The notes under the pieces are model-generated. The model ran no database searches. It saw only the letters and a program-made list of their open reading frames with translations, and was not told the DNA's origin. From assembly GCF_025787225.1 (NCBI RefSeq), contig NZ_CP090958.1:372001-436000 (forward strand): 64,000 nt of DNA, given 5' to 3'. Shown piece after piece: positions 1-64,000 of this stretch. Position 1 is the first letter of the stretch; every line of letters begins with the position of its first letter. The position numbers were made by a program, and so were the translations under genes. Source of the DNA: Saxibacter everestensis. GTDB lineage: Bacteria > Actinomycetota > Actinomycetes > Actinomycetales > Brevibacteriaceae.

Positions 1-339
1 CGGGCCCAGCCGCAGATCCATGCCCACCTCGCCCTCCAGCTGGCACTGGGCGGGGATGCCGCGTCGGCCGTCTCGGCATCGCGCTGGATTCTCGGTCAAC
101 TCGAGGCGGGACCCGCCGCCGAGAACGACAGCATCTCGATCGCCTGCGAGGGTGATGCTCCCTCGGAGGTGGCGAGCCGACTCGCCGCAGCCGGATTCGT
201 CGTCGGCACGATCCCGCAGCACGACGACGTCGCTGGGCACACCCAGCTGGTGCGGAAGGCAGGGCCCGGAGCGTTCGCCGCTGCCACCGATCCGCGGGCG
301 GACGGCGCCGCCGGCACTGCCGAGCAGGATGCCGGCTGA
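1..339 (+). CDS. Gamma-glutamyltransferase family protein, C-terminal fragment
   Basis: The reading frame is open from the first base to a TGA at 337-339 and gives 112 residues; the start lies outside the window. The fragment has the typical end of the small subunit of actinobacterial gamma-glutamyltransferase-like enzymes: a PQIHAHLAL stretch near the beginning, a region that reads like a mature beta-strand domain, and the family's closing DPRADGAAG motif. Such enzymes cleave gamma-glutamyl bonds of glutathione-like or gamma-glutamyl compounds after autoproteolysis; the catalytic Thr lies upstream and cannot be seen. The next gene starts 5 bp downstream on the same strand, so the two may be cotranscribed. 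The family call rests only on these C-terminal motifs. Confidence 0.7.
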   Translation, partial: RAQPQIHAHLALQLALGGDAASAVSASRWILGQLEAGPAAENDSISIACEGDAPSEVASRLAAAGFVVGTIPQHDDVAGHTQLVRKAGPGAFAAATDPRADGAAGTAEQDAG

Positions 340-344
340 GCCGA

Positions 345-1079
345 ATGGAGCGGAACGTGAAGCGGTCCGCCCGGACCTCCACCGAGCGGGTGCATCTGAG
401 CTTGATGCTGGTGCTGACGTTCTCCACCGGCGTGGTCGATGCCGTCGGCTACCTCGGCCTGGATCGAGTGTTCACCGGGAACATGACCGGGAACGTCGTT
501 TTACTGGGGATGGCGATCGCCGGCGCCGACGACTTGCCCGTCGTCCGTCCTGCGCTGGCCCTGGTGTTCTTCATGCTGGGCGCGGCGCTGGCCGGCCGTC
601 TGCTCCGGGGCCGGCCGTCGGCCTGGGGTGGGCGCACCTCGCTGACCCTGTTCGCCGTGACAGCGATCCTCGCGGGGCTTGCCGTCTTCGTCGGCGTCGT
701 GGACGTGCAGGGGGACGACGTACTTGCCGGAATCACCACCTCGCTGCTGGCGGTGGCGATGGGGATCCAGGCCGCCACCGCTCGCGCGCTGAAGGTCGCC
801 GACGTCACCACAGTCGTGGTGACGTCGACCATCACGGCGCTCGCCGCCGACTCGCGGTTCGCGGGGGGCAAGAGCGCGCACTGGCCCCGTCGGCTGCTCG
901 CCATCGGGCTGATCCTGTTGGGCGCGGGCGCCGGGGCACTGGCGCTGCGGTTCGATCTCTGGCTGGGCATCGCCGTGTCCGCGGCGCTCACCCTCCTGGT
1001 CGCGATGTGGGGCCACTTGCGCTATCGACGTGACCGGCGCGCACAGCCCGTCGATGCGCCGGACGCCCAATGGCTGTGA
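345..1079 (+). CDS. YoaK/DUF1275 family membrane protein
   Basis: This 244-residue protein has a short basic N-terminus followed by about six hydrophobic segments. The signature of the DUF1275 (YoaK) family lies in the first third: FSTGVVDAVGY, followed by VFTGNMTGNVVLLG. Members are inner-membrane proteins of unknown substrate, sometimes compared to transporters. The ATG at 345 lies 5 bp after the gamma-glutamyltransferase stop and the sequence begins with a plausible cytoplasmic leader (MERNVKRS), so this start was chosen. The C-terminal tail is charged. The specific function is unknown. Confidence 0.85.
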   Translation: MERNVKRSARTSTERVHLSLMLVLTFSTGVVDAVGYLGLDRVFTGNMTGNVVLLGMAIAGADDLPVVRPALALVFFMLGAALAGRLLRGRPSAWGGRTSLTLFAVTAILAGLAVFVGVVDVQGDDVLAGITTSLLAVAMGIQAATARALKVADVTTVVVTSTITALAADSRFAGGKSAHWPRRLLAIGLILLGAGAGALALRFDLWLGIAVSAALTLLVAMWGHLRYRRDRRAQPVDAPDAQWL

Positions 1080-1272
1080 ATCGCGGCGATCGTTGGCGGG
1101 ATTCCAGCGGAGTTAAATGACGCCCTTGGGATTGGATCCGAGGCATTCCGTTTGACCCATCACGCGTGCGCCAATCGACAGCTCTGAATCGAGCGACTCG
1201 GTGGAGTGATTGACGGGCCGAAGCCGAGGTTTCCGCACCACCAGCGGTCCCACAATAGTTGGGCGGCGGACG

Positions 1273-1983
1273 TCAAGCGCTAGGAGGGTCTTCCTCCAAC
1301 AGCGCTCGGATCCCTTCGATAATGACCCCAACACCGAACTGCAGCCCGCCATCATCGAACGTTTTATCCGCGAGGACGCCTGTTGCGATAGTGGAGCGCA
1401 GCGCTGGGTAGTCCTCGACGTCGAGTAAGTCGGACAACGACCGCGTTTCATCGTCCGGGCCAGAATCGCGACGCAACCGCGCTGCCGCTGTAACCTGCCC
1501 GTCCAACAGAAGTGTCGAACGGAGCGCCGTGCGGGGGCTGAGTCCAGCCGCAGTCAACGCGGCGAGTCCGAATTCAACCCAATCGAGCACACGGGGTGTC
1601 TGAGGAAAGCCCGTGATCGGCACGTCTAGCAACCAGGGATGAGCGAAATATCGTTCCGACATAGTGTCTGCATAGAAGCGCATCGCCTCATCCCACGGTC
1701 CCATGCGAGGTGCATCAGGCGGCACCGGGCCGATGGCGTAGTCGCGCATGAGCGCGGTCAGTTCAGCCTTGTCGTCAATGTGTCGATAGAGCGACATCGT
1801 CCCGACACCGAGCGAGGAGGCGAGCTTCGGCATCGAACACGCCTCGAGTCCTCCGGCGTCTGCCAGAGCAATCCCCGCATCGATGATCTGAGATGTCGTG
1901 ATCGACGCCCGAGGCCCGCTGCGGCGGGGCTGATCAAGCCCCCAGGCGCGACGAGTGGCTGCTGGATGTTCTGACGGGGCCAC
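1273..1983 (-). CDS. TetR/AcrR family transcriptional regulator
   Basis: This 236-residue regulator starts at a GTG preceded by an AGGAGA ribosome-binding site. The N-terminal TetR helix-turn-helix covers roughly residues 28-75, with IIDAGIALADAGG, the recognition part MPKLASSLGVGTMSLYRHI and a following DDKAEL. The rest fits the all-helical ligand-binding domain of the TetR_C (tetracycline-repressor-like) class. It is divergent from an MFS exporter starting at 2063. The 79 bp between them contain two copies of a palindromic operator-like sequence. The expected role is repression of the exporter and of itself, relieved by an unknown small molecule. The inducer cannot be read from the sequence. 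Confidence 0.88.
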   Translation of the reverse strand: MAPSEHPAATRRAWGLDQPRRSGPRASITTSQIIDAGIALADAGGLEACSMPKLASSLGVGTMSLYRHIDDKAELTALMRDYAIGPVPPDAPRMGPWDEAMRFYADTMSERYFAHPWLLDVPITGFPQTPRVLDWVEFGLAALTAAGLSPRTALRSTLLLDGQVTAAARLRRDSGPDDETRSLSDLLDVEDYPALRSTIATGVLADKTFDDGGLQFGVGVIIEGIRALLEEDPPSA

Positions 1984-2007
1984 AGGTTCTCCTAGACAAC
2001 GGCGGAT

Positions 2008-2046
2008 TGCGTATGGTTTACTCTATCACTGCGTAAGGTTTACGCA
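2008..2046. promoter_or_regulatory. Double TetR operator between regulator and exporter
   Basis: A 17-bp near-perfect palindrome, TGCGTAA-GGT-TTACGCA, lies at 2030-2046 just upstream of the exporter's ribosome-binding site. A diverged copy, TGCGTAT-GGT-TTACTCT, lies at 2008-2024. Their centres are 22 bp apart, about two helical turns on the same face of the DNA. This is typical of TetR-type operators binding two dimers. Placement in the short divergent promoter region supports control of both flanking genes. The assignment to the neighbouring TetR protein is inference. Confidence 0.7.
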
Positions 2047-2062
2047 TGAGAGGAGAATTCTG

Positions 2063-3475
2063 ATGAAAAAGCGCAGTTTGGCGATGGCGGTGCTCGTTGT
2101 CGCGCAGTTCATGGATCTCATGGACGCGATGATCACGAATGTCGCACTACCGTCGATACGCCGCGACCTGGGTGCAACCGATGCTCAGCTGGAATGGACG
2201 CTGACGGGCTACATTCTCGCTTTCGCGGTCGTGCTCATCACGGGCGGGCGGCTTGGCGATCTTTTCGGTCGACGTCACATTTTCCTGATTGGTGTCACGA
2301 TCTTCACGCTCGCGTCGATCGGTGCGGCAGCAGCCCACTCAGGCGGCGAGCTGGTGACGACTCGGATCATTCAAGGTGCAGCCGCCGCGCTGATGGTCCC
2401 GCAGGTGCTCGCGACCGCACAGGTGCTATTCGAGCCGCACGAGCGCGGCAAGATCTTCGGTCTGATGAGCGCGTTGGGAGGCGTGGGAGTGCTCACCGGA
2501 CAGCTACTGGGTGGCTGGCTCGTCGTCGCTGATATCGCCGGCCTCGGCTGGCGCAGCATCTTCCTGATTAATGTGCCGGTCGGAGTAGCGATCCTCATTG
2601 CAACTCGACTCCTCGTCCCTGAAACACGCGCGGAACGAGGCGGGCGCCTTGATGGCGTCGGTGTGGTCCTCCTGTCGGCAACCGTGTTCTCGCTCGTGTT
2701 TCCGCTCACCGTCGGAAACAGCGTCGACTGGGCCTGGTGGACCTGGGGACTTATCGGCGTCGCGATAGTTCTCGCGGTCGCTTTCGTTGCAGTTGAACGT
2801 CGCCGCGGTGACCTGGCGCTTCTACCGCCCCGACTGTTTCGCAGCCGTGGCTTCGCCGTGGGTTCCCTCGTCCAACTCGCGTATCAGGTCGGATGGGGCA
2901 GTTTCGCGCTAATGCTCGGCCTTTACACGCAGGAGGCACTGCATTTCTCGGCTTTGGAAGCAGGGCTCGTCATGGTCCCCGTTACCGTCGGCTCCTTCAT
3001 CGGCACGGCCCTGGCCCCCTTCGCCGCACGGATCGGACGCCCCGCGGTGATCATCGGCGCGGGCGTGCAGATGCTCGGCTTCGTGGCATACGCGATAGTG
3101 CTTTCAGCAAGTGGAGCCGCGCTCGGCGTCTGGTCACTAGCTCTGCCGCTTGGCATTGCGGGGGTCGGCATGATTCTGCTGGCCGTGCCCCTGATGGGAC
3201 TCGCTGTGGCTCAGGTCGACACCGACCAGGCAGGCGCCGCATCCGGAGCCTTTGCGATGTTCCAGCAACTCGGCTACGCCATCGGTATCGCCGTTGCAGG
3301 AATCGCATTCTTCGGGGTGATTGGTTCGCACGCACCCCAAGCCGTGTACCAGCAAGCAATCGTCCTCGGCAATGTGATCACGGTGATCGCGTTCGCCGCC
3401 GCCGGTGTGGCGGCAATCGCCCTCCCCGCGCGGGTGAAATCTCGTGCGCCCGAACAAACCCTGCTATCTCACTGA
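2063..3475 (+). CDS. DHA2-type MFS drug/proton antiporter
   Basis: This 470-residue integral membrane transporter starts at the ATG at 2063, 7 bp after an AGGAG ribosome-binding site; an upstream in-frame extension would overlap the regulator's promoter and is not used. It opens with the 14-TM drug-exporter pattern: QFMDLMDAMITNVALPSI in helix 1 and motif A, GGRLGDLFGRR, at residues 61-71. Helix 5 carries the antiporter-type signature, with GVGVLTGQLLGG. It probably exports a toxic compound in exchange for protons. It is closely related to the second MFS protein at 8268-9746. Expression is probably set by the divergent TetR protein. The SDR gene follows 25 bp downstream, probably in the same operon. 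Confidence 0.88.
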   Translation: MKKRSLAMAVLVVAQFMDLMDAMITNVALPSIRRDLGATDAQLEWTLTGYILAFAVVLITGGRLGDLFGRRHIFLIGVTIFTLASIGAAAAHSGGELVTTRIIQGAAAALMVPQVLATAQVLFEPHERGKIFGLMSALGGVGVLTGQLLGGWLVVADIAGLGWRSIFLINVPVGVAILIATRLLVPETRAERGGRLDGVGVVLLSATVFSLVFPLTVGNSVDWAWWTWGLIGVAIVLAVAFVAVERRRGDLALLPPRLFRSRGFAVGSLVQLAYQVGWGSFALMLGLYTQEALHFSALEAGLVMVPVTVGSFIGTALAPFAARIGRPAVIIGAGVQMLGFVAYAIVLSASGAALGVWSLALPLGIAGVGMILLAVPLMGLAVAQVDTDQAGAASGAFAMFQQLGYAIGIAVAGIAFFGVIGSHAPQAVYQQAIVLGNVITVIAFAAAGVAAIALPARVKSRAPEQTLLSH

Positions 3476-3500
3476 TCCACACCCCGTCGAAGGACAAGAT

Positions 3501-4337
3501 ATGAATTCCTACATTCCCCTCCTCGCCGAAAGCACCGTCGTGCTGACCGGAGCAAGCTCCGGCATCGGCGCCGCCACAGCCCGACGCCTCAGCCACAAAA
3601 CCCGCCGGCTGATCCTCGTAGGACAGAGCAGCGAGAGACTTGCCGCTACCGCTGCTGAAACCGGAGCCGAGTTCCTGACTGCCGACTACGCAGACCTCGA
3701 CCAGGTGAGAGCCCTGGCGAGCGAGCTGAGCAGAACCACCGATCACATCGACCTGATGTTCCACAATGCAGGAGCGATGTGGAAAACCCGCGACCTCACT
3801 GTCGACGGCAACGAGCGCACCATGCAGGTCAACGCCATCGCGCCATACCTGCTGACACGCTCCCTGGGCCCTCTACTGGAGGGAGGCCGGGTCATCTCCA
3901 CCACCAGCATCACCGGCCTTCGAACCAGGCCCGGCGATCTAGAACAACTCGACAGCTCGCGCCGATACAAACCCTGGGACGCCTATGCGGCCAGCAAACT
4001 GGCGGTCAGCCTCATGGTCCGCGAGTTCACACGCCGAGTACCGGAAACAGAGTTCGCAGACGTCCATCCCGGCGTCGTGACGACAGGGCTCATCCGGCGA
4101 ATGCCCGGACAGCAACTGCTGGCGGCTTCGCCCCTTCGCACCATCGCAAGCCGCTTCATGTCGACGCCAGAGCAGGCGGCTAACGCACTCATCTCCGCAG
4201 GCACGACCCCCCAGTCAATCGCAGGCGTGTTCTTCGACCAGCTAGCTCCTCGAGACCCCGGGAATCTCGTCACCGACCAAAATCTTGCAGCGAAACTATG
4301 GAACTCGTTCGCCGACCGATCTCATCTCTCACGGTAG
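3501..4337 (+). CDS. Short-chain dehydrogenase/reductase family protein
   Basis: This 278-residue soluble oxidoreductase has a Rossmann fold. The cofactor-binding TGASSGIG motif is at residues 16-23, the structural NAG lies near residue 87, and the catalytic YxxxK reads YAASK with Tyr162 and Lys166. It resembles retinol-dehydrogenase-like SDRs, but the substrate is unknown. The ATG at 3501 was chosen because AAGGAC precedes it and the mature sequence starts there. It follows the exporter by 25 bp, suggesting a resistance or detoxification operon under TetR control. The stop codon lies next to the left side of a transposon module, so the last few residues may have been shaped by the insertion. 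Confidence 0.85.
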   Translation: MNSYIPLLAESTVVLTGASSGIGAATARRLSHKTRRLILVGQSSERLAATAAETGAEFLTADYADLDQVRALASELSRTTDHIDLMFHNAGAMWKTRDLTVDGNERTMQVNAIAPYLLTRSLGPLLEGGRVISTTSITGLRTRPGDLEQLDSSRRYKPWDAYAASKLAVSLMVREFTRRVPETEFADVHPGVVTTGLIRRMPGQQLLAASPLRTIASRFMSTPEQAANALISAGTTPQSIAGVFFDQLAPRDPGNLVTDQNLAAKLWNSFADRSHLSR

Positions 4338-4483
4338 TGCGCTCAGAGGAGGGAAGACAGTTCGGGTCGGCGCCGCCAGACGCATGCGTATCGGATACGA
4401 CCGTTCATGAGTCGGCCGACACTCTTCTCGCCCAGTGTGGAGTTGATCGCTCGGTGGCGGTGTTCTGTGACCGTTGCGTGGCG
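4338..4483. other. Non-coding left flank of the transposon module
   Basis: These 146 bases lie between the SDR stop and the transposition ATPase stop. No gene is visible. The left end of the transposon should lie here or at the very end of the SDR gene. I could not identify an unambiguous terminal inverted repeat or target duplication by eye. Confidence 0.4.
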
Positions 4484-5293
4484 TTAGGTGCCGATGACGA
4501 GAATGCTGGCCGCGGCTTCGATGACGTCGTCGGTGATGGTTTCGAGCCCGTTGATTTTCAGCACTCGGGCGATCTGGGGGAAGAGTCGTTCGAGGAGGCG
4601 GAAGTTGCCGCGGGTGATGCGTTCGATCGCGGCTATGGCCTGCGCGTCGGTGAAGTCGTCGGGGTCGAGTTGTTGTCCTAGGCGTTTCCAGTGGCGTTCG
4701 AGGACGAAGAGGAGTTCTTCTCGGCCGAGGGTTCGGTAGTGGTGAGAGAAGCCGAGTCGGCTGTAGAGCTGTGGGTAGTGGCGGAATCGTTGGTCGATTC
4801 CGGGCATGCCGATGAGGATCATGGAGAGGTGTTCGCGGTCGTGGCGGTCGCGGAGCAGCTCGAGCGTGGTCGGGGTGAGTCGTTCGGCTTCGTCGATGAT
4901 GAGCAGTTCGACGAGGTGAGACATGCCTATCGCGTTGGTTGTCGGCTCGGTTTCCTGTGAGCGAAGGTGTTCGTCGGCGCAGATCTCGATCTTCGCTTGC
5001 CATCGGTCGATGTCGTGCATGAGGTCTTTGGGTCGGCAGAGGACTTCGGGTGTGTAGAAGACGGTGCGGGATCGGTTGGCGAGGGCGTAGTACTTGGCGT
5101 CGTGATCGCCGCGAGGCCCCCACGCGTTGATGTAGGGCTCAAGCGCATCCCAGTTCGCGTATCGGCGGGCGGAGTTGGTCTTACCGACGCCGGCCTCGCC
5201 GTGGCAGATGCCGATGGTTCGCTCTTTGCGGACGGCGTTCGCGAACTCGGCGAAGCGCCGGTGCTCCTTGGTGACGATGAAGGCCTGGTTCAT
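4484..5293 (-). CDS. Tn552 p271-like transposition AAA ATPase
   Basis: This 269-residue ATP-binding protein belongs to the TniB/IstB/TnsC-like transposition group. The Walker A motif GEAGVGKTN is at about residues 33-41, Walker B LLIIDEAERL is in the middle, and a helical C-terminal domain ends in an IEAAASILVIGT tail. Length and gene order match the p271 protein of Tn552 (271 residues), which works with a DDE transposase to choose target DNA. The ATG at 5293 overlaps the transposase TGA by one base (TGATG), implying translational coupling; a GTG one codon earlier is the alternative. The gene itself looks intact although its partner transposase is frameshifted. Confidence 0.82.
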   Translation of the reverse strand: MNQAFIVTKEHRRFAEFANAVRKERTIGICHGEAGVGKTNSARRYANWDALEPYINAWGPRGDHDAKYYALANRSRTVFYTPEVLCRPKDLMHDIDRWQAKIEICADEHLRSQETEPTTNAIGMSHLVELLIIDEAERLTPTTLELLRDRHDREHLSMILIGMPGIDQRFRHYPQLYSRLGFSHHYRTLGREELLFVLERHWKRLGQQLDPDDFTDAQAIAAIERITRGNFRLLERLFPQIARVLKINGLETITDDVIEAAASILVIGT

Positions 5294-6680
5294 CACTCGT
5301 CCTCTTCATAGGTGCGTAGCCGGCGACGATGCGGAGTGGGCGCGACGTCGCGCAGCTCTTCCCGTGCGACGGCGGTGGGGATGCGGTCGTTGATGGTGTG
5401 TCGGAGTGCTCGGCGGCGGGCTCGGCGGGCGGTTTCGATGTCGCGGAGGCTGAGTCGGAGATTGGGGTGGGCTTCGTCGACGGCGACGCAGACGAAGGTG
5501 TCGCGGTCGTACACGCGGATCTCGGAGATGTCGCGCGGGTCGTAGCGGATCGTGATCGTGTGCCCGACAAAGGGGGCGAGTGTCGGGGCGAGGTAGCGCT
5601 GGCCTTGGAAGTGGATACCGTCCCGCTGCACCACCCGGTTCTTCGGGACGGTGAGCAGGAGGCCGTCGAGTTGTTCCAGGCTGTCGGGCATTCGCGGAAG
5701 CCACCCATCCGCGACCGACACATCCCGAGGCGAAACTCCGAGTTCGCGGTGTGGGCGCGCGTTGTACATCCCTATGAACGCGCCGAGCGCCTGGTCCAGG
5801 GCGGCCAGATCGAGAGCGGGGTGAGGGTGTTTGCTGCCGGGTCCGAGGTGTCCGGGGAGAGTGGAGAGAAGCTCGGTGTTGATGGTGCGGAACAAGCGTT
5901 CGATCTTGCCGCGGCCTTGGGGCCGGCCCACGGTGGAGTGGATGATCCGGATGCGCAGCTCGATGGCGGTGCGTTCGAGGTGATGGCTGGTGAAGTCGGA
6001 GCCGTGGTCGACGTGGAGAACGTCGGGAATGCCGCACATCGCCCATGTGGGGTCGGTCTTGCGCCAGATCGCCTGCCGGAGCGCGAGGGCCGTGTTCATC
6101 GCTGAGGGGGCACCGGTGAAGACTGTGTATCCGCAGATCGCGCGTGAGTGGTCGTCGATCACGATCGTGAGCCAGGGTCGATCAGACTTGCCGCCTGCGG
6201 CACTGGTAACGAGGATGTCGAGTTCGGTGTGATCGGCCTGCCAGATCTCGTTGGGTCGATCGGCTCGACGTCGGTACACCAGCTCGTGTCGATCGCGATA
6301 CGCGGTGGGTCCATCCAGCGCGAGCGTCACGAGCGCTGGATCGAGGGACTGCACAATGTCTCTGACGGTGGCGTAGCTGGCACCGCTAGGCCCTGCCGCT
6401 TCGCTTCGGTGCTGACAAGGCGATGCAGCGTCGCGAGCGCTGGCCTCGGTTTGGTCAACGCGAGGCGCTCGATGAACGCAACCAACTCGGCCGCCGTGCG
6501 ACGAGTCCCCGCGTCGGCTCTCGGATGAGGGTCGAGTGCAGTGATGCCGTGGTCTCGGTAGAGCTGATTCCAGCGTTGCAACGTCCGCAGGCCGATCCCG
6601 GTTTCTTTGGCTAGAGCGGTGAGAGGTATCTGGTCCTCGACATGAAGTCGAAGAATCCGCCACCGCTCCTCACCGCTCAT
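5293..6680 (-). pseudogene. Tn552 p480-like DDE transposase, frameshifted
   Basis: This gene is split into two frames. The N-terminal part, from the ATG at 6680, carries helix-turn-helix sequence (LAKETGIGLRTLQRWNQLY) and the start of the core. At about 6378 the frame breaks: one base is missing between GTG CC and AGC TAC. The downstream frame continues SYATVRDIVQSLD and the Mu/integrase-type catalytic core: DHTELD, then DHGSDFTSHH, then GRGKIERLF, followed by a Mu-transposase C-terminal beta domain. Restoring one base gives a protein of about 462 residues, close to Tn552 p480. No slippery heptamer is present at the junction, so a damaged gene or a sequencing error is more likely than programmed frameshifting. 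Confidence 0.8.
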
Positions 6681-6687
6681 GACATCA

Positions 6688-7284
6688 CTACATGGTGATG
6701 CTCTCGCGGCCGGCGAGGGCTTGCTGGTGGCGGTAGAGAGTGGCGCGACTCCAGCCGACGAGCCGTGCTGCGTCCTCGGCGGTGCGCCCCTTGGCTCGAG
6801 CATCGGCCGCGATCGCGAGCTTGTCGGCGATCACTGCCGGGTCCGATAGCGGTCGCCCGAATCTGGTGCCACTCTGTCGAGCTGCGGCGATGCCGGCATT
6901 CACGCGCTCGACAATGAGCTCGCGCTCGTACTCAGCGAGAGTGGCGAGCATGTTCAACATCAACCGGCCCGTCGACGTCGTCGGATCGATCCCGTCCGAG
7001 ATGGAGCGGACGTGAATGTCGCGCTCGCGCAACAGGTTCACAGTGTTCAGCACGTCGACCAGGGAGCGGCCGAGGCGATCGACTCGCCAGACGACGACCG
7101 TGTCACCGGACTCCGCGTGCTCGAGGAGCTTCCTCATGCCACGGCGTTCGATCGCGGTCTTGCTCCCGGACGTCACATCGGCGAACACGTCGCGCTTCTG
7201 GACACCAGCCGCGACGAGAGCGTCGAGTTGCAGCTGCGCATCTTGACTCGATGTGCTCACGCGGGTGTATCCAAGAAGTCTCAC
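6688..7284 (-). CDS. Serine recombinase (resolvase/invertase) of the transposon
   Basis: This 198-residue site-specific recombinase has the N-terminal catalytic domain YTRVSTSSQ, with the nucleophile Ser10. It also has the conserved WRVDRLGRSL and a long E-helix with AEYERELIVERV. The C-terminus is a Hin-like helix-turn-helix, with TAEDAARLVGWSRATLYRH. In Tn552/Tn5053-type transposons this enzyme resolves cointegrates at a nearby res site. The GTG at 7284 gives the family's standard N-terminus; a GTG at 7302 is also possible. The transposase ATG follows 7 bp after the stop, so recombinase, transposase and ATPase form one leftward operon. A cluster of TGTCTCA/TGAGACA half-sites lies directly upstream. 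Confidence 0.87.
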   Translation of the reverse strand: MRLLGYTRVSTSSQDAQLQLDALVAAGVQKRDVFADVTSGSKTAIERRGMRKLLEHAESGDTVVVWRVDRLGRSLVDVLNTVNLLRERDIHVRSISDGIDPTTSTGRLMLNMLATLAEYERELIVERVNAGIAAARQSGTRFGRPLSDPAVIADKLAIAADARAKGRTAEDAARLVGWSRATLYRHQQALAGRESITM

Positions 7285-7324
7285 TCGGCCATTGTGACTC
7301 ACAAAACCCTTACCGGCACTACCC

Positions 7325-7443
7325 TGAGACACTTTGCAGTGAGACGAATTTCTGAGACAGGCGACGACCGAGGATGGCGGGAAGCAGTAGTCAAGCAAGC
7401 ACCAGCCGGCCAATGTCTCAAAAAGCTGTACTTTCCTGAGACG
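7325..7443. promoter_or_regulatory. Candidate resolvase res site
   Basis: Upstream of the recombinase gene the heptamer TGTCTCA or its complement recurs. TGAGAC occurs at 7325, 7340 and 7353, and a GTCTCA (7415-7420) / TGAGAC (7437-7442) inverted pair spans exactly 28 bp. The 28-bp length is the usual size of res subsite I in Tn3/gamma-delta-type systems, whose half-sites also begin with TGTC. A further GTCTCA overlaps the recombinase start at 7278-7283, and a TTGTGA-C-TCACAA palindrome lies at 7293-7305. Binding by the adjacent recombinase is inference from motif, spacing and position. Confidence 0.5.
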
Positions 7444-7543
7444 GGTGTCAGTGGCTGCGACGACGCCGTAGATCGCTGCCTCGCGACGGGGCTCTCCTGA
7501 CTAGCGGCATTGATCGCGCGGTTGTATCTCGAGGACGGCGACC

Positions 7544-7627
7544 TTATCGCTGGCCGCGGCGAAGTCGGAACTTGACGACGCGGTTTGCTGGCTTCAGCCA
7601 TCCGGGCAACGTGCCTGTACCGGACAT
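7544..7627 (-). pseudogene. Truncated remnant resembling F420-dependent nitroreductase N-terminus
   Basis: A 27-codon frame starts at an ATG with a strong AAAGGAG ribosome-binding site, 32 bp after the unknown gene at 7660-8271 and in the same direction. It includes LPGWLKPANRVVKFRLRR. This resembles the N-terminal helix of deazaflavin (F420)-dependent nitroreductase family proteins, which normally continue for 120 or more residues. It ends at a TAA near the presumed transposon edge. The good ribosome-binding site suggests that a third gene of the MFS operon was cut off by insertion. The family assignment rests on one short motif. It could instead be a genuine small protein. Confidence 0.35.
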
Positions 7628-7659
7628 GTGCGTGCTCCTTTGTGAGGTTGACGGGTGGG

Positions 7660-8271
7660 CTAGTGCGTGACGGTGAGGCGGTCTGCGGCTTTCGCGATGA
7701 CGAGTGTGTAGTGATTCGGGCTGGTGGGAGCGGTGCTGCGGTAACCGGGTCCGATCGCGCCGAGTTCTTGACCGTCGATGTGGATGTGGCTCGCTCCGCC
7801 GACGATGTGGACTCCGACGGGGACTCCGGACGGGCGACGTAGGCGGAGGTTGCGGACTGGGCCATCGATCCGGATCTCGACCGCACCGAGGGGGGTGGGC
7901 AGGTCGAGTGCCGTGTCTGCTAGAGCACTGTCGAAGCTCAGACTCGTCAGGGTCAGGGCTGTCAGGGTCGCGGTGATACCTGCGGCCGCGTCGTAGACGT
8001 GCACGTTCCAGGGCACGTGCGCTGACAGTTCGATGGACCCCTCGCCCTGGTCGCTGGCGAGGGGGTGCAGGCGCCGCTTGTAGCGCACGGTCACCGTTCC
8101 GTTCTCATCGCCGACAGTGGGGATGAGACCCCGAAAGTGCGCGTGATAGAGCTGGCCAGGCTTGATGTTGTCGGCGATTGTGAGGTTGGCTGCGCCGCCA
8201 GAGATACGGAGTTCTCCCGCCGTTGCGGCGGCGAGGTCGCCGGTTGCGTCGAGTGTGCTGGGGTTGGTCAT
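7660..8271 (-). CDS. Uncharacterised beta-rich protein coupled to MFS exporter
   Basis: This 203-residue protein has no recognised domain. Its ATG overlaps the stop of the upstream MFS gene in an ATGA, so the two are translationally coupled. The sequence is rich in alternating hydrophobic and polar residues with many Gly, Thr and Asp (ISGGAANLTI, VRYKRRLHPL, HIVGGASHIHIDG). This pattern is typical of a beta-sandwich or beta-helix resembling DUF4097-type adhesin-like proteins. It has no signal peptide, transmembrane segment or Cys pair that I can see. Cotranscription with a drug exporter under a MarR regulator suggests a role in compound sensing, binding or sequestration, but this is inference. 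Confidence 0.7.
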   Translation of the reverse strand: MTNPSTLDATGDLAAATAGELRISGGAANLTIADNIKPGQLYHAHFRGLIPTVGDENGTVTVRYKRRLHPLASDQGEGSIELSAHVPWNVHVYDAAAGITATLTALTLTSLSFDSALADTALDLPTPLGAVEIRIDGPVRNLRLRRPSGVPVGVHIVGGASHIHIDGQELGAIGPGYRSTAPTSPNHYTLVIAKAADRLTVTH

Positions 8272-9746
8272 GAGGTCATTCCTTTCAGAGGTTCTTGCTG
8301 GTCGGGTGCGTCGTGGACTTGGAGCGCCGCGCGGGTACGGACGGCAGCGATGCTGGGGAGCAGCAGACTCGCCACGGCCGCGATCGCAGCCGCGGTCACG
8401 GCAACCCAGGCGGCGGTGAGGAAGGCGTCGCGCATGGTGGCCGAGTCGAAGGAGGTGCCGATGATCCCGAAGAACACCACGCCGACCACAGCAACACCGA
8501 GACCGGCACCGACCTGCTGGAAGGTGCTGAGGGCGCCCGATGCCGACCCGGCGTTGTCTACCGGGACCGTGGCGAGGGCGACGTCGAGCAGCGGAACCAC
8601 GAGCAGCCCCAGGCCGATGCCGGCCAACCCCAGCGGGAGGATGAAGTCGGAAATGGTGAGCGCGTCGCCGCGGTCGCTGACGACGGCGATGGACCATGCT
8701 ACGCCCGCTCCTTGCAGGATCGAGCCGGCCAGGACGAGGAGCTTGCCGAACTTGGCGGTGAGTGGCACGGAAACGCCGCTGCCGAGGATCGCTCCGAGGC
8801 TGAAAGGCAGTATCGATAGGCCCGCGTCCCACGCGGTGTATCCGAGCCCGGATTGCAGATAGATGGTGAGAATCAGGAAGTAGCTGGCGACTCCGGCCTG
8901 GAAGGCGAGCTGGACGACTAGGCCGGCGCTGAAACCGCGGTCGCGGAACAGACTCATCGGCAACAATGGCGCACGGGACGCGGCCGCGCGGCGGCATTGG
9001 TGCCAGACGAACAGGGCGAGCAGGATCGGGGACAGGGCCATGAGGGCAAACATCCACCACGGCCAGTCCAATTGCCGGCCCTCAACCAGCGGGTAGACCA
9101 GCGCAAGCACTCCGGACATCGCGAGCACCACGCCGAGCACGTCGAGGCGGGGGGCCTGCTCGGATCGCGTCTCGGGGATGAACAGCAGCGCACCCACTAG
9201 GAGCAGGATGCCGATGGGGACGTTGATGAGGAAGATGGATCGCCACCCGATCCCGAAGGCATCGCTGGTAATGAGAGCGCCGCCAACCAGGGGACCCGCC
9301 ACGGCGGCGAGCCCGGTGACGGCCCCGGCGATCCCGTAGACGGCCGCGCGTTCGCGCGGCTGGAACAGCGCTTGGATGATCGAGAGCACCTGCGGGACCA
9401 TTACGCCGGCGAAGGCGCCCTGCACGACTCGCAGCGAAACCAAGGCGTCGCCGGACGTGGCGAGCCCCGCGAGCATCGACGCGGCGGTAAAGCCGACCAC
9501 GCCCACGATGAACACGAGGCGCCGCCCCAGAATGTCCCCGAGGCGCCCGCCAGTGACCAGCAGCGCGGCAAAGGCCAACAAGTAGCCGCTGACCAGCCAC
9601 TCTAACTGCGCCGGCGACGCACCCAGCTCCTGCTCGATTGCCGGCAGCGCAACGTTGACGATCGTGTTGTCCAAAAGGTCCATGAACGAGGCGAACAGCA
9701 GCACGCTGACCGCAACGATTCGGTTCCCGGCGTGTAGTCGTGCCAT
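8268..9746 (-). CDS. DHA2-type MFS drug/proton antiporter
   Basis: This 492-residue transporter of the 14-TM drug-exporter family opens with FASFMDLLDNTIVNVALPAI and has motif A GGRLGDILGRR near residue 65. A large central loop and a C-terminal cytoplasmic tail follow. It closely parallels the exporter at 2063-3475, with shared stretches such as MVPQVLS and GWRSIFLINVP, so the two are probably paralogues. The ATG at 9746 follows a GGAGGAGCT ribosome-binding region. It is divergent from a MarR regulator and overlaps the following unknown gene by 4 bp. Likely role: regulated efflux of a toxic, perhaps aromatic, compound. Confidence 0.88.
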   Translation of the reverse strand: MARLHAGNRIVAVSVLLFASFMDLLDNTIVNVALPAIEQELGASPAQLEWLVSGYLLAFAALLVTGGRLGDILGRRLVFIVGVVGFTAASMLAGLATSGDALVSLRVVQGAFAGVMVPQVLSIIQALFQPRERAAVYGIAGAVTGLAAVAGPLVGGALITSDAFGIGWRSIFLINVPIGILLLVGALLFIPETRSEQAPRLDVLGVVLAMSGVLALVYPLVEGRQLDWPWWMFALMALSPILLALFVWHQCRRAAASRAPLLPMSLFRDRGFSAGLVVQLAFQAGVASYFLILTIYLQSGLGYTAWDAGLSILPFSLGAILGSGVSVPLTAKFGKLLVLAGSILQGAGVAWSIAVVSDRGDALTISDFILPLGLAGIGLGLLVVPLLDVALATVPVDNAGSASGALSTFQQVGAGLGVAVVGVVFFGIIGTSFDSATMRDAFLTAAWVAVTAAAIAAVASLLLPSIAAVRTRAALQVHDAPDQQEPLKGMTS

Positions 9747-9772
9747 CGGAGCTCCTCCGCTAAGATTTCGGT

Positions 9773-9833
9773 TATGGGATCTTCCCTAATTTGAATATCT
9801 CCCATTATGGGATAATCCCACATTGGAGATATT
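9773..9833. promoter_or_regulatory. MarR operator cluster in the divergent promoter
   Basis: The 104 bp between the divergent MFS and marR genes are packed with symmetry. The outermost perfect arms are AATATCTCC (9794-9802) and GGAGATATT (9825-9833). Inside them are two overlapping palindromes, TCCCATTATGGGA and TGGGATAATCCCA. A further imperfect one, TTATGGGA/TCCCTAA, lies at about 9772-9789. The repeated ATGGGA/TCCCAT box is a plausible recognition sequence for the neighbouring MarR protein, covering both promoters. Confidence 0.6.
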
Positions 9834-9850
9834 ACTCGGAAAGGTGTGGA

Positions 9851-10276
9851 ATGTCCAGTCCGAACAGCACGCGCATACAGCGGGCCTTCCAGGGCGCGCT
9901 CGTCAACGCGGTGCTCGGCAACGAGCGCATCGCGCGCGAGTTCGACATGCTCGTCACCGACCTCCAGACGCTGCACCTGCTCGTCCTGCGCGAAGACGTG
10001 CGCACACCTAAGCAGCTCAGCCAGACCGCGGGTCTGCCCACGAGCACCGTGACGCGGGTCCTCGACCGACTCGAAGCAGTCGGCTACCTGCGGCGCGCGC
10101 ATGATCCGCAGGACCGACGACGAATCAACATCGAACTCATCGCCGAGAAGATCGCGCCGATCATCAGCCGATACGAGAAGTACACCGATACCATCGACCG
10201 GACTAACGCAGAGTTCACCGAAGAAGAACTGGGCACCGTCGCCCGCTACCTCGAGCAGACCAGCTCAACCTTCTAA
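9851..10276 (+). CDS. MarR family transcriptional regulator
   Basis: This 141-residue winged-helix regulator has a central recognition helix in KQLSQTAGLPTSTVTRVLDRL and a wing with RRAHDPQDRRRINIEL, which is the family's DxRxx signature region. The ends are helical and form the dimer interface. The ATG at 9851 is preceded by AAAGG and yields the usual MarR length; an upstream ATG at 9791 falls inside the operator and is rejected. It is divergent from the MFS exporter and is expected to repress it until a ligand binds. It has no nearby enzyme gene that hints at the ligand. Confidence 0.88.
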   Translation: MSSPNSTRIQRAFQGALVNAVLGNERIAREFDMLVTDLQTLHLLVLREDVRTPKQLSQTAGLPTSTVTRVLDRLEAVGYLRRAHDPQDRRRINIELIAEKIAPIISRYEKYTDTIDRTNAEFTEEELGTVARYLEQTSSTF

Positions 10277-10374
10277 AACGCCACGAACTCTCGCCACTAC
10301 GCAAGTCACGCGCTCGCCCGCCGATGTTCACGCAGATTTACGGTGCGGTCTAGATCAGCCGAGGCATCTTTCGA

Positions 10375-10400
10375 TGAACTGGTCCCCGGAAGTTGGACTG
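10375..10400. repeat. Left terminal inverted repeat of the IS3-family element
   Basis: The sequence starts TGAACTGGTCCCC, has four variable bases, then GTTGGACTG. The reverse complement of the right end differs only in the four variable bases. Confidence 0.85.
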
Positions 10401-10434
10401 ATGACTTCAGTTCCGATTTCCGGGGGCCAGTTTC

Positions 10435-10920
10435 GTGTATCTAGGTAGTTCGCTATCAGAGCGTCAGCGTGAAGCAGCGATAGTGTTGTTCGAGGCCGAG
10501 TGGAGCTGGGGTGCTGCCGCCAGGCATCTCGGGGTTCGGGAGAACCCGGTGCATCGGCTTTATGACCGTTGGCGGGTTCGTGGGAGCGGGGCCTTGGTGA
10601 CGAAGCCGACCAAGCGTTCGTTTTCGTTCGAGTTCAAGCTTGACGTCGTGCGCAGGTTCTTGGCGGGCGAGACGAAGGTCGCGCTGGCTCGCGAGTTCGA
10701 TCTGTCCTCGCCGAAGCTGATTGAGACGTGGGCGCGGAAGTACCGGAATGAGGGCGAGGAAGCGCTAAGACCGAGCTCTCCCGGCAAATCAGTGGAGACT
10801 GACTCCGCTCCGAGTGAATCGACCGAGGTAGTGCGGATGCGGCGCGAGAATGAGCGGCTTCGGGCGGAGGTCGCATACTTGGGAAAATTGAGGGCCTTGA
10901 GGGCGCAAGAACGACGGTGA
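10435..10920 (+). CDS. IS3-family transposase OrfA
   Basis: This 161-residue DNA-binding subunit has two helix-turn-helix segments. The first contains EAEWSWGAAARHLGVRENPV. The second contains LDVVRRFLAGETKVALAREF, followed by a leucine/arginine-rich coiled coil (RRENERLRAEVAYLGK) typical of IS150-group OrfA. Translation starts at a GTG at 10435 close to the left repeat. OrfA alone usually acts as a regulator of transposition. The active transposase is the OrfAB fusion made by -1 frameshifting near the end of this gene. Its TGA overlaps the OrfB start (GTGA). Confidence 0.88.
   Translation: MYLGSSLSERQREAAIVLFEAEWSWGAAARHLGVRENPVHRLYDRWRVRGSGALVTKPTKRSFSFEFKLDVVRRFLAGETKVALAREFDLSSPKLIETWARKYRNEGEEALRPSSPGKSVETDSAPSESTEVVRMRRENERLRAEVAYLGKLRALRAQERR
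10881..10887 (+). promoter_or_regulatory. Programmed -1 frameshift heptamer
   Basis: The heptamer G GGA AAA is in phase with the orfA frame (TTG GGA AAA), fitting the X XXY YYZ rule. Slipping back one base joins YLGK to the orfB frame through IEGLEGARTT, producing a 445-residue OrfAB. This is the standard expression mechanism in IS3 elements. Efficiency and any downstream stimulatory structure were not assessed. Confidence 0.7.
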
Positions 10921-11771
10921 AGGTCCGCGCTGTCGTCTCCCTCAAGGCTGAGCACCGGCTCGACCTGCTGCTCCAGATCGCGGGATTGCCCCGTTCAACG
11001 TTCTTCTATCAGCAGGCGCGGCTGGACGTCCCGGATCCGCAGGCCGAGCTGAAAGTCGCGATCACGGAGATATTCTCCGCCAACAAGTCCCGTTACGGGC
11101 ATCGCCGCGTGCATCGGGAACTACTCAACGCCGGCGGGCAGGTGGCGAAGAAGACCGTTCTGAAACTCATGCGCGACCTCGGGCTTGTCTGCCGTTCGCG
11201 CCGCAAGCGCCGTTACGTGTCGTATCAGGGCGAGGTCGGCCAGATCGCCGACAACCTCCTGAATCGCGAGTTCACCACGGACACCCCGAACCAGAAGTGG
11301 GTCACCGACGTAACCGAGTTCCGGGTCGGCGATCGCAAGCTCTACCTCTCGCCGATCATGGATCTGTTTGACCGGCAGATCATCGCCTATTCGATCGGCA
11401 CGTCACCGAGCCTGCAGCTGACGAACGCGCCACTGCGTGAGGTGATCGCAACGCTCGAGGCCGGGCAGTATCCGCTGGTTCATTCCGACCAAGGGTTCCA
11501 GTATCAACATCGCTCCTGGCGGCAAATACTCGCCGATACCGGGGCGACACAGTCGATGTCCCGCAAGGGCAACTGCTACGACAATGCGGTCATCGAGAAC
11601 TTCTTCGGCCACCTCAAAGAAGAATGCTTCCACCACGTCCGCTACCTGGACATCGACGCGCTAGAGACAGCCCTGCATGAGTACATCCGCTGGTACAACG
11701 ACGACCGCCTCTCAGAACGACTCGAGGGCCTGAGCCCGGTGCGATACCGGACCCAGACCCTCGCGGCCTAG
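10917..11771 (+). CDS. IS3-family transposase OrfB (DDE integrase core)
   Basis: This 284-residue catalytic part starts at a GTG overlapping the orfA stop. An HTH_21-type stretch (SRYGHRRVHREL) precedes the rve integrase core with its DDE residues. The first Asp is in WVTDVTEF, the second in VHSDQGFQYQ, and the Glu is in YDNAVIENFFGHLKEE. The end, YIRWYNDDRLSERLEGLSPV, is the usual IS3 C-terminus. All catalytic positions are present, so the element may still be active as the OrfAB fusion. Confidence 0.9.
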   Translation: MKVRAVVSLKAEHRLDLLLQIAGLPRSTFFYQQARLDVPDPQAELKVAITEIFSANKSRYGHRRVHRELLNAGGQVAKKTVLKLMRDLGLVCRSRRKRRYVSYQGEVGQIADNLLNREFTTDTPNQKWVTDVTEFRVGDRKLYLSPIMDLFDRQIIAYSIGTSPSLQLTNAPLREVIATLEAGQYPLVHSDQGFQYQHRSWRQILADTGATQSMSRKGNCYDNAVIENFFGHLKEECFHHVRYLDIDALETALHEYIRWYNDDRLSERLEGLSPVRYRTQTLAA

Positions 11772-11785
11772 ACTCTCTAACTGGA

Positions 11786-11811
11786 CAGTCCAACAAATGG
11801 GGACCAGTTCA
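11786..11811. repeat. Right terminal inverted repeat of the IS3-family element
   Basis: The sequence ends GGGGACCAGTTCA, complementary to the first 13 bases of the element. CAGTCCAAC lies inside, matching GTTGGACTG of the left repeat. Confidence 0.85.
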
Positions 11812-11825
11812 AAGAGAGCGTAGAG

Positions 11826-11857
11826 CGGGCCGCCACCCCAAAAGGGATGGCGGCCCG
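11826..11857. terminator. Hairpin terminator downstream of gabP
   Basis: The arms CGGGCCGCCACCCC and GGGATGGCGGCCCG pair with one mismatch around an AAAA loop. The hairpin lies 14 bp after the permease stop on the minus strand. No uridine run follows, as is common in actinobacteria. Confidence 0.7.
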
Positions 11858-11871
11858 TCAACCTGAGGGCG

Positions 11872-13311
11872 TCAGTGCCCGGACGTGACTTCTGCTTCCT
11901 TCACGACCTCGCCGTGCTTTCCCTTGTTGAGGCGCTGCACGATCAGCCCGATTGCGACGACGACGACAGCGAGAATAGCCGTGGCGTACAGTTCGAGCTT
12001 CAGATCTGAACCGATGGCCATGTAGATCAGCACCACCGGAATGAAGATGATCACGAGCCAGGTCAGTACCGGGAATGCCCACATCTTGATCGGCATTTCG
12101 GTTCCGGCCGCCTCTGTCTTGGCACGCAGCCGTAGCTGTGAAACGGCGATCACGAGGTATACCAGCAGAGCGACGGCGCCCGATGTCGCCAGCAGCGTGC
12201 TGAACACTGCCTCCGGTGCCAGGAAGTTGAATCCGACCGCGATGAAGCCGACCACTGTCGAGAGCAGCACCGCATTCGTAGGCACGCCATTCTTCGACAC
12301 CTTGGCTATGGACTTCGGCGCATCGCCTCGCTGTGCCAGCGAGAACATCATCCGGGACGCGGTGTACAAGGCCGAGTTCAGGCAGGAGGCGACGGCGACC
12401 AGGATCACGATATCGATAATGATCTTGGCGTTCGGGATGCCGATCGCGTCGAGTGCCGACTGGAACGAGCCATTCGCGGCGAGCACCTCGGAATTCCAGG
12501 GCACCAGCGAGACCACGAGGAAGATCGAGGCTACGTAGAACAGGCTGATCCGCCAGATGACCGAGTTCGTCGCCTTGCGGATCTCCTTTGCCGGGTTGGC
12601 CGACTCGGCGGCGGCAATGGTGACGATCTCGGTTCCCATGAAAGTGAACATCGTGGTCAGCAAGGCAGCAGGAACGGCTCCGAATCCATTCGGAAAGAAG
12701 CCACCGTCGCTAACCAGGTGCTCGGCACCGCTGACGTTGGATCCCGGCAGCAGGCCGAGGACGGCCAGGCCGGCGATGACGATGAATCCGATGATTGCGA
12801 CGACCTTCAACAGGGCGAACCAGAACTCGAACTCGCCGTAGTTGCCGACGCTTACCAGGTTGGTGATGGTCAGGATCAGGGTGATGCCCAACGCCCATAT
12901 CCAGGTTGCGACAGCGGGAATCCAGCTGTTGAGGATGATTGCCGCTGCGACGGCTTCGAGTGGGATGACCAGGACCCAGAACCACCAGTACAGCCAGCCG
13001 ATGCTGAAGCCGGCCCAGCGACCGATGCTGCGATCCGCGTATGTGGAGAATGACCCGGAGTCCGGATTCGCTGCGGCCATCTCGCCGAGCATCCGCATCA
13101 CGAGGACCACCAGCAGCCCGGCCGTCAGGTAGGCGATCAGAACTGCCGGTCCGGCGAGGGCGATTGCCTTGGACGAGCCGACGAAAAGTCCGGCCCCGAT
13201 TACGCCAGCGATCGAAATCATCGTGACATGCCGGGACTTCAGGCCTGTTCCGAGGGTGCCGGATGTGCCTTGTTTCGTTTCACCTTTGGGGGGCGACGAA
13301 TCGATTGCCAT
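11872..13311 (-). CDS. gabP: Amino acid permease of the APC family, probable GABA permease
   Basis: This 479-residue transporter of the AAT/APC superfamily has about 12 membrane helices. The hallmark helix-1 substrate region ISIAGVIGAGLFVGSS is present, as is the MRMLGEMAAANPDSGSFSTYA consensus of amino acid permeases, and FTFMGTEIVTIAAAES lies in helix 6. The ATG at 13311 is preceded by AGGAC; an ATG 8 codons upstream has no ribosome-binding site. It lies 68 bp downstream of a PucR regulator and next to gabT. Together these point to uptake of 4-aminobutyrate for catabolism. The substrate is inferred from context; other permeases of this class carry aromatic or basic amino acids. Confidence 0.8.
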   Translation of the reverse strand: MAIDSSPPKGETKQGTSGTLGTGLKSRHVTMISIAGVIGAGLFVGSSKAIALAGPAVLIAYLTAGLLVVLVMRMLGEMAAANPDSGSFSTYADRSIGRWAGFSIGWLYWWFWVLVIPLEAVAAAIILNSWIPAVATWIWALGITLILTITNLVSVGNYGEFEFWFALLKVVAIIGFIVIAGLAVLGLLPGSNVSGAEHLVSDGGFFPNGFGAVPAALLTTMFTFMGTEIVTIAAAESANPAKEIRKATNSVIWRISLFYVASIFLVVSLVPWNSEVLAANGSFQSALDAIGIPNAKIIIDIVILVAVASCLNSALYTASRMMFSLAQRGDAPKSIAKVSKNGVPTNAVLLSTVVGFIAVGFNFLAPEAVFSTLLATSGAVALLVYLVIAVSQLRLRAKTEAAGTEMPIKMWAFPVLTWLVIIFIPVVLIYMAIGSDLKLELYATAILAVVVVAIGLIVQRLNKGKHGEVVKEAEVTSGH

Positions 13312-13379
13312 ATTTGTCCTGTTTCTAATCTGCATGGAGGAACGCCGGTAGCCGTTCGCTGTCTAGCCGAGAAGAAAAC

Positions 13380-14987
13380 TTACGCCAGTTTGTGGCCCAC
13401 GTCATCTTGTGCCTTCAACACCCGGTATGCCCACCACAGCTCGAACCGGGCGTCGGGGTCGTCAAATGAAGCGTCGAGCAGCTCGGCGATCTGCCGAATC
13501 CGGTATCGGACGGTGTGCCGATGCACGCCCAGTTCGGTGGCGGCGCCATCCCAGGCTCCCGAGTGGTTGAGCCAGCAGCCGAGGGTTGTCAGCAGGTCGG
13601 TGTTGTGCTGTGCGTCGTATCCGATCACCGGCGCGAGCCTTTCTTCCGCCAGCAGCCGCAGACCGGGAAGTCTGGTAAGCACCTGCATGCCGTCTGCGGT
13701 GAGGTCGCCGAACCAGCGGATTCCGGTGCCGCCGCTGGCATCGACCGCCGTACGGGCTTCGGAGACGGCCTGGCCGATATCGGCCCAGTTGTGCCGCGCG
13801 CTGACGCCGAGGCTGACTTCAGCAGTGCGGGCGCTGAAGTCAGCAAGTTCGGCTGCCTCATTCGCCCGGCAGACGATTACCAGCTCTGAGTTCGCCAAGG
13901 CATGGAAGAATCCGGATCCGGCCAGCTCTATCCCTTTCTGGGCCGGTTTCTGCTCCGCAGATTGGATGAGCCGATCCTGACGGATGTGGAGCAATGTCGC
14001 TTCTGCCCTCTGTGCCAGGGCCTCTTCGACGGCCTCCAGCTGCGCGGCGGATCCGCGGACGAGGAGTGCCGTCACGGGGGATCGGGGCAGCGGCGTGCCC
14101 AGCGCGCGAACCGTCTGCCGGACGGATTCCAGCTGGCCGTTCAGTAATTGCGCCAGTAGCGCCGAGCGCAGCGAAGCTCGTGCTGCCGTGAGTTCGGTGT
14201 CCTGTCGTAGCGAGATGGCGGTCAGTGCGACGGCGCTGGCCAGCAGGGTGTTCACCGACGAGGTGACCGAGGTGTTTCCACCGAGCAACAGCACGCCCTG
14301 TACCTGACGGCCAGCGCCGAGTGCGTGCATGACAACTGTCCGATCCGGTGCGGTGACGCTGGCCGTCCCACGGGGTGGTCCCGCGAGCAGACGCCGGATG
14401 TCGGCGTCGAAGTCCGCGATCAGTTCATTGCCGCCGATCCTGGATCCGGCGCTGTGCAGCGGGGCGCCATCCATCCCGCAATGCACGACCCATCGTCCGG
14501 TGGCCTTTGCGAGCTGGTCGATCACCGCGGGGATGCCGCCACCCAACGAGGCGGCGCGGGAGAGAGCGCGCTGCGAATTGAGCAGCCACAATTCCTCTTC
14601 GCGCTGTTCGGCTGCGATCGCTTCGGCGACTGTCCTTACTATGGCGATGAATGGCGTTGGCTTCGGCACGGCCAGCAGAGTCAGTCCGCTCGCCATGCAG
14701 GCGTCGGCGAGGGCAGCCGGCACCTTCCGGTGGCCCAGACCGACGCCGAATGCCAGGCCCGCCACTCTCGCGGCTACGAGGCGGCGCACGTAGGTCCGGC
14801 AGGCTTTGGGGGTCAGCTCGCGGGAACGACCGAGCGTGAGTATCAGCTCGCCACCATTGAGATAGGGCTTCGGATCGTCGAGTTCGGTGGCGTGCGCCCA
14901 GGTGATTTCGGCGTCAAGGTCTCCCTCGACGATGACCTGGAGGTCGAGATCCTGGTCGTCGGTGAGGGAACGCAGGGAAATCGCCAT
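13380..14987 (-). CDS. PucR-family transcriptional regulator of GABA genes
   Basis: This 535-residue regulator has the N-terminal PucR sensory domain (residues about 5-125, with GGELILTLGRS and AGLAFGVGLGHRKVP). A central GGDEF-like/CdaR region follows. The C-terminal helix-turn-helix of the PucR class (HTH_30) lies at about residues 475-530, with TLGCWLNHSGAWDGAATELG followed by HRHTVRYRIRQI. It is divergent from gabT (102 bp apart) and followed by the permease gene. PucR-type activators such as GabR of Corynebacterium switch on gab genes in response to GABA. That role here is inferred from position. Confidence 0.85.
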   Translation of the reverse strand: MAISLRSLTDDQDLDLQVIVEGDLDAEITWAHATELDDPKPYLNGGELILTLGRSRELTPKACRTYVRRLVAARVAGLAFGVGLGHRKVPAALADACMASGLTLLAVPKPTPFIAIVRTVAEAIAAEQREEELWLLNSQRALSRAASLGGGIPAVIDQLAKATGRWVVHCGMDGAPLHSAGSRIGGNELIADFDADIRRLLAGPPRGTASVTAPDRTVVMHALGAGRQVQGVLLLGGNTSVTSSVNTLLASAVALTAISLRQDTELTAARASLRSALLAQLLNGQLESVRQTVRALGTPLPRSPVTALLVRGSAAQLEAVEEALAQRAEATLLHIRQDRLIQSAEQKPAQKGIELAGSGFFHALANSELVIVCRANEAAELADFSARTAEVSLGVSARHNWADIGQAVSEARTAVDASGGTGIRWFGDLTADGMQVLTRLPGLRLLAEERLAPVIGYDAQHNTDLLTTLGCWLNHSGAWDGAATELGVHRHTVRYRIRQIAELLDASFDDPDARFELWWAYRVLKAQDDVGHKLA

Positions 14988-15089
14988 CCCACCATCATCC
15001 CATTACTACGCCAAAATGAACTATTCAGTCCGCTACTTCTGCCGAAACGTACAAAGACACCGAAGCGGTCGCGGGCGTAATCTCGCCTT

Positions 15090-16469
15090 ATGACTTCCAC
15101 GCATGAAGATGCCGCGGTTCCAGGCGGCCCGGCGCTCACCCAGGAGCGCAAACTGGTTACGGAAATCCCCGGCCCACGCTCGGTCGAATTGCAGGCCCGC
15201 AAGTCGGCCGCAGTTGCCGCAGGTGTCAGCCAGACACTGCCTGTGTACATCACGGCAGCGGGCGGCGGAATCCTGCGCGATGTCGACGGCAATCAGCTGA
15301 TCGACTTCGGTGCCGGCATTGCCGTCGTCAACGTTGGTAACTCCGCACCCGAAGTTGTTTCCCGGGTACAGGACCAGGTTGCGCGATTTACCCACACCTG
15401 TTTCATGGTCACGCCGTACGAGGGATACATCGAGGTTGCCGAGGCGATCAATCGGCTGACTCCCGGCGACCATGCCAAGAAGACCGCACTCTTCAACTCC
15501 GGTGCCGAGGCAGTCGAGAATGCGGTGAAGATCGCGCGTCATGCCACCGGCCGAGACGCCGTTGTCGTATTCGATCACGCCTACCATGGCCGTACGAACC
15601 TGACCATGGCAATGACCGCGAAGAACATGCCGTACAAGGATGGCTTCGGTCCCTTCGCCGGCGAAATCTACCGCGCTCCGATGTCGTACCCCCTGCGCGA
15701 CAATGACGCGGCCGGCACCAAGCTCTCCGGCGCTGACGCCGCGAAGCGTGCCATCTCGATGATCGAAAAGCAGGTCGGGGCCAAGAACCTCGCCGCAATC
15801 GTGATTGAACCGATCCAGGGCGAGGGCGGCTTCATCGTTCCCGCTCCCGGATTCCTGCCGACCCTGGTCGAGTGGGCGAAGGAAAACGGAGTGGTCTTTG
15901 TCGCCGACGAGGTCCAGACCGGCTTCGCCCGCACCGGACAGCTGTTCGCCTGTGAAGACGAGAACATCGTTCCCGACCTGATGACTGTGGCCAAGGGAAT
16001 CGCCGGCGGCCTGCCGCTGGCAGCGGTGACCGGCCGCGCCGAAATCATGGACGCCGTGCACGGCGGCGGCCTGGGCGGAACCTACGGCGGCAACCCGGTC
16101 GCCTGCGCCGCGGCTCTTGGCGTGATCGCGACGATCGAAAAGGAAGACCTGATCGGCAAGGCCGCGCACATCGGCGAGCTGATGACCGAGCGGCTGACCA
16201 CGATGAAGGGGAAGTTCCCGGTCATCGGCGACCTGCGTGGACGCGGCGCAATGATCGCCATCGAGATCACCAAGCCGGGAACCATCGAGCCAGATGCTGC
16301 GACCACAGCTGCGGTGGCCAAGGCCGCGCACGCTGCCGGTCTGCTGGTGCTGGTCACCGGAACGTACGGAAACGTGCTGCGCTTCCTGCCGCCGCTGGTT
16401 ATCTCGGACGACCTGCTTAACGAGGGCCTGGACATCCTGGACGAGGCGTTCGCCGCCATCGTCGAATAG
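15090..16469 (+). CDS. gabT: 4-aminobutyrate aminotransferase
   Basis: This 459-residue fold-type-I PLP enzyme of class III moves the amino group of GABA to 2-oxoglutarate, giving succinate semialdehyde. Visible features include NSGAEAVENAVKIAR for phosphate binding, the cofactor Asp273 in ADEVQTG and the Schiff-base lysine Lys302 in TVAKGIAGG. The GGTYGGNPVACAAA motif is also present. Length fits the actinobacterial GabT group. No ribosome-binding site precedes the ATG, but TAATCT lies 7 bp upstream, suggesting a leaderless transcript. No succinate-semialdehyde dehydrogenase gene (gabD) is adjacent; it must be elsewhere if the pathway is complete. A strong hairpin follows. Confidence 0.93.
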   Translation: MTSTHEDAAVPGGPALTQERKLVTEIPGPRSVELQARKSAAVAAGVSQTLPVYITAAGGGILRDVDGNQLIDFGAGIAVVNVGNSAPEVVSRVQDQVARFTHTCFMVTPYEGYIEVAEAINRLTPGDHAKKTALFNSGAEAVENAVKIARHATGRDAVVVFDHAYHGRTNLTMAMTAKNMPYKDGFGPFAGEIYRAPMSYPLRDNDAAGTKLSGADAAKRAISMIEKQVGAKNLAAIVIEPIQGEGGFIVPAPGFLPTLVEWAKENGVVFVADEVQTGFARTGQLFACEDENIVPDLMTVAKGIAGGLPLAAVTGRAEIMDAVHGGGLGGTYGGNPVACAAALGVIATIEKEDLIGKAAHIGELMTERLTTMKGKFPVIGDLRGRGAMIAIEITKPGTIEPDAATTAAVAKAAHAAGLLVLVTGTYGNVLRFLPPLVISDDLLNEGLDILDEAFAAIVE

Positions 16470-16503
16470 GGCACTCAGGCGCCGGCACTAACTTCGGCAC
16501 CCG

Positions 16504-16542
16504 GCAGATCGCCTCGGACCAAACTGGTCCGGGGCGATCTGC
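16504..16542 (+). terminator. Terminator downstream of gabT
   Basis: The arms GCAGATCGCCTCGGACC and GGTCCGGGGCGATCTGC pair almost perfectly around a short AAACT loop and are followed by TTTGTG. The hairpin sits 34 bp after the gabT stop. Confidence 0.85.
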
Positions 16543-16692
16543 TTTGTGCTCGGCCCGGAGTACAAATGCATGTGCTGGCCACGCGTTCGCAATCTACGCG
16601 CCGTCTGACTGCAGTTGGGTGTTCTCACGTAGTCTGCGAAGGCCCAGCGGATACGACCTCCCTGGATTGCCGGTTGGGCGCCGGGTGCAGGA

Positions 16693-16962
16693 GTGTGGGA
16701 TTTGCAAAACAGTGCTGATCAGAACCGTCGTCCTGAAGAGGGCGACATCGTGGCAGCTCAGCCAAACTCGAAGCGGGCCAGGATCAAGGCACGAATCGGT
16801 AGAACGGGACTCATCATCGGTGAGTTGACTATGTATGACAGTCAGAACCAGGCATACGTCGATGACCGCAACGGAGAGCCGCATGTTGTTGACGCCCGCC
16901 GAATTCGACTGGCAACTGAGCTCGAGAAGCTGAATTCCGGGTACGAGGACTTGGACTTCTGA
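16693..16962 (+). CDS. Small hypothetical protein
   Basis: This 89-residue frame starts at a GTG (16693). The protein is charged and soluble, with a basic middle (KRARIKARIGRTG), a compact segment containing GELTMYDSQNQAYVDD and VVDARRIRLATELEK, and an acidic C-terminus (YEDLDF). No family is recognised. Codon use is only moderately GC-rich at third positions, so the coding call is cautious. No clear ribosome-binding site is seen at the GTG, and a later GTG (16750) could be the start. It stands alone between the gabT terminator and a non-coding gap. Confidence 0.45.
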   Translation: MWDLQNSADQNRRPEEGDIVAAQPNSKRARIKARIGRTGLIIGELTMYDSQNQAYVDDRNGEPHVVDARRIRLATELEKLNSGYEDLDF

Positions 16963-17430
16963 TTTTCTAGCCCATTCCGGTCAAGTGACCAGGGTGAGGT
17001 GCCGCCCGGATTAGGTTCCGGGTGACGCCTCTTGTCCGGTGACCGGGGAGCCGTGCTTATTGACGCGCACAGTCTGGGGTACCGCTCGCCGGGAATATGG
17101 CGGCTTGGTTAACGCAGTGCCGCGCCTTCAGCGGTAGTCGGGGTCGAGCACCATCCGTGCCGTGGGCTCATAAATGCAGGTGCTGGCCGATGTTGCGGGC
17201 TGTTTTCCGCTCGCATCGTGAGATTTCGAGGGTTACTTGCCGGTTAGCTCCTGCAAACCTCGGCGCGACCCCGTGGATATCAGCTGGGTAGCCGCTGCAG
17301 CCTCGGCGCGAACCCGTAGATCTCGGCGCGACTCGGCGCAACCTCGTACCGAGTGGCTCATGCCCCAGTGAGCACACCTGCGAGCTGGCTCACGCCCGTC
17401 GTCGGGAAGTTTCGTCCTGGCTGTGACGTT
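16963..17430. other. 468-bp gap without a supported gene
   Basis: No convincing coding frame is present. The right half (about 17255-17335) contains the decamer CTCGGCGCGA several times in degenerate spacing, as if built from eroded short duplications. Two gene-like short frames are low-complexity and judged spurious. Confidence 0.5.
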
Positions 17431-18516
17431 ATGGCAATCGTGAGTCATGACGAAGTTCGGAAGAACCCCCTGAAACTTTCCGCCCTCGATCTTGTGCCGG
17501 TGCGCACGGACCAGACCACCGGCTCGGCGCTCGCCGCCTCGGTGGATGTGGCACAGGCGGCCGATGCTGCCGGTTACACCCGGTATTGGGTGGCGGAGCA
17601 TCACAATATGCCGGCGGTTGCGGCTACGTCGCCTCCGGTGGTGATCTCGCATCTGGCCGCGCGCACCGAACGCATCCGGGTCGGCTCGGGCGGCGTCATG
17701 CTGCCCAATCACGCCCCGCTCGCGGTTGCGGAACAGTTCGCGTTGCTCGAGGCCGCTTACCCGGACCGGATCGATCTGGGCATCGGTCGCGCACCGGGGA
17801 GTGATCCGGTGACCTCGATGGCGCTCCGAGGGCACGTGGGCCAAGGCACCGACCAGGACCCTGTGCAGAAGTTTCCCGAGTACGTCGCGGACGTGATAGC
17901 GCTGATGAGCGCGCGCGGCGTCAACGTGCCGATGCGTGGCGGATCGAACTACGTCCTGCGCGCGACGCCGAACGCGGTGTCGGAACCGAAGGTATGGCTG
18001 CTCGGCTCATCCGGCTATTCCGCGCAGCTCGCAGCGGCTAACGGGATGCCATACGTCTTCGCCCATCACTTTGCCGGCCAGGGAACCGCGGCGGCGCTGC
18101 AGGCCTACCGCAGCCAGTTCCGGCCGAGCGACCTGGCAGCGCGGCCGACGACGTTCCTGACGGTCAACGCGGTCGTCGCCGAAAGCGACGATGAGGCACG
18201 CGAACTTGCGCTTCCGCAATTGCAGGCAATGGCCAGGTTGCGCAGCGGCGAGCCACTCCAACCGCTGGCCCTCGTGCAGGACGCAGCCGACACATCGTTG
18301 CCGGCGCAGCAACTGGCGTTGATCGAAGGAATGCGACAGCACTGGATCATCGGCACGCCGTCCAATGCGGCAGGCCAGCTGCGGCAGCTCGCCAAAACCT
18401 TCGGGGTCGACGAGGTGATGGTCAATCCAGTCGCCTCGGCTCACCGCGGTGAACCGGCTGACTCCGCGGAAGCGAGGGTGCAGACTCTGCGTTTGCTCGG
18501 CAAGGAACTGCTTTAA
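17431..18516 (+). CDS. LLM-class flavin-dependent oxidoreductase
   Basis: This 361-residue protein of the luciferase-like monooxygenase family belongs to the MsnO8-like subgroup. Diagnostic stretches are LSALDLVPVRTDQTTGSALA near the start and RYWVAEHHNMPAVAATSPPV. These are followed by VGSGGVMLPNHAPLAVAEQF, LIDLGIGRAPG-type sequence and the closing EVMVNPVASAHR-like region. Such enzymes use FMN or F420; the cofactor cannot be decided here. The ATG at 17431 was chosen because the upstream part of the frame is unlike the family. No good ribosome-binding site is visible. It stands alone; no operon partner indicates a substrate. Confidence 0.85.
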   Translation: MAIVSHDEVRKNPLKLSALDLVPVRTDQTTGSALAASVDVAQAADAAGYTRYWVAEHHNMPAVAATSPPVVISHLAARTERIRVGSGGVMLPNHAPLAVAEQFALLEAAYPDRIDLGIGRAPGSDPVTSMALRGHVGQGTDQDPVQKFPEYVADVIALMSARGVNVPMRGGSNYVLRATPNAVSEPKVWLLGSSGYSAQLAAANGMPYVFAHHFAGQGTAAALQAYRSQFRPSDLAARPTTFLTVNAVVAESDDEARELALPQLQAMARLRSGEPLQPLALVQDAADTSLPAQQLALIEGMRQHWIIGTPSNAAGQLRQLAKTFGVDEVMVNPVASAHRGEPADSAEARVQTLRLLGKELL

Positions 18517-18582
18517 GGCATTTTTCGGCCGGAGGGAGGGTTGAGGCTCGGTGGGAGGCTTAAAGCCGCACAATCGACTGCT

Positions 18583-18663
18583 AACCCTCCCAGCGCCGGT
18601 GCGGCTTGGGTCTAGCGACCCACAACCCTCCCAGCGCCGGTGCGGCCTGGGACTAACGACCCA
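18583..18663. repeat. 40-bp tandem duplication between convergent genes
   Basis: Two copies (18583-18622 and 18624-18663) differ at three positions. Each contains CCCAGCGCCGGTGCGGC, which can fold into a small hairpin ending in TGGG. The pair lies between the flavin oxidoreductase and pepN, which converge here, so it may act as a bidirectional transcription end. Confidence 0.7.
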
Positions 18664-18676
18664 GTTACCCGCTGAG

Positions 18677-21352
18677 CTACTGCGCCGCTCGTTGCGCCCG
18701 TTCAAGCTCATCGCGGCCTTCGATGATCAGCCGGCGCAGCCCAGCGGGTGCTTCCTGGTGGCCGTCCAGCCAGGACTGCGCCCGATGCGCAGCGCGGGCC
18801 TTGTCGGCTGCCCAGTGCGGAAAAAGCCCGGCGACGAGACGGCGGGAGATCTCGATGCTGCGGCTTGACCATACGGGTTCCAGCATGTCGAAGTATCGTC
18901 CGACGTAGTCCTGGATCAGATGCCACCCCGCCGGATGCACGAATCCCGAGATCGTTGCCGAAAGCAGGTCATTGCTCAGCGTGTCGTGTTCGACCGCCGC
19001 CGACCAGGCACGCGAGCGGACGATGGGCAACGGCCGGCTTGCCCGGGCGCGCACCGCATGCTGTTCACCCGAGCTGGTGCTGTCCTCGGCCCGTTCGGCC
19101 GCGATATCGTCCAGGTCCGCGTATCCGGTCGCGGTAAGCGCGGTCAGCGCCGCCCAGCGCAGCTCGGTATCGACCTTCAGCCCGGCGAGCGCCGTGGTCT
19201 CCCGGCCAGCGCCGGCGTCCGCATCGATCGGCAACCTGAGCAGCGCCTGCAGCAGCGTCCGGGAAGCTGTTATTGCAGGGGTCTCCGCACTACCGGACGT
19301 CGCACCGGTTGCCCCATAGCCGGCGCCGGATGGCACCCTGCCGGTAAGCCGGATGACGAAAAGCATGGTGTCGAGCTGCCGGTCTGATCCAGGCTGCGCG
19401 GTGGACAGCGCATCGAGAGCGCTGCAGAGCGTGTTGTCGACGGCATCGAGGTGGAACTCGCGGGGCACGAAATGATCGATTGCCTGAATCACCTGATCCT
19501 GCACGGTGGCGAGCAGACTCGGATCCGTTTCGTGCACCAGGTGCCGATCTGCCAGCTCGAGGAAGTCTCCGGCCGGAAGCACCGCGTCCCTGGTCGCGTT
19601 CCACAGGATCGACCAGATCAGGGCCCGCGGCATTGTCGCGGTCAGCCGGAACAGATGTCGTCGGACGGTGCCAAGCGATTGATCGTCGAGCCGAACCTTG
19701 GCGAACGTCAGATCGTCGTCATTGACGATGACGAGCGCGGGTCGTTTGCGGTCGCTCAGGTCGGGAATCTCGGTGTACGGCCCGGCAATATCCACCTCGG
19801 AACGGTGTGTCCGGCGAAGCTCGTTTCGAACCAGTTCGTAGAAGCCAATGGCGATCCGGTGCGGCCGCGGAGCGTCTTCGCCGGTGGTGGGGTCCACCGC
19901 TTCCTGGCGGATCACGAAAGATGTGATCACGCCGGCATCGTCGGTGGATATCTCCGGGATCAAAGTTGAGGTTCCGGCGGTCTGCAGCCAGGAGTCCGCC
20001 CATTCACGAACGTCCCGGTCACCCGCGCCGTGTTCCATCGCCTTCAGGAAGTCGACCAGCGTAGTGTTCCCGAATGCATGGTCGCGGAAATACTGCCGGG
20101 CACCGGAGAAGAAGGCCTCCCGGCCAACAAAGCTGACCAGCTGTTTGAGGACGGCGGCTCCCTTTGCGTAGGTGATGCCATCGAAATTCAGCTTCGCCGC
20201 CTCGACATCCGGAATGTCGGCGACGATCGGATGTGTCGTCGGCAGCTGGTCCTGTTTATACGCCCAGGCCTTGCGACGGTTGGCGAAGGTGACCCAGGAA
20301 TTTTTCCACCTGGTGGCTTCCGCAACTGCCAGCGAACCCATGTAGTCGGCGAAGGACTCCTTGAGCCACAGGTCGTCCCACCATTGCATCGTGACCAGAT
20401 CGCCGAACCACATGTGCGCCATTTCGTGCATTATCACGTTGGCCCGGCGTTCCCGATCGGCCTCGGTGGCGGTCGAATGAAAGACAAAGCTCTCGGCAAA
20501 CGTCACCAGTCCCGGATTTTCCATCCCGCCGAGGTTGTATTCCGGGGCGAACAGCTGATCGTACTTGCCCCAGGGGTAGGGGTAGTCGAAAGCACCATGG
20601 AAGAACTGCATTCCAGCCTTCGTCACCTCGAAGATCTCATCTGCATCGAGGTATTTCGCCAGCGACGCGCGGACCGTGGCACCCAGTTCGATCGACAGCT
20701 GCTGGCCGTCCGACGTGGTCGACGTCCAGGTATCGGTGAAACGTGTCCACGGCCCGGCGGCGATACAGGTGATGTAGCTGGACAGGCGTTCTGTCGCCGG
20801 GAATTCCCAGGCAGCAGTGGCGTTGGTGACGCGCTGGGGCTCCGGGGCGGCCGAATTCGACAGCACCAGCCAGTCGTCGGGAGCGACGATGGTGAAGCTG
20901 AACCGGGCCTTGAGGTCAGGCTGGTCGAAATTCGCGAACACCCGGCGCGCGTCTGTCGGTTCGAACTGCGTGTATAGATAGGTCTCGCCGTCTGCCGGGT
21001 CGACGAAGCGGTGCAGGCCTTCGCCGGTGCGTGAGTAATTGGCCCGGGCGTGCACCCACAGGGAGTTCTCGCCCTGCACGATGCCGGGGATGGTGATCCG
21101 CGCTCCGTCGAAGACGGCATCCGGATCAAGCCGCTTCCCATTGAGTTCGACGACCCGTACCTCCGCCGCAATCAGGTCAATGAACGTGGTCGCGGCCTCC
21201 GTGGCGTGGAAGCGGATCGTGGTGACCGAGTCATAGCCGGTCTCTTCGGGGTCACGGCCTTCACTGAGATCGAGGGCGACGTGGTAGCTGTCGATGTCGA
21301 GGATCCGACTCCGCTCAGCGGCTTCTGCTCGGCTCAGATTTGAATTGCTCAC
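18677..21352 (-). CDS. pepN: Aminopeptidase N (M1 family metallopeptidase)
   Basis: This 891-residue cytosolic zinc aminopeptidase removes N-terminal amino acids from peptides. The exopeptidase motif GGMEN is at about residues 275-279. The zinc site HEMAH is at residues 309-313, with the third ligand Glu332 in LWLKESFADYMG. The C-terminal half is the ERAP1-like helical domain. Length is slightly above the usual 850-870 residues. The GTG at 21352 was chosen because it begins the family-like SNSNLSRAEAAERS segment; sequence further upstream in frame is arginine/proline-rich and not family-like. It converges on the flavin oxidoreductase and is divergent from the membrane protein at 21481. Confidence 0.9.
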   Translation of the reverse strand: MSNSNLSRAEAAERSRILDIDSYHVALDLSEGRDPEETGYDSVTTIRFHATEAATTFIDLIAAEVRVVELNGKRLDPDAVFDGARITIPGIVQGENSLWVHARANYSRTGEGLHRFVDPADGETYLYTQFEPTDARRVFANFDQPDLKARFSFTIVAPDDWLVLSNSAAPEPQRVTNATAAWEFPATERLSSYITCIAAGPWTRFTDTWTSTTSDGQQLSIELGATVRASLAKYLDADEIFEVTKAGMQFFHGAFDYPYPWGKYDQLFAPEYNLGGMENPGLVTFAESFVFHSTATEADRERRANVIMHEMAHMWFGDLVTMQWWDDLWLKESFADYMGSLAVAEATRWKNSWVTFANRRKAWAYKQDQLPTTHPIVADIPDVEAAKLNFDGITYAKGAAVLKQLVSFVGREAFFSGARQYFRDHAFGNTTLVDFLKAMEHGAGDRDVREWADSWLQTAGTSTLIPEISTDDAGVITSFVIRQEAVDPTTGEDAPRPHRIAIGFYELVRNELRRTHRSEVDIAGPYTEIPDLSDRKRPALVIVNDDDLTFAKVRLDDQSLGTVRRHLFRLTATMPRALIWSILWNATRDAVLPAGDFLELADRHLVHETDPSLLATVQDQVIQAIDHFVPREFHLDAVDNTLCSALDALSTAQPGSDRQLDTMLFVIRLTGRVPSGAGYGATGATSGSAETPAITASRTLLQALLRLPIDADAGAGRETTALAGLKVDTELRWAALTALTATGYADLDDIAAERAEDSTSSGEQHAVRARASRPLPIVRSRAWSAAVEHDTLSNDLLSATISGFVHPAGWHLIQDYVGRYFDMLEPVWSSRSIEISRRLVAGLFPHWAADKARAAHRAQSWLDGHQEAPAGLRRLIIEGRDELERAQRAAQ

Positions 21353-21480
21353 CAAACTAGTCAAACACTTCTTTGCCGGATCGTGTGAGTTTCGTGTGCC
21401 GAAACTTGCCGGCGGCAAACTGGGATGCAATCCCGGACGGAAAGCGGCATTGCGACCGTCGGATAGGGCAGAGTAGTGCC

Positions 21481-22596
21481 GTGAGCACTTCGTCGACCCA
21501 GTTCTACCAGGCCTACCGGCAGGCGCTGCTGGTGCTGAAAAACCGCTGGCGGCAGGGAATCCGCAGAATCCAGGGCCGGTTCGGGCAGCTACTGCAGGCC
21601 GCGCTGGCTGCCACGTGCGCTTACGCCTTCGCCGTTTTTGTGCTGGGACACCAGTACCCATTCCTCGCGGCGGTTGCCGCCGCAGTCGGTGTCGGCGTGG
21701 TTGCCGATCTTCGGGTGCGCCGGGCGATCGAGTTCAGCATCGGCGCCGTGCTTGGAGTGACTGTTGGCGAGGTGATGGTCCACCTGCTCGGCACCGGGGT
21801 CTGGCAGATATTCGTCGTCATGATGCTTACCTTCCTGGTTGCCCAGATGCTCAACAGCGGCGCGCTGTTCACCATGCAGTTCGGCATCCAGTCGATCTAC
21901 GTCGTCGTGGTGCCGGCAACTACGGGCAGTGCACCGTTCGAACGGACACAGGATGCCGTGGTCGGCGGCGTCGTCGCCCTCCTGGTGGCGGGCCTGATGC
22001 CGCGTGATCCCCGGCGTGAACCACGACGAAACGCTTCAGCGCTGTTGCGTGAGATCGCGGAGATCCTGGACGAGCTGTCGGACGCCGCCCGTCGCTCCGA
22101 CCCGCATGCCGCCGAGCGGGCACTGACCCGGGGCCGGGATAGCCAAGGGCTGGTGGAGAACTGGGAGAAGTCGGCCAAGATCGCGCAGGAGGCGGCCAGG
22201 ATATCGCCGGCTCAGCGACGGCATGCCGCGGAAGTCAGCCGTCTGGCCCGGGCGTGCGAGTACGCGGATCGGGCCATGCGGCTTGTCCGGGTGGTCGCCC
22301 GACGGATGCAGAGCGCGGCGGCCGAAGGCGTGCCGCGACCCAAACTGGCAGACGCCGTCAGCACAATGGCCGAAGGTGCCCGTGAGTTGAACCAGGCGTT
22401 GCTGAAGGGCAGCTCACGCGAGGAGGCGCAGCGGATCTTGAGTGAGGCAGCGGCGATCCTCGACCCCCGGAACCTGACTGTCAAGGACCTGCAGGGCGAC
22501 AGCCTCGTGCTGCTGCTGCGTCCGATGGCCGTCGACCTGCTGCAGGCCGCCGGACTCACCAGCTCGGCCGCGGTCAAACGGCTTCCCGACCTCTAG
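21481..22596 (+). CDS. FUSC/aromatic-acid-exporter-like membrane protein
   Basis: This 371-residue protein has an amphipathic N-terminus, then about six hydrophobic helices (residues about 40-175). One of these is AAVAAAVGVGVVADLRVRRAIE, in two parts here: AAVAAAVGVGVVAD and LRVRRAIE. These match the FUSC or ArAE_1 membrane domain. A long helical, charged cytoplasmic region follows with ARACEYADRAMRLVRVVARR. Related proteins export aromatic carboxylates or are of unknown function. The GTG at 21481 was chosen as it gives a compact leader before the first helix. It is divergent from pepN. No transported substrate is indicated by the context. Confidence 0.75.
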   Translation: MSTSSTQFYQAYRQALLVLKNRWRQGIRRIQGRFGQLLQAALAATCAYAFAVFVLGHQYPFLAAVAAAVGVGVVADLRVRRAIEFSIGAVLGVTVGEVMVHLLGTGVWQIFVVMMLTFLVAQMLNSGALFTMQFGIQSIYVVVVPATTGSAPFERTQDAVVGGVVALLVAGLMPRDPRREPRRNASALLREIAEILDELSDAARRSDPHAAERALTRGRDSQGLVENWEKSAKIAQEAARISPAQRRHAAEVSRLARACEYADRAMRLVRVVARRMQSAAAEGVPRPKLADAVSTMAEGARELNQALLKGSSREEAQRILSEAAAILDPRNLTVKDLQGDSLVLLLRPMAVDLLQAAGLTSSAAVKRLPDL

Positions 22597-22643
22597 CCGC
22601 GCACTCTAAGCTCGCTGTCAGCCACGTTCGGTAGGCTTGTGCC

Positions 22644-22988
22644 ATGATTGGTCAAGCGCAATCCTGGTTGTTTCTGATCCTTGCATTCGTGCTGTTCGCC
22701 GTCGAGGTCTTCGCCCTGGTCGAAGCACTCCGGCACAGTAAGGACAGCTACGTGAGCGCGGGCAAGCGGACCAAGACGTTCTGGGCATCGATTGTGGGTG
22801 CCGCAACTTTGATCGGATTTCTCGGGTTGCCGTTCAGCGGGGTGTCGCTGCAGGTGCTTGGCATCCTGAGCATCGTCGGCTTCGTCGCTGCCGCCGTTTT
22901 CCTTGCCGATGTCCGTCCTGCGCTACGCGCCGTCGGCGGCAAGGGGCGTAGCCGGGACAGAAATCAGGGGCCGTACGGCGGCTGGTAG
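22644..22988 (+). CDS. DUF2516 family membrane protein
   Basis: This 114-residue protein has three or four hydrophobic segments: LFLILAFVLFAVEVFALVEA, WASIVGAATLIGFLGLP and VLGILSIVGFVAAAVFLADV. The signature HSKDSYVSAGKRTKTFW lies between the first two and VRPALR near the end. This matches DUF2516, a small actinobacterial membrane protein of unknown role often found near the mshA-senX3 region. The C-terminus is a short basic cytoplasmic tail. Confidence 0.85.
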   Translation: MIGQAQSWLFLILAFVLFAVEVFALVEALRHSKDSYVSAGKRTKTFWASIVGAATLIGFLGLPFSGVSLQVLGILSIVGFVAAAVFLADVRPALRAVGGKGRSRDRNQGPYGGW

Positions 22989-23101
22989 CCGTACAGCGCA
23001 TCGACCGAGCGCTTGGTGGGCCGCCGACCGGGTGTCGAGCAGGCCGGTTAAACCGGGCCGCTCACCGCGCCGAGTGGGTATCGAGCGCCGCCTCGTACGC
23101 T

Positions 23102-23896
23102 ATGAAGACTATGTCTGACGCCATTTTGAGCACGCCCGCGTTCGTGGAGCAGTACGGAACGGGTAAACCGGTCACCCTGTTCGCCCACGGTTTCGGTGGA
23201 TCGATTCGGGACACGCGACCGTTTGGCACCGGAGTCTCCGGCACACGCGCCTTCATGCATTTTCGTGGCCATGGCGGACGGCCCGCCCCGAGTTCGCGAT
23301 GGACGTACGAAGAGCTTGCGGGTGAGTTGCGCGCCGCAGCCGATGGCGTCGAAGCAACCCGGGCGCTGGGCGTCTCGATGGGAGCCGGTGCGCTGGCCCG
23401 GATGCTCGCCGACTCGCCGGATCGTTTCGAGAAGGCCGCCTTCGTGCTCCCTGCCGTGCTGGACGGCACAACCCGCAGCGCTGGGCGTACCCGGATGATG
23501 TCGCGGGTCGATCGAATGGTCGAGCTCGCGGCGCGGCATGACACCGCCGGGATCGCGCAGCAACTCGCCTTGCGGGAGCCGGAGGAAGTCCGGGCCGTGC
23601 CTGCAGCCCAAGCCTGGTTTGAGCATCAGGCCGAACTCATCGTTAACAGCGACGCGCGCTTCGGCCTGACCCTGCCGAGCGAGCGTGCGGTAGATTCCGC
23701 TGCCGCACTTGGCGCGGTACAGGCGAGGACTCTCGTCCTCACGCACGAGGATGATGAAGCGCACCCGGTCGAAGTAGCCGAGGCCTACGCTGCGGCATTG
23801 CCGAATGCAGAGCTGGTTGTGCTGCCCGCCGGATCTATTTTGTGGCTCGGACGAAGCAAAATCCGCGAAATCATCAACGGGTTCCTCAACGATTAA
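23102..23896 (+). CDS. Alpha/beta hydrolase
   Basis: This 264-residue alpha/beta-hydrolase-fold protein has the oxyanion-hole strand LFAHGFGGSIRDTRPF. The nucleophile elbow GVSMGAGA has Ser92, and the acidic residue is probably in THEDDEAHPVEV. The usual C-terminal catalytic His is not evident: the region reads VLPAGSILWLGRSKIREIIN, so activity may be altered. The ATG at 23102 has TACGCT immediately upstream, suggesting a leaderless start; an ATG three codons later is possible. It ends 24 bp before the convergent methyltransferase-like gene. Confidence 0.78.
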   Translation: MKTMSDAILSTPAFVEQYGTGKPVTLFAHGFGGSIRDTRPFGTGVSGTRAFMHFRGHGGRPAPSSRWTYEELAGELRAAADGVEATRALGVSMGAGALARMLADSPDRFEKAAFVLPAVLDGTTRSAGRTRMMSRVDRMVELAARHDTAGIAQQLALREPEEVRAVPAAQAWFEHQAELIVNSDARFGLTLPSERAVDSAAALGAVQARTLVLTHEDDEAHPVEVAEAYAAALPNAELVVLPAGSILWLGRSKIREIINGFLND

Positions 23897-23920
23897 TTCC
23901 CGACGTCTCGTCCCTCACGA

Positions 23921-24883
23921 CTAGTTCCCCGACGATTGGATGAGTGCTCCCTGGTTGTATCCGGTCGCGTCGTTAGTGGTCGCCGCTTGCTCGCGGGATG
24001 ACATGGCTGGTTCCGCCATCGACCGGTCGGCGACCTCCGACCAGGCAACTGTCAGCTCGCCGAGTCGCCACCGGGCCTTGCCGCTGACGACCTGCATCCC
24101 TTGCTCCTTGAGCGAGTGGCACATCCGAATCCAGCGTTGACGCCGTCCGTAGCCTTCCCAGGCCGCGGCTTCATACCAGGCTGCGTCAAGACGCAGAAGG
24201 AATTCGTGCACCTGATAGCCGGGAGTGTTGCGGTGAATCAGCGCCTTCGGCAGCCGCGCCGCCACATCGGAGGGTTGCGCCAGGTCGTTGACGTCGACCG
24301 AGATCGTGAACGTGCTCGGCTGCAGGTCAACCGAGATATCGGTAGCAATCGAGTGGGTTGCGGCGCCACCCGCGGCAGCTTCCGGCTTTTCGAAGGCCAG
24401 CCAGCAGCAGCGCCGTCCGAGCTCGTCACAGGTGCCCTCCACCAGGAGGCCTCCGGGCGCGAGGGATTCGTACATCCGCCGCCAGGCCGCCGATACTTCT
24501 GTCTCGCCGTACTGTCGCAGCACGTTGTAAGCCCGGATCGCCAGCGGGTGTTCGCCGCCTGGCGTGCTGATCTCGAAGCCGCCGACCGCAAAAGATAGTT
24601 GCGGCCCGGCCCAGGGTTGAGCCGACGCCACTCTGGCAGGGTCGATCTCCAGCCCAAGTACCCGGCATCGTGCGTCGACTTTCGCCAGCCGGCTTCGTAG
24701 TTCGGCAGGCGTGACGCCCGAAGAGCCGTAGCCCAGGTCCACAACGAGCGCCGACGGGCGCGAGCGGAGGCGCAATTCCAGTTGCGAAACCATCCATCGG
24801 TCGATCCGGCGAAGCCGGTTTGGATTGGTTGTGCCGCGGGTGATCGCTCCCAGCGGAGACGAGACACGGGGGAGCTTTTGCAC
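23921..24883 (-). CDS. Class I SAM-dependent methyltransferase-like protein
   Basis: This 320-residue protein has a basic N-terminal segment with RGTTNPNRLRRIDRWM. It is followed by VVDLGYGSSGVTPAEL, a motif-I-like SAM-binding loop. Next come LGLEIDPARVASA, the usual acidic end of strand beta-2, and an ESLAPGGLLVEGTCDELGRR motif resembling the post-I/III region. The C-terminus is low-complexity. It belongs to a conserved actinobacterial family found next to mshA; its substrate is not known. It is divergent from mshA with a tandem-repeat-bearing promoter region between them. Confidence 0.75.
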   Translation of the reverse strand: MQKLPRVSSPLGAITRGTTNPNRLRRIDRWMVSQLELRLRSRPSALVVDLGYGSSGVTPAELRSRLAKVDARCRVLGLEIDPARVASAQPWAGPQLSFAVGGFEISTPGGEHPLAIRAYNVLRQYGETEVSAAWRRMYESLAPGGLLVEGTCDELGRRCCWLAFEKPEAAAGGAATHSIATDISVDLQPSTFTISVDVNDLAQPSDVAARLPKALIHRNTPGYQVHEFLLRLDAAWYEAAAWEGYGRRQRWIRMCHSLKEQGMQVVSGKARWRLGELTVAWSEVADRSMAEPAMSSREQAATTNDATGYNQGALIQSSGN

Positions 24884-24960
24884 TGGAATATTTTATTTGC
24901 CGCATCGATGGACCGGCTAACCACATTGGGCAGATGTGATCAAGTACACGCTGGTCGGCG

Positions 24961-25017
24961 CTTTCCCAACGCTGGCCGGCTTTCCCAACGCTGGCCGGCT
25001 TTCCCAACGCTGGCCGG
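24961..25017. repeat. 19-bp tandem repeat upstream of mshA
   Basis: Three exact copies of a 19-bp unit (CTTTCCCAACGCTGGCCGG) are followed by a partial fourth copy. They lie between the divergent methyltransferase-like gene and mshA, about 115 bp before the mshA start. There are no spacers, so this is a VNTR/MIRU-like tandem repeat rather than CRISPR. Confidence 0.9.
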
Positions 25018-25132
25018 CTTTCCCTACGCGCAGTCGTGATCGGCCGGCCGTCGGACGTCTCGCCTGCCTCGTCGCTCGCACCGGCACGGGCTTGCCCGAG
25101 AGCTCGCCCGGGATGCCGCGTAGGCTCGTAGT

Positions 25133-26353
25133 GTGCACGTCGCCATTCTGTCAATCCACACGGCCCCGCTGAATCAACCAGGATCCGGCGACGCTGGCGG
25201 GCTCAACGTCTACGTCGTCCAGCTGGCGAAACAGCTGGTGGCGTCGGGCGTCAAAGTGGAGATCTTCACCGCGGACCATGATCCCGACCATGACGACAGC
25301 TTTGAATTCCTCCCGGGGGCCTGCGTCCATCAGGTCCGACCGCCCGGCGAGGGCCCATTCGACAAGGCGACCCTCGCCATGCACACCGCCGAAATCGCCG
25401 ACGCCATCGGCGCTCACCCAGCGATGCGCGGGGTCGACGTCATCCACTCACACTATTGGATTTCCGGTGTGGTCGGATTGTTGCTCGGGCTGGAACTTAG
25501 GATTCCGCTCGTGCTCACCATGCACACCCTGGCCAGGGTGAAGAACCGCGACCTGCGGGTCGATGAGGAGCCCGAGAACCGGATCAGCTGGGAGGAACGT
25601 CTCGTTGCCGAGTCGTCGTTCCTGATCGCCAACACGAGACGAGAGGCCCAGGATCTCGTAGAGCTCTACGGCGCGGATCCCAACCGGCTCGCAATAGCCA
25701 CGCCGGGCGTCGATCACGAGATATTCCGGCCCGCGTCCCGAGCGGAGGCACGCACCGAGCTCGGCCTGAATGCGCGTGATCTGATCGTGCTTTTCGTCGG
25801 CCGGATTCAGTACCTCAAAGGCCCGCAGATCCTGATCGATGCCGTCGCCGAGCTGCGGGACCAGGAACCGGATCTGGCCAGCCGAGTCTCTGTTGCCATG
25901 CTGGGAGGCCGGAGCGGCGAGTCCGAGGACGGGCTGGCCGACCTGGGCAAACGTGCCGCCGAGCTGGGCCTGGCCGAGTCGGTCATTTTTTGTCCTCCGG
26001 TTCCGCCGGCAGAACTCGCTCGGTGGTACGCGGCCTCCGACGTATCGGCGGTGCCTTCGCGCAGCGAATCTTTTGGTCTGGTCGCCGCGGAAGCCGGAGC
26101 CTGCGGGCTCCCGGTGATTGCGGCGGCAGTCGGCGGCTTGAGCGAGGTGGTCGACGACGGTGTCAGCGGTGTGCTGGTCGATTCACATCAGCCAACCGCC
26201 TGGGCAAAAGCCTTGCGCCGGGTGTTAAGTGACGACGACCTGCGTGCCGAGATGGGCCGGTCCGCGTTGGAACACGTCGCGCAGTTCAGCTGGCAGGCAA
26301 CGGCCGACCGCACTCTCGAGGTGTACCGATTGGCGGTGGAGCGTAATGACTGA
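25133..26353 (+). CDS. mshA: D-inositol-3-phosphate glycosyltransferase (mycothiol synthesis)
   Basis: This 406-residue GT4 glycosyltransferase transfers GlcNAc from UDP-GlcNAc to 1L-myo-inositol-1-phosphate, the first step of mycothiol synthesis. The sequence has the MshA N-terminus HVAILSIHTAPLNQPGSGDA with the GGLNVYV loop. The FVGRIQYLKGPQ segment precedes the UDP-sugar site, and the EX7E motif lies in SRSESFGLVAAEAG. The GTG at 25133 is the conserved start. The following YbjN gene overlaps by 8 bp, and gpmA, senX3 and regX3 lie downstream, as in other Mycobacteriales. A mycothiol-dependent dehydrogenase is encoded elsewhere in the window (46745-47839). Confidence 0.93.
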   Translation: MHVAILSIHTAPLNQPGSGDAGGLNVYVVQLAKQLVASGVKVEIFTADHDPDHDDSFEFLPGACVHQVRPPGEGPFDKATLAMHTAEIADAIGAHPAMRGVDVIHSHYWISGVVGLLLGLELRIPLVLTMHTLARVKNRDLRVDEEPENRISWEERLVAESSFLIANTRREAQDLVELYGADPNRLAIATPGVDHEIFRPASRAEARTELGLNARDLIVLFVGRIQYLKGPQILIDAVAELRDQEPDLASRVSVAMLGGRSGESEDGLADLGKRAAELGLAESVIFCPPVPPAELARWYAASDVSAVPSRSESFGLVAAEAGACGLPVIAAAVGGLSEVVDDGVSGVLVDSHQPTAWAKALRRVLSDDDLRAEMGRSALEHVAQFSWQATADRTLEVYRLAVERND

Positions 26354-26879
26354 GGCTTCCGTTGACCCGGCAGAAGCCGATGGCGTGGTCAGAGCCTGGG
26401 CTCAGGATGCCGGCATCGATATCGAATGCACGGCCGACGGCAGCATGGTTGTGCAGCTGCCGGGGGAACGCAAGCTGAAGACCACTGTCGCCGTGAAGAT
26501 CGGCGACTACTCGGTACGGTTCATGGCGTTCGTTATCCGTAAGCCGGACGAACGCCATCAGGAGTTCTATCGCTGGTTGCTCGAGCGGAATGGCAGGGTG
26601 CACGGCGCAGCCTTCATGATCGATTCGCTGGGCGACGTCTTCCTCATGGCCGAATTGCCGAAAGCGGCGCTCACCGTGGACGTGTGCGATCAGTTGATGG
26701 GGGAGCTGCTCAGTCAGGCTGACGGCTCGTTCAATGAGTTGCTCACCATTGGATTCCTCTCCTCGATGCAGCGGGAGTGGGACTGGCGGATATCCCGCGG
26801 CGAGTCGACCAGGAATCTCAGCGCCTTCGAGCATTTGCTACGCCGGCCGTCGGAGAACGGTGGCGGCGAAGGGGAGTGA
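26346..26879 (+). CDS. YbjN domain-containing protein
   Basis: This 177-residue protein of the YbjN family (T3SS chaperone-like fold) has a central KIGDYSVRFMAFVIRKPDE, then QEFYRWLLERNGRV and VFLMAELP, which are conserved in the mycobacterial neighbour of mshA. It is probably cytosolic and of unknown biochemical role. The ATG at 26346 overlaps the mshA stop region by 8 bp, so translation is likely coupled. The C-terminus is low-complexity (GGGEGE). Confidence 0.85.
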   Translation: MTEASVDPAEADGVVRAWAQDAGIDIECTADGSMVVQLPGERKLKTTVAVKIGDYSVRFMAFVIRKPDERHQEFYRWLLERNGRVHGAAFMIDSLGDVFLMAELPKAALTVDVCDQLMGELLSQADGSFNELLTIGFLSSMQREWDWRISRGESTRNLSAFEHLLRRPSENGGGEGE

Positions 26880-27011
26880 TTGAGGGATGTCTGAAGCGGG
26901 GCCGTCGCGACGCACCTGATCGGTGATTCTCAGCCGCCGGTCGAACCAGTCGGACCCATGGCGGGTCTACTGCTTGACCGGGTGTCGGAGCGGCGTGGAA
27001 GAATTGAGGCC

Positions 27012-27761
27012 ATGACTGAAGCGCCGTACACCCTCATCCTGCTCCGCCATGGCGAGAGCGACTGGAACCAGAAGAACCTCTTCACCGGATGGGTCGACGT
27101 ACCCCTGACCGAAAAGGGAAAGGCCGAGGGCGCCCGGGCGGGCCAGCTGCTGGCCGAGAACGACCTGCTGCCGGATGTCGTCCACACCTCGCGGATGCAG
27201 CGGGCGATCGCCACGGCGAACCTGGCCCTCGACGTCGCGGACCGGTCCTGGATCGACGTCAAGCGGTCTTGGCGGTTGAACGAGCGGCATTACGGCGCCC
27301 TGCAGGGAAAGAACAAGAAGGAGACGCTGGATGAGTTCGGCGAGGAGCAGTTCATGCTCTGGCGTCGCTCCTACGACACCCCGCCGCCGCCCCTCGATGA
27401 CGCCGACGAGTTCTCGCAGGTCAGTGACCCGCGGTACCAGAACCTGTTCGAGGCGCTCCCGCGCACCGAGTGCCTGAAGGACGTAGTTGTGCGGATGCTG
27501 CCGTACTGGTTCGATTCAATCGTCCCGGACCTGCTGCTCGGCCGCACGGTTCTGGTCACAGCCCACGGCAACTCGCTGCGCGCCCTGGTCAAGCATCTGG
27601 ACGACATCAGCGACGCCGACATCACCGGGCTGAACATCCCGACCGGGATCCCATTGCTCTACCAACTCGACGCCGAGCTGAAGCCGCTGGCCGCGAGCCG
27701 CTACCTCGATCCGGAAGCCGCGGAAGCGGCGATCGGCCAGGTCGCTAACCAGGGCCGCTGA
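27012..27761 (+). CDS. gpmA: 2,3-bisphosphoglycerate-dependent phosphoglycerate mutase
   Basis: This 249-residue glycolytic enzyme interconverts 3- and 2-phosphoglycerate. The phospho-accepting His13 lies in LRHGESDWN. The second catalytic histidine His185 lies in [10 protein letters not shown], and [14 protein letters not shown] is the substrate-loop signature. The ATG at 27012 gives the standard N-terminus. It sits between the YbjN gene and the phoU/senX3 divergon, matching the order known in Mycobacteriales. A pair of long inverted repeats follows the stop. Confidence 0.95.
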
Positions 27762-27785
27762 GCAGCGCCGGCGACGTCGGTTGCC

Positions 27786-27844
27786 CCAGGCGCTTGCGAT
27801 CGACCGCACCGCAAGCGGCTGGATGCCGTGCCGCAAGCGCCTGG
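27786..27844. terminator. Inverted repeat between convergent gpmA and phoU
   Basis: The perfect 13-bp arms CCAGGCGCTTGCG (27786-27798) and CGCAAGCGCCTGG (27832-27844) enclose a third partial copy (CGCAAGCG at 27810). The third copy offers an alternative shorter hairpin. The location between converging genes suggests bidirectional termination. No U-tract is present. Confidence 0.6.
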
Positions 27845-27868
27845 CCAGCCCTGACCGCCTTGGCCGGG

Positions 27869-28504
27869 TTACCAGTCGCCGGTCAGTAGGTACTCGACCT
27901 TCTTCGATACCGACACAGCGTGGTCGCCGAAGCGCTCGTAGTACCGGCTGGCCAGGGCGACATCGATAGCGCTTTCGCCGCTACCGTCCCAGTTCGCCGC
28001 GACGGCCTGGAAGACTGACCGGTGCAGGTCGTCGAGTTTCTCGTCGACCTCGTTAATCGCCGGCACCTGATCGAGGCCCCGGCTTTCCAGAAGTTCGATC
28101 GTGGCATCGGCGATCTTCTCGGCGTATTGGCCCATCTCGACGAAGATCGGCCGCACCTGCTCAGGGATGGCATGTTCCGGGTAGCGGATCCGAACAAGTT
28201 GGGCCACGTGCCTGGCGAGGTCACCCATTCGTTCGACCGAGGCCGACATCCGCAGGGCCGCGACGACGTTTCTCAGGTCGCCGGCCACCGGGGCCTGGCG
28301 TGCAAGGACATTGATCGCTAGCTCGTCGAGTTCCTGCTGCAGTTCGTCGATCCGGACGTCTTCTTCGATGACCCGCTCGGCAAGTTGAAGGTCGACCTGG
28401 TTCAAAGCCTGATTGGCATTTCCTATGGCCGACCGGACCAGAGTTGCCATCTGGGTAAGCAGATCGGCGATCTGCTGAAGATCCTGGCGAAACACTTCGC
28501 GCAC
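27869..28504 (-). CDS. phoU: Phosphate-signalling accessory protein PhoU
   Basis: This 211-residue all-helical protein is made of two PhoU repeats. Metal-cluster motifs are visible in EEDVRIDELQQELDE of the first repeat and NEVDEKLDDLHRSVF of the second. PhoU links the Pst phosphate transporter with the sensor kinase and keeps the Pho regulon off when phosphate is plentiful. The GTG at 28504 follows GAGAGGAAATACCAA, a good ribosome-binding region. It is divergent from senX3, which fits control of the SenX3-RegX3 phosphate system. No pst genes are present in the window. Confidence 0.92.
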   Translation of the reverse strand: MREVFRQDLQQIADLLTQMATLVRSAIGNANQALNQVDLQLAERVIEEDVRIDELQQELDELAINVLARQAPVAGDLRNVVAALRMSASVERMGDLARHVAQLVRIRYPEHAIPEQVRPIFVEMGQYAEKIADATIELLESRGLDQVPAINEVDEKLDDLHRSVFQAVAANWDGSGESAIDVALASRYYERFGDHAVSVSKKVEYLLTGDW

Positions 28505-28669
28505 TTGGTATTTCCTCTCGTAGCGATGCGTGCATGTTGCGCACACCGTTCCACAGTTCCAGCCAAGAGTAAACAACTGACGACCGGCGGATGAATTTCG
28601 GCTGAAGAAACGAAACCAATCCTCAGGTTCGGTGCTTCGCCTGATCCGGATGCATCTAGGCTAAATGAC

Positions 28670-29896
28670 GTGGACGTTGTTCTTGCTGCCATTCTCTCAG
28701 GTGTGCTGGGCCTGGCCATCGGCATCGCCGGTGTATTGGCATACCGGCTCAGTGAGCGTGCCCGGCAAAGCGAGGACCTGCATTCCGAACACGAACTGCC
28801 GGAAGGGCTCAGCGAAGTCCTGGCCGTGCTGCCGTCAGCGGCAATTGTGGTTGACGCTGGCGATGATGTGGTCAAGGCCAGCCCGACCGCATACACCTTC
28901 GGGCTGGTTCGGGGGCACGCCCTCGCTTCCGAGAAGCTGCTCGACCTGGTTGGACGGGTCCGCCAGCGCGGCCTGATCGAAGAGCTGGATTTTGAACACG
29001 CACGCGGTCCGGCATCGAAGTCCGTCCGCCTGTTGCACGCCCGAATAGCTCCGGTCGGGCCGCGTTACGTGCTTGTGCTCTGTGATGATCACACCGAAGC
29101 ACGGAGGGTCGAAGACATCAGGCGAGATTTCGTCGCCAACGTTTCACACGAGCTGAAAACGCCGATCGGCGCCATCTCGCTCCTGGCCGAAGCTGTGTCT
29201 GACGCCTCGGATGACGCAGAAGCGGTCAAGCGCTTCGGCGAGCGGATGCAGCGCGAATCGCGGCGGCTCAGCTCGCTGGTCAAGGAAATCATCGACCTGT
29301 CCCGGGTGCAGGATGACGACACCCCGGACAACCGGGAACTCATTCCGATCGGCTCGATCCTGCACGAGGCAGTCGACCGCTCGCGGTTCGCCGCCGAAAC
29401 CAAGCGAATCCGGTTATCGCTTGCCGAGTCGGATGAATGGTATGTCTCGGGAAACTTCGAGCTCCTGGTCACCGCGGTACGGAATCTTGTAGAGAACGCG
29501 ATCAACTACTCCAACGCGGATACCCATGTCGGAATAGGCGTCCGGCAGGAGGGGGAGATGGTCGCGATCGCCGTCACGGATCAGGGCATCGGCTTGAGCA
29601 AGGAAGCCGCGGCCCGCGTCTTTGAGCGGTTCTACCGGGTCGATCCGGCCAGGTCGCGGCAAACCGGCGGCACCGGCCTCGGCCTGAGCATCGTGAAGCA
29701 CATCATTGCCAACCATGGCGGCGAGGTACGGGTCTGGAGCCAGCCTGACCACGGGTCGACCTTCACCCTCGTGCTCCCGATCGGCGAAGCGGTACACGAT
29801 GACCCTGCCGAAGATGACCAAGCCGAAAATGACCCGGCTGATGACGACCCGGTTGACACGCCGCACGATCCCACCGCCGAACCGATTGACCACTGA
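28670..29896 (+). CDS. senX3: Sensor histidine kinase SenX3
   Basis: This 408-residue membrane-anchored kinase of the phosphate-starvation two-component system has one N-terminal hydrophobic segment (LAAILSGVLGLAIGIAGVLAY), given here as two parts, LAAILSGVLG and LAIGIAGVLAY. A PAS-like domain follows, then the dimerisation/phospho-acceptor box FVANVSHELKTP with His160. An HATPase domain has NLVENAINYSN, DQGIGL and GGTGLGLSIVKH. It is unusual in ending with about 30 residues made largely of Asp, Pro and Glu (DDPAEDDQAENDPADDDPVD). The GTG at 28670 has TAGGCT just upstream. RegX3 is 60 bp downstream. Confidence 0.93.
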   Translation: MDVVLAAILSGVLGLAIGIAGVLAYRLSERARQSEDLHSEHELPEGLSEVLAVLPSAAIVVDAGDDVVKASPTAYTFGLVRGHALASEKLLDLVGRVRQRGLIEELDFEHARGPASKSVRLLHARIAPVGPRYVLVLCDDHTEARRVEDIRRDFVANVSHELKTPIGAISLLAEAVSDASDDAEAVKRFGERMQRESRRLSSLVKEIIDLSRVQDDDTPDNRELIPIGSILHEAVDRSRFAAETKRIRLSLAESDEWYVSGNFELLVTAVRNLVENAINYSNADTHVGIGVRQEGEMVAIAVTDQGIGLSKEAAARVFERFYRVDPARSRQTGGTGLGLSIVKHIIANHGGEVRVWSQPDHGSTFTLVLPIGEAVHDDPAEDDQAENDPADDDPVDTPHDPTAEPIDH

Positions 29897-29956
29897 CTCC
29901 CCGCTACCCAAGGCTCTGGTTCCAAAGGGCTCCATCGATAGAAAGAAAGAAACAAC

Positions 29957-30640
29957 GTGACGCGAATTCTTCTGGTTGAGGACGAGGACTCGTTCTCAGA
30001 CCCGCTGTCCTACCTGCTAGGCAAGGAGGGGTACGAGGTCGCCATTGCCGACGACGGGTTGAAGGCTATGGCGGAGTTCGATCGCAATGGAGCAGACCTC
30101 GTCCTGCTTGATCTCATGTTGCCGGGCGCTTCGGGCACCGAAGTCTGCAGGACCCTGCGGGCGAAATCGTCGGTCCCGATCATCATGCTGACCGCAAAGG
30201 ATACCGAGATCGATAAGGTGGTCGGGCTGGAACTCGGCGCCGATGACTATGTCACGAAGCCGTACTCCTCGCGGGAGTTGCTGGCCAGGGTACGTGCGGT
30301 GCTCCGGCGGAATTTCGAGCCCGACGATCTGCGCACCGAGGCGGTTCTGGAAGCCGGAGGCGTGCGGATCGATGTTGAGCGGCACGTTGCAAGTGTCCGC
30401 GGCGAGGATCTGCCGCTACCGCTGAAGGAGTTCGAGCTGCTGGAGATCCTGGTCCGGAATGCGGGTCGGGTAATGACCCGTGGGCAGCTCATCGACCGGA
30501 TCTGGGGCCAGGACTACGTCGGCGACACCAAGACCCTCGACGTGCATATCAAGCGGCTTCGGGCCAAGGTCGAGGTGGATTCCTCCGACCCTCAACTGCT
30601 GGTTACGGTTCGCGGTCTCGGCTACAAGTTCGAACCCTGA
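29957..30640 (+). CDS. regX3: Two-component response regulator RegX3
   Basis: This 227-residue OmpR/PhoB-type regulator is the partner of SenX3. The receiver domain has the phospho-accepting Asp52 in VLLDLMLPG, the Lys in YVTKPYSSREL and acidic residues at VEDED near the start. The C-terminal winged helix contains LIDRIWGQDYVGDTKTLDVH and ends VRGLGYKFEP. The GTG at 29957 follows an AGAAAGAAAG purine-rich stretch. It activates phosphate-starvation genes in relatives. No convincing RegX3 box was found upstream of phoU or senX3. Confidence 0.95.
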   Translation: MTRILLVEDEDSFSDPLSYLLGKEGYEVAIADDGLKAMAEFDRNGADLVLLDLMLPGASGTEVCRTLRAKSSVPIIMLTAKDTEIDKVVGLELGADDYVTKPYSSRELLARVRAVLRRNFEPDDLRTEAVLEAGGVRIDVERHVASVRGEDLPLPLKEFELLEILVRNAGRVMTRGQLIDRIWGQDYVGDTKTLDVHIKRLRAKVEVDSSDPQLLVTVRGLGYKFEP

Positions 30641-30817
30641 GCAGCGCTGCAGCAGGAACGCGAACGCCGTGCGGCCGGCAGAGGTTTGCGGCGGCTAACT
30701 CACCGGTAACCCGAGCGGTCTCAGTATGCGGACTGAATCGGGGCGGCAGGACGTCCTAGACCCTGCAAACGTCGGGGCGATGCTCGACGTCAGCCGTGAG
30801 AGCCTGCGGCCACCGTC

Positions 30818-30882
30818 ATCGCGATGTCCGGGTTCCGTACGCTAAATCGCCGGCGGACCTGACGGAACCCGGACTTCGCGAT
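30818..30882. terminator. Long inverted repeat between convergent regX3 and lpqE
   Basis: The 21-bp arms (30818-30838 and 30862-30882) match except for one base; the inner 13 bp, GTCCGGGTTCCGT against ACGGAACCCGGAC, are perfect. The loop is 23 bases. The repeat lies 7 bp after the lpqE stop and between two converging genes, so it may end transcripts from both sides. It lacks a U-run. Confidence 0.6.
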
Positions 30883-30889
30883 CCTGGAC

Positions 30890-31492
30890 TTAGTGCGAGC
30901 CGGATGTAGCTTCTGCTGAGGACTCGTCGGTCGGCTCGTCGCTGGCCCCGCTAGTCGGCTCATCGGTGGAGGCCGACGTCGGCTCGTCGCTGGCCTCGGT
31001 GGTTGGCTCCTCCGTCGGAGTGGGCGACGCGGTCGGCAGATACGGCGCGTACTGGCTGAGGGCGCCGTTGAACACCGGGATCCGCTCGTCCTTGGTGTCC
31101 GATCCGGAGGTGAAGCTGGCGTCCTGGAGTGCGCCGGGCCCGGCCTCCAGCTGATCGACCTGGGCTTCCTCGTCGGCATCGGGGTTCACCTCCAGCTGCG
31201 ACTCGGCCGGAACATCGAAGCTCAGGTCCTGGCCGGAGATCTCGATGCTGAGACTCTGTTCGATACTGCTGTCGTTCACGGCGACGAGCAGCAGGTTTGC
31301 GGGAGAACCGACTTCCTTGCCGACCAGCATGATGTTGCGCAACTCAAGCTCGCCGACGTCGAGGCTTATGCCGTCTCCGCCCGCGTACTCGTTGGTTGTC
31401 GCCTGTTCGTTGATGAGTGCCGAGCATCCTGCGGCGGGGATCAATAACAAGGCTGCGGTGGCAGCCTGCAACACTCGGGTAAGCCGACTCAC
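30890..31492 (-). CDS. lpqE: LpqE-like lipoprotein
   Basis: This 200-residue secreted lipoprotein has an N-terminal signal sequence ending in the lipobox IPAAGC, with lipidated Cys23. The mature part has a compact beta-rich domain (SLDVGELELRNIMLVGKE, VAVNDSS) like mycobacterial LpqE, a copper-responsive lipoprotein next to carD. The C-terminal 55 residues are repeats around DEPTS/EASDEPT, a flexible surface linker or glycosylation target. The GTG at 31492 has an AAGGAGAG ribosome-binding site. It is divergent from carD. The function of LpqE is not settled. Confidence 0.8.
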   Translation of the reverse strand: MSRLTRVLQAATAALLLIPAAGCSALINEQATTNEYAGGDGISLDVGELELRNIMLVGKEVGSPANLLLVAVNDSSIEQSLSIEISGQDLSFDVPAESQLEVNPDADEEAQVDQLEAGPGALQDASFTSGSDTKDERIPVFNGALSQYAPYLPTASPTPTEEPTTEASDEPTSASTDEPTSGASDEPTDESSAEATSGSH

Positions 31493-31695
31493 GTCTGGTG
31501 CTCTCCTTGACTGGCGGAGGGAATTCTGGGCGGTTCGCCTACATCCTAACGGCTGGCACTTGTGCCGACATATTCCGGGCTACCCGGTGCACATCATGAA
31601 CTCGGCGGTCTGTCAAGGCTTTGGCGTAACATGATGCAAACTGCCTTATACCTGCTGACCTGCGAAAATGCTAGGAAGGCGGTGGGTGAGTCATG

Positions 31696-31702
31696 TTAGA
31701 AT
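31696..31702 (+). promoter_or_regulatory. Extended -10 element of carD
   Basis: TGTTAGAAT lies 28 bp upstream of the carD start and fits an extended -10 box. AAAGGGG, 10 bp before the ATG, serves as the ribosome-binding site. No -35 box is obvious. Confidence 0.45.
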
Positions 31703-31729
31703 GGAAGCCGCGAAAGGGGTTCTAATCAC

Positions 31730-32212
31730 ATGGCTTTCCAGGTCGGCGAAACTGTTGTCTATCCTCATCACGGTGCAGCATTGATCCAAGAGATCAAAAC
31801 TCGAAGCATCAAAGGTGAAAGCAAACTGTACTTGAAACTGAAGGTAGCTCAAGGCGATCTGACGATTGAGGTCCCCGCCGAGAACTGTGATCTTGTTGGC
31901 GTGCGCGACGTGGTGAACAAAGACGGCCTTGATCGGGTCTTCGATGTACTGCGTGCGGAGTTCACCGAAGAGCCGACCAACTGGTCGCGTCGTTACAAGG
32001 CGAATCTTGAGAAGCTCGCTTCGGGTGACGTAATCAAGGTGGCCGAGGTGGTACGCGACCTGTGGCGCCGCGACCAGGACCGTGGGCTCTCTGCCGGCGA
32101 GAAGCGGATGCTTTCCAAGGCGCGTCAGATCCTCGTCTCCGAGCTTGCCTTGGCAGAAAAGACCGAAGAAGTGAAGGCAGAGGCCATCCTCGACGAGGTA
32201 CTTGCCTCCTAA
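31730..32212 (+). CDS. carD: RNA polymerase-binding transcription factor CarD
   Basis: This 160-residue global regulator stabilises open promoter complexes by contacting the RNA polymerase beta subunit and the -10 fork. The N-terminal Tudor-like RNA-polymerase-interaction domain contains [17 protein letters not shown] and [16 protein letters not shown]. The C-terminal helical DNA-binding domain contains [18 protein letters not shown]. Length and sequence match mycobacterial CarD closely. ispD follows directly and may be cotranscribed. Confidence 0.96.
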
Positions 32213-32213
32213 G

Positions 32214-32960
32214 GTGGCAACTGCTGCAGTCATACCGGCCGCCGGTGCCGGTGCCAGGCTTGGTCGGGGCATGCCCAAGGCATTGGTCTGCCTGAATGGC
32301 GAACCACTGCTGGTGCACGCTGTTCGAGGGACGTTGGCGTCTAGTGTCGTCGACGAGGTGGTTGTCGTCGCGCCGGAGGCGCACCTCGATCAGGTCCGTG
32401 CCCTGCTGTCCGACCACCGTCGCGACAGCGACAGCGATCGTGCCGTCAGTGTCGTGGCGGGCGGCCCGGACCGGGTGGACTCTGTCCGGGCCGGGCTTGC
32501 CGTTCTCGACCCGACTATAAGGTTCGTCCTGGTGCATGATGCCGCGCGTTGCCTCGCACCCGGTGCTGTCTTTCGCCGGGTGCATCAGGCGCTTGCCGGG
32601 GGAGCCCAGGCAGTGATACCGGTGCTTCCGTTGGTCGACACGGTGAAGTTCGTTGAGCCGGTGACCGCCGCTCCGGACGGCGCCGATGATCTAGAGTCAG
32701 CCATCCAGGGCACGGTTGTCGGCACGCCGAGCAGGTCGGGGCTGAGGATCGTACAGACGCCACAGGGTTTCGATCGCGAGCTGCTGCAGCGGGCGCACCG
32801 GGACGCTGCCGCCGCCGGGATATCCGCCACGGATGACGCGATGCTGGTTGAACGGCTCGGGGTGCCGGTAGCGACAGTGGCCGGCGATGAACGCTCGATG
32901 AAGATCACCTCGCGTAAGGATCTGGCGATTGCCGAGTTACTTCTCAGCAGCCCGTCGTAG
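32214..32960 (+). CDS. ispD: 2-C-methyl-D-erythritol 4-phosphate cytidylyltransferase
   Basis: This 248-residue MEP-pathway enzyme couples CTP with methylerythritol phosphate. The nucleotide-binding start PAAGAGARLG is at residues 8-17, followed by the conserved Lys in MPKAL. VLVHDAARCLAP and the TDDAMLVERLG/SMKITSRKDL end of the fold are also present. The GTG at 32214 lies 1 bp after the carD stop; a TTG at 32202 overlapping carD is an alternative. ispF follows by 9 bp, so carD, ispD and ispF form one unit. Confidence 0.93.
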   Translation: MATAAVIPAAGAGARLGRGMPKALVCLNGEPLLVHAVRGTLASSVVDEVVVVAPEAHLDQVRALLSDHRRDSDSDRAVSVVAGGPDRVDSVRAGLAVLDPTIRFVLVHDAARCLAPGAVFRRVHQALAGGAQAVIPVLPLVDTVKFVEPVTAAPDGADDLESAIQGTVVGTPSRSGLRIVQTPQGFDRELLQRAHRDAAAAGISATDDAMLVERLGVPVATVAGDERSMKITSRKDLAIAELLLSSPS

Positions 32961-32969
32961 GCTGGAAAC

Positions 32970-33449
32970 GTGAAACTTCCCCGTACCGGCATCAGCATAG
33001 ACGTTCATGGCTTTAGCGAGTCCCCGGCTCGGCCATTGTGGCTGGCTGGCCTGTTCTGGCCGGATGAGCCAGGGCTGGAAGGACACTCCGATTCCGATGT
33101 AGTAGCGCACGCGTGCGCCGACGCATTGTTCTCAGCTGCGGGTATAGGCGACCTCGGCCAGCATTTCGGCACAGACCGTCCGGACCTGGCCGGAGCATCC
33201 GGCGCACGACTACTCGCCGAGGCGGCAGCCCTGGTCCGCGCGGCCGGTTTCGAAATCGGGAACATCGCGGTCCAGGTCATCGGGAACCGGCCGAAGCTGG
33301 GGCCCCGCCGGGACGAGGCGCAGAGCGCGCTATCCGCAGCCGCCGGCGCCCCGGTTGCCGTTTCCGCCACGACGACTGATGGGCTGGGTCTCACCGGACG
33401 CGGCGAGGGCATTGCCGCCGTCGCGACCGCGTTGGTGGCCGAGAAATAG
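32970..33449 (+). CDS. ispF: 2-C-methyl-D-erythritol 2,4-cyclodiphosphate synthase
   Basis: This 159-residue isoprenoid-synthesis enzyme forms the cyclic diphosphate with loss of CMP. The metal site motif IDVHGF gives Asp11 and His13, and [18 protein letters not shown] supplies the third histidine and the active-site loop. FGTDRPD lies near residue 65 and [17 protein letters not shown] near the end. The GTG at 32970 gives the standard N-terminus. It converges on tctA with a gap of 37 bp and no obvious hairpin. Confidence 0.95.
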
Positions 33450-33486
33450 ACGATGGCAATGCCCTGCGAGCAGACGACGGCGGCTG

Positions 33487-34980
33487 TTAGACCAGCGCCG
33501 GATCCTTCTTACTGGGCTTGACCTTGCGGAAGATCGCAGGGCCGATTGCGAGTGCAAGGGCGAAGATCAGAATTCCGACCGCGATCGGACTCTGCAGCAC
33601 GATGCCGAAGCTGCCCTGTCCAAGCGCCGACGTCTGAACCAGCGACTTCTCAAACAGCGGCCCAAGTACGAGCCCAAGCACGAGCGGAGCGATCGGCAGG
33701 TCGAGCTCCTTCATGATGTAGCCGACCACCCCGAAGATCAGCACGAGCCAGACGCTGAACATGTTGTTGTTGACCGAGTATGCGCCGACGAAGCTGGTCA
33801 GCAGGATGATCGGATACAGGTAGGCGTACGGGATCCGGAGCATCTGTGCGAACACCGGAGCCATCGGCAGGTTCAGCACGATCAGCATGGCGTTCCCGAT
33901 AAAGAACGAGACCAGCAGGCCCCAGACCAGCTCGGGCTGGTTCTCGAAGAGCAACGGACCCGGTTGGATGCCGTAAATGGTGAACGCTCCCAACAGGACG
34001 GCGGTCGTTCCACCACCCGGGATGCCGAGCGCCAAGGTCGGAACGAAGTTTGCGTTTGCGGCCGCGTTGTTCGCGCTTTCCGGCGCCGCGACTCCCTCGA
34101 TAGCTCCCTTGCCGAATTCATCGCGGTTCGGCGAAAAACGCTTCTCGATGCCGTACGACATAAACGAGGCGAGCGTCGAGCCTGCGCCCGGAAGACAGCC
34201 GAGCAGGAAGCCGATGAAGGTGCCTCGGATGATTGGCGCCCCGCTTCGCTTGAGGTCATTCCTGCTGATCACCATGTCGCGGAACTTGGCCCGAATCGGC
34301 GCGGCCGCGCCCACCCTGATCTGGTAGAAGACCTCTCCCAGGGCGAATAGGCCTATCATCACCTCGACGAACGGAATTCCGCCAAGCATATTGACATTGC
34401 CGAAGGTGAACCGTGCCTGCCCGGAGGCAATTGCGACGCCGACCGTGGCGATGAGCAGACCGGCCGCGGCCATCATCAGACCCTTGTTGAGCGAGCCACC
34501 CGAGAAACTCACCACGGTTATCAGGCCGAGAATCATGATGGCAAGATTCTCGACCGGGCCGAAGTTCAGCGCCAGCTTCGCGAACGGGGGAGCGAGCGCC
34601 ATCAACAGCGCAAGCGAGATGATGGCGGCGACGAACGAGCCGATCGCCGCAATAGCCAGCGCGGCACCGGCTCGGCCCTTTCTGGCCATTTGATAGCCGT
34701 CAAGGGTTGTGACGACGCTGGCCGCTTCGCCGGGGGTCGATATCAGCACCGAGGTGATGGTGCCACCATATTGGGCGCCGTAGTAGATGCCGGCGAGCAT
34801 GATGAGCGCCGTCACCGGTTCCATCGCCAGGGTGAGCGGAATCAGGATTGCGACGCCGGTGGTCGATCCGAGGCCAGGCATCAGCCCGATGATTGTCCCC
34901 ATCAGCACACCGATGAAACACCAGAGCAGATTCTCAGGGGTCAGGGCCGTTTGAAAGCCCAGCATTAAGTTTTCCAGCAC
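33487..34980 (-). CDS. tctA: Tripartite tricarboxylate transporter, large permease TctA
   Basis: This 497-residue permease with about 11-12 helices has the TctA signatures GLMPGLGSTTGVAILIPLT and YYGAQYGGTITSVLISTPGE in the first half. The mirror motif LGCLPGAGSTLASFMSYGIE and the segment LGIPGGGTTAVLLGAF lie in the second half. With TctB and the binding protein TctC it imports di- or tricarboxylates or similar acids using an ion gradient. The GTG at 34980 follows AGGAGT, 8 bp after the tctB stop. It is the last gene of the gntR-pdxA-like-tctCBA operon. Confidence 0.93.
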   Translation of the reverse strand: MLENLMLGFQTALTPENLLWCFIGVLMGTIIGLMPGLGSTTGVAILIPLTLAMEPVTALIMLAGIYYGAQYGGTITSVLISTPGEAASVVTTLDGYQMARKGRAGAALAIAAIGSFVAAIISLALLMALAPPFAKLALNFGPVENLAIMILGLITVVSFSGGSLNKGLMMAAAGLLIATVGVAIASGQARFTFGNVNMLGGIPFVEVMIGLFALGEVFYQIRVGAAAPIRAKFRDMVISRNDLKRSGAPIIRGTFIGFLLGCLPGAGSTLASFMSYGIEKRFSPNRDEFGKGAIEGVAAPESANNAAANANFVPTLALGIPGGGTTAVLLGAFTIYGIQPGPLLFENQPELVWGLLVSFFIGNAMLIVLNLPMAPVFAQMLRIPYAYLYPIILLTSFVGAYSVNNNMFSVWLVLIFGVVGYIMKELDLPIAPLVLGLVLGPLFEKSLVQTSALGQGSFGIVLQSPIAVGILIFALALAIGPAIFRKVKPSKKDPALV

Positions 34981-34988
34981 AGTGACTC

Positions 34989-35663
34989 CTAGAATCCGAA
35001 GATGCCTTGCGGCAGCGGAACCCGCAACAGGATGACGAAGATTCCGTAGATAGCGGCCAGCGCCACGACGGTGACGATGATGGACGTAAGCAACTTCTGC
35101 CGTTCAACCAGGAACGAAATGCCGAAGAGCATCAGCGCGAACGACACGATAAAGCCGAGAAGCGGAACCAGCAGAACGGTGATCACCGTCGCGCCGACCA
35201 CGATCAGCAGGATCTGATTTCGCCTGCGCTGGGACCGGCCGAAGATGTCCACCTCGCCGATGCCGGTGCTGGCCTCCTGTTCAGCCGGTTCGGTTGCCCC
35301 GCCAGCCGCCGGACCTGCAGTGCCCTCGGAGGTTGCGGCCGCAGCACTCCCAACCGCCGGTTCGGTTGCCCGCCCGGCCGCCGCTGTGCGTGCGGCGGCC
35401 GGTGCCAGAGCGGCATCGGTCGGCAGGCCAAGCCGTTCCGCGGCCAGCTCTTCGAGCGTGCCCCCTCCACCTCGCCACGTGGTGACGAGGTCGAGGGCGG
35501 CGAACACGGTCATCAGGCTACCGGCGAAGACGGGCAGGAACCCGGCGCCGATCTGGCCGTTATCAGCGAAGATTCCGTAGCCGACCCCGGCGATGACGGC
35601 GGCCACGCCGATGGCAATAACAACAATATTTGCGGTGATTGTGCCGACTACGATCTTCGACAT
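34989..35663 (-). CDS. tctB: Tripartite tricarboxylate transporter, small subunit TctB
   Basis: This 224-residue membrane protein has four helices: two near the N-terminus (VVIAIGVAAVIAGVGYGIF, LPVFAGSLMTVFAALDLV) and two after residue 150 (LLIVVGATVITVLLVPLLGF, given in part, and the last near the end). Between them lies an unusually long Ala/Gly/Pro/Thr-rich cytoplasmic linker of about 70 residues. Most TctB proteins are 140-170 residues. The linker arose at least partly by an in-frame 72-bp duplication (25 of 28 bases match between 35284-35311 and 35356-35383). It is 2 bp from tctC. Confidence 0.85.
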   Translation of the reverse strand: MSKIVVGTITANIVVIAIGVAAVIAGVGYGIFADNGQIGAGFLPVFAGSLMTVFAALDLVTTWRGGGGTLEELAAERLGLPTDAALAPAAARTAAAGRATEPAVGSAAAATSEGTAGPAAGGATEPAEQEASTGIGEVDIFGRSQRRRNQILLIVVGATVITVLLVPLLGFIVSFALMLFGISFLVERQKLLTSIIVTVVALAAIYGIFVILLRVPLPQGIFGF

Positions 35664-35665
35664 GA

Positions 35666-36649
35666 TTACTTACCCAGTACCGTCTTGAGATCTTCGTTGT
35701 TGGACTTCAAGTACGCGGCGAAGTCATCACCGTATGACACGTTCGGCTGCATCATGTTGTCCTCGATGTACTTCGTGTAGGCATCCGAGTCGGCGAACTT
35801 CTTGGCAGCGTCGATCCAGTACTGCTTCGCCTCGTCGCTTATCCCGCCTGGGGCGATCACGCCGCGGAACTGGGCGAATGACACATCGATTCCCTGCTCC
35901 TTGGCAGTTGGAATATCTTTCAGCGAATCGTACTTGTACCGCTCTTCTGCTGCGGCGCACAGCGGCTTGACCGTGCCTGCCTCGAGCTGGCCGGTGATCT
36001 CACCTGGGTTCACCGAGATGACGTCGACCTTGCCTCCGAGCAGGCCAGTCGTCGCTTCGCTGCCGGACTCGAAGGGCACTCGGTCAAACTTCGCGCCAGC
36101 CTTCTCTTCCATCAGGGTGAAGACGATGTTGTCCAGGCCGGTCGCCCCGGAGATCGCCGCGACCACTCGTTCATTCTTGGAGGCGTTCACCAGGTCGCTG
36201 CAGGTCTTGTATGGCGAATCCTCTTTCACCACGAGAAGGGTGTAATCGTCGCCGAGCTTCATGATCGGGGTGAAGCTGGTGTAGTCGAACTCCACTTTCT
36301 GGGTGAGCGGCAGAGCCAGTAGCGCCGTTTCGGAAGCCAACAGGTACTCGGCGTTGCCGTTCTGGGCCAGGAAGTTCGAGTAGCCGACCGCGCCGGAACC
36401 ACCCTCCTGGTTCTCTACCGAAATGTTGACGCCGCTGGCTTCTTCAAGTCCGGCCGCCGTGGCCCGGCCTGCGATGTCGCTGCCGCCTCCGGCCGCGAAC
36501 GGGACGATCATCTTGACGTCGCCCTCCGGTTGGAACTCCTCGCCGCCGGAGGCTGAATTCTCGGAGTTCATACCGCAGGCCGACAAGGCCAGTGTGCTGA
36601 TCGCCGCGATTGCGACGGCACCTGCAAGGCGGGTTCGCATTTTCGACAT
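35666..36649 (-). CDS. tctC: Tripartite tricarboxylate transporter substrate-binding lipoprotein TctC
   Basis: This 327-residue extracellular binding protein has a lipoprotein signal with the lipobox LALSAC. It has the Bug/TctC opening strand VKMIVPFAAGGGSDIAGR. The ligand-contact regions are the GSGAVGYSNFL loop and SGATGLDNIVF. These proteins bind carboxylates through water-bridged contacts, and the sequence does not reveal which acid. The ATG at 36649 follows AAAGGAG. It lies between the PdxA-like gene (26 bp) and tctB (2 bp), tying transport to the dehydrogenase. Confidence 0.92.
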   Translation of the reverse strand: MSKMRTRLAGAVAIAAISTLALSACGMNSENSASGGEEFQPEGDVKMIVPFAAGGGSDIAGRATAAGLEEASGVNISVENQEGGSGAVGYSNFLAQNGNAEYLLASETALLALPLTQKVEFDYTSFTPIMKLGDDYTLLVVKEDSPYKTCSDLVNASKNERVVAAISGATGLDNIVFTLMEEKAGAKFDRVPFESGSEATTGLLGGKVDVISVNPGEITGQLEAGTVKPLCAAAEERYKYDSLKDIPTAKEQGIDVSFAQFRGVIAPGGISDEAKQYWIDAAKKFADSDAYTKYIEDNMMQPNVSYGDDFAAYLKSNNEDLKTVLGK

Positions 36650-36675
36650 GATCTATCTCCTTTGATAAATGAGTG

Positions 36676-37686
36676 CTAGACGGATTGGTTGGTTTTGCCT
36701 TCGCGGACAGCTTTTCTGGTAGCGATAGTTGCGGCGAGCCTGAACGCGTTAAGGGTTGCGCCCAGACCAGCCTTGTTCTGGCCGACGATGTCGAAAGCCG
36801 TTCCATGCGCGGGGGTGGCAATGGGAATCGGAAGCCCGCCCTGCACGGTGACGCCCTGGTCGAATCCCATCATCTTCATGGCGATCTGCCCCTGGTCGTG
36901 ATACATCGTCACGACGCCATCGAACTGACCCGCGCGGGCGCGCAGGAAGATCGTGTCCGACGGGAAGGGCCCACTGGCATCGATCCGGTTAGCGCGGGCG
37001 GCCGCGACGCCGGGAGCGATTTCGTCGATTTCCTGCCGCCCGAAACTTCCGTTCTCTCCGGCATGAGGGTTGAGCGCCGCGACGCCGATCCGCGGGGAGT
37101 CAAGTCCGGAATCCTTGAGCGCTGTCGCAAACATCTCAACGGTTGCTGTGACGTTTTCCGCGGTGATGCGCTGCGGAACGTCGGCCAGTGCGATGTGCGA
37201 CGTCACCCTGGCGGTCCAGAGATCGGACAGGATGTTGAATTCCGAGGTGCGGCCGCCGAAGTGAAGCGTATCGGCGAACCATCGGAGTTCATCTTCCGTG
37301 TTCATTCCGGCAAGATGCAGCGATGACTTGTTCAGCGGCGTGAAGCAGATAGCGTCCACCTCGCCGTCCTCGACGAGCCGCAGGGCGTAGCGCAGGCCAT
37401 CGAGCGCCCAGGCGCCGGCCGCTGCGCTGACTACTCCGAGTTCGGTTGGCAGTGGGCCAGATCGTGGCGGAGGCATCAGCACCGGTCGTCCCGAGCCCGG
37501 CTCGTCGGCAATGTCGAGGCTGACCTGGGCGTGGTCGGCGGCCCGGTCCAGTTCTTCCCGGCTGGCTAGTACCAGCACGTCGGCGAGGTCGCCGAGGTCC
37601 GGCTGGCTGAGCAGCTTCGCACCGAGCTCGGGGCCAACCCCGGCAGGATCGCCGAAGGTGAGTGCGATGCGGGGGCGGTAGGTCAC
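36676..37686 (-). CDS. PdxA-family dehydrogenase, probably catabolic
   Basis: This 336-residue NAD-dependent oxidative decarboxylase belongs to the PdxA family (4-hydroxythreonine-4-phosphate dehydrogenase). The N-terminus has LTFGDPAGVGPEL. The divalent-metal ligands are all present: His164 in TSHIAL, His208 in NPHAGE and His263 in MYHDQGQIAMK. Their spacing (44 and 55) is close to that of E. coli PdxA. The GTG at 37686 follows AGGGAGA. Position between a GntR regulator and TctCBA argues against vitamin B6 synthesis and for oxidation of an imported hydroxy acid. PdxA2-type and TphB-type relatives do this in sugar-acid and terephthalate pathways, but their usual partners (DUF1537 kinase, dioxygenase) are absent here. 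Confidence 0.82.
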   Translation of the reverse strand: MTYRPRIALTFGDPAGVGPELGAKLLSQPDLGDLADVLVLASREELDRAADHAQVSLDIADEPGSGRPVLMPPPRSGPLPTELGVVSAAAGAWALDGLRYALRLVEDGEVDAICFTPLNKSSLHLAGMNTEDELRWFADTLHFGGRTSEFNILSDLWTARVTSHIALADVPQRITAENVTATVEMFATALKDSGLDSPRIGVAALNPHAGENGSFGRQEIDEIAPGVAAARANRIDASGPFPSDTIFLRARAGQFDGVVTMYHDQGQIAMKMMGFDQGVTVQGGLPIPIATPAHGTAFDIVGQNKAGLGATLNAFRLAATIATRKAVREGKTNQSV

Positions 37687-37711
37687 TGGGTCTCCCTGAA
37701 GTGGCGAACGA

Positions 37712-38452
37712 TTAGGCATGGCGCAGTCGCTCCAGCCAGGCGGTGGATTCGGGTGTTGCGCCGTCAAGCTGGTCGACGACATCGACCAGGAATGTCTGGT
37801 GGCCGTGTGCTTCCAACTCGTCGATCGCGTCATCCAGGGTTCCGGTCTCAATTACGCGGAGCATGCGGCGATGACGGTCCAGGTTGCCGTGCAGGTCTTC
37901 GATGCCCCGGCGGGCCTTGTTGTTCATCGCCATGCACAGCTGCAGCTGCATCGCCATCGACCGGTAGGTGTCTTCCAGGCGCCGATGCCCGGCCAGGCCG
38001 ACGACAGCGATGTGAAACTCGAAGCCGGCCCGGGTCATCGCGGCCTCGTTGCCGAACTCTGCGACTTCCTCCATCCGGGCGATCGCTCGATGACAACGGG
38101 CCAGTCTTTCCGGTGCCAGCTTCGGGAACGCCAGCCGCATCGCCATCGGCTCCAGATCGTTTCGCAGCGTGACAATCTCGTACACATCGTGCTGGGTGAG
38201 CGGAGTAACTATCGCACCGCGCCGGGGAATCTGGACCACGAGTCCGCTGTGTTCCAGCACCTTGAGTGCTTCTCTGAGAGGCGGGCGGGAAATGCCAAGC
38301 TGGTCGCAGAGTCGTTCCTCCACGAGACGCTCGCCAGGCAGGAAGTCGCCGGACAGGATGGCGTCCGTGAGGTTCCTGGTTGCCAGTTCGGCGAGGCTGG
38401 GCGGGGCGGCGATCTTACCCGGCACTCCTGCCGTGACAGTAACTGAGTCCAT
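37712..38452 (-). CDS. GntR-family (FCD) transcriptional regulator
   Basis: This 246-residue regulator has an N-terminal winged helix at about residues 20-85, with LTDAILSGDFLPGERLVEE in part, LGISRPPLREALKVLEHSG and the wing RRGAIVTPL. It also has a C-terminal FCD ligand domain with LRNDLEPMAMRLA, FEFHIAVVGLAGH and HRRMLRVIETG, which hold the typical metal-binding histidines. FCD regulators sense carboxylic acids. The ATG at 38452 follows AGAGGA. It heads the leftward operon and is divergent from the CoA-transferase gene. Two palindromes in between are probable operators. Confidence 0.9.
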   Translation of the reverse strand: MDSVTVTAGVPGKIAAPPSLAELATRNLTDAILSGDFLPGERLVEERLCDQLGISRPPLREALKVLEHSGLVVQIPRRGAIVTPLTQHDVYEIVTLRNDLEPMAMRLAFPKLAPERLARCHRAIARMEEVAEFGNEAAMTRAGFEFHIAVVGLAGHRRLEDTYRSMAMQLQLCMAMNNKARRGIEDLHGNLDRHRRMLRVIETGTLDDAIDELEAHGHQTFLVDVVDQLDGATPESTAWLERLRHA

Positions 38453-38479
38453 TGACAAATCCTCTGATCTGGTGCCGAG

Positions 38480-38530
38480 CGGATCGGTTAGTACTTGACC
38501 GATCCGGTGGGTGTGGGTCTATTGTATACA
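38480..38530. promoter_or_regulatory. Two palindromic operators between gntR and the CoA-transferase gene
   Basis: A perfect 9-bp inverted repeat, CGGATCGGT (38480-38488) and ACCGATCCG (38498-38506), is followed by TTGTATACAGT with the perfect 8-bp core TGTATACA (38523-38530). The latter resembles operators of FCD-type GntR proteins. Both lie in the 140-bp divergent promoter region. The strong ribosome-binding site of the CoA-transferase gene (AGGAGG at 38581) lies downstream. Confidence 0.6.
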
Positions 38531-38592
38531 GTATTCGGTTGAAATGTAACCCAGATCACATTTCAGCGCAAGCACCTATCAGGAGGTTTTCG

Positions 38593-39795
38593 ATGGCAGG
38601 CTCCCCGCACGCCCCGCTCGAGGGCGTTACGGTGATCGAGGTCGGCGTATTCATGGCCGGCCCGTTCGCCACGATGCAACTGGCCGATCTTGGCGCACGG
38701 GTGATAAAGGTCGAGTCGCCGGTCACGGGAGAGCAAACCCGGGCAACCGGACCGTTCATCGATGGCGAGAGCTCCCCATTCATCCGACTCAACCGGAACA
38801 AGGAATCGCTTGCCCTGGACCTCAAGTCAGCCCAGGGGAAGGAAGCGCTGGTGCGTCTCGCGGCCACCGCAGATGTCATCGTCGAGAACCTTCGCCCAGG
38901 GGCAATGCGCCGACTCGGGCTCGGATACGACGATCTTCGGGAAGCCAACCCGGGCCTGATCTACGCCTCGGCGTCCGGATGGGGGCAGGATGGTCCGCTG
39001 TCGCACTTGCCCGGTCTTGACATCATGGCCCAGGCACGCAGCGGCCTGATGAGCATCACTGGCTATCCCGATATGCCGCCGGCAAAGGTCGGAGTACCGA
39101 TCTGCGACTTGACCACCGCGCTCTATGTCTCGCTGGCGATCACTGCCGCGCTGCATGAGCGGCATTCTTCCGGCACCGGCCAGTTCATCGACGTTTCGCT
39201 GATGGAGTCCGGTGTCTCGTTCGGCGTATGGGAGGCCGGCGCCTACTTTGCCGAGGGTACGGTCGGCGGACCGAACGGTTCCGCGCATCAGAACCAGGCG
39301 CCGTACCAGGCGGTGCGGAGCAAGGACGGGTACGTCACGATCGGGGCCAATACGCCCCGGAACTGGCAGGCCTTCTGCGCAGCGCTCACCCTGGATGAGC
39401 TGCTCGAGGACCCGCGATACGCCGGTGCGTATGACCGGCTGCAGAATCGGGAGCCGTTGATCGAGGCGATCGAGCGGCGCACGGGCGAGCTCACCACTGC
39501 CGAGGTTGTCGACATCCTTAATCAGGCGGGCGTTCCCTGCGCACCTATTTCCGACTTCGGCGAGGTGTTCAACGACGAACACCTCGCCGCGCGCGAGTTC
39601 TTCTGGGATGCCGAGCATCCCGCCATCGGCCCGGTCCGGCAGATCGGATCCCCGATGCGGTTTTCCAGGACGCCGGCGGTCCGGCGGAATGCCGGCCCGG
39701 TGCTTGCCTCGGGCAACAGGGAGATCCTCGAGTCGCTTGGCTACCAGGGCGACGAGCTGGAGGCCCTCTGTCCCGAGGCCGGGAGCACGCCATGA
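38593..39795 (+). CDS. CaiB/BaiF (family III) CoA-transferase
   Basis: This 400-residue enzyme transfers CoA between carboxylic acids without free CoA. The family start LEGVTVIEVGVFMAGPFATM, LADLGARVIKVESP and the RPGAMRRLGLGYDDL region are clear. The catalytic aspartate is Asp143 in LPGLDIMAQA, and AGVPCAPISDFGEVF is near the end. The ATG at 38593 has a perfect AGGAGG. The start of the next gene overlaps its stop (ATGA). Divergence from gntR-pdxA-like-tctCBA suggests that it activates the imported acid or a derivative to its CoA thioester. Confidence 0.92.
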   Translation: MAGSPHAPLEGVTVIEVGVFMAGPFATMQLADLGARVIKVESPVTGEQTRATGPFIDGESSPFIRLNRNKESLALDLKSAQGKEALVRLAATADVIVENLRPGAMRRLGLGYDDLREANPGLIYASASGWGQDGPLSHLPGLDIMAQARSGLMSITGYPDMPPAKVGVPICDLTTALYVSLAITAALHERHSSGTGQFIDVSLMESGVSFGVWEAGAYFAEGTVGGPNGSAHQNQAPYQAVRSKDGYVTIGANTPRNWQAFCAALTLDELLEDPRYAGAYDRLQNREPLIEAIERRTGELTTAEVVDILNQAGVPCAPISDFGEVFNDEHLAAREFFWDAEHPAIGPVRQIGSPMRFSRTPAVRRNAGPVLASGNREILESLGYQGDELEALCPEAGSTP

Positions 39796-40556
39796 CCGAT
39801 CAGCTATTGGTCGAGCAGAAGTCCGACGCCCTCTATGTCACTTTCAACCGGGCGGCACAACGCAACGCGATGTCCTGGGAGATGTACCAGGGTCTGCAGG
39901 CTGCTTGCGAGCGGGCCGATGCCGAAGACTCGGTGCGCGTCATGGTGCTTCGCGGCGCCGGCGGTACCGCCTTCGTCGCCGGGACCGATATCGCCCAGTT
40001 CAAGGGCTTCACCGGGCAGGACGGCATTGAGTACGAGCAGCGGATCAGCGCAATTCTCGGGCGGCTGGCCGCTGTGCGGGTCCCGGTGATTGCCGCGATC
40101 GAGGGGTTCTGCATCGGCGGCGGCCTTGGGATCGCGGCGGTCGCGGACCTGCGGATTGCCGACCGGGGGGCGAAGTTCGGGGTGCCGATAGCTCGCACCC
40201 TTGGTAACTGCCTCTCGGCGAGCACGCTATCCGTTCTGGTCAGCCTGGTCGGGCGGGCCCGTGCGACGGACCTGCTGATGACGGCCCGGCTGATGTCGGC
40301 TGATGAGGCACTCGCCTCCGGGTTCGTCACGACGGTGAGCGACGATGTGGATGCCGAGGTCGAGGCGCTGGTGCGGCGACTCGGCAGTAGCGCGCCGTTG
40401 ACGCTATGGGCAACGAAAGAGGCGATGCGCCGGATTTATGCAGGCTCGACGGTGGACGACGAGGACATCGTATCGCTGGTCTACGGCAGCGAGGATTTCG
40501 CGAACGCGGTCACGGCCTTCACCAGCAAACGGAAGCCGGTCTGGCAAGGGCGCTAG
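39792..40556 (+). CDS. Enoyl-CoA hydratase/isomerase family protein without the usual glutamates
   Basis: This 254-residue crotonase-fold protein has the oxyanion-hole segments AFVAGTDIAQF (first CoA-thioester contact) and GFCIGGGLGIAAVADLRIA. The two catalytic glutamates of classical enoyl-CoA hydratases are replaced. The first position (GGGxE) reads GGGLG, and the second (PExxLG) reads VPIARTLGNCLS. This substitution pattern belongs to a subgroup often annotated as hydratase but unlikely to hydrate by the standard mechanism. An isomerase, decarboxylase, hydrolase or C-C lyase role is possible. It is translationally coupled to the CoA-transferase. Confidence 0.85.
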   Translation: MTDQLLVEQKSDALYVTFNRAAQRNAMSWEMYQGLQAACERADAEDSVRVMVLRGAGGTAFVAGTDIAQFKGFTGQDGIEYEQRISAILGRLAAVRVPVIAAIEGFCIGGGLGIAAVADLRIADRGAKFGVPIARTLGNCLSASTLSVLVSLVGRARATDLLMTARLMSADEALASGFVTTVSDDVDAEVEALVRRLGSSAPLTLWATKEAMRRIYAGSTVDDEDIVSLVYGSEDFANAVTAFTSKRKPVWQGR

Positions 40557-40573
40557 CCGGCTGCGCTCCCAGC

Positions 40574-40645
40574 CGAAACGGTCCGGTTTGTGGCTTACTG
40601 GGCGTGGATATTGCCGCGCCGTGAAGCAGAAACCGGACCGTTTCG
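40574..40645. terminator. Long inverted repeat between convergent hydratase-like gene and glpK
   Basis: The perfect 16-bp arms CGAAACGGTCCGGTTT (40574-40589) and AAACCGGACCGTTTCG (40630-40645) are separated by 40 bases. They fill most of the 103-bp gap between two converging genes. A bidirectional terminator or a REP-like element are both possible. No U-tract follows. Confidence 0.6.
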
Positions 40646-40659
40646 CTTGGTTGGAACCG

Positions 40660-42174
40660 TTACTTGACGTCCTCGTCTACCCAGTCGAAGGTGCGGGTGA
40701 CCGCCTTGCTCCACAGCCGCAACTGGCGCGCCTGTTCCTCGGCGTCCATCTGCGGCTCCCAGCGGCTGTCTTCCTGCCAGTTGGCCCGCAGCTCGTCCAG
40801 GTCCTTCCAGAACCCGACCGCGAGCCCGGCGGCATAGGCTGCGCCCAGCGCCGTCGTCTCGGCCACCACCGGGCGGATCACCGGAACGCCGAGCATGTCC
40901 GCCTGGAACTGCATCAGCAGGTTGTTTGCGATCATCCCTCCGTCGACCTTGAGCTCGGTGAGCGGCACGCCCGAATCGGCGTTCACCGCATCGATCACCT
41001 CGCGGGTCTGGAATGCAGTGGATTCCAGGGCGGCCCTGGCGATGTGGCCCTTGTTCACAAAACGGGTCAGGCCGACCAGTGCGCCGCGGGCATCGGGACG
41101 CCAATGCGGTGCGAACAGGCCGGAGAATGCCGGCACGAAGTAGGCGCCGCCATTGTCGGCAACCGTTTCGGCGAGTTTCTCCACCTCGGGCGAGTCCTTG
41201 AACAGGCCGATGTTGTCCCGCAGCCACTGCACCAGCGAACCGGTGACGGCAATCGACCCCTCGAGCGCATAGTGCGGCTTGTTGTCGCCGAGCTTGTAGC
41301 CGAGCGTGGTGAGCAGGCCGTTCTCGCTGTGCACAATGTCTTCGCCGGTGTTGAAGATCAGGAAGTTTCCGGTGCCATATGTGTTCTTGGCCTCTCCCTT
41401 GTCGAAGGCTGCCTGACCGAAGGTTGCGGCCTGTTGGTCGCCGAGGATGCCGGCGATCGGCACCTCGCGCAGCAGGCTGTTCGGCGATGCCGTCCCGTAG
41501 ACCTCGGAGGAGCTCTTGATCTCTGGCAGCATCGACCTGGGAACGCCGAAGACTTCGAGAATCTCGTCGTCCCAGCTCAGCGTTTTCAGGTCCATGAACA
41601 ACGTGCGGGAGGCGTTGGTGACGTCGGTGACGTGAATGCCGCCGTCCACGCCGCCGGTCAGGTTCCACAGCACCCAGGAGTCCGTGGTGCCGAAGAGCAG
41701 GTCACCTGCCTCGGCCTTTTCCCGCGCGCCCTCGACGTTCTCCAGGATCCAGGCGATCTTGGTGCCGGCGAAGTACGTGTTCAGCGGCAGTCCCACGGTC
41801 TGCTTGAATCGCTCAACCCCACCGTCGGCGGCGAGCCGATCGACAATCTTCTGGGTGCGGGTGTCCTGCCAGACGATGGCGTTGTAGACCGGTTCGCCGG
41901 TGTTCTTGTCCCAGACCACGGTGGTTTCGCGCTGGTTGGTGATTCCGATGGCTTCCACATTGTGCCTGGTGATGTTCGCCTTGCTGAGCGCCTGGCCGAT
42001 CACCTCGCGGGTGTTGTCCCAAATCTCCTTGGCGTCATGCTCCACCCAGCCGGCCTGCGGGAATATCTGCTCATGTTCGAGCTGGCCGGAGGAGACTATC
42101 GACCCGGAGTGGTCGAAAACGATTGCCCGGCTGCTAGTGGTTCCCTGATCGATAGCTACGACATATTGCGTCAT
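40660..42174 (-). CDS. glpK: Glycerol kinase
   Basis: This 504-residue FGGY-family kinase makes sn-glycerol 3-phosphate. The ATP-binding start [14 protein letters not shown] and [11 protein letters not shown]-like sequence are present, as are [30 protein letters not shown] and the FGGY-like signature [17 protein letters not shown] in the C-terminal lobe. Length is standard. It is the third gene of a glpD-glpF-glpK leftward cluster. A purine-rich AAAGG precedes the ATG. Confidence 0.97.
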
Positions 42175-42222
42175 TGCGAAGTGCCTTTCGGTGAGAATTT
42201 ATTGAAGATGTATACCGGCGGG

Positions 42223-43014
42223 TCAGAACACCGCGATGCTGGCCAGTCCGGCAAGCACGCCGCCGACGATCGGTCCGACGATCGGGACCCAGGAGTACGA
42301 CCAGTCCGAACTGCCCTTGCCCTTGATCGGCAGAATGGCGTGTGCGATGCGCGGACCGAGGTCGCGGGCCGGGTTGATCGCGTAGCCGGTCGGTCCGCCG
42401 AGGCTCACGCCGATTGCGAGCACGATCAGCGCGACCGGGAGCGGGCCGAGTGCGCCGGGCCATTCCCCGCCGGATTTCGTAATCGCGTTGGTGGCCAGGA
42501 TGGCGAAGACCAGGACGAAGGTGGCGATGACTTCCGTCACCAGGTTCCAGGCGTAGGAGCGGATCTGCGGACCGGTGGAGAAAACGCCGAGCTTGGCGGC
42601 CTGGGATTCCTCAGCATCGAAGTGCTGTTTGTACGCCAGCCAGGCAACGACGGCGCCAAGGAAGGCGCCTACCAGCTCGGCTGCCAGGTAGGTCATTGTC
42701 GAACCGAACGACACGGCGACACCCGGAGCGTATTCTTCTGCGCCGGAGGACAACAGGCCGAGCGTCACGGCGGGGTTCAGGTGCGCACCGGACTTCGCGG
42801 CGACGATGACGCCGGCGAAGACGCCGAGCGCCCAGCCCCAGCTGATCATCAGCCAGCCGCCGCCGAGTCCCTTGTTTCCTTTCAGGATGTTGTTGGCCAC
42901 CACACCGGCGCCCAGGATGATCAGGAATGCTGTGCCAAGGACTTCGGAGGCGAATACCTGGCCGAGCGAGGTCGAGGCGGCGGGAGCCGCGAGGATGACT
43001 GAGGGGAGAGACAA
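42223..43014 (-). CDS. glpF: Glycerol uptake facilitator (aquaglyceroporin)
   Basis: This 263-residue channel of the MIP family has six helices and both pore motifs, HLNPAVTLG in the first half and INPARDLGPR in the second. The aspartate after the second NPAR is typical of glycerol-conducting members. The chosen start is a TTG at 43014 with AGAGGA 6 bp upstream, giving SLPSVILAAPAAS as the leader; a GTG 13 codons earlier would have no ribosome-binding site. It lies 48 bp upstream of glpK and 140 bp downstream of glpD. Confidence 0.9.
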   Translation of the reverse strand: MSLPSVILAAPAASTSLGQVFASEVLGTAFLIILGAGVVANNILKGNKGLGGGWLMISWGWALGVFAGVIVAAKSGAHLNPAVTLGLLSSGAEEYAPGVAVSFGSTMTYLAAELVGAFLGAVVAWLAYKQHFDAEESQAAKLGVFSTGPQIRSYAWNLVTEVIATFVLVFAILATNAITKSGGEWPGALGPLPVALIVLAIGVSLGGPTGYAINPARDLGPRIAHAILPIKGKGSSDWSYSWVPIVGPIVGGVLAGLASIAVF

Positions 43015-43154
43015 GGCATTTCCTCTTTCTTCGTTGAACGGAAAGCTTCCCACTGGGAAGTGCGCACCATAGCGCGTTTGTGAGTTAACCTACCGGCTGG
43101 TAGGGGCTATTTGGTCGCCGGAGCCCGGCCTTTTTTGGTCGATGTTTGTGTCAG

Positions 43155-44927
43155 TTAGGAGACATCGGTTCCAATCGTCGGTTGAATTTCCGGAACGGCC
43201 TCGCGCAATGCGGTAGCGGCCTCGTCGTCCGGTTGATTCTGAGCAGCCAGCTCGGCTTCAACCCGTTTGCGATAGCTGTCGAGTTCCTGCTGCTTTTCCG
43301 CGTCGCTCCAGCCGAGTACGCCAGCCATCAGCGTTGCGACGTCGGCGGAAGCTGCCATGCCGCGCTCGCGCTGCTCATACGACAACCTGGTGCGTCGAGT
43401 CAGCACGTCCTCCAGGTGCATTGCGCCCTCATGGCTGGCGGCATAGACGACCTCGGCCTTCAGGTACTGCTCGGCGCCATCGAGCGGTTCTCCAAGCTCC
43501 GGCCGGTCGTCGACGAGCTCCAGCAGCTCGTCGATCAGCGCGCCATAGCGGCGGAGAAGATGGTTGACCCGATGCAGCTCCCAGCCGTACCTGTGCGCGA
43601 TCCTGCTGCGCTGGCGGAACCGGATACCGAATCCTTCGGCTCCGACGATCGGCAGCTGGGCGGTGAGCGACGGACGACTTGTTGCTTCGTCGCCGAGCGC
43701 GAGGTCGACGACGTCCTCGGCCATCACCCGGTACGTCGTGTACTTCCCGCCGGCAATGACGGTCAGACCGGGGGCGGGTTGCGCGGCGGTGTGTTCCCGG
43801 GAGACCTTCGCGGTGCTCTTGGCCGCATTCTGGACCGGCTGCAGCAGCGGGCGCAGGCCGGAGTAGGTGCCGATCACGTCGTCGCGGCTCAGCGGCGACT
43901 GCAGGACCTGATTGGCGTGGTCAAGCAGATAATCGATATCGGCGCTATTGGCCACCGGATGGGCCTTTGCGTGGTGCCAGTCGGTGTCAGTTGTGCCGAT
44001 AATCCAGTAGCCGTCCCACGGGATGATGAACAGGACGCTCTTCTCGGTTTCGGAAATGATGCCTGCATTGCCGACGATGCGTTCGCCGGAAACCACTATG
44101 TGCATCCCCTTCGAGGCACGCACCTTCAGGCCACGGCTGACCGGCGACGTCGCGGCGCTGGTGTCGGTGCTACTCGGCAGGCCGGGCAGCGATTCGGTCT
44201 CCTCCGTCCAGACTCCCGTGGCCCCGATGACCTGGCTGGCCCGTACGTCGAACTCCTCGCCGGACTCGAGGTCCTTTGCACGAACCCCGGTCACCCGGCC
44301 GCGGTCGCTGAGGTAGCCGATCACCTGGGTGCGGGTGGCGATCAGTGCTCCGTGTGAGGCGGAAGTCCGCGCCAGCTGCGTCACCAGCCGGGCGTCGTCG
44401 ACCTTGGCGTCGTAATAGCGGATTCCGCCGATGGCAGCGTCGTCACGCAGGCCGGGAAACAGCTTGTGCACGCCGCGCCGGCTCAGATGCCTGTGCAACG
44501 GCACACCCCGGGAGGTGCCACCGGCGAAGCTCAGAGCATCGTAGAGCGCCAGGCCCGCCCCGACGTAGGCCCGTTCCCAGATCTTGTGCTTGAAGGGGTA
44601 GATGAACGGCACGGCCTCGACCAGGTACGGCGCGATCGTGGTCAGCAGCCGGCCGCGCTCGGTCAGCGCCTCGCGGACCAGGGCGAAATCGAGCATCTGC
44701 AGATAGCGCAGCCCGCCATGGATCAGTTTGCTCGACCGGGAAGAAGTGCCGGAGGCCAGATCCCGGGCTTCAAGCAGTCCGACCGTCAACCCGCGGCTGG
44801 CGGCGTCCAGAGTCGCGCCCGCCCCGGTAATACCTCCGCCGATCACCAGGATGTCCAGTACCTCGCCGCTCTTCATCTGCTCGATGGCGGCGGTTCGGGA
44901 GTCGGTGGAGAGTGCTGCTGCTTTCAT
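43155..44927 (-). CDS. glpD: Glycerol-3-phosphate dehydrogenase (FAD, aerobic)
   Basis: This 590-residue membrane-associated flavoenzyme oxidises glycerol 3-phosphate to dihydroxyacetone phosphate and passes electrons to quinone. The FAD-binding motif LVIGGGITGAGATLDAASRG is near residue 30 and SSKLIHGGLRYLQ near residue 70. KGMHIVVSGERI, GTTDTDWHH and GGKYTTYRVMAED occur in order, and the DAO_C helical domain occupies the last 130 residues. It is the first gene of the glp cluster and divergent from a SorC-family regulator with a palindrome between them. Confidence 0.95.
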   Translation of the reverse strand: MKAAALSTDSRTAAIEQMKSGEVLDILVIGGGITGAGATLDAASRGLTVGLLEARDLASGTSSRSSKLIHGGLRYLQMLDFALVREALTERGRLLTTIAPYLVEAVPFIYPFKHKIWERAYVGAGLALYDALSFAGGTSRGVPLHRHLSRRGVHKLFPGLRDDAAIGGIRYYDAKVDDARLVTQLARTSASHGALIATRTQVIGYLSDRGRVTGVRAKDLESGEEFDVRASQVIGATGVWTEETESLPGLPSSTDTSAATSPVSRGLKVRASKGMHIVVSGERIVGNAGIISETEKSVLFIIPWDGYWIIGTTDTDWHHAKAHPVANSADIDYLLDHANQVLQSPLSRDDVIGTYSGLRPLLQPVQNAAKSTAKVSREHTAAQPAPGLTVIAGGKYTTYRVMAEDVVDLALGDEATSRPSLTAQLPIVGAEGFGIRFRQRSRIAHRYGWELHRVNHLLRRYGALIDELLELVDDRPELGEPLDGAEQYLKAEVVYAASHEGAMHLEDVLTRRTRLSYEQRERGMAASADVATLMAGVLGWSDAEKQQELDSYRKRVEAELAAQNQPDDEAATALREAVPEIQPTIGTDVS

Positions 44928-45011
44928 TCTCTTTTACCCTGTCTTCGCTAACTGGGGAGTCTGCATCGTTCATTTCACTCTGAATCGCCGTGCACGATTT
45001 CACAAGGCGTT

Positions 45012-45025
45012 TGCACATACGTGCA
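45012..45025. promoter_or_regulatory. Palindromic operator in glpD/SorC promoter region
   Basis: TGCACATACGTGCA has perfect TGCAC/GTGCA arms inside a slightly longer TTTGCAC...GTGCATAA symmetry. It lies 48 bp before the regulator start and about 85 bp before glpD. It is the only strong palindrome in this divergent region and the likely binding site of the SorC-family protein. Confidence 0.55.
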
Positions 45026-45072
45026 TAATTAGTCCGAGTCAGGGAGATAAATCGGGCTGAAAGAGGCAAAAG

Positions 45073-46026
45073 GTGGTCGCCGAGAACAAGGCGCAGCAGG
45101 CGTTGCGGATTGCACATTTGTATTACGTGCAAGGCGTGACGATGGAGGCGATTGCCCGGCAGATGCGGGTGTCGCGATCGACAGTGTCCCGGCTGCTCAA
45201 GTACGCCCGGGACGCCAAGCTGGTCGAGATCACGCTGAACGTCCCACACAGCACTGAGAAGGACCTCGAGAAGGTATTCCGCCGGGAGTTCGGCATTTCG
45301 GCGCAGGTCGTTCCGGTAGCCGACAGCTCCAACGAACTCGAGCGGCTGGAAACCGTCACCGCACGGGGCGCCAAGCTGTTGGGACAGATCTTCGGCGGCA
45401 ATATGACACTCGGTATCGCCTGGGGAACCACGACCGCAGCGGTCGGACGCCAGCTCGTCCATAAGGTCACCCGCGGGGCGAACGTGGTCCAGCTCAATGG
45501 CGCTGCGAACCCGAGCACGACCGGTATCGGCTACGCGGCGGACGTCATCTCACGGTTCGGCGCGGCCTTCGACGCGCCGGTGCAGCATTTTCCGGTGCCG
45601 GCGTTCTTTGACTATGCGGCGACCCGGAAGGCGATGTGGCAGGAGCGAAGCATCAAACGAATTCTGCGGATGCAGCGGAATGTGGATGTCGCGCTGTTCA
45701 GTGTCGGCGCGGTCGCCGGCGGCGTGCCCAGCCACGTGTACACCGCGGGCTACCTCGATGACGCCGACTTCCGGTCCCTGCGCACCGAGGGCGTGGTCGG
45801 CGACATCAACACAGTTTTCATCCGGGCGGACGGCAGCCACCACGACATCCCGCTGAACCAACGTGCCTCGGGGATACCGCCGGACGAGCTGCGCCGAATC
45901 CACCGCAGGCTCTGCGTCGTTTCGGGCGAGAACAAGGTTCCGGCGCTGCGTGCCGCGCTGGCATCTCATCTGGTGACTGACCTGGTGATCGACGAACCGA
46001 CAGCATCGAGTCTGCTCGAAGTGTGA
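45073..46026 (+). CDS. SorC/DeoR-type sugar-binding transcriptional regulator
   Basis: This 317-residue regulator has an N-terminal helix-turn-helix (YVQGVTMEAIARQMRVSRST, then VSRLLKYARD). It has the SorC C-terminal sugar-phosphate-binding domain with LGIAWGTTTAAV, VQLNGAANPSTTGIGY, VGAVAGGVPS and the closing VVSGENKVPALRAALASHLV. Regulators of this family bind phosphorylated sugars or polyols. Divergence from glpD suggests that it responds to glycerol 3-phosphate or a related metabolite. It is separate from the better-known GlpR (DeoR) control. The GTG at 45073 follows AAGAGG. Confidence 0.88.
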   Translation: MVAENKAQQALRIAHLYYVQGVTMEAIARQMRVSRSTVSRLLKYARDAKLVEITLNVPHSTEKDLEKVFRREFGISAQVVPVADSSNELERLETVTARGAKLLGQIFGGNMTLGIAWGTTTAAVGRQLVHKVTRGANVVQLNGAANPSTTGIGYAADVISRFGAAFDAPVQHFPVPAFFDYAATRKAMWQERSIKRILRMQRNVDVALFSVGAVAGGVPSHVYTAGYLDDADFRSLRTEGVVGDINTVFIRADGSHHDIPLNQRASGIPPDELRRIHRRLCVVSGENKVPALRAALASHLVTDLVIDEPTASSLLEV

Positions 46027-46083
46027 GCTAGCTGCCGCCGGCTGTGGACCTAGCTGCCGGCACCGTCTGTACCGGCTGCATCT

Positions 46084-46140
46084 TTAGAGCCGGCCTCCTT
46101 ACGGCTGTATCTATTAGAGCCAGCCTCCTACCGGCTGTCT
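46084..46140. repeat. 30-bp-period tandem duplication downstream of the SorC gene
   Basis: Two units begin TTAGAGCCGGCCTCCTTACG and TTAGAGCCAGCCTCCTACCG, 30 bp apart, each ending in GGCTGT. Related GCCGGC/GCTGT fragments precede them from 46030. The array fills the gap between the converging SorC and metallo-hydrolase genes, and its end overlaps the latter's stop. Confidence 0.7.
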
Positions 46141-46744
46141 AAATGCCGCCGGCCTCGTCGCCGATCGTGGTCGATTCGCCATGGCCGGTCCGCACCACGG
46201 TTTCGGCCGGCAGGTTGAGCAGCTTGGTCGTGATGGAGTCGATAATCGTCGGATGGTCACTGAATGACCGGCCGGTAGCGCCCGGGCCGCCTTTGAACAG
46301 GGTGTCACCGCTGAAAACTGTGCCGAGATCCGGGGCGAAGAGGCAGACCGCGCCGGGAGAATGTCCCGGGGTGTGCAGCACATGTAGTTCAATTCCGGCA
46401 ATCGAGATCCGCTGACCGTCGGCGAGCTCGTGGCTCGGCGACCGTTCCGGATGAGTCCGATCCCAGAGCACCCGATCCGCCGGGTGCAGGTAGGTTGGTG
46501 CGGCGGTCACGTCCTGCACATCGGGCACGGCGTCGATGTGATCATCGTGGGCGTGCGTGCACAGGATGGCCACCAAACGGCGCTCGCCAACAGCCTTCAG
46601 GATCGCTGCGCCATCATGCGCCGGGTCGATGACGACGCACTCGGCATCGTCGCCCACGATCCAGACGTTGTTGTCGACATCCCAGGTGCCACCGTCCAGG
46701 CTGAATGTCCCCGACGTGACGAGCTGATCGATTCGGGCCGCCAT
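46139..46744 (-). CDS. MBL-fold metallo-hydrolase next to MscR
   Basis: This 201-residue metallo-beta-lactamase-fold hydrolase has the zinc-site motif THAHDDHID (HxHxDH), the glyoxalase II-like GHSPGAVCLFAPD, the bridging aspartate in FSGDTLFKGGPG and the final histidine in VRTGHGE. It starts immediately after the mycothiol-dependent formaldehyde dehydrogenase stop (TAG ATG). The same pair is conserved in Mycobacterium. It probably hydrolyses the S-formyl-mycothiol product or another mycothiol thioester, by analogy with glyoxalase II; this is inference. Confidence 0.88.
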   Translation of the reverse strand: MAARIDQLVTSGTFSLDGGTWDVDNNVWIVGDDAECVVIDPAHDGAAILKAVGERRLVAILCTHAHDDHIDAVPDVQDVTAAPTYLHPADRVLWDRTHPERSPSHELADGQRISIAGIELHVLHTPGHSPGAVCLFAPDLGTVFSGDTLFKGGPGATGRSFSDHPTIIDSITTKLLNLPAETVVRTGHGESTTIGDEAGGI

Positions 46745-47839
46745 CTACAGCACCACCACGGAGCGCAGGACCTCGCCGCGAGCCATCTTCTCGAAGGCGG
46801 CGTCGATGTCGCTGATGCCGATCTTCTCGCTGACGAATTCATCCAACGGCAGCCGGCCCTGCAGGTACAGGTCGGTGAGCATCGGGAAATCGCGTTCGGG
46901 CAGGCAGTCGCCGTACCAGGAGGACTTCAATGCTCCGCCGCGACCGAACACGTCCAGCAGCGGAATTTCGAGCATCATCTCCGGAGTCGGCACGCCGACG
47001 AGTACTACGGTGCCGGCCAGGTCGCGGGCGTAGAACGCTTGCCGCCACGTTTCAGGCCTGCCCACGGCATCGATCACGACATCAGCACCGAACCCGCCGG
47101 TGAGATCCTGCACCGCCGCGACCACGTCATCCTCATTCATTTCGGAAGAGTCGATTGCGTGTGTGGCGCCGAGCTCCTGCGCCTTGCTCAGCTTCCTGGC
47201 ATCGCGATCGATGGCGATGATCGTCGAGGCGCCGGCAAGACGTGAACCGACGACTGCTGCCACGCCTACCCCGCCGCAGCCGATCACGGCGACAGAGTCA
47301 CCCCGGCTGACGTTTCCGGTATTCATTGCCGCCCCGATGCCGGCCATAATGCCGCAGCCGAGAAGCCCGGCCGCAGCCGGGTCGGCGTCCGGGTTCACTT
47401 TCGTGCACTGTTTCGCGTGCACCAGCGTCTTCTCTGCGAACGCGCCGATGCCCAGGGCCGGGCTGAGTTCGGTGCCATCTGCCAGCGTCATCTTCTGCCG
47501 GGCGTTGAAGGTGTTGAAGCAGTACCAGGGCTCGCCACGCTTGCACGCCCGGCACTCTCCGCAGACCGCCCGCCAGTTCAACACCACGAAATCGCCGACT
47601 GCGACATTGTCGACGCCATCGCCGATGGCGCTGACCCTCCCGGCGGCCTCGTGTCCCAGAAGGAAAGGGAACTCGTCGTTTATCCCGCCCTCCTTGTAGT
47701 GGAAGTCGGTGTGGCAGACGCCGCAGGTCTCGATGTCGACGACGACCTCGCCGGCGCCAGGATCCGGAATCACAATATCCGTGAGTTCAACTTCAGCGCC
47801 CTGAGAACGCGCTATGACACCTTTGACCGTTACGGACAT
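46745..47839 (-). CDS. mscR: S-(hydroxymethyl)mycothiol dehydrogenase
   Basis: This 364-residue class III zinc alcohol dehydrogenase has catalytic zinc ligands in CGVCHTDFH and GHEAAG. The structural zinc loop is [15 protein letters not shown]. The NAD-binding [19 protein letters not shown] is near the middle, and [20 protein letters not shown] marks the mycothiol-dependent formaldehyde dehydrogenase/S-nitrosomycothiol reductase group. It oxidises the formaldehyde-mycothiol adduct to S-formylmycothiol. Together with mshA it shows that the organism uses mycothiol. It is the first gene of a two-gene operon with the metallo-hydrolase. Confidence 0.92.
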
Positions 47840-47889
47840 CTTGCTCCTTCAATCTGCGACGTACGAGTTCGATCTTCAGACTAGCCCGT

Positions 47890-50160
47890 CTACGCCGCGG
47901 CTTGGGCCTTCTTCTTCGCTGCCGCGGTAGCCTGCGACCGCACGGTGGCCTTGACCTTGTTTGTCAGCTTCGACCTCGCTTTTGCGGTGGCTTCCGACTT
48001 GGCTTTCTTGCTGATGGACCGGGCGCTGGCCGCCGTCGCATCCCTGACCGCATGTTTTTCCCCGGCCTTGCGGGACGCGGAAGCCGCCGAGTCGCGCGCA
48101 TTTGTCCGGGCTATTGATACAGCCGCCGACTTTGCTTCGGTTGTCGCAGCACTTCTGGCTTGGGTTGTCGCGGCGTCCCTGGCCGCCTGTTTCGCTGCCT
48201 GCTTCGTCGCGGCGATCGCCGAGCGGGTCACCGTCACAGTCCTCGAGGCGCTCTTGGTGGTGGTGGCCGATTTCTGTTCCCTAGCCGAGGCGCTGTGCTT
48301 CTTGCCCTCGATCGTGTGCGTTCTGGTTGCCGAGGCCGTTGCCTTTGCGGTGTGGCCGCTATAACGGTATCTGGCCGTATAGCTGTACTTCGCGGTGCCG
48401 GTGTAGCGCGCCTTCGCGGACCTCGTCACCTTGACCGCGGCCTTCTCGGTGACGGTCGCGCTCTGGCTGACCGTCTGCCGCACCGTGACGGTAGCTACCT
48501 GCTGACTAGAGGAGCCCGCACCGGATGTGATCAGCCGCCCCAGATTGAGGATGCCGGTCCCGCAGCTGCTCGTAGTGCAGGTCCAATCGGCTTCCTTATG
48601 CTTCGGAAAAGCGCTGATCGATGACTTCAGCGCCGACTCGACTGCGTCTGGCCCGGCGCCCGGCGCCAGCGAGTAGAGCAGAGCGGCCGCGCCGGCGACG
48701 GCCGGGGCCGCCATCGATGTGCCCTCCATCTGGCCGTAACCTGCCTGTTGCGGCACGGTCGTTCCGGTGTTCACCGCGGACCAGATGCCGTTGTAGTTGT
48801 TGTCACCACCCGGCGCACTGACATCGATGCCCGTGCCGTAGTTGGAGTACCAGGCCCGTTCGCCGATCTCATCGGTGGATCCGACGGTGATCACGCCGGA
48901 ACAGTTGGCTGGGGCCGAGTTTCTGACATTCACCGACTCGTTGCCGGCGGCTACCACGACAGTGCTGCCGAGTGATCGCGCCTTGTCGATGGCGTCCTGA
49001 TACGACCTGGGGCATCCCTCAGTCGAGTATCCGCCAAGGGACAGGTTGATCACCTGTGCCGGATGAGTGTTTTGCGGAACATCGGGCACTGAGCCGCCGG
49101 CAGCCCAGACTATGCCCGCCGTGATGTCGGAGTCGTAGCCGCCACAGACGCCAAGCGCCCGCACCGGAAGCAGGCTTACCCCAGGGGCGACTCCAGTGAT
49201 TCCCTCGCCGTTATCGGCCTGTGCGGCGACAATGCCGGCCACGTGCGTACCGTGCCACGAACTGTCGCTTCGTTCGCAGTCTTCCCCCTTGAATGTCCCG
49301 CCTGGCCACCAGTCACCGGGATCTTCAGCGTCATCGTCTCGCGAACCGGCTTCCTCAGTTGCCGGCACGTCGCGGGCCACCTCGGGGTCGTCGCGGGCCA
49401 CTTCGGGGTCGGAGACCAGGTCGTAGCCGGGAAGTACCTGGTGGTCAAGATCGGGATGGTTGGTGATTCCGGTGTCGATAACGGCCACGACGACAGACGA
49501 GCTGCCCTTGGTCTTGTTCCAGAGCTCCGGGGCGTGCACGCTGTAACCGCCAACCGGCAGTTTCACCTTGCCGCTGTTGACGGAGACGACGGAGTCCCGG
49601 TCGTCCCAGACGTTGTACTGCTTGCCGTAGAACGGATCATTCGAGCCGATGGGCGGCTGGGCGGCAATTTCCCGGCGATAATCCGGCTCGGCCCAGACCA
49701 CATCGGCTCGTTCGGCTAGCTGCTCGGCAATCTTCTCGGCGGCCGCTGCCGGCAGTTCGTCGTCGAACCTGAGCACCGTTGTCTTCTCACTCACCGGTGT
49801 GGCCGACTCAATGGTCGAATCCGTCAGGGCCTCGGACTTCCGCAGCAGCGCAGGCGATGGCGTCGTCGTGGTCGTCTTGACAATCAAGCCGTTGGCATAC
49901 TTCGGGGCGGCAGGTGGCGGGGCATGTCCCGGCCCGGTTGGATCGGTCTCGGCCCGTGCAATGCCGGCCATTTCGGCTCGCGCAGTGTCCGGCGCTGACG
50001 CCGCTTGCGCCGGGCCAACCGCCGACGCTTGCGCCGGGCCAACCGCCGACGCTTGCGCCGGGCCAACCGCCACAGCCATCGCCAGCAGGATCGCCGGGCC
50101 TATTGCCGCGATGATACGAATCCGCCTGGAAAACAGGCCGGGGGAGGTAAGGGAAGACAT
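47890..50160 (-). CDS. Secreted S8 subtilisin-like serine protease with basic C-terminal tail
   Basis: This 756-residue protein has a Sec signal peptide (IIAAIGPAILLAMAVAVG), followed by three tandem copies of an octapeptide like VGPAQASA encoded by exact 24-bp DNA repeats. An inhibitor_I9-like propeptide comes next (ADVVWAEPDYR). The peptidase domain has catalytic Asp229 in VIDTGI, His303 in WHGTHVAG and Ser482 in GTSMAAP. From about residue 545 to the end the sequence is low-complexity, rich in Ala, Ser, Thr, Lys and Arg (KATASATRTHT, KQAAKQAARDAA), with no cell-wall sorting signal or transmembrane helix. Unlike mycosins it lacks a C-terminal membrane anchor. Likely exported and wall-associated through charge. 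Confidence 0.88.
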   Translation of the reverse strand: MSSLTSPGLFSRRIRIIAAIGPAILLAMAVAVGPAQASAVGPAQASAVGPAQAASAPDTARAEMAGIARAETDPTGPGHAPPPAAPKYANGLIVKTTTTTPSPALLRKSEALTDSTIESATPVSEKTTVLRFDDELPAAAAEKIAEQLAERADVVWAEPDYRREIAAQPPIGSNDPFYGKQYNVWDDRDSVVSVNSGKVKLPVGGYSVHAPELWNKTKGSSSVVVAVIDTGITNHPDLDHQVLPGYDLVSDPEVARDDPEVARDVPATEEAGSRDDDAEDPGDWWPGGTFKGEDCERSDSSWHGTHVAGIVAAQADNGEGITGVAPGVSLLPVRALGVCGGYDSDITAGIVWAAGGSVPDVPQNTHPAQVINLSLGGYSTEGCPRSYQDAIDKARSLGSTVVVAAGNESVNVRNSAPANCSGVITVGSTDEIGERAWYSNYGTGIDVSAPGGDNNYNGIWSAVNTGTTVPQQAGYGQMEGTSMAAPAVAGAAALLYSLAPGAGPDAVESALKSSISAFPKHKEADWTCTTSSCGTGILNLGRLITSGAGSSSQQVATVTVRQTVSQSATVTEKAAVKVTRSAKARYTGTAKYSYTARYRYSGHTAKATASATRTHTIEGKKHSASAREQKSATTTKSASRTVTVTRSAIAATKQAAKQAARDAATTQARSAATTEAKSAAVSIARTNARDSAASASRKAGEKHAVRDATAASARSISKKAKSEATAKARSKLTNKVKATVRSQATAAAKKKAQAAA

Positions 50161-50406
50161 ACAGGACTCACTGGTTCACGAGGAGGGGACCGCGAATATG
50201 AAGCTAACTGTAGCCGGACGGGGCGAGGCCGGAGAATGTACTTGTGGGACGCAGGCCACAATCGTTCGCGAAGGATCGAGAACATCGTCGGGATGCTTGC
50301 GCGCGGGGAGAAGTTCTACGATTGACCCGCACTGCACTGCCTCGTCCGCCGTCAGTGCGGGCCTGGCATTCTTGGCGGCAGCTATTCACTGGGTAATCTT
50401 AGGTTC

Positions 50407-51846
50407 GTGACCCTTCGCCTCTATGACACAGCCCAGCGTTCCATTCGCGATTTCGTGCCGATCAACGAGGGGTCCGTAGGCATCTATGTCTGCGGCGCGA
50501 CAGTGCAGGGTGAGCCGCATATTGGCCACCTCCGAAGCGCAGTCGTCTTCGACCAATTGCGTCGCTGGCTGACGTACAAGGGGTACGACGTCACGCTGGT
50601 TCGCAACGTGACCGACATCGACGACAAGATCCTGTTGAACGCGCAGGCCGCTGGCAATCAGTGGTGGGCACATGCCTATCTCTACGAGCAGCAGTTCTCG
50701 GCGGCCTATGATGCGCTCGGCGTTCTGACGCCGACCTATGAGCCGCGCGCCACCGGGCACATCACCGAGATGATCGAGCTGATCCAGCGACTTATCGAGG
50801 CGGGCCATGCCTACCCTGCGCTGGACAACTCGGGCGACGTCTACTTCGATGCGAGGAGCTGGCCGGATTACGGGCGGCTGACCAGGCAGCAGCTCGACGA
50901 CATGGAACCGGCCGTGGATTCCGCGCGCTCCGGGAAAAAGGATTCGCGCGACTTCGCGCTGTGGAAGGGGCACAAGTCGGGCGACCCCGGGACCGCCGCC
51001 TGGCCGACCCCCTGGGGACGTGGCCGTCCCGGCTGGCACCTCGAGTGCTCCGCCATGGTGACGAAGTACCTCGGACCGCATTTCGACATCCACGGGGGTG
51101 GCCTTGACCTCCGGTTCCCGCATCACGAGAACGAGCAGGCGCAGTCGCAGGCTGCCGGTGACCCGTTTGCCAACTACTGGATGCATTCCGGGCTGCTGAC
51201 GATTCACGGCGAGAAGATGTCGAAGTCGCTGGGTAACTCGTTGTTCGCCTCAGATCTGCTGCAACAGACCAGGCCGGTCGCGCTCCGCTACTACCTGGGC
51301 GGCGCACACTACCGGTCGAGTCTTGAGTACGGCGCCGATTCGATGGCCGAGGCCAATGCTGCGATGAGCCGGCTCGAAACGTTTGTGGCCCGGGCGGTCG
51401 ACCGTCTGCAGTTGGCGGACGACGAGATCCTGCGGCATTCCGGGGTCGCGCTTCCCGATGAGTTCGCCGCCGCAATGGATGACGACCTATCCGTCCCGGC
51501 GGCGCTAGCCGTCATTCATGAGCGCGTGCGGGCCGGCAACTCGGCATTCGACAGAAACGATGAGGACGGGCTGCGTTCCGCGCTCCTTGAGGTAGTCGCC
51601 ATGCTCGACATCCTTGGTTTGTCGCCGGTCGCCGCGGAGTGGGCCGGTACTGAAGGCAGCGAAAGTAATGGAATGAAGGCCGCATTGGATACTCTGGTAG
51701 CTGCGCAGCTGACGAAACGGGACGAAGCCCGGGCTGCGAAAGACTTTGCTACCGCCGATGCGATACGGGATTTGCTTGCGACCGCAGGAATCGTGATCGC
51801 AGATACGCCCCACGGCGCGAAATACACCGTGAAAGGTGAAAACTGA
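50407..51846 (+). CDS. cysS: Cysteine-tRNA ligase
   Basis: This 479-residue class I aminoacyl-tRNA synthetase attaches cysteine to tRNA(Cys). The zinc-binding Cys29 in VCGATV is followed by the HIGH motif at residues 37-40 (PHIGHLRS). ALWKGHK and the catalytic-loop KMSKS at residues 270-274 follow, and the C-terminal helical domain ends [12 protein letters not shown]. It is the housekeeping CysS rather than the mycothiol ligase MshC, which is shorter and lacks the C-terminal domain. The GTG at 50407 gives the family start. rlmB follows by 2 bp. Confidence 0.96.
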
Positions 51847-51848
51847 TA

Positions 51849-52838
51849 ATGCCGAAAAAACCACGCCCCGGTGCGGTCCGGAAAAGCAAGAAGGGCCCGA
51901 AGGTAGGGACTGGCGGACACAGCCGAAAGTCGCTGGAGGGCCGCGGCCCGACGCCGAAGGCAGTCGACCGTGAATACCACCCTGCCGGAAAACGGGCCGC
52001 CGCTGCGGCGAAATCTGCGGGTAAGACAACTGGGAAACCTGGCGCCAGGGATACCCGTCGGCCCGGTCCCGGTGGCTCCCGGGGTAGCAGGAAGACAACC
52101 TCGGTGGAGGTGGTCGCCGGCCGTAACGCTGTTGTCGAGGCATTGCGCGAGGGTATTCCGGCAACCGCGCTCTATGTCGCACATCAGATCGATGCCGACG
52201 ACCGGGTCAAGGAAGCCATCAGTATTGCCGGTGCAAAGGGTATTGCGCTGCTTGAGGCCTCGAAGATCGATCTGGACCGGCTGACCGACGGCTATTTCCA
52301 CCAGGGACTGGCCCTGCAGGTACCGGCCTACAAATACGCTCATCCGGAGGACCTCGTCGCCCGGGCGCTCAAGGCGGGCGAAGTTCCGCTCATCGTTGCG
52401 CTCGATGGCATCACCGATCCCCGCAACCTCGGCGCGATTATCAGGTCGACGGCGGCCTTCGGTGGTCACGGCGTTGTGGTGCCCGAGCGGCGCGCGGCCA
52501 GCGTGACGGCGTCCGCCTGGAAAACGTCGGCGGGCGCGGCGGCACGAATCCCGGTGGCCAAGGCCGCCAACCTGACCAGGACTCTGCAGGCCTACAAGAG
52601 CCAGGGATTGTTCGTGCTTGGCCTGGACATGGCAGGGGACGTGGAGTTGCCCTCGCTGGAGCTCGGCCGGGAACCTGTCGTCATCGTCGTCGGCTCGGAA
52701 GGCAAGGGGCTCGGTCGGCTTGTCCGGGAAACCTGCGACCAGATTGTTTCGATTCCGATCGCTGCAACAACTGAATCGCTGAATGCGGGAATCGCCGCCG
52801 GCGTCACGCTGTACGAGGTGGCGCGCAGCCGCGCCTAG
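51849..52838 (+). CDS. rlmB: 23S rRNA (guanosine-2'-O-)-methyltransferase RlmB
   Basis: This 329-residue SpoU-class trefoil-knot methyltransferase starts with about 85 disordered basic residues ([20 protein letters not shown]). The substrate-binding domain follows ([20 protein letters not shown]). The SpoU core has [34 protein letters not shown] and [16 protein letters not shown], the three SpoU motifs. The basic N-terminal extension is common in actinobacteria. Coupling with cysS is conserved in Mycobacteriales. Confidence 0.93.
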
Positions 52839-52968
52839 GGAATCTGACCGGGCCTCACGCCAAGTGGGTACGGTGAGTACGGGTGGCCAGGCACTGCGGG
52901 CATGCGGGTCGGCGCGCCAAACGCTGAGGTTTAGCGCCACGAATACTGAGGTTCGGCGCCACGAATGC

Positions 52969-53002
52969 CGGAAGGGCGGGAGAATGTTCTCCCGCCCTTC
53001 CG
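52969..53002. terminator. Bidirectional terminator between rlmB and the MFS gene
   Basis: The perfect 16-bp arms CGGAAGGGCGGGAGAA and TTCTCCCGCCCTTCCG are separated by two bases and lie between converging genes. Two copies of a 25-bp-period unit (CTGAGGTT..GCGCCACGAAT) precede the hairpin at about 52922-52968. Confidence 0.8.
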
Positions 53003-53020
53003 CTGTTGAGCCTTGCCGGC

Positions 53021-54400
53021 TCAGCGCTCCTTGCCGACCTTGCCGATCAGGTCGGTTTCGATAGCGGTTTCGTCGTCTGCCTTCGGGGCCGCCTTCAGGG
53101 CGACCGCGAGCAGGCCTGCGAGGACCATCACGACGCCGACCACCCAGAGGCCGGACTTCTGGTCGCCGGTGAGGTCCGCCAGCCAGCCGGTGATGTACGG
53201 AGCCAGGAAGCCCGCGCTGTTGCCGACCGAGTTGATCAGGGCGATGCCGGCTGCTGCGCCGACTCCGGAGAGGAACATCGTGGGGAGCGCCCAGAAGTTC
53301 GGCAACGCACCGCAGATGCCGATCGCACACACCGATACAGCAATCATGGCGGTAAACGGAGAGTCCATGTAGAGCGCGATTGGGATCGCGACACCGCCGA
53401 CCATTGACGGAAGCGCCACATGCCAGACTCGTTCGCGGGTCTTGTCGCCGTGCCGCGACCACAGCACCATCGATATCGCGCCGAACACGTACGGCACGGC
53501 GGTGATCAGTCCCTGCTGGAAAATGTTGAAATCGGTGCCGTACTGCTCTGAGAAGCCATCGATGATGGTCGGCAGGAAGAAGCTCAGGGCATAGAGGCCG
53601 TAGACCGCGCCGAAGTAAACAAATGCCAGCGCCCACACGCGCGGCTGGGTGAGGGAGCGCCGCATCGGGTAGTGGTAGCGGGCCGAGGTCTGTGACTCCT
53701 CGTTGTCCATCTCACGGGTGAGCCACTCGCGTTCCTCCGGCTGCAGCCACTTGGCGTCCTTGGGGCGGTCCGTCAGGTAGAACCAGCAGACGACGCCGAT
53801 CAGGATTGCCGGGATGCCCTCGATCAGGAACATGAACCGCCAACCCGCCAGACCCCACCAGAGGTTGTGGCCCTGCTCGATCAGTATGGCGGACAGAGGC
53901 GCGCCGAGAATGGTGGAGAACGGGATGGCCAGCATGAACAGGGCGGTGGCCTTCGCACGTTCCCGCTTCGGGAACCAAAAGGTCAGGTACAGGATGATGC
54001 CCGGGAAGAACCCGGCTTCGGCGATTCCGAGTAGGAAACGAAGTCCATACAGCGTGCCTGCATTCGGCACGAAGGCCATCGCGGCGGCCACGATGCCCCA
54101 GCTGACCATGATCCTGGCGATCCACCTGCGCGCCCCGAACCGATGCAGCGCGATGTTGCTCGGCACCTCGAGCAGCAGGTACCCGACGAAGAAGACTCCG
54201 GAGGCAAGGCCGAACATGGCGTTCGTCAGGCCGAGGTCCTCGTTCATGCCGTTCGGACCGGCAAAGCCGATGTTCGTGCGATCCAGGTAATTAATGAAGT
54301 AGAGGACGGCGAGGAAAGGGGTCAGGCGGAGGGCGACCTTCCGCATTACCCTTTTCCGCATCGCCGGATCTTCCGTCGGTAGGGCGGACGGCTGGGACAT
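53021..54400 (-). CDS. MFS transporter, anion:cation symporter family
   Basis: This 459-residue transporter with 12 helices has the ACS-family signatures VLYFINYLDRTNIGFAGP and GVFFVGYLLLEVPSNIALHR. The motif FFPGIILYLTFWFPKRERAK lies in the first half and YITGWLADLTGD near the end. Members import sugar acids, tartrate, phthalate or nicotinate. The ATG at 54400 is standard. An SDR gene in the same direction lies 319 bp upstream across a repeat-rich gap, suggesting a linked catabolic function. The substrate is unknown. Confidence 0.88.
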   Translation of the reverse strand: MSQPSALPTEDPAMRKRVMRKVALRLTPFLAVLYFINYLDRTNIGFAGPNGMNEDLGLTNAMFGLASGVFFVGYLLLEVPSNIALHRFGARRWIARIMVSWGIVAAAMAFVPNAGTLYGLRFLLGIAEAGFFPGIILYLTFWFPKRERAKATALFMLAIPFSTILGAPLSAILIEQGHNLWWGLAGWRFMFLIEGIPAILIGVVCWFYLTDRPKDAKWLQPEEREWLTREMDNEESQTSARYHYPMRRSLTQPRVWALAFVYFGAVYGLYALSFFLPTIIDGFSEQYGTDFNIFQQGLITAVPYVFGAISMVLWSRHGDKTRERVWHVALPSMVGGVAIPIALYMDSPFTAMIAVSVCAIGICGALPNFWALPTMFLSGVGAAAGIALINSVGNSAGFLAPYITGWLADLTGDQKSGLWVVGVVMVLAGLLAVALKAAPKADDETAIETDLIGKVGKER

Positions 54401-54719
54401 GATTCTCCTCGCTGAGAACGGGATCGGGGGACAGCAGAAGTAATCAAACTCCTAATGCTCACCGGTTGACCAGTGTTGTCCAGAATGCGGACAGTTTTGC
54501 CTGGATTCGGCGCGCGGACCAGCGGCACCCTGGCCGCAGCCGAGAATTGCAGCCGCTAGCACCATTCAGGGCTGGAAATCGGCTCGAATCGTGAGATATC
54601 GACCCGGCTTAAGGGCTCAGTTCCTGCAAAAGTGCCGCGACGAAAGCGCCGCGGCAACCAAGGCGCCGCGACGACGAAGGCGCCGCGACGAAAGCGCCGC
54701 GACGACGAAGGCGCCGCCG
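54401..54719. repeat. Gap with GCGCCGCGACGA tandem repeats
   Basis: This 319-bp gap has no gene. From about 54632 to 54718 it consists of five or six degenerate 14-17-bp units built on GCGCCGCGACGA(A/CGAAG), ending at the SDR stop codon. A GTTGTCCAGAATGCGGACAG imperfect palindrome lies at about 54475-54494. It could mark the MFS promoter region, but no -10 box is clear. Confidence 0.6.
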
Positions 54720-55505
54720 TTAGACCTTGGGCTCGAACCGTCCGTCGTTCGCCATCCAGCCGCCATCCACGAGTTGTGACGAGCCCGTGACGTAGGAGCT
54801 GGCATCTGAGGCCAGGAACGCGACCGCTCCGGCGATCTCGTGTGGCTTGGCCCAACGCTTCAGCGCGCTCTTGTTGGCGTAGGCGTCCCACCACTCGGTG
54901 TCGTTCTTGATCTGTGTGGTCAGCGGGGTCTCGAACGAGCCTGGCAGGATTGCGTTGACCCGGACACCCTGGGTGCCCAGTTCGGTCGCCATCGTCTTGG
55001 TGAGCTGCACGACCCCGGCCTTCGCGGCCGCGTAGATTCCCTGTCCGGGTTCCACCACGAGCGCGCGGAAACTCGCGAAGGTGACGATGCTGCCTTTTCC
55101 GTTGGCCGCCATCGTCGCGCCGAAGGCCTTCATCAGCCGGTACGTGCCCTTGAGGTTGATGTCGATGACCCGGTCGAAGTCGTCCTCGGTGGTGTCCAAC
55201 AGCCGCTTCCGGGCGTTGTATCCCGGCGTGATCACCAATACCTCGGCGTCCTGGTGCTCCCGGGCCGCGGCCTCAACGGTGGCGGTATCGGTGACGTCGA
55301 TGGCTAGTGGGCTCGCGGTGCCACCGGCTTCCTGGATCAGTCGAACTGTGTCGGCCGCGCCCTCAACATTGAGATCGGCCACTATGACCTCGGCGCCAAA
55401 ATCGGCCAGGCCGAGCGCGCTGGCCTGACCGAGCCCTGACCCGGAGCCCACCACGACCGCTTTGCGTCCGGTCAGGTCGAAAAGATCCTTGATATTGGGG
55501 CTCAT
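54720..55505 (-). CDS. SDR-family oxidoreductase
   Basis: This 261-residue classical short-chain dehydrogenase has a modified cofactor loop VGSGSGLG in place of TGxxxGIG, and the cofactor-binding ADLNVEG. LVITPGYNARKR stands where NNAG is usual. The active-site Ser is in VTFASFRALVVEPG, followed by YAAAK. The end SSYVTGSSQLVDGGW is typical. The NAG-to-PGY change is uncommon. It lies upstream of the MFS transporter in the same direction. The substrate is probably a polyol or hydroxy acid, which is inference. Confidence 0.88.
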   Translation of the reverse strand: MSPNIKDLFDLTGRKAVVVGSGSGLGQASALGLADFGAEVIVADLNVEGAADTVRLIQEAGGTASPLAIDVTDTATVEAAAREHQDAEVLVITPGYNARKRLLDTTEDDFDRVIDINLKGTYRLMKAFGATMAANGKGSIVTFASFRALVVEPGQGIYAAAKAGVVQLTKTMATELGTQGVRVNAILPGSFETPLTTQIKNDTEWWDAYANKSALKRWAKPHEIAGAVAFLASDASSYVTGSSQLVDGGWMANDGRFEPKV

Positions 55506-55609
55506 GCGAGGGTTCTCCTTATGAATGCTGATTCTTAAGCCTGCCGTCAGGTTCCGACAGCCCGAAGGTGAGACGAAGTCTTGCTGCTTGAGACCTTAGC
55601 CGGTGTTCG

Positions 55610-56884
55610 CTAGTCGAGTTCTTCCGGGTGGCGACTGCTTTGCGGAATGGCCTGTGTCGCGGTGCCGATAAAAGAAGCCTCGTCGCGACGATGCGCCAGC
55701 ACTTCACTGATGTAGGACTGGACGGCTTCATCGAGCGGGATGTCGCGCATTTCCCTCTCGGCCAGCAACCAGCGGTGCTCAAGGACCTCATGGAAGATCT
55801 CGGCCGGCTCGAGCTTCCGGGAAAGCTCGCGCGGCACCGCGTGGATGACGGGTTCGAAGACCCGGGTCAGCCACTGATGGGCGACGAGTTCTTCGTCGGC
55901 GGCCTGCTGATCGGTTGCCGCGCGGTAGCTGTCCAAATCGTTGAGCAACCGGCGCGCCTGGTTCTCCTGGGCGTCCAGGCCGGTGAGCCGAATCAAACGG
56001 CGCTGATGATGTCCGGCGTCGACGACCTTGGGCTGCAACTGAACGGTCGTGCCGTCAAAGTCGGTCGTGATCGCAAGTTCGCCGACATCGAAGCCGAGTT
56101 CGTTGAGCCGGCGGACCCTGGCATCCACCCGCCACCGCTCTTCGGACGCGAAGGACTCGCTGCCGGTGAGCTCTGCCCAGAGCGTGCGGTAGCGGGTGAT
56201 GATCAATTCGCTGATCGGCAGCGGGTCGAGGTCCTCGTCGGCGAGGCCGCCGGCCTGCAGATCGAAGAACTCGCCGGCGATATTCACCCGGGCGATTTCG
56301 AGGTCGTGTTCGCGCTGCCCATCCGAAAGGGTGTCGTGCAGTTCGCCGGTTTCGGCGTCCACCAGGTAGGCAGCGAAAGACCCCGCGTCCCGCCGGAACA
56401 GGGTGTTGGACAGCGACACGTCACCCCAGAAGAACCCGACCAGGTGCAACCTGACCAGCAGGACTGCCAGAGCGTCGACGAGCCGTGTCGCGGTATCCGG
56501 TCGCAGCGTCTGTGAGTAAAGCGCCCGGTAGGGCAGCGAGAACTTCAAATGCCTGGTCACCAGGGCGCATTCGAGCTCCTCGCCGTTGACATCGCGGCGA
56601 CCGGTGATCACTGCGGCCGGCTGCACGCAGGGCACGTCCAGCCGGTTCAGCAGCCGAAGGAGCTGGTACTCGTGGCGGGCATAGTGCTCCCGGGTTTCCT
56701 TGACGGCGACGACCTGGCCGGAGAGGCCGACGAATCGCACGGTGTGGCGGGAGATACCGCGGGGCAGCCCCACGAGCACTGATTCCGGCCAGTCCTCCAA
56801 CGGCAGGTTCCAGGGCAGATCCAATAAGGCGGGGTCGGGCGCAACCGCCGTTATATTGAGCGCCAGAGGTGCCGAAATCGCCAT
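55610..56884 (-). CDS. DUF4032 kinase-like protein
   Basis: This 424-residue protein has an N-terminal lipopolysaccharide-kinase/RIO-like fold, with VVAVKETREHYARHEYQLL (lysine and helix C). The catalytic-loop-like FFWGDVSLSNTLF and the metal-binding-like YLVDAETGE follow. The C-terminal DUF4032 domain begins after residue 200. It is conserved in actinobacteria and presumably phosphorylates a small molecule or protein; the target is unknown. The ATG at 56884 follows AAAGG. The upstream ABC ATPase gene is separated by 220 bp with a hairpin. Confidence 0.82.
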   Translation of the reverse strand: MAISAPLALNITAVAPDPALLDLPWNLPLEDWPESVLVGLPRGISRHTVRFVGLSGQVVAVKETREHYARHEYQLLRLLNRLDVPCVQPAAVITGRRDVNGEELECALVTRHLKFSLPYRALYSQTLRPDTATRLVDALAVLLVRLHLVGFFWGDVSLSNTLFRRDAGSFAAYLVDAETGELHDTLSDGQREHDLEIARVNIAGEFFDLQAGGLADEDLDPLPISELIITRYRTLWAELTGSESFASEERWRVDARVRRLNELGFDVGELAITTDFDGTTVQLQPKVVDAGHHQRRLIRLTGLDAQENQARRLLNDLDSYRAATDQQAADEELVAHQWLTRVFEPVIHAVPRELSRKLEPAEIFHEVLEHRWLLAEREMRDIPLDEAVQSYISEVLAHRRDEASFIGTATQAIPQSSRHPEELD

Positions 56885-57009
56885 ACCTTTGAGCCTACGT
56901 TCCTTGAGCGGTGGTGCTGGCCATTGACCATCATATTGTCGCTGCCCGATATTTACGCCGGCCGGCCGTTGGGCCGCACTGGCTACCCGCACGGCCGGCA
57001 CAACGACAA

Positions 57010-57043
57010 CGGGTGACGGACCAGGATTCAGGTCCGTCACCCG
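57010..57043 (-). terminator. Terminator downstream of the ABC ATPase gene
   Basis: The perfect 13-bp arms CGGGTGACGGACC and GGTCCGTCACCCG flank an 8-base loop (AGGATTCA), 62 bp after the ATPase stop on the minus strand. Confidence 0.75.
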
Positions 57044-57052
57044 ATGGGAGTC

Positions 57053-57122
57053 GGCGCTTAGTGCTGTCTAATCGCCGGAGCCGCGCCCCGACGCTTAGCG
57101 CGGTCTAGTCGCCGAGCCGTTC
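57053..57122. repeat. Duplicated 3' end of the ABC ATPase gene
   Basis: An imperfect 30-bp segment (CGCTTAG.GC.GTCTA.TCGCC) occurs twice, at about 57053-57083 and 57093-57122. The second copy contains the last codons and stop of the ATPase gene. Confidence 0.6.
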
Positions 57123-58187
57123 GCCGGTCACCGTGTCGAACAGGTGGACGTGCCCGGGTTCCGGAATGAACGCGATGGTGGCGCCCTTTTCCGGCGGACG
57201 GCGACCGTCAACCCGTGCGATCACTGGTGACTCGGTCTCTCCGTGCTTGGCCCGACCATAGATGTATGCATCGGCGCCCAGTTCCTCGACAACATCGACC
57301 TCGACCTGCAGTCCTTCGCCGGTCTCGCTGATGTTGAGGTCCTCAGGGCGGACACCCAGCGTGACCTTGTCGCTGCTGGCTTCTCCCAGCACGTCGCGAG
57401 GCACAGGGAACACGGCTCCGCCGAAGCTGACTCCGCCATCGACCTGCGGAAGTTCGATCAGGTTCATAGCCGGCGAGCCGATGAAGCCAGCGACGAAAAC
57501 GTTGTTCGGGTGGTCGTACATAGCCCGTGGCGTGTCGACCTGCTGGAGCTTGCCGTCCTTGAGCACAACGACCCGATCGCCCATCGTCATGGCCTCGGTC
57601 TGATCGTGGGTCACGTAGACGGTGGTCACGCCGAGCCGGCGCTGCAGTGACGCGATCTGGGTGCGGGTCTGAACCCGGAGCTTCGCGTCGAGGTTGGAGA
57701 GTGGCTCATCCATCAGGAAGACCTGTGGTTCGCGGACGATTGCCCGGCCCATCGCAACCCGCTGGCGCTGGCCGCCGGAGAGCGCCTTCGGCTTACGGTC
57801 CAGGTAATCCTCGAGGTCGAGGAGTTTAGCTGCGTCCCGGACGCGCTCCATTCGCTTTTCCTTCGGCACGCCGGCGATTTTGAGCGCAAAGCCCATGTTG
57901 TCGGCGACGCTCATATGCGGGTAGAGCGCATAGTTCTGGAAAACCATGGCGATGTCGCGGTCTTTTGGCGGTACATCGGTGACGTCGCGGTCGCCGATCA
58001 GAATCCGGCCGGAGTTGACGTCTTCGAGGCCGGCAAGCATTCGCAATGAGGTGGACTTCCCGCAACCTGACGGTCCGACCAGAACAAGGAACTCACCGTC
58101 GGCGACTTCGAGGTTCAGCTGGTCGACTGCGGGGCGGTCGCCGCCGGGGTACACCCGGGTTGCGGCGTCAAATGTGACAGTAGCCAT
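57105..58187 (-). CDS. ugpC: ABC transporter ATPase of the UgpC/MsmK type
   Basis: This 360-residue ATPase energises sugar or polyol importers. Walker A is GPSGCGKST, the Q-loop is VFQNYALYPHM and the signature is ALSGGQRQRVAMGRA. Walker B is VFLMDEPLSNLDAKLR and the switch His is in THDQTEAMT. A C-terminal OB-fold/TOBE regulatory domain begins at about residue 240 (GFIGSPAMNLIELP, LGVRPEDLNI). The ATG at 58187 is preceded by a TTG alternative two codons earlier. No permease or binding-protein gene is nearby, so it probably serves several distant importers, as MsmK/MsmX do. It is divergent from a LacI regulator. Confidence 0.9.
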   Translation of the reverse strand: MATVTFDAATRVYPGGDRPAVDQLNLEVADGEFLVLVGPSGCGKSTSLRMLAGLEDVNSGRILIGDRDVTDVPPKDRDIAMVFQNYALYPHMSVADNMGFALKIAGVPKEKRMERVRDAAKLLDLEDYLDRKPKALSGGQRQRVAMGRAIVREPQVFLMDEPLSNLDAKLRVQTRTQIASLQRRLGVTTVYVTHDQTEAMTMGDRVVVLKDGKLQQVDTPRAMYDHPNNVFVAGFIGSPAMNLIELPQVDGGVSFGGAVFPVPRDVLGEASSDKVTLGVRPEDLNISETGEGLQVEVDVVEELGADAYIYGRAKHGETESPVIARVDGRRPPEKGATIAFIPEPGHVHLFDTVTGERLGD

Positions 58188-58400
58188 GAGCAATCTGTCC
58201 CTTCACTGGCAGGTACGTGCCAGACGATCCGTTGTGATGGGTACCGGCAGTGCGCTTTTGCAATGCCGTCGGCTCAAAAAACTCGCCTTTGAGCCTTCTG
58301 ATCGTAATTGATTCCGATCGCTCACTGCCACAAAAACCCGAAACCAGTGAAGATTGCCACTATAAATTCTTACTAGCCGTGGGCCGCTACAGTGATTCCT

Positions 58401-59408
58401 ATGGACGTTCGGCTGCCCGATATCGCGGAAGAGGCAGGAGTTTCTCTTGCCACGGTCTCCCGGGTGCTTGGCGAACGGGGAAAGGTCGCGCCAGCTACGA
58501 GGGAAAAGGTCAGGGGCGCAATCGAGCGACTCGGCTACAACCGCTCGACGCTGCTGCAGCGGAGCACCGGCAGGATGGTCGGGCTGGTCGTGCCCGCCCA
58601 GCCCGAAAGCTGGCAGTCTGCGGCAATCCATGAGCTGTCCAGGCGCCTGGAAGACAACGACCTGTGTGTCGCCGTTGTTCTGGCCGGCGAGGGCTCCCGC
58701 CGGCTGAGTCATTTCGATTTGCTGATGAACGGATCGGTCGCGGCGATAGCGACGCCGGCGGTCGTTGACCGGCCCCCGGAGTTATCACGCAGCGTGCCGT
58801 TCGTTCGGCTGGGACTTACCGGCGAGAGTACGCCGGATGACGCAGGCAGCGGTGGGGTCGCCGCGCGGCTGGATGTTGCCGGAGCGCTGGAAATGGCCGT
58901 CCAGCATCTTGAAAGTCTCGGTCACCGCCGGATCGGCATGGTCTGTGACACCGAGGGGCCGGTCAGGGCCGAGTTGAGGTCCGCACTGCACCGGGTGCAC
59001 CCGACCAGGCTCGTCGACCCTGATATCGACCGATGGATTGTGCCGGCGCCCCGAACCGTCAGTGGAGGCCAGCGGGCGACACGTCAGTTGCTCGATGCGA
59101 CCTGCACCGCGCTGATCTGTCAAAGCCAGCTGCAGACGCACGGAGCCCTGTCAGCGATCAGGGAGCACCGGATGGCGGTTCCACGTGATGTTTCGCTGAT
59201 CGATTTTTCCGACAGTATCGGCGCGCAATTCGCCAATCCGCCGCTTAGCGTGCTGCGGCTGAATGCGGACCAAATCGCGCTAGCAATCAGCGAGCTGCTG
59301 ATCGCCAACCTTGAACCTGGTCAGGCTGCTCCGATCGCGGCTACAGAGACCCCCGAGCTGCCACTGGAACTGCTGGTCCGGGGCTCGACCGCGCGTACCC
59401 GCTTGTAA
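58401..59408 (+). CDS. LacI-family transcriptional regulator
   Basis: This 335-residue regulator has the N-terminal LacI helix-turn-helix (RLPDIAEEAGVSLATVSRVL), a hinge helix with LGYNRSTLL and a periplasmic-binding-protein-like sensor domain (GLVVPAQPESW, HLESLGHRRIGMVC, VPRDVSLIDFSD). The ATG at 58401 is 7 bp after TACAGT, suggesting a leaderless mRNA. It is divergent from the sugar-ABC ATPase gene and 34 bp upstream of a second LacI gene. It probably represses sugar-transport genes. Confidence 0.87.
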   Translation: MDVRLPDIAEEAGVSLATVSRVLGERGKVAPATREKVRGAIERLGYNRSTLLQRSTGRMVGLVVPAQPESWQSAAIHELSRRLEDNDLCVAVVLAGEGSRRLSHFDLLMNGSVAAIATPAVVDRPPELSRSVPFVRLGLTGESTPDDAGSGGVAARLDVAGALEMAVQHLESLGHRRIGMVCDTEGPVRAELRSALHRVHPTRLVDPDIDRWIVPAPRTVSGGQRATRQLLDATCTALICQSQLQTHGALSAIREHRMAVPRDVSLIDFSDSIGAQFANPPLSVLRLNADQIALAISELLIANLEPGQAAPIAATETPELPLELLVRGSTARTRL

Positions 59409-59442
59409 GCGGCCGCTCAGGCGGGTGCGATAACTTAAGGCA

Positions 59443-60501
59443 ATGGTGTTGCGCTTATCCGATGTGTCGACTCGGGCAGGAGTAAGCGTGGCGACGGTTT
59501 CCCGGGTGCTGCGCGATAAACCGGGCGTTTCGGAGTCGACCCGGCAAGCCGTCCTCGCCGCACTCGATGTGCTGGGCTACGCCCGGCCGACATCGCCGGT
59601 CGAAGCGAATCCGGTGGTCGGGATCGTGGCTCCCGGCTTCACCGTTTACTGGCATGACCCCTGGTTCCAGCTCAGGCAGGAACTGGTCAGGGCGCTGCAA
59701 AACGCCGTCTGCCTTCCGGTCGTGGTGCATGTTCCGCACGATTCGGACTACCGAAGCACGACACATGCCGGACGGAATTCAAGTAGTCCGACCAGCCCGC
59801 TGGACCAGTTGTTGCTACGCGGAGTGAATGGGATCGTCTGGATCGGCGACACAGGCGCAACCGAAACGCTCACCGAATTGGTGGCCGCCGACATACCCAG
59901 GCTTGTTGTCGGGACAGCGGCCGAACCCGGAGTGTCCCGGATGGCGGTCGATCTTGGCGCGGCCATCGACCTTGCGGTAAAACATCTGGCCCAGCTCGGA
60001 CACCGCCAGCTCGGCCTGAGCATTGCGGCGGATCCGCTTTCCTCTGCGGCGGTGCAGGCTTTCCGGCGGTCGGTTGCCGGCCGGCTGCACATCGCCGGCA
60101 CTCGCGCCCAGGCGCCGGTCGTCACCTCGCCGCACGGCATGGAAGCAGGTGCGCAGGCGGCATCCACCCTGCTGCGCGCGGGTTGCAGCGCGCTGATCAC
60201 AGGAGCCCCCAGCCTCACGATGGGCGCGCTGCAGGCGGCCCGAAGCCTCGGGGTGAGCGTGCCGGACCAGCTCTCGATCCTCGGGGTCGGCGACGTGGAT
60301 GGCGGAACGATGACCGACCCCGCCCTGACCATGATCACACCGCCGTGGCGATTTATGGCCGAGGCCGCCGTTACCGACATCCTGGGCCAGATCGAGCGGC
60401 AAACGACGGGACCGGGAGTCGTGCTGCCCGAAGCGGCCGAGCTGAGCTATCAGGCCGAGTTGGTGCTTCGGGCGTCCACGGCACCCCCGCCGCGGCGCTA
60501 G
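59443..60501 (+). CDS. LacI-family transcriptional regulator
   Basis: This 352-residue LacI-type regulator has the helix-turn-helix RLSDVSTRAGVSVATVSRVL at residues 4-23, the hinge with LDVLGYARP, and sensor-domain landmarks VGIVAPGF, HLAQLGHRQLGLSI and VPDQLSILGVGDVD. The ATG at 59443 follows TAACTT by 7 bases, again leaderless-like. It shares only the family fold with the preceding regulator. The pair in tandem may sense different sugars. Confidence 0.86.
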   Translation: MVLRLSDVSTRAGVSVATVSRVLRDKPGVSESTRQAVLAALDVLGYARPTSPVEANPVVGIVAPGFTVYWHDPWFQLRQELVRALQNAVCLPVVVHVPHDSDYRSTTHAGRNSSSPTSPLDQLLLRGVNGIVWIGDTGATETLTELVAADIPRLVVGTAAEPGVSRMAVDLGAAIDLAVKHLAQLGHRQLGLSIAADPLSSAAVQAFRRSVAGRLHIAGTRAQAPVVTSPHGMEAGAQAASTLLRAGCSALITGAPSLTMGALQAARSLGVSVPDQLSILGVGDVDGGTMTDPALTMITPPWRFMAEAAVTDILGQIERQTTGPGVVLPEAAELSYQAELVLRASTAPPPRR

Positions 60502-60521
60502 CGCCCGCCAGCCGCCGCGAG

Positions 60522-61349
60522 TTAACCGTCTCGGCTCTCCACTAGTTCCGCGAGTTGTTCCAAGACGTCGCTCACCTGCTGCGGGTCACGCACCCGGTAA
60601 CGGGCGGCGGTCTCGCCCGGCCCGACCTTGATGCCGACATCCTCCGGGCGAAGAATTGCGAAGGCGTCCTCATCAGTCGTGTCATCGCCAGCGAACAGCA
60701 CGGCCTCGGGACGCAGGCTGCTCCGGACCCGGCTGAGGCCCTCACCCTTGTTGCTGTGCCGGAGCGCGAACTCAAGCACATGATGGCCCTTGGTGACCTT
60801 GACGGTGGGGAAGTCGGCGGCGGCTTCGCGGGCCTGTTCAAGTGCCCGCGCTGCCTCGTCCTCATCGGCGCCGCGGGTATGCACGACGACCCCCGCCGGT
60901 TTGGACTCCAGCCAGGTGTTCGGGGTCCGGGAAAGTGCCGACGCCAGGCGTGAGTTGAGCGCCGCGAGTCGATCCGCCTCATCCGTGCTCAGCTCGACAG
61001 CATCGGCATCGGCTCCATCATCGCCGTTCATAGCCACCTCAGCGCCGTGGCTGCCGACGAACACGGCACCCGCTGGCGCTTCGGCCCGGCTCCGCAGATC
61101 CGCAAGCGGCCGGCCCGAGATGTAGGCGATGTGCACGCCCGCACGGGACAGACGATGCACCGCGGCAACGCTTGAGGGCATCGGCGCGGCCGCATCCGGG
61201 TCGCGCACGAACGGTGCCAGGACGCCGTCGAAATCCAGCGCGACGAGGATCTGCGGCCGCTGGGCGAATTGCCGCAGCGCGGCGTCGAGTTCTGCTGACC
61301 CGGGGCCGTCGCTGCCGGGATTGCGGCTGTGGCCGGGATTAATTGTCAC
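60522..61349 (-). CDS. otsB: Trehalose-6-phosphate phosphatase
   Basis: This 275-residue HAD-superfamily phosphatase converts trehalose 6-phosphate to trehalose. The nucleophile motif LDFDGVLAP gives Asp39 and Asp41, followed by ISGRPLADLR and GSHGAEVAMNG. The C-terminal metal motif is AGDDTTDEDAF. The GTG at 61349 overlaps the otsA 3' end by 11 bp, so translation is probably coupled. It converges on the second LacI gene with only 20 bp between. Confidence 0.95.
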   Translation of the reverse strand: MTINPGHSRNPGSDGPGSAELDAALRQFAQRPQILVALDFDGVLAPFVRDPDAAAPMPSSVAAVHRLSRAGVHIAYISGRPLADLRSRAEAPAGAVFVGSHGAEVAMNGDDGADADAVELSTDEADRLAALNSRLASALSRTPNTWLESKPAGVVVHTRGADEDEAARALEQAREAAADFPTVKVTKGHHVLEFALRHSNKGEGLSRVRSSLRPEAVLFAGDDTTDEDAFAILRPEDVGIKVGPGETAARYRVRDPQQVSDVLEQLAELVESRDG

Positions 61350-62766
61350 GCCGCAAACCAGCCAGTGTCTCGAGGAACATACGTGACCAGTGCTGGACGT
61401 CGTCCTCGGCGACCCGTCGTCGAAGTGCGCGCATCCTGCGGGCGGACTCCCGGGGCGTCATCTCGACCGCCTTCATGATTCCGGCCTTGAGCCCGGTGAT
61501 GTCGTGCGGGTTGACCAGCACCGCCTGGCGCAGCTCGTCCGCCGCGCCGGTGAACTCGCTCAGCACGAGTGCGCCGTCGTGATTGACCCGGGTCGCCACG
61601 TACTCCTTCGCCACGAGATTCATCCCGTCGCGCAATGCAGTCACCAGCATGACGTCGGCAGCAAGGTAGAACGCCACCATCTCATCGCGCGGGAAGGAAT
61701 GGTGCAGGTAGTTCACTGCCTGGGTGCTCAGCCCGCCGTACTCGCCGTTGATCCGGCCGACGGCGAGTTCGACATCGTGCCTGATCTGCTTGTAATGCTC
61801 CAGGCGCTCGCGGCTGGGTGTCGCGATCTGCACCAGGGTGACCTCGCCGACCGAAAGGGCCCCATCTTCCAGCAACTCGGCGAATGCCTTGATCCGGTGC
61901 CGGATTCCCTTCGTATAGTCCATCCGATCCACACCGAGCATCAGGACTTCCGGGTTGCCGACCTCCTCGCGGATCTGGCGGGCTCGTTCCTGGATTTCCG
62001 GCTTCAGTGCCAGCCGCTCCAGCTCCGCGGCATCGATGGAGATCGGGAAGGATTGCGCCTTGGCGGTATGACTCTCCTCGCCGTTTTCGTCCGTGACCCG
62101 GACCAGGCCGTTCCGTGCCACTGTGCCGACGTTTCGGCGGACCGCACGCAGGAAGTTCGCCGAGTCGTAGGGGCGCTGGAAACCGATCAGGTCTGCGCCG
62201 AGCAGGCCGTGCAGGATCTGCTTGCGCCACGGCAGCTGCGCGAAGATCTCGTACGGCGGGAACGGAATGTGGTTGAAGAATCCGATCCTGACGTCCGGCC
62301 GGAGCTTGCGGATCATGCCGGGAACGAGCTGCAACTGGTAGTCATGGATCCAGATCACCGCGTTCTCCGCGGCGACGGTCACGGCAGCCTGGGCGAATCG
62401 CTCGTTGACCCGCAGATAGGCGTCCCACCAGGTGCGGTGGAACTCGGGCGGTGCGATGACGTCATGATAGAGCGGCCACAGCGTGGCATTCGAGAACCCC
62501 TCGTAGTACTGAGTGAATTCGTCATTGCTGAGCGGAACGGGAACGAGTCGCATGCCGTCGAGGTCGAACGGTTCAATTTCCTCGTCGGGAGTACCGGCCC
62601 AGCCAACCCACGCGCCGTCGTGAGTCTTCATAACCGGAGCCAGACCGGTGACCAGGCCGCCGGGTGACTGGCGCCACCCTGCCTCGCCGTCCGGGCCAAC
62701 TTCCCGGTCCACCGGCAGGCGGTTTGCTACGACAACCAAGTCGAATTTTGCAGGCTTTTTGTTCAC
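61339..62766 (-). CDS. otsA: Trehalose-6-phosphate synthase
   Basis: This 475-residue GT20 glycosyltransferase joins UDP- or ADP-glucose with glucose 6-phosphate. Key segments are VVVANRLPVDRE, GWAGTPDEEI (glucose-6-phosphate loop), IWIHDYQLQLVPGMIRKLRP, the nucleotide-sugar site LGVDRMDYTKGIRHRIKAF and DGMNLVAKEYVATR with VLSEFTGAADELRQAVLVNP. With otsB it forms the OtsAB trehalose pathway used for osmotic protection and cell-wall glycolipids. The GTG at 62766 is near the divergent kinase gene. Confidence 0.96.
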   Translation of the reverse strand: MNKKPAKFDLVVVANRLPVDREVGPDGEAGWRQSPGGLVTGLAPVMKTHDGAWVGWAGTPDEEIEPFDLDGMRLVPVPLSNDEFTQYYEGFSNATLWPLYHDVIAPPEFHRTWWDAYLRVNERFAQAAVTVAAENAVIWIHDYQLQLVPGMIRKLRPDVRIGFFNHIPFPPYEIFAQLPWRKQILHGLLGADLIGFQRPYDSANFLRAVRRNVGTVARNGLVRVTDENGEESHTAKAQSFPISIDAAELERLALKPEIQERARQIREEVGNPEVLMLGVDRMDYTKGIRHRIKAFAELLEDGALSVGEVTLVQIATPSRERLEHYKQIRHDVELAVGRINGEYGGLSTQAVNYLHHSFPRDEMVAFYLAADVMLVTALRDGMNLVAKEYVATRVNHDGALVLSEFTGAADELRQAVLVNPHDITGLKAGIMKAVEMTPRESARRMRALRRRVAEDDVQHWSRMFLETLAGLRRDN

Positions 62767-62826
62767 GGCACCCCAGAGGTAGAAGTAGTCATGTATGACT
62801 TTATCCGGTCAAGTACCGTAGATCAG

Positions 62827-64000
62827 GTGGCGGATGAGATATACGTGGGCGGTTACCGTCTGGCCGAACGATTGGGCCAGGGTGGAATGGGCGTCGTGCA
62901 CCGGGCCGTGGATGCCGACGGTGCCGAGGTCGCCGTAAAGGTGCTGCACGCCCATGTGGCGATGGATCCGGAAGCTCGCCGCCGGCTGGCTCGGGAAGTT
63001 CGCACCCTGCAGCGGGTGCGACATCCGCGGGTTGCCGAAGTGATCGATGCCGAACTAGAGGCTGACAGGCCCTTTTTGGTGACTCAGTACGTTCCTGGCA
63101 TGTCGCTTGCCGATGACGTTGCCGAGCATGGCCCGTTTGCCGAGGACGAACTCGTGCATCTGGGACACGGCCTGCTCGACGCGCTGGATGCAGTCCACTC
63201 AGCCGGTATCGTGCACCGGGACCTCAAGCCGGCGAACGTCATGCTGCTCGACGGCGAGCCGGTCGTGATCGACTTCGGGATCGCCCAGGTCGCGGACGAG
63301 GTTCAGGTCACAGCCACCGGTTTGGTGATGGGAACCCCCGGCTACTTAAGCCCAGAAGTTGCCGAGGGTGACCCGGCGACGGCAGCCACCGATTGGTGGG
63401 GTTGGGCGGCCACGATGGCGTTCGCCGCAACGGGTGCGAATCCCTTCGGCAGCGGCCCGCTAGAGGCAGTCCTCGGCCGGGTTCAGCGCGGAAGCGCGGA
63501 TGTCGCCGATGTCCCGGAGAATTTCGGCTACCTGCTGAAGGCATGCTTGCATCCCGATCCTGAGCGTCGTCCGTCCGGAGACGAGATCCTGGACGCCCTC
63601 GTCGACATTGAGTCCGGCGAGCTGCCGCGGCTGCCCACCCGGTGTGGAATCTTCGTGCCGCCTGTCAGCGGATCAGAGCCCACCACCGTCTACGACCAGC
63701 CGCCTGCCGCGCAGACGGAGCTGATGGCGGCGCCTCGGCAGGCTGATTACGACTACTATCCGTCGCCACCCCCGCCGACTCAGGACTCGCAGTATGGCCA
63801 GTCCGGCCAGGGTCTCTCCGGCCAGGGCATGACGAACTCGCTGAACAGCCAGTACCCGCCGTATGGCCAGTCCGGCCAGGCTGCGCCGACCCCACAGTCC
63901 GCGCCATACGGTCAGGACGGCCGGCAGCACCAGCCGTACGCTCCTTACGGTCAGGTCGCTCGGCAGCACCCGGCGCCGAGCCAGCAGGCTGAGTATCCGG
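62827..64000 (+). CDS. Serine/threonine protein kinase, 3' end outside the window
   Basis: The frame is open from the GTG at 62827 to the last base (391 codons). It encodes a Hanks-type kinase: Gly-rich loop LGQGGMGVVHRA, Lys38 in VAVKVLH, catalytic loop HRDLKPANVML with Asp132, DFGIAQV with Asp149, and GTPGYLSPEV in the activation segment. After the kinase domain (about residue 265) the sequence becomes Pro/Gln/Tyr/Ser-rich with repeated YGQSGQ and PYGQ motifs. This looks like a cytoplasmic juxtamembrane linker; a transmembrane helix would follow beyond the window. An in-frame ATG at 62791 is an alternative start. It is divergent from otsA. Confidence 0.9.
   Translation, partial: MADEIYVGGYRLAERLGQGGMGVVHRAVDADGAEVAVKVLHAHVAMDPEARRRLAREVRTLQRVRHPRVAEVIDAELEADRPFLVTQYVPGMSLADDVAEHGPFAEDELVHLGHGLLDALDAVHSAGIVHRDLKPANVMLLDGEPVVIDFGIAQVADEVQVTATGLVMGTPGYLSPEVAEGDPATAATDWWGWAATMAFAATGANPFGSGPLEAVLGRVQRGSADVADVPENFGYLLKACLHPDPERRPSGDEILDALVDIESGELPRLPTRCGIFVPPVSGSEPTTVYDQPPAAQTELMAAPRQADYDYYPSPPPPTQDSQYGQSGQGLSGQGMTNSLNSQYPPYGQSGQAAPTPQSAPYGQDGRQHQPYAPYGQVARQHPAPSQQAEYP

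Follow-up and report, generated by a model that had tools for sequence, protein, structure and literature searches.

What reaction does a protein named enoyl-CoA hydratase carry out when neither hydratase glutamate is in place? This question is raised by an open reading frame at positions 39792–40556 (+ strand, ATG to stop, 254 aa) of the window, the whole 64,000-nucleotide stretch of Saxibacter everestensis DNA analyzed here. The product matched the NCBIfam model NF004796 (PRK06144, "enoyl-CoA hydratase") over its full length with 333.2 bits against a curated cut-off of 272, making it a member of this subfamily, and PF00378 (ECH_1) scored 127.9 bits against a cut-off of 27, as expected for the crotonase superfamily. 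Its AlphaFold2 model had a pLDDT of 94.6, and structure comparison with the best solved crotonase gave a Z of 33.6. Sequence and alignments indicate that both oxyanion-hole segments characteristic of the superfamily are kept, the first being FVAGTDI (F61–I67; 39972–39992, +; FxAGxD pattern) and the second GGG (G109–G111; 40116–40124, +). After G109-G-G, the protein has L112-G113 in place of the hydratase xE, and F129-G-V-P-I-A-R-T-L-G-N replaces the hydratase FGxPExxLG. By alignment, we take Gly113 (codon 40128–40130, +) and Ile133 (codon 40188–40190, +) to stand at Glu144 and Glu164 of rat hydratase numbering. The two catalytic glutamates that define EC 4.2.1.17 are accordingly Gly113 and Ile133 here. 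A sequence-only reading of this stretch had claimed that both glutamates are missing and the oxyanion-hole segments intact, and both points held for exactly this frame. It had also described the second motif as a swap for PExxLG; the loss of the glutamate stood, but the description was incomplete, as one extra residue, T136, is present within Arg135-Thr136-Leu-Gly-Asn139 (40194–40208, +).

The absence of both glutamates was surveyed by regular expression in 64 distinct non-family crotonases from nine genomes, which scored both glutamates in 25, the first alone in 6, the second alone in 4 and neither in 29. Four of the 29 were corrected by eye, one being unaligned (L216) and three carrying the second glutamate after another residue (L212, L218, L226), leaving about 25 of 63 without either. 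The missing glutamates were therefore rejected as the surprise of this locus, since so many paralogs share their loss, and at roughly 40% of sampled paralogs the loss is no sign of rarity. The distinctive thing is the PRK06144-type family itself, with the motif FGVPIA[RK]TLGN, one residue longer than the usual crotonase motif. A sequencing error or decayed gene was likewise rejected, because the motif recurs in at least 75 of 80 hits collected without regard to it.

Conservation was read from two sets, the 80 unselected hits plus the window protein (81 rows) and 123 family sequences picked by the motif expression and not dereplicated. As [RK]135, T136 and N139 are written into the expression and position 133 is restricted to I, V, A or F, columns 133, 135, 136 and 139 prove nothing in the larger set, and the lack of E in its Glu164 column is dictated by the motif. 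L150, which has the insertion (PAVRTLGN), failed the expression and was counted as non-family. Residue 133 was I in 75, V in 2, A in 2 and S in 1 of the unselected rows (the four commonest letters), compared with I in 118 and V in 5 of the motif-chosen sequences. T136 and N139 were each found in 76/81 unselected rows (123/123 by construction in the chosen set), and the T136 column is a gap in 35/36 non-family crotonases. The columns of Tyr81, Glu82, Trp251 and Glu144 are independent of the expression. The Glu144 column held A in 71, G in 30 and S in 9 of the 123 sequences, with other residues in the rest and never E. Glu82 (codon 40035–40037, +), which lies on predicted helix 75–94 and is a candidate replacement acid/base, was E in 122/123 family members versus 4/36 non-family crotonases; Tyr81 and Glu82 were kept in 122/123 sequences across several phyla. 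Residue 65 was T or S in 120/123 family members and A in 23/36 non-family crotonases, and position 86 was D or E in 86/123 family members and is Ser in the window protein.

In a tree that combined 60 family rows with 15 others, the motif-bearing sequences formed one clade (support 100/99). Judging from record titles, the family occurs in Actinomycetota, Alpha-, Beta- and Gammaproteobacteria, Chloroflexota and Dormibacterota, with at least 20 loci in Polynucleobacter and relatives, and annotated records name its members enoyl-CoA hydratase. The family is widespread and appears to be unstudied. A literature search whose reach left out most subscription papers found no functional assay of any PRK06144-family member and no title or abstract dealing with this crotonase family; PRK06144 had no match among 5.39 million papers, and "tartryl-CoA" matched one Staphylococcus aureus transcriptome study.

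Comparison with characterized crotonases places the protein within the fold and apart in its active-site residues. Enoyl-CoA hydratases from rat (1dub) and M. tuberculosis (3h81) share the fold (Z 30.5 and 31.2) and the oxyanion-hole segments, but the window protein has Gly and Ile for their catalytic glutamates and the one-residue insertion. It also carries Glu82, Asn139, Tyr231 and Trp251, at positions where different residues prevail in other crotonases. Its nearest solved relatives, 4k2n (the best PDB match) and 4wcz, are titled putative or generic hydratases and are 33–34% identical; 4wcz as aligned also lacks both glutamates, and unlike the window protein neither shows the PIA[RK]TLGN insertion in its alignment. 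Methylmalonyl-CoA decarboxylase (YgfG) and feruloyl-CoA hydratase/lyase are crotonase-fold enzymes that break C–C bonds without the full hydratase pair, each retaining one glutamate. 4-Chlorobenzoyl-CoA dehalogenase (1nzy) gave a Z of 29.7; of its catalytic Asp145 and His90, the window protein presumably has Ser at the His90 position and Ser142 near Asp145.

The crotonase gene is coupled to that of a family III CoA-transferase of CaiB/BaiF type (38593–39795, +; 400 aa with the chosen start; PF02515, 428.9 bits), the TGA of the transferase overlapping the crotonase ATG as ATGA. The best NCBIfam models for the transferase were those of mesaconate, glutarate and oxalate CoA-transferases; every substrate-specific model listed fell short of its cut-off, so no substrate was read from them. 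A GntR/FCD regulator (37712–38425, −; start 38425 or 38458; PF00392 and PF07729) is encoded divergently, and the promoter region between holds an operator-like site, ATTGTATACAGTAT (38521–38534, +; 0 matches in 100 shuffles). The GntR–CaiB interval contains TTGTATACAR in the window, L013/L168, L159, L164, L165, L166, L167 and L169, with no exact match in L011, L012, L160, L161 and L162. On the minus strand follow genes for a PdxA-like NAD-dependent dehydrogenase (36676–37686; PF04166; TIGR00557 at 247.9 bits, below its cut-off of 290), whose PDB relatives include D-threonate 4-phosphate dehydrogenase and terephthalate dihydrodiol dehydrogenase, and for the TctC solute-binding protein (35666–36649; PF03401, Bug/TctC structures), the small permease TctB (34989–35663; PF07331) and the large permease TctA (33487–34980; PF01970, 540.7 bits). 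The importers gave no conclusion on substrate, the window TctC and the TRAP receptors of L078 and L092 matching receptors of varied or unstated ligands.

Neighborhoods of relatives were then compared. Of the 122 family loci other than the window's own, 95 were flanked on each side by 6 kb or more, and discarding sequences at 85% identity or above reduced these to 59; short loci such as L019 and L023 were left out. The 60 control loci were hand-picked, not random, from crotonases of nine genomes (the window's and eight with family members), a few of them short. CaiB lay within 9 kb in 47/59 family loci versus 5/60 controls, 12/59 having none nearby. The coupling to a CoA-transferase that had been noted from the letters was thus upheld. 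Standard enoyl-CoA hydration, already doubted there, is unlikely for a protein that lacks both glutamates, retains the oxyanion-hole segments and is encoded in coupling with a CoA-transferase.

A BhcA/serine-glyoxylate-type aminotransferase was found in 18/59 family loci versus 1/60 controls and a FAD/Fe-S 2-hydroxyacid dehydrogenase in 16/59 versus 0/60, a comparison that is partly circular because both labels were picked after viewing L011–L090. As a fairer check, 27 loci fetched after both clusters had been noticed gave 6 and 5, respectively. Dld lay near 2/59 family loci, its label deriving from one of those two; the L176 Dld scored 793 bits on a curated equivalog model with a cut-off of 391. 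In all, 21/59 loci carry the aminotransferase and/or a linked 2-hydroxyacid dehydrogenase and 38/59 carry neither, as does the window cluster. The best match to the aminotransferase in the window's genome was 26% identical, which is no close copy. The FAD/Fe-S gene has its nearest full-length counterpart there at 44% identity, away from the window cluster and, as judged by eye, next to genes resembling aldehyde dehydrogenases and other aminotransferases. Mapping the linkage label on the tree needed 7 to 10 changes, which may reflect repeated gain, or one gain with losses.

For the relatives' aminotransferase, the best curated model was L-aspartate-glyoxylate aminotransferase BhcA (440 bits, cut-off 650) and the best PDB match serine-glyoxylate aminotransferase. 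This recalls the beta-hydroxyaspartate cycle (BhcA–BhcD), and a BhcC-like aldolase is encoded as well at the sister locus L107, but aminotransferase (440 vs 650) and aldolase (370 vs 690) both stay below the curated cut-offs. To our knowledge, neither a CoA-transferase nor a crotonase belongs to that cycle. The FAD/Fe-S oxidoreductase matched the YdiJ and GlcD models below their cut-offs and also matches a glycolate oxidase structure; in Halomonas (L099) a GlcD gene lies near it, so the substrate of the FAD/Fe-S enzyme may not be glycolate. Since Dld acts on D-lactate, its linkage would fit a lactate-type product. Caballeronia grimmiae has glcDEF, glcC, tartrate dehydrogenase and the family crotonase together; Acidiphilium has GntR, CaiB, crotonase, a symporter and the aminotransferase. 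The sole control with the aminotransferase, L204, combines a sister crotonase with genes resembling GlcD, GlcF, TctC and TctA. Tartrate dehydrogenase of L103 exceeded its curated cut-off (557 vs 470), and similar genes (51–95% identity; L147 53%) occur in L027, L028, L031, L097 and L147; L011 has threonate-dehydrogenase-like and threonate-kinase-like genes, both below cut-offs. TtuC was not significantly enriched (2/59 non-redundant family loci versus 1/60 controls), nor were HIBADH, DHAK, SSADH, MatC and GntP in the same comparison. PdxA/TtuC and the aminotransferase shared a cluster in 0/59 loci, a weak figure given only 6 such loci, and the FAD/Fe-S gene also lies near a PdxA-type cluster in L164, L167 and L169, which speaks against simple replacement.

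Taken together, the 39792–40556 protein is probably not a hydratase and probably acts on a small polar acyl-CoA. On the preferred reading, tentative and with the balance still somewhat against it, it would be the second enzyme of a two-step, CoA-dependent, C2-releasing module for a small imported hydroxy-dicarboxylic acid. TctABC would import the hydroxy-diacid and the family III CoA-transferase would load CoA onto it. The crotonase would hold the thioester carbonyl in the oxyanion hole and form the enolate through C–C bond breakage in place of two-glutamate hydration. Its likeliest form would be retro-aldol cleavage of a 3-substituted malyl-CoA, so that tartryl-CoA would yield glyoxylate and glycolyl-CoA; the CoA-transferase would reuse glycolyl-CoA and free glycolate. 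In some relatives, gene linkage suggests that glycolate would be oxidized to glyoxylate by the FAD/Fe-S or Dld-type dehydrogenase and glyoxylate aminated by the BhcA-like aminotransferase; in the window lineage, where the cluster has the PdxA-like beta-hydroxyacid dehydrogenase and lacks the aminotransferase, that dehydrogenase may offer this class of acid another exit. Retro-aldol chemistry needs a base, for which conservation makes Glu82 the first candidate, presumably touching the substrate, with Thr136 and Asn139 next. A CoA-dependent C–C lyase of tartrate/malate type is thus proposed from gene linkage. We infer that tartrate is the favored substrate and tartronate the main alternative, although tartrate specifically is a doubtful assignment.

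The proposed C–C lyase has to be weighed against other uses of the same scaffold. One such use, an unlikely one, is decarboxylation of a malonate-like acid, above all tartronate, in which CaiB would form tartronyl-CoA, the crotonase would remove CO2 to give glycolyl-CoA and CoA transfer would free glycolate, as in the oxalate/formate pair. Such a reaction requires mainly the oxyanion hole, exactly the part kept, and shares the glycolate/glyoxylate exit genes. At L039 a malonyl-CoA-synthase-like ligase (PRK07514, 413 bits, cut-off 558) lies directly upstream of the crotonase at a locus with no CaiB label, and a MatC-type dicarboxylate carrier (PF07158) adjoins the L173 cluster, with similar genes in L161 and L171; across the 59 loci, however, MatB-like ligases are near 1 and MatC near 2. 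A gamma-carbonic-anhydrase-like gene near 7/59 versus 2/60 loci (p 0.095, not significant; the L144 example is below its curated cut-off) would also suit decarboxylation. The methylmalonyl-CoA decarboxylase model NF008506 reached only 108.8 against 257, and the tartrate dehydrogenase and PdxA partners would be left unexplained. Hydration or dehydration of a dicarboxyl-CoA with relocated catalysis also seems rather unlikely. The sequence-only reading had named glutamates supplied from neighboring positions as evidence against its view, and another form of this is possible through Glu82, helped by the acidic residue 86 of most relatives, a position that we take to correspond to the catalytic His90 of the dehalogenase. 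The conservation of both residues favors it, but the window protein has Ser at 86, the hydratase names in NCBIfam and annotated plasmid records come by transfer only, and the 2-hydroxyacid dehydrogenase and glyoxylate aminotransferase partners would be superfluous.

A role as thioester hydrolase, or as an EchA6-like crotonase-fold protein that binds without catalysis, is improbable. Crotonases without the glutamates are common, as surveyed above, and include proteins of this sort, but polar, family-specific residues such as Tyr81 and Glu82, kept across phyla, and the frequent pairing with a CoA-transferase argue against it. Slighter still are the prospects of a beta-elimination that acts on a diacid CoA ester with an ether or thioether link and releases a 2-hydroxy acid. 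A report on Variovorax paradoxus TBEA6 (PMC6370202) postulates it for 3,3'-thiodipropionate, and the cluster there likewise has crotonase-family genes, a class III CoA-transferase and a FAD 2-hydroxy-acid dehydrogenase; its several crotonases and acyl-CoA dehydrogenases, however, are not seen in the window cluster.

If the family does break C–C bonds of hydroxy-diacid CoA esters, its enoyl-CoA hydratase names would be wrong, and a CoA-dependent path feeding glycolate/glyoxylate metabolism would have been overlooked so far. With one transferase, one crotonase and one importer, the module is compact enough for a direct test of the question. What lends interest to glycolyl-CoA and tartronyl-CoA chemistry is that, according to PMC10729300, the matching carboxylase had to be obtained by engineering. 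A natural crotonase-type tartryl-CoA lyase or tartronyl-CoA decarboxylase working with a glycolyl-CoA-recycling CoA-transferase is a speculative prospect, with the chances well against it. It would link C4/C3 hydroxy-diacids to glycolate and glyoxylate by an undescribed and widespread route, with Glu82/Thr136/Asn139 chemistry new to the superfamily.

Crotonases carrying a one-residue-longer motif, FGVPIA[RK]TLGN, are treated here as one family. The member in the window (39792-40556, +) is an ORF of 254 aa with an ATG start and a stop codon. The sequence-only reading had both catalytic glutamates of enoyl-CoA hydratase (Glu144 and Glu164, rat numbering) missing from this protein, which was confirmed, with Gly113 (GGGLG) and Ile133 (FGVPIARTLGN) in their place. 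The oxyanion-hole segments FVAGTDI and GGG are both kept, as it had also stated. An AlphaFold2 model, built from an input alignment of 35 sequences, reached a pLDDT of 94.6 and a pTM of 0.92 and matched solved crotonases with Z up to 33.6. The protein scored 333.2 bits against NCBIfam PRK06144 ('enoyl-CoA hydratase', cut-off 272), and a literature search found no paper on this identifier and no assay behind the name. With neither hydratase position holding Glu, the earlier caution over that name was justified. By itself, the absence is unremarkable. Regular-expression scoring of 64 distinct non-family crotonase-fold paralogs from 9 genomes gave 25 with both glutamates, 6 with the first only, 4 with the second only, and 29 with neither. 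Four scores were then corrected by eye (1 unaligned sequence, and 3 in which a different residue precedes the second Glu), which left about 25 of 63 with neither. Because so many paralogs share it, double-Glu absence is common in the crotonase superfamily and no discovery.

Of more interest is the crotonase family itself, which is coherent and widespread, carries a distinct active-site signature, and has no assay that the literature search could find. A motif-blind set, comprising the best 80 matches in named genomes and the window (81 rows), contained T136 and N139 in 76 rows each, and residue 82 was Glu in 76 rows and Asp in 2. A second set of 123 motif carriers included plasmid loci, relatives' loci, and the window, without dereplication; the motif fixes R/K135, T136, and N139, leaving only other columns informative. 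Among these motif-chosen sequences, Y81 and E82 each occurred in 122 and W251 in 121, and Glu occupied the Glu144 column in none. In 36 other crotonases, the T136 column was a gap in 35, residue 139 was mostly L or V, position 82 was E in 4, and position 251 was F in 27. One branch of a maximum-likelihood tree parted 60 family rows from 15 others (support 100/99). Matches at E 1e-45 or better were present in 15 of 396 genomes sampled in the phylum and in 20 of 59 close relatives, the window's genome counted in both.

Glutamate-free hydratase positions, kept oxyanion segments, a one-residue insertion, and a family-specific Glu82 were all observed. Glu82 lies one helical turn from what we take to be the position equivalent to His90 of 4-chlorobenzoyl-CoA dehalogenase and Leu117 of rat hydratase, and is a likely candidate acid/base. 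The enolate would be made via C-C cleavage or decarboxylation.

The crotonase start overlaps the stop of a family III (CaiB-type) CoA-transferase gene (38593-39795, +; ATGA). A divergent unit encodes a GntR/FCD regulator, a PdxA-like dehydrogenase, TctC, TctB, and TctA. Between the GntR and CoA-transferase genes lies an operator-like site, ATTGTATACAGTAT (38521-38534), whose pattern matched in 0 of 100 shuffles of the window. Its core, TTGTATACAR, occurs likewise between GntR and CaiB in relatives' loci L013/L168, L159, L164, L165, L166, L167, and L169, with no exact match in L011, L012, L160, L161, or L162; anywhere, it was found in 19 of 246 loci, several being one place fetched twice. Among close relatives of the window, the GntR-side and CaiB-crotonase units probably belong to a single regulon. 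Elsewhere in the window, a protein that appears subtilase-like by eye (47890-50160, -) has a long, repetitive, Ala/Thr/Lys-rich C-terminal half.

Gene neighbours within 9 kb were counted for 59 non-redundant family loci and 60 hand-picked loci of other crotonases. CaiB was near 47 family versus 5 control loci, a BhcA-like class V aminotransferase near 18 versus 1, a fused FAD/Fe-S 2-hydroxyacid dehydrogenase near 16 versus 0, Dld near 2 versus 0, TctC near 24 versus 3, DctM near 11 versus 0, and a PdxA-like gene near 5 versus 0. Since the aminotransferase and oxidoreductase labels were chosen after the first loci were inspected, 27 later-fetched loci offer a fairer test; there, the aminotransferase was present in 6 (versus 1/60 controls, p 0.003) and the oxidoreductase in 5 (versus 0/60, p 0.002). 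On the tree, the gene-linkage label changed 7 to 10 times, through either repeated gain or loss, and was scattered among many subclades. Crotonases of the window's taxonomic family, 58-62% identical to the window's protein, occur in both cluster types: PdxA/TctABC (L013, L164-L169, with the FAD/Fe-S gene too in L164, L167, and L169) and aminotransferase/oxidoreductase (L161, L171, L173-L175).

The sole aminotransferase-bearing control, L204 (1-19801), combines GlcD-, GlcF-, TctC-, and TctA-like genes with a sister crotonase. Another sister crotonase, in L107, is accompanied by the aminotransferase, the FAD/Fe-S gene, a CoA-transferase, and a BhcC-like aldolase. These non-family crotonases read GGGCE/PAARVG and GGGLE/PIKNLG, respectively. 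As sister crotonases also accompany glyoxylate-type aminotransferase and glycolate-oxidase-like genes, the pathway link may predate the motif-bearing family.

Other arrangements were also seen. In L164 (10372-16814), threonate-dehydrogenase-, TIM-, RpiB-, and dihydroxyacetone-kinase-like genes adjoin the PdxA/TctABC/CaiB/crotonase cluster, a set suggestive of erythrulose/threitol (C4 sugar) breakdown; L013 also has the kinase-like gene. In L172, L176, and L177 (about 12400-15600), from the window's taxonomic family, a GntP permease and a D-lactate dehydrogenase accompany CaiB-crotonase; the L176 dehydrogenase scores above the curated Dld cut-off. L144 and L147 (8950-9530), of the same phylum, have a layout reminiscent of the carnitine operon: after the crotonase come a gamma-carbonic-anhydrase/CaiE-like gene and then another CoA-transferase, the second in the cluster. 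In Polynucleobacter and relatives (L040, L045, L048, L050, and some 16 more loci), TctC-crotonase and CaiB are divergent, and the fetched flanks carry neither the aminotransferase nor the FAD/Fe-S label.

The aminotransferase scored 440 bits against the BhcA (L-aspartate-glyoxylate aminotransferase) model, below its cut-off of 650, with serine-glyoxylate aminotransferase as its PDB match. The FAD/Fe-S protein matched the YdiJ (D-2-hydroxyglutarate dehydrogenase) and GlcD models, both below cut-off. Going by these matches, the two enzymes would act in turn, the dehydrogenase on a 2-hydroxy acid and the aminotransferase on the 2-oxo acid it yields, with glycolate to glyoxylate to glycine as the simplest case. 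Caballeronia grimmiae has glcDEF, glcC, tartrate dehydrogenase (above its curated cut-off), and the crotonase all together. Tartrate dehydrogenase and PdxA-type enzymes alike oxidise beta-hydroxy acids with CO2 loss, and their acid class would be shared by a crotonase cutting a 3-substituted malyl-CoA. Because these partners share that class, we favour conversion of tartryl-CoA to glyoxylate and glycolyl-CoA as the candidate crotonase reaction.

Against this reading, both partner kinds are missing from 38 of 59 family loci, and tartrate dehydrogenase is not enriched near family loci (2/59 versus 1/60). The window's genome has no close aminotransferase copy (best 26% identity), and the closest full-length FAD/Fe-S match there (44%) lies away from the crotonase cluster, adjoining aldehyde-dehydrogenase-like and other aminotransferase-like genes. 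A malonate-like acid with a decarboxylase crotonase also fits, as L039 has a malonyl-CoA-synthase-like ligase at the place held by CaiB elsewhere, and lactate could be the relevant acid given the Dld clusters L172 and L176. Beyond the missing glutamates, our results link this crotonase family to CoA-transferase, glyoxylate-type aminotransferase, and 2-hydroxyacid dehydrogenase genes.
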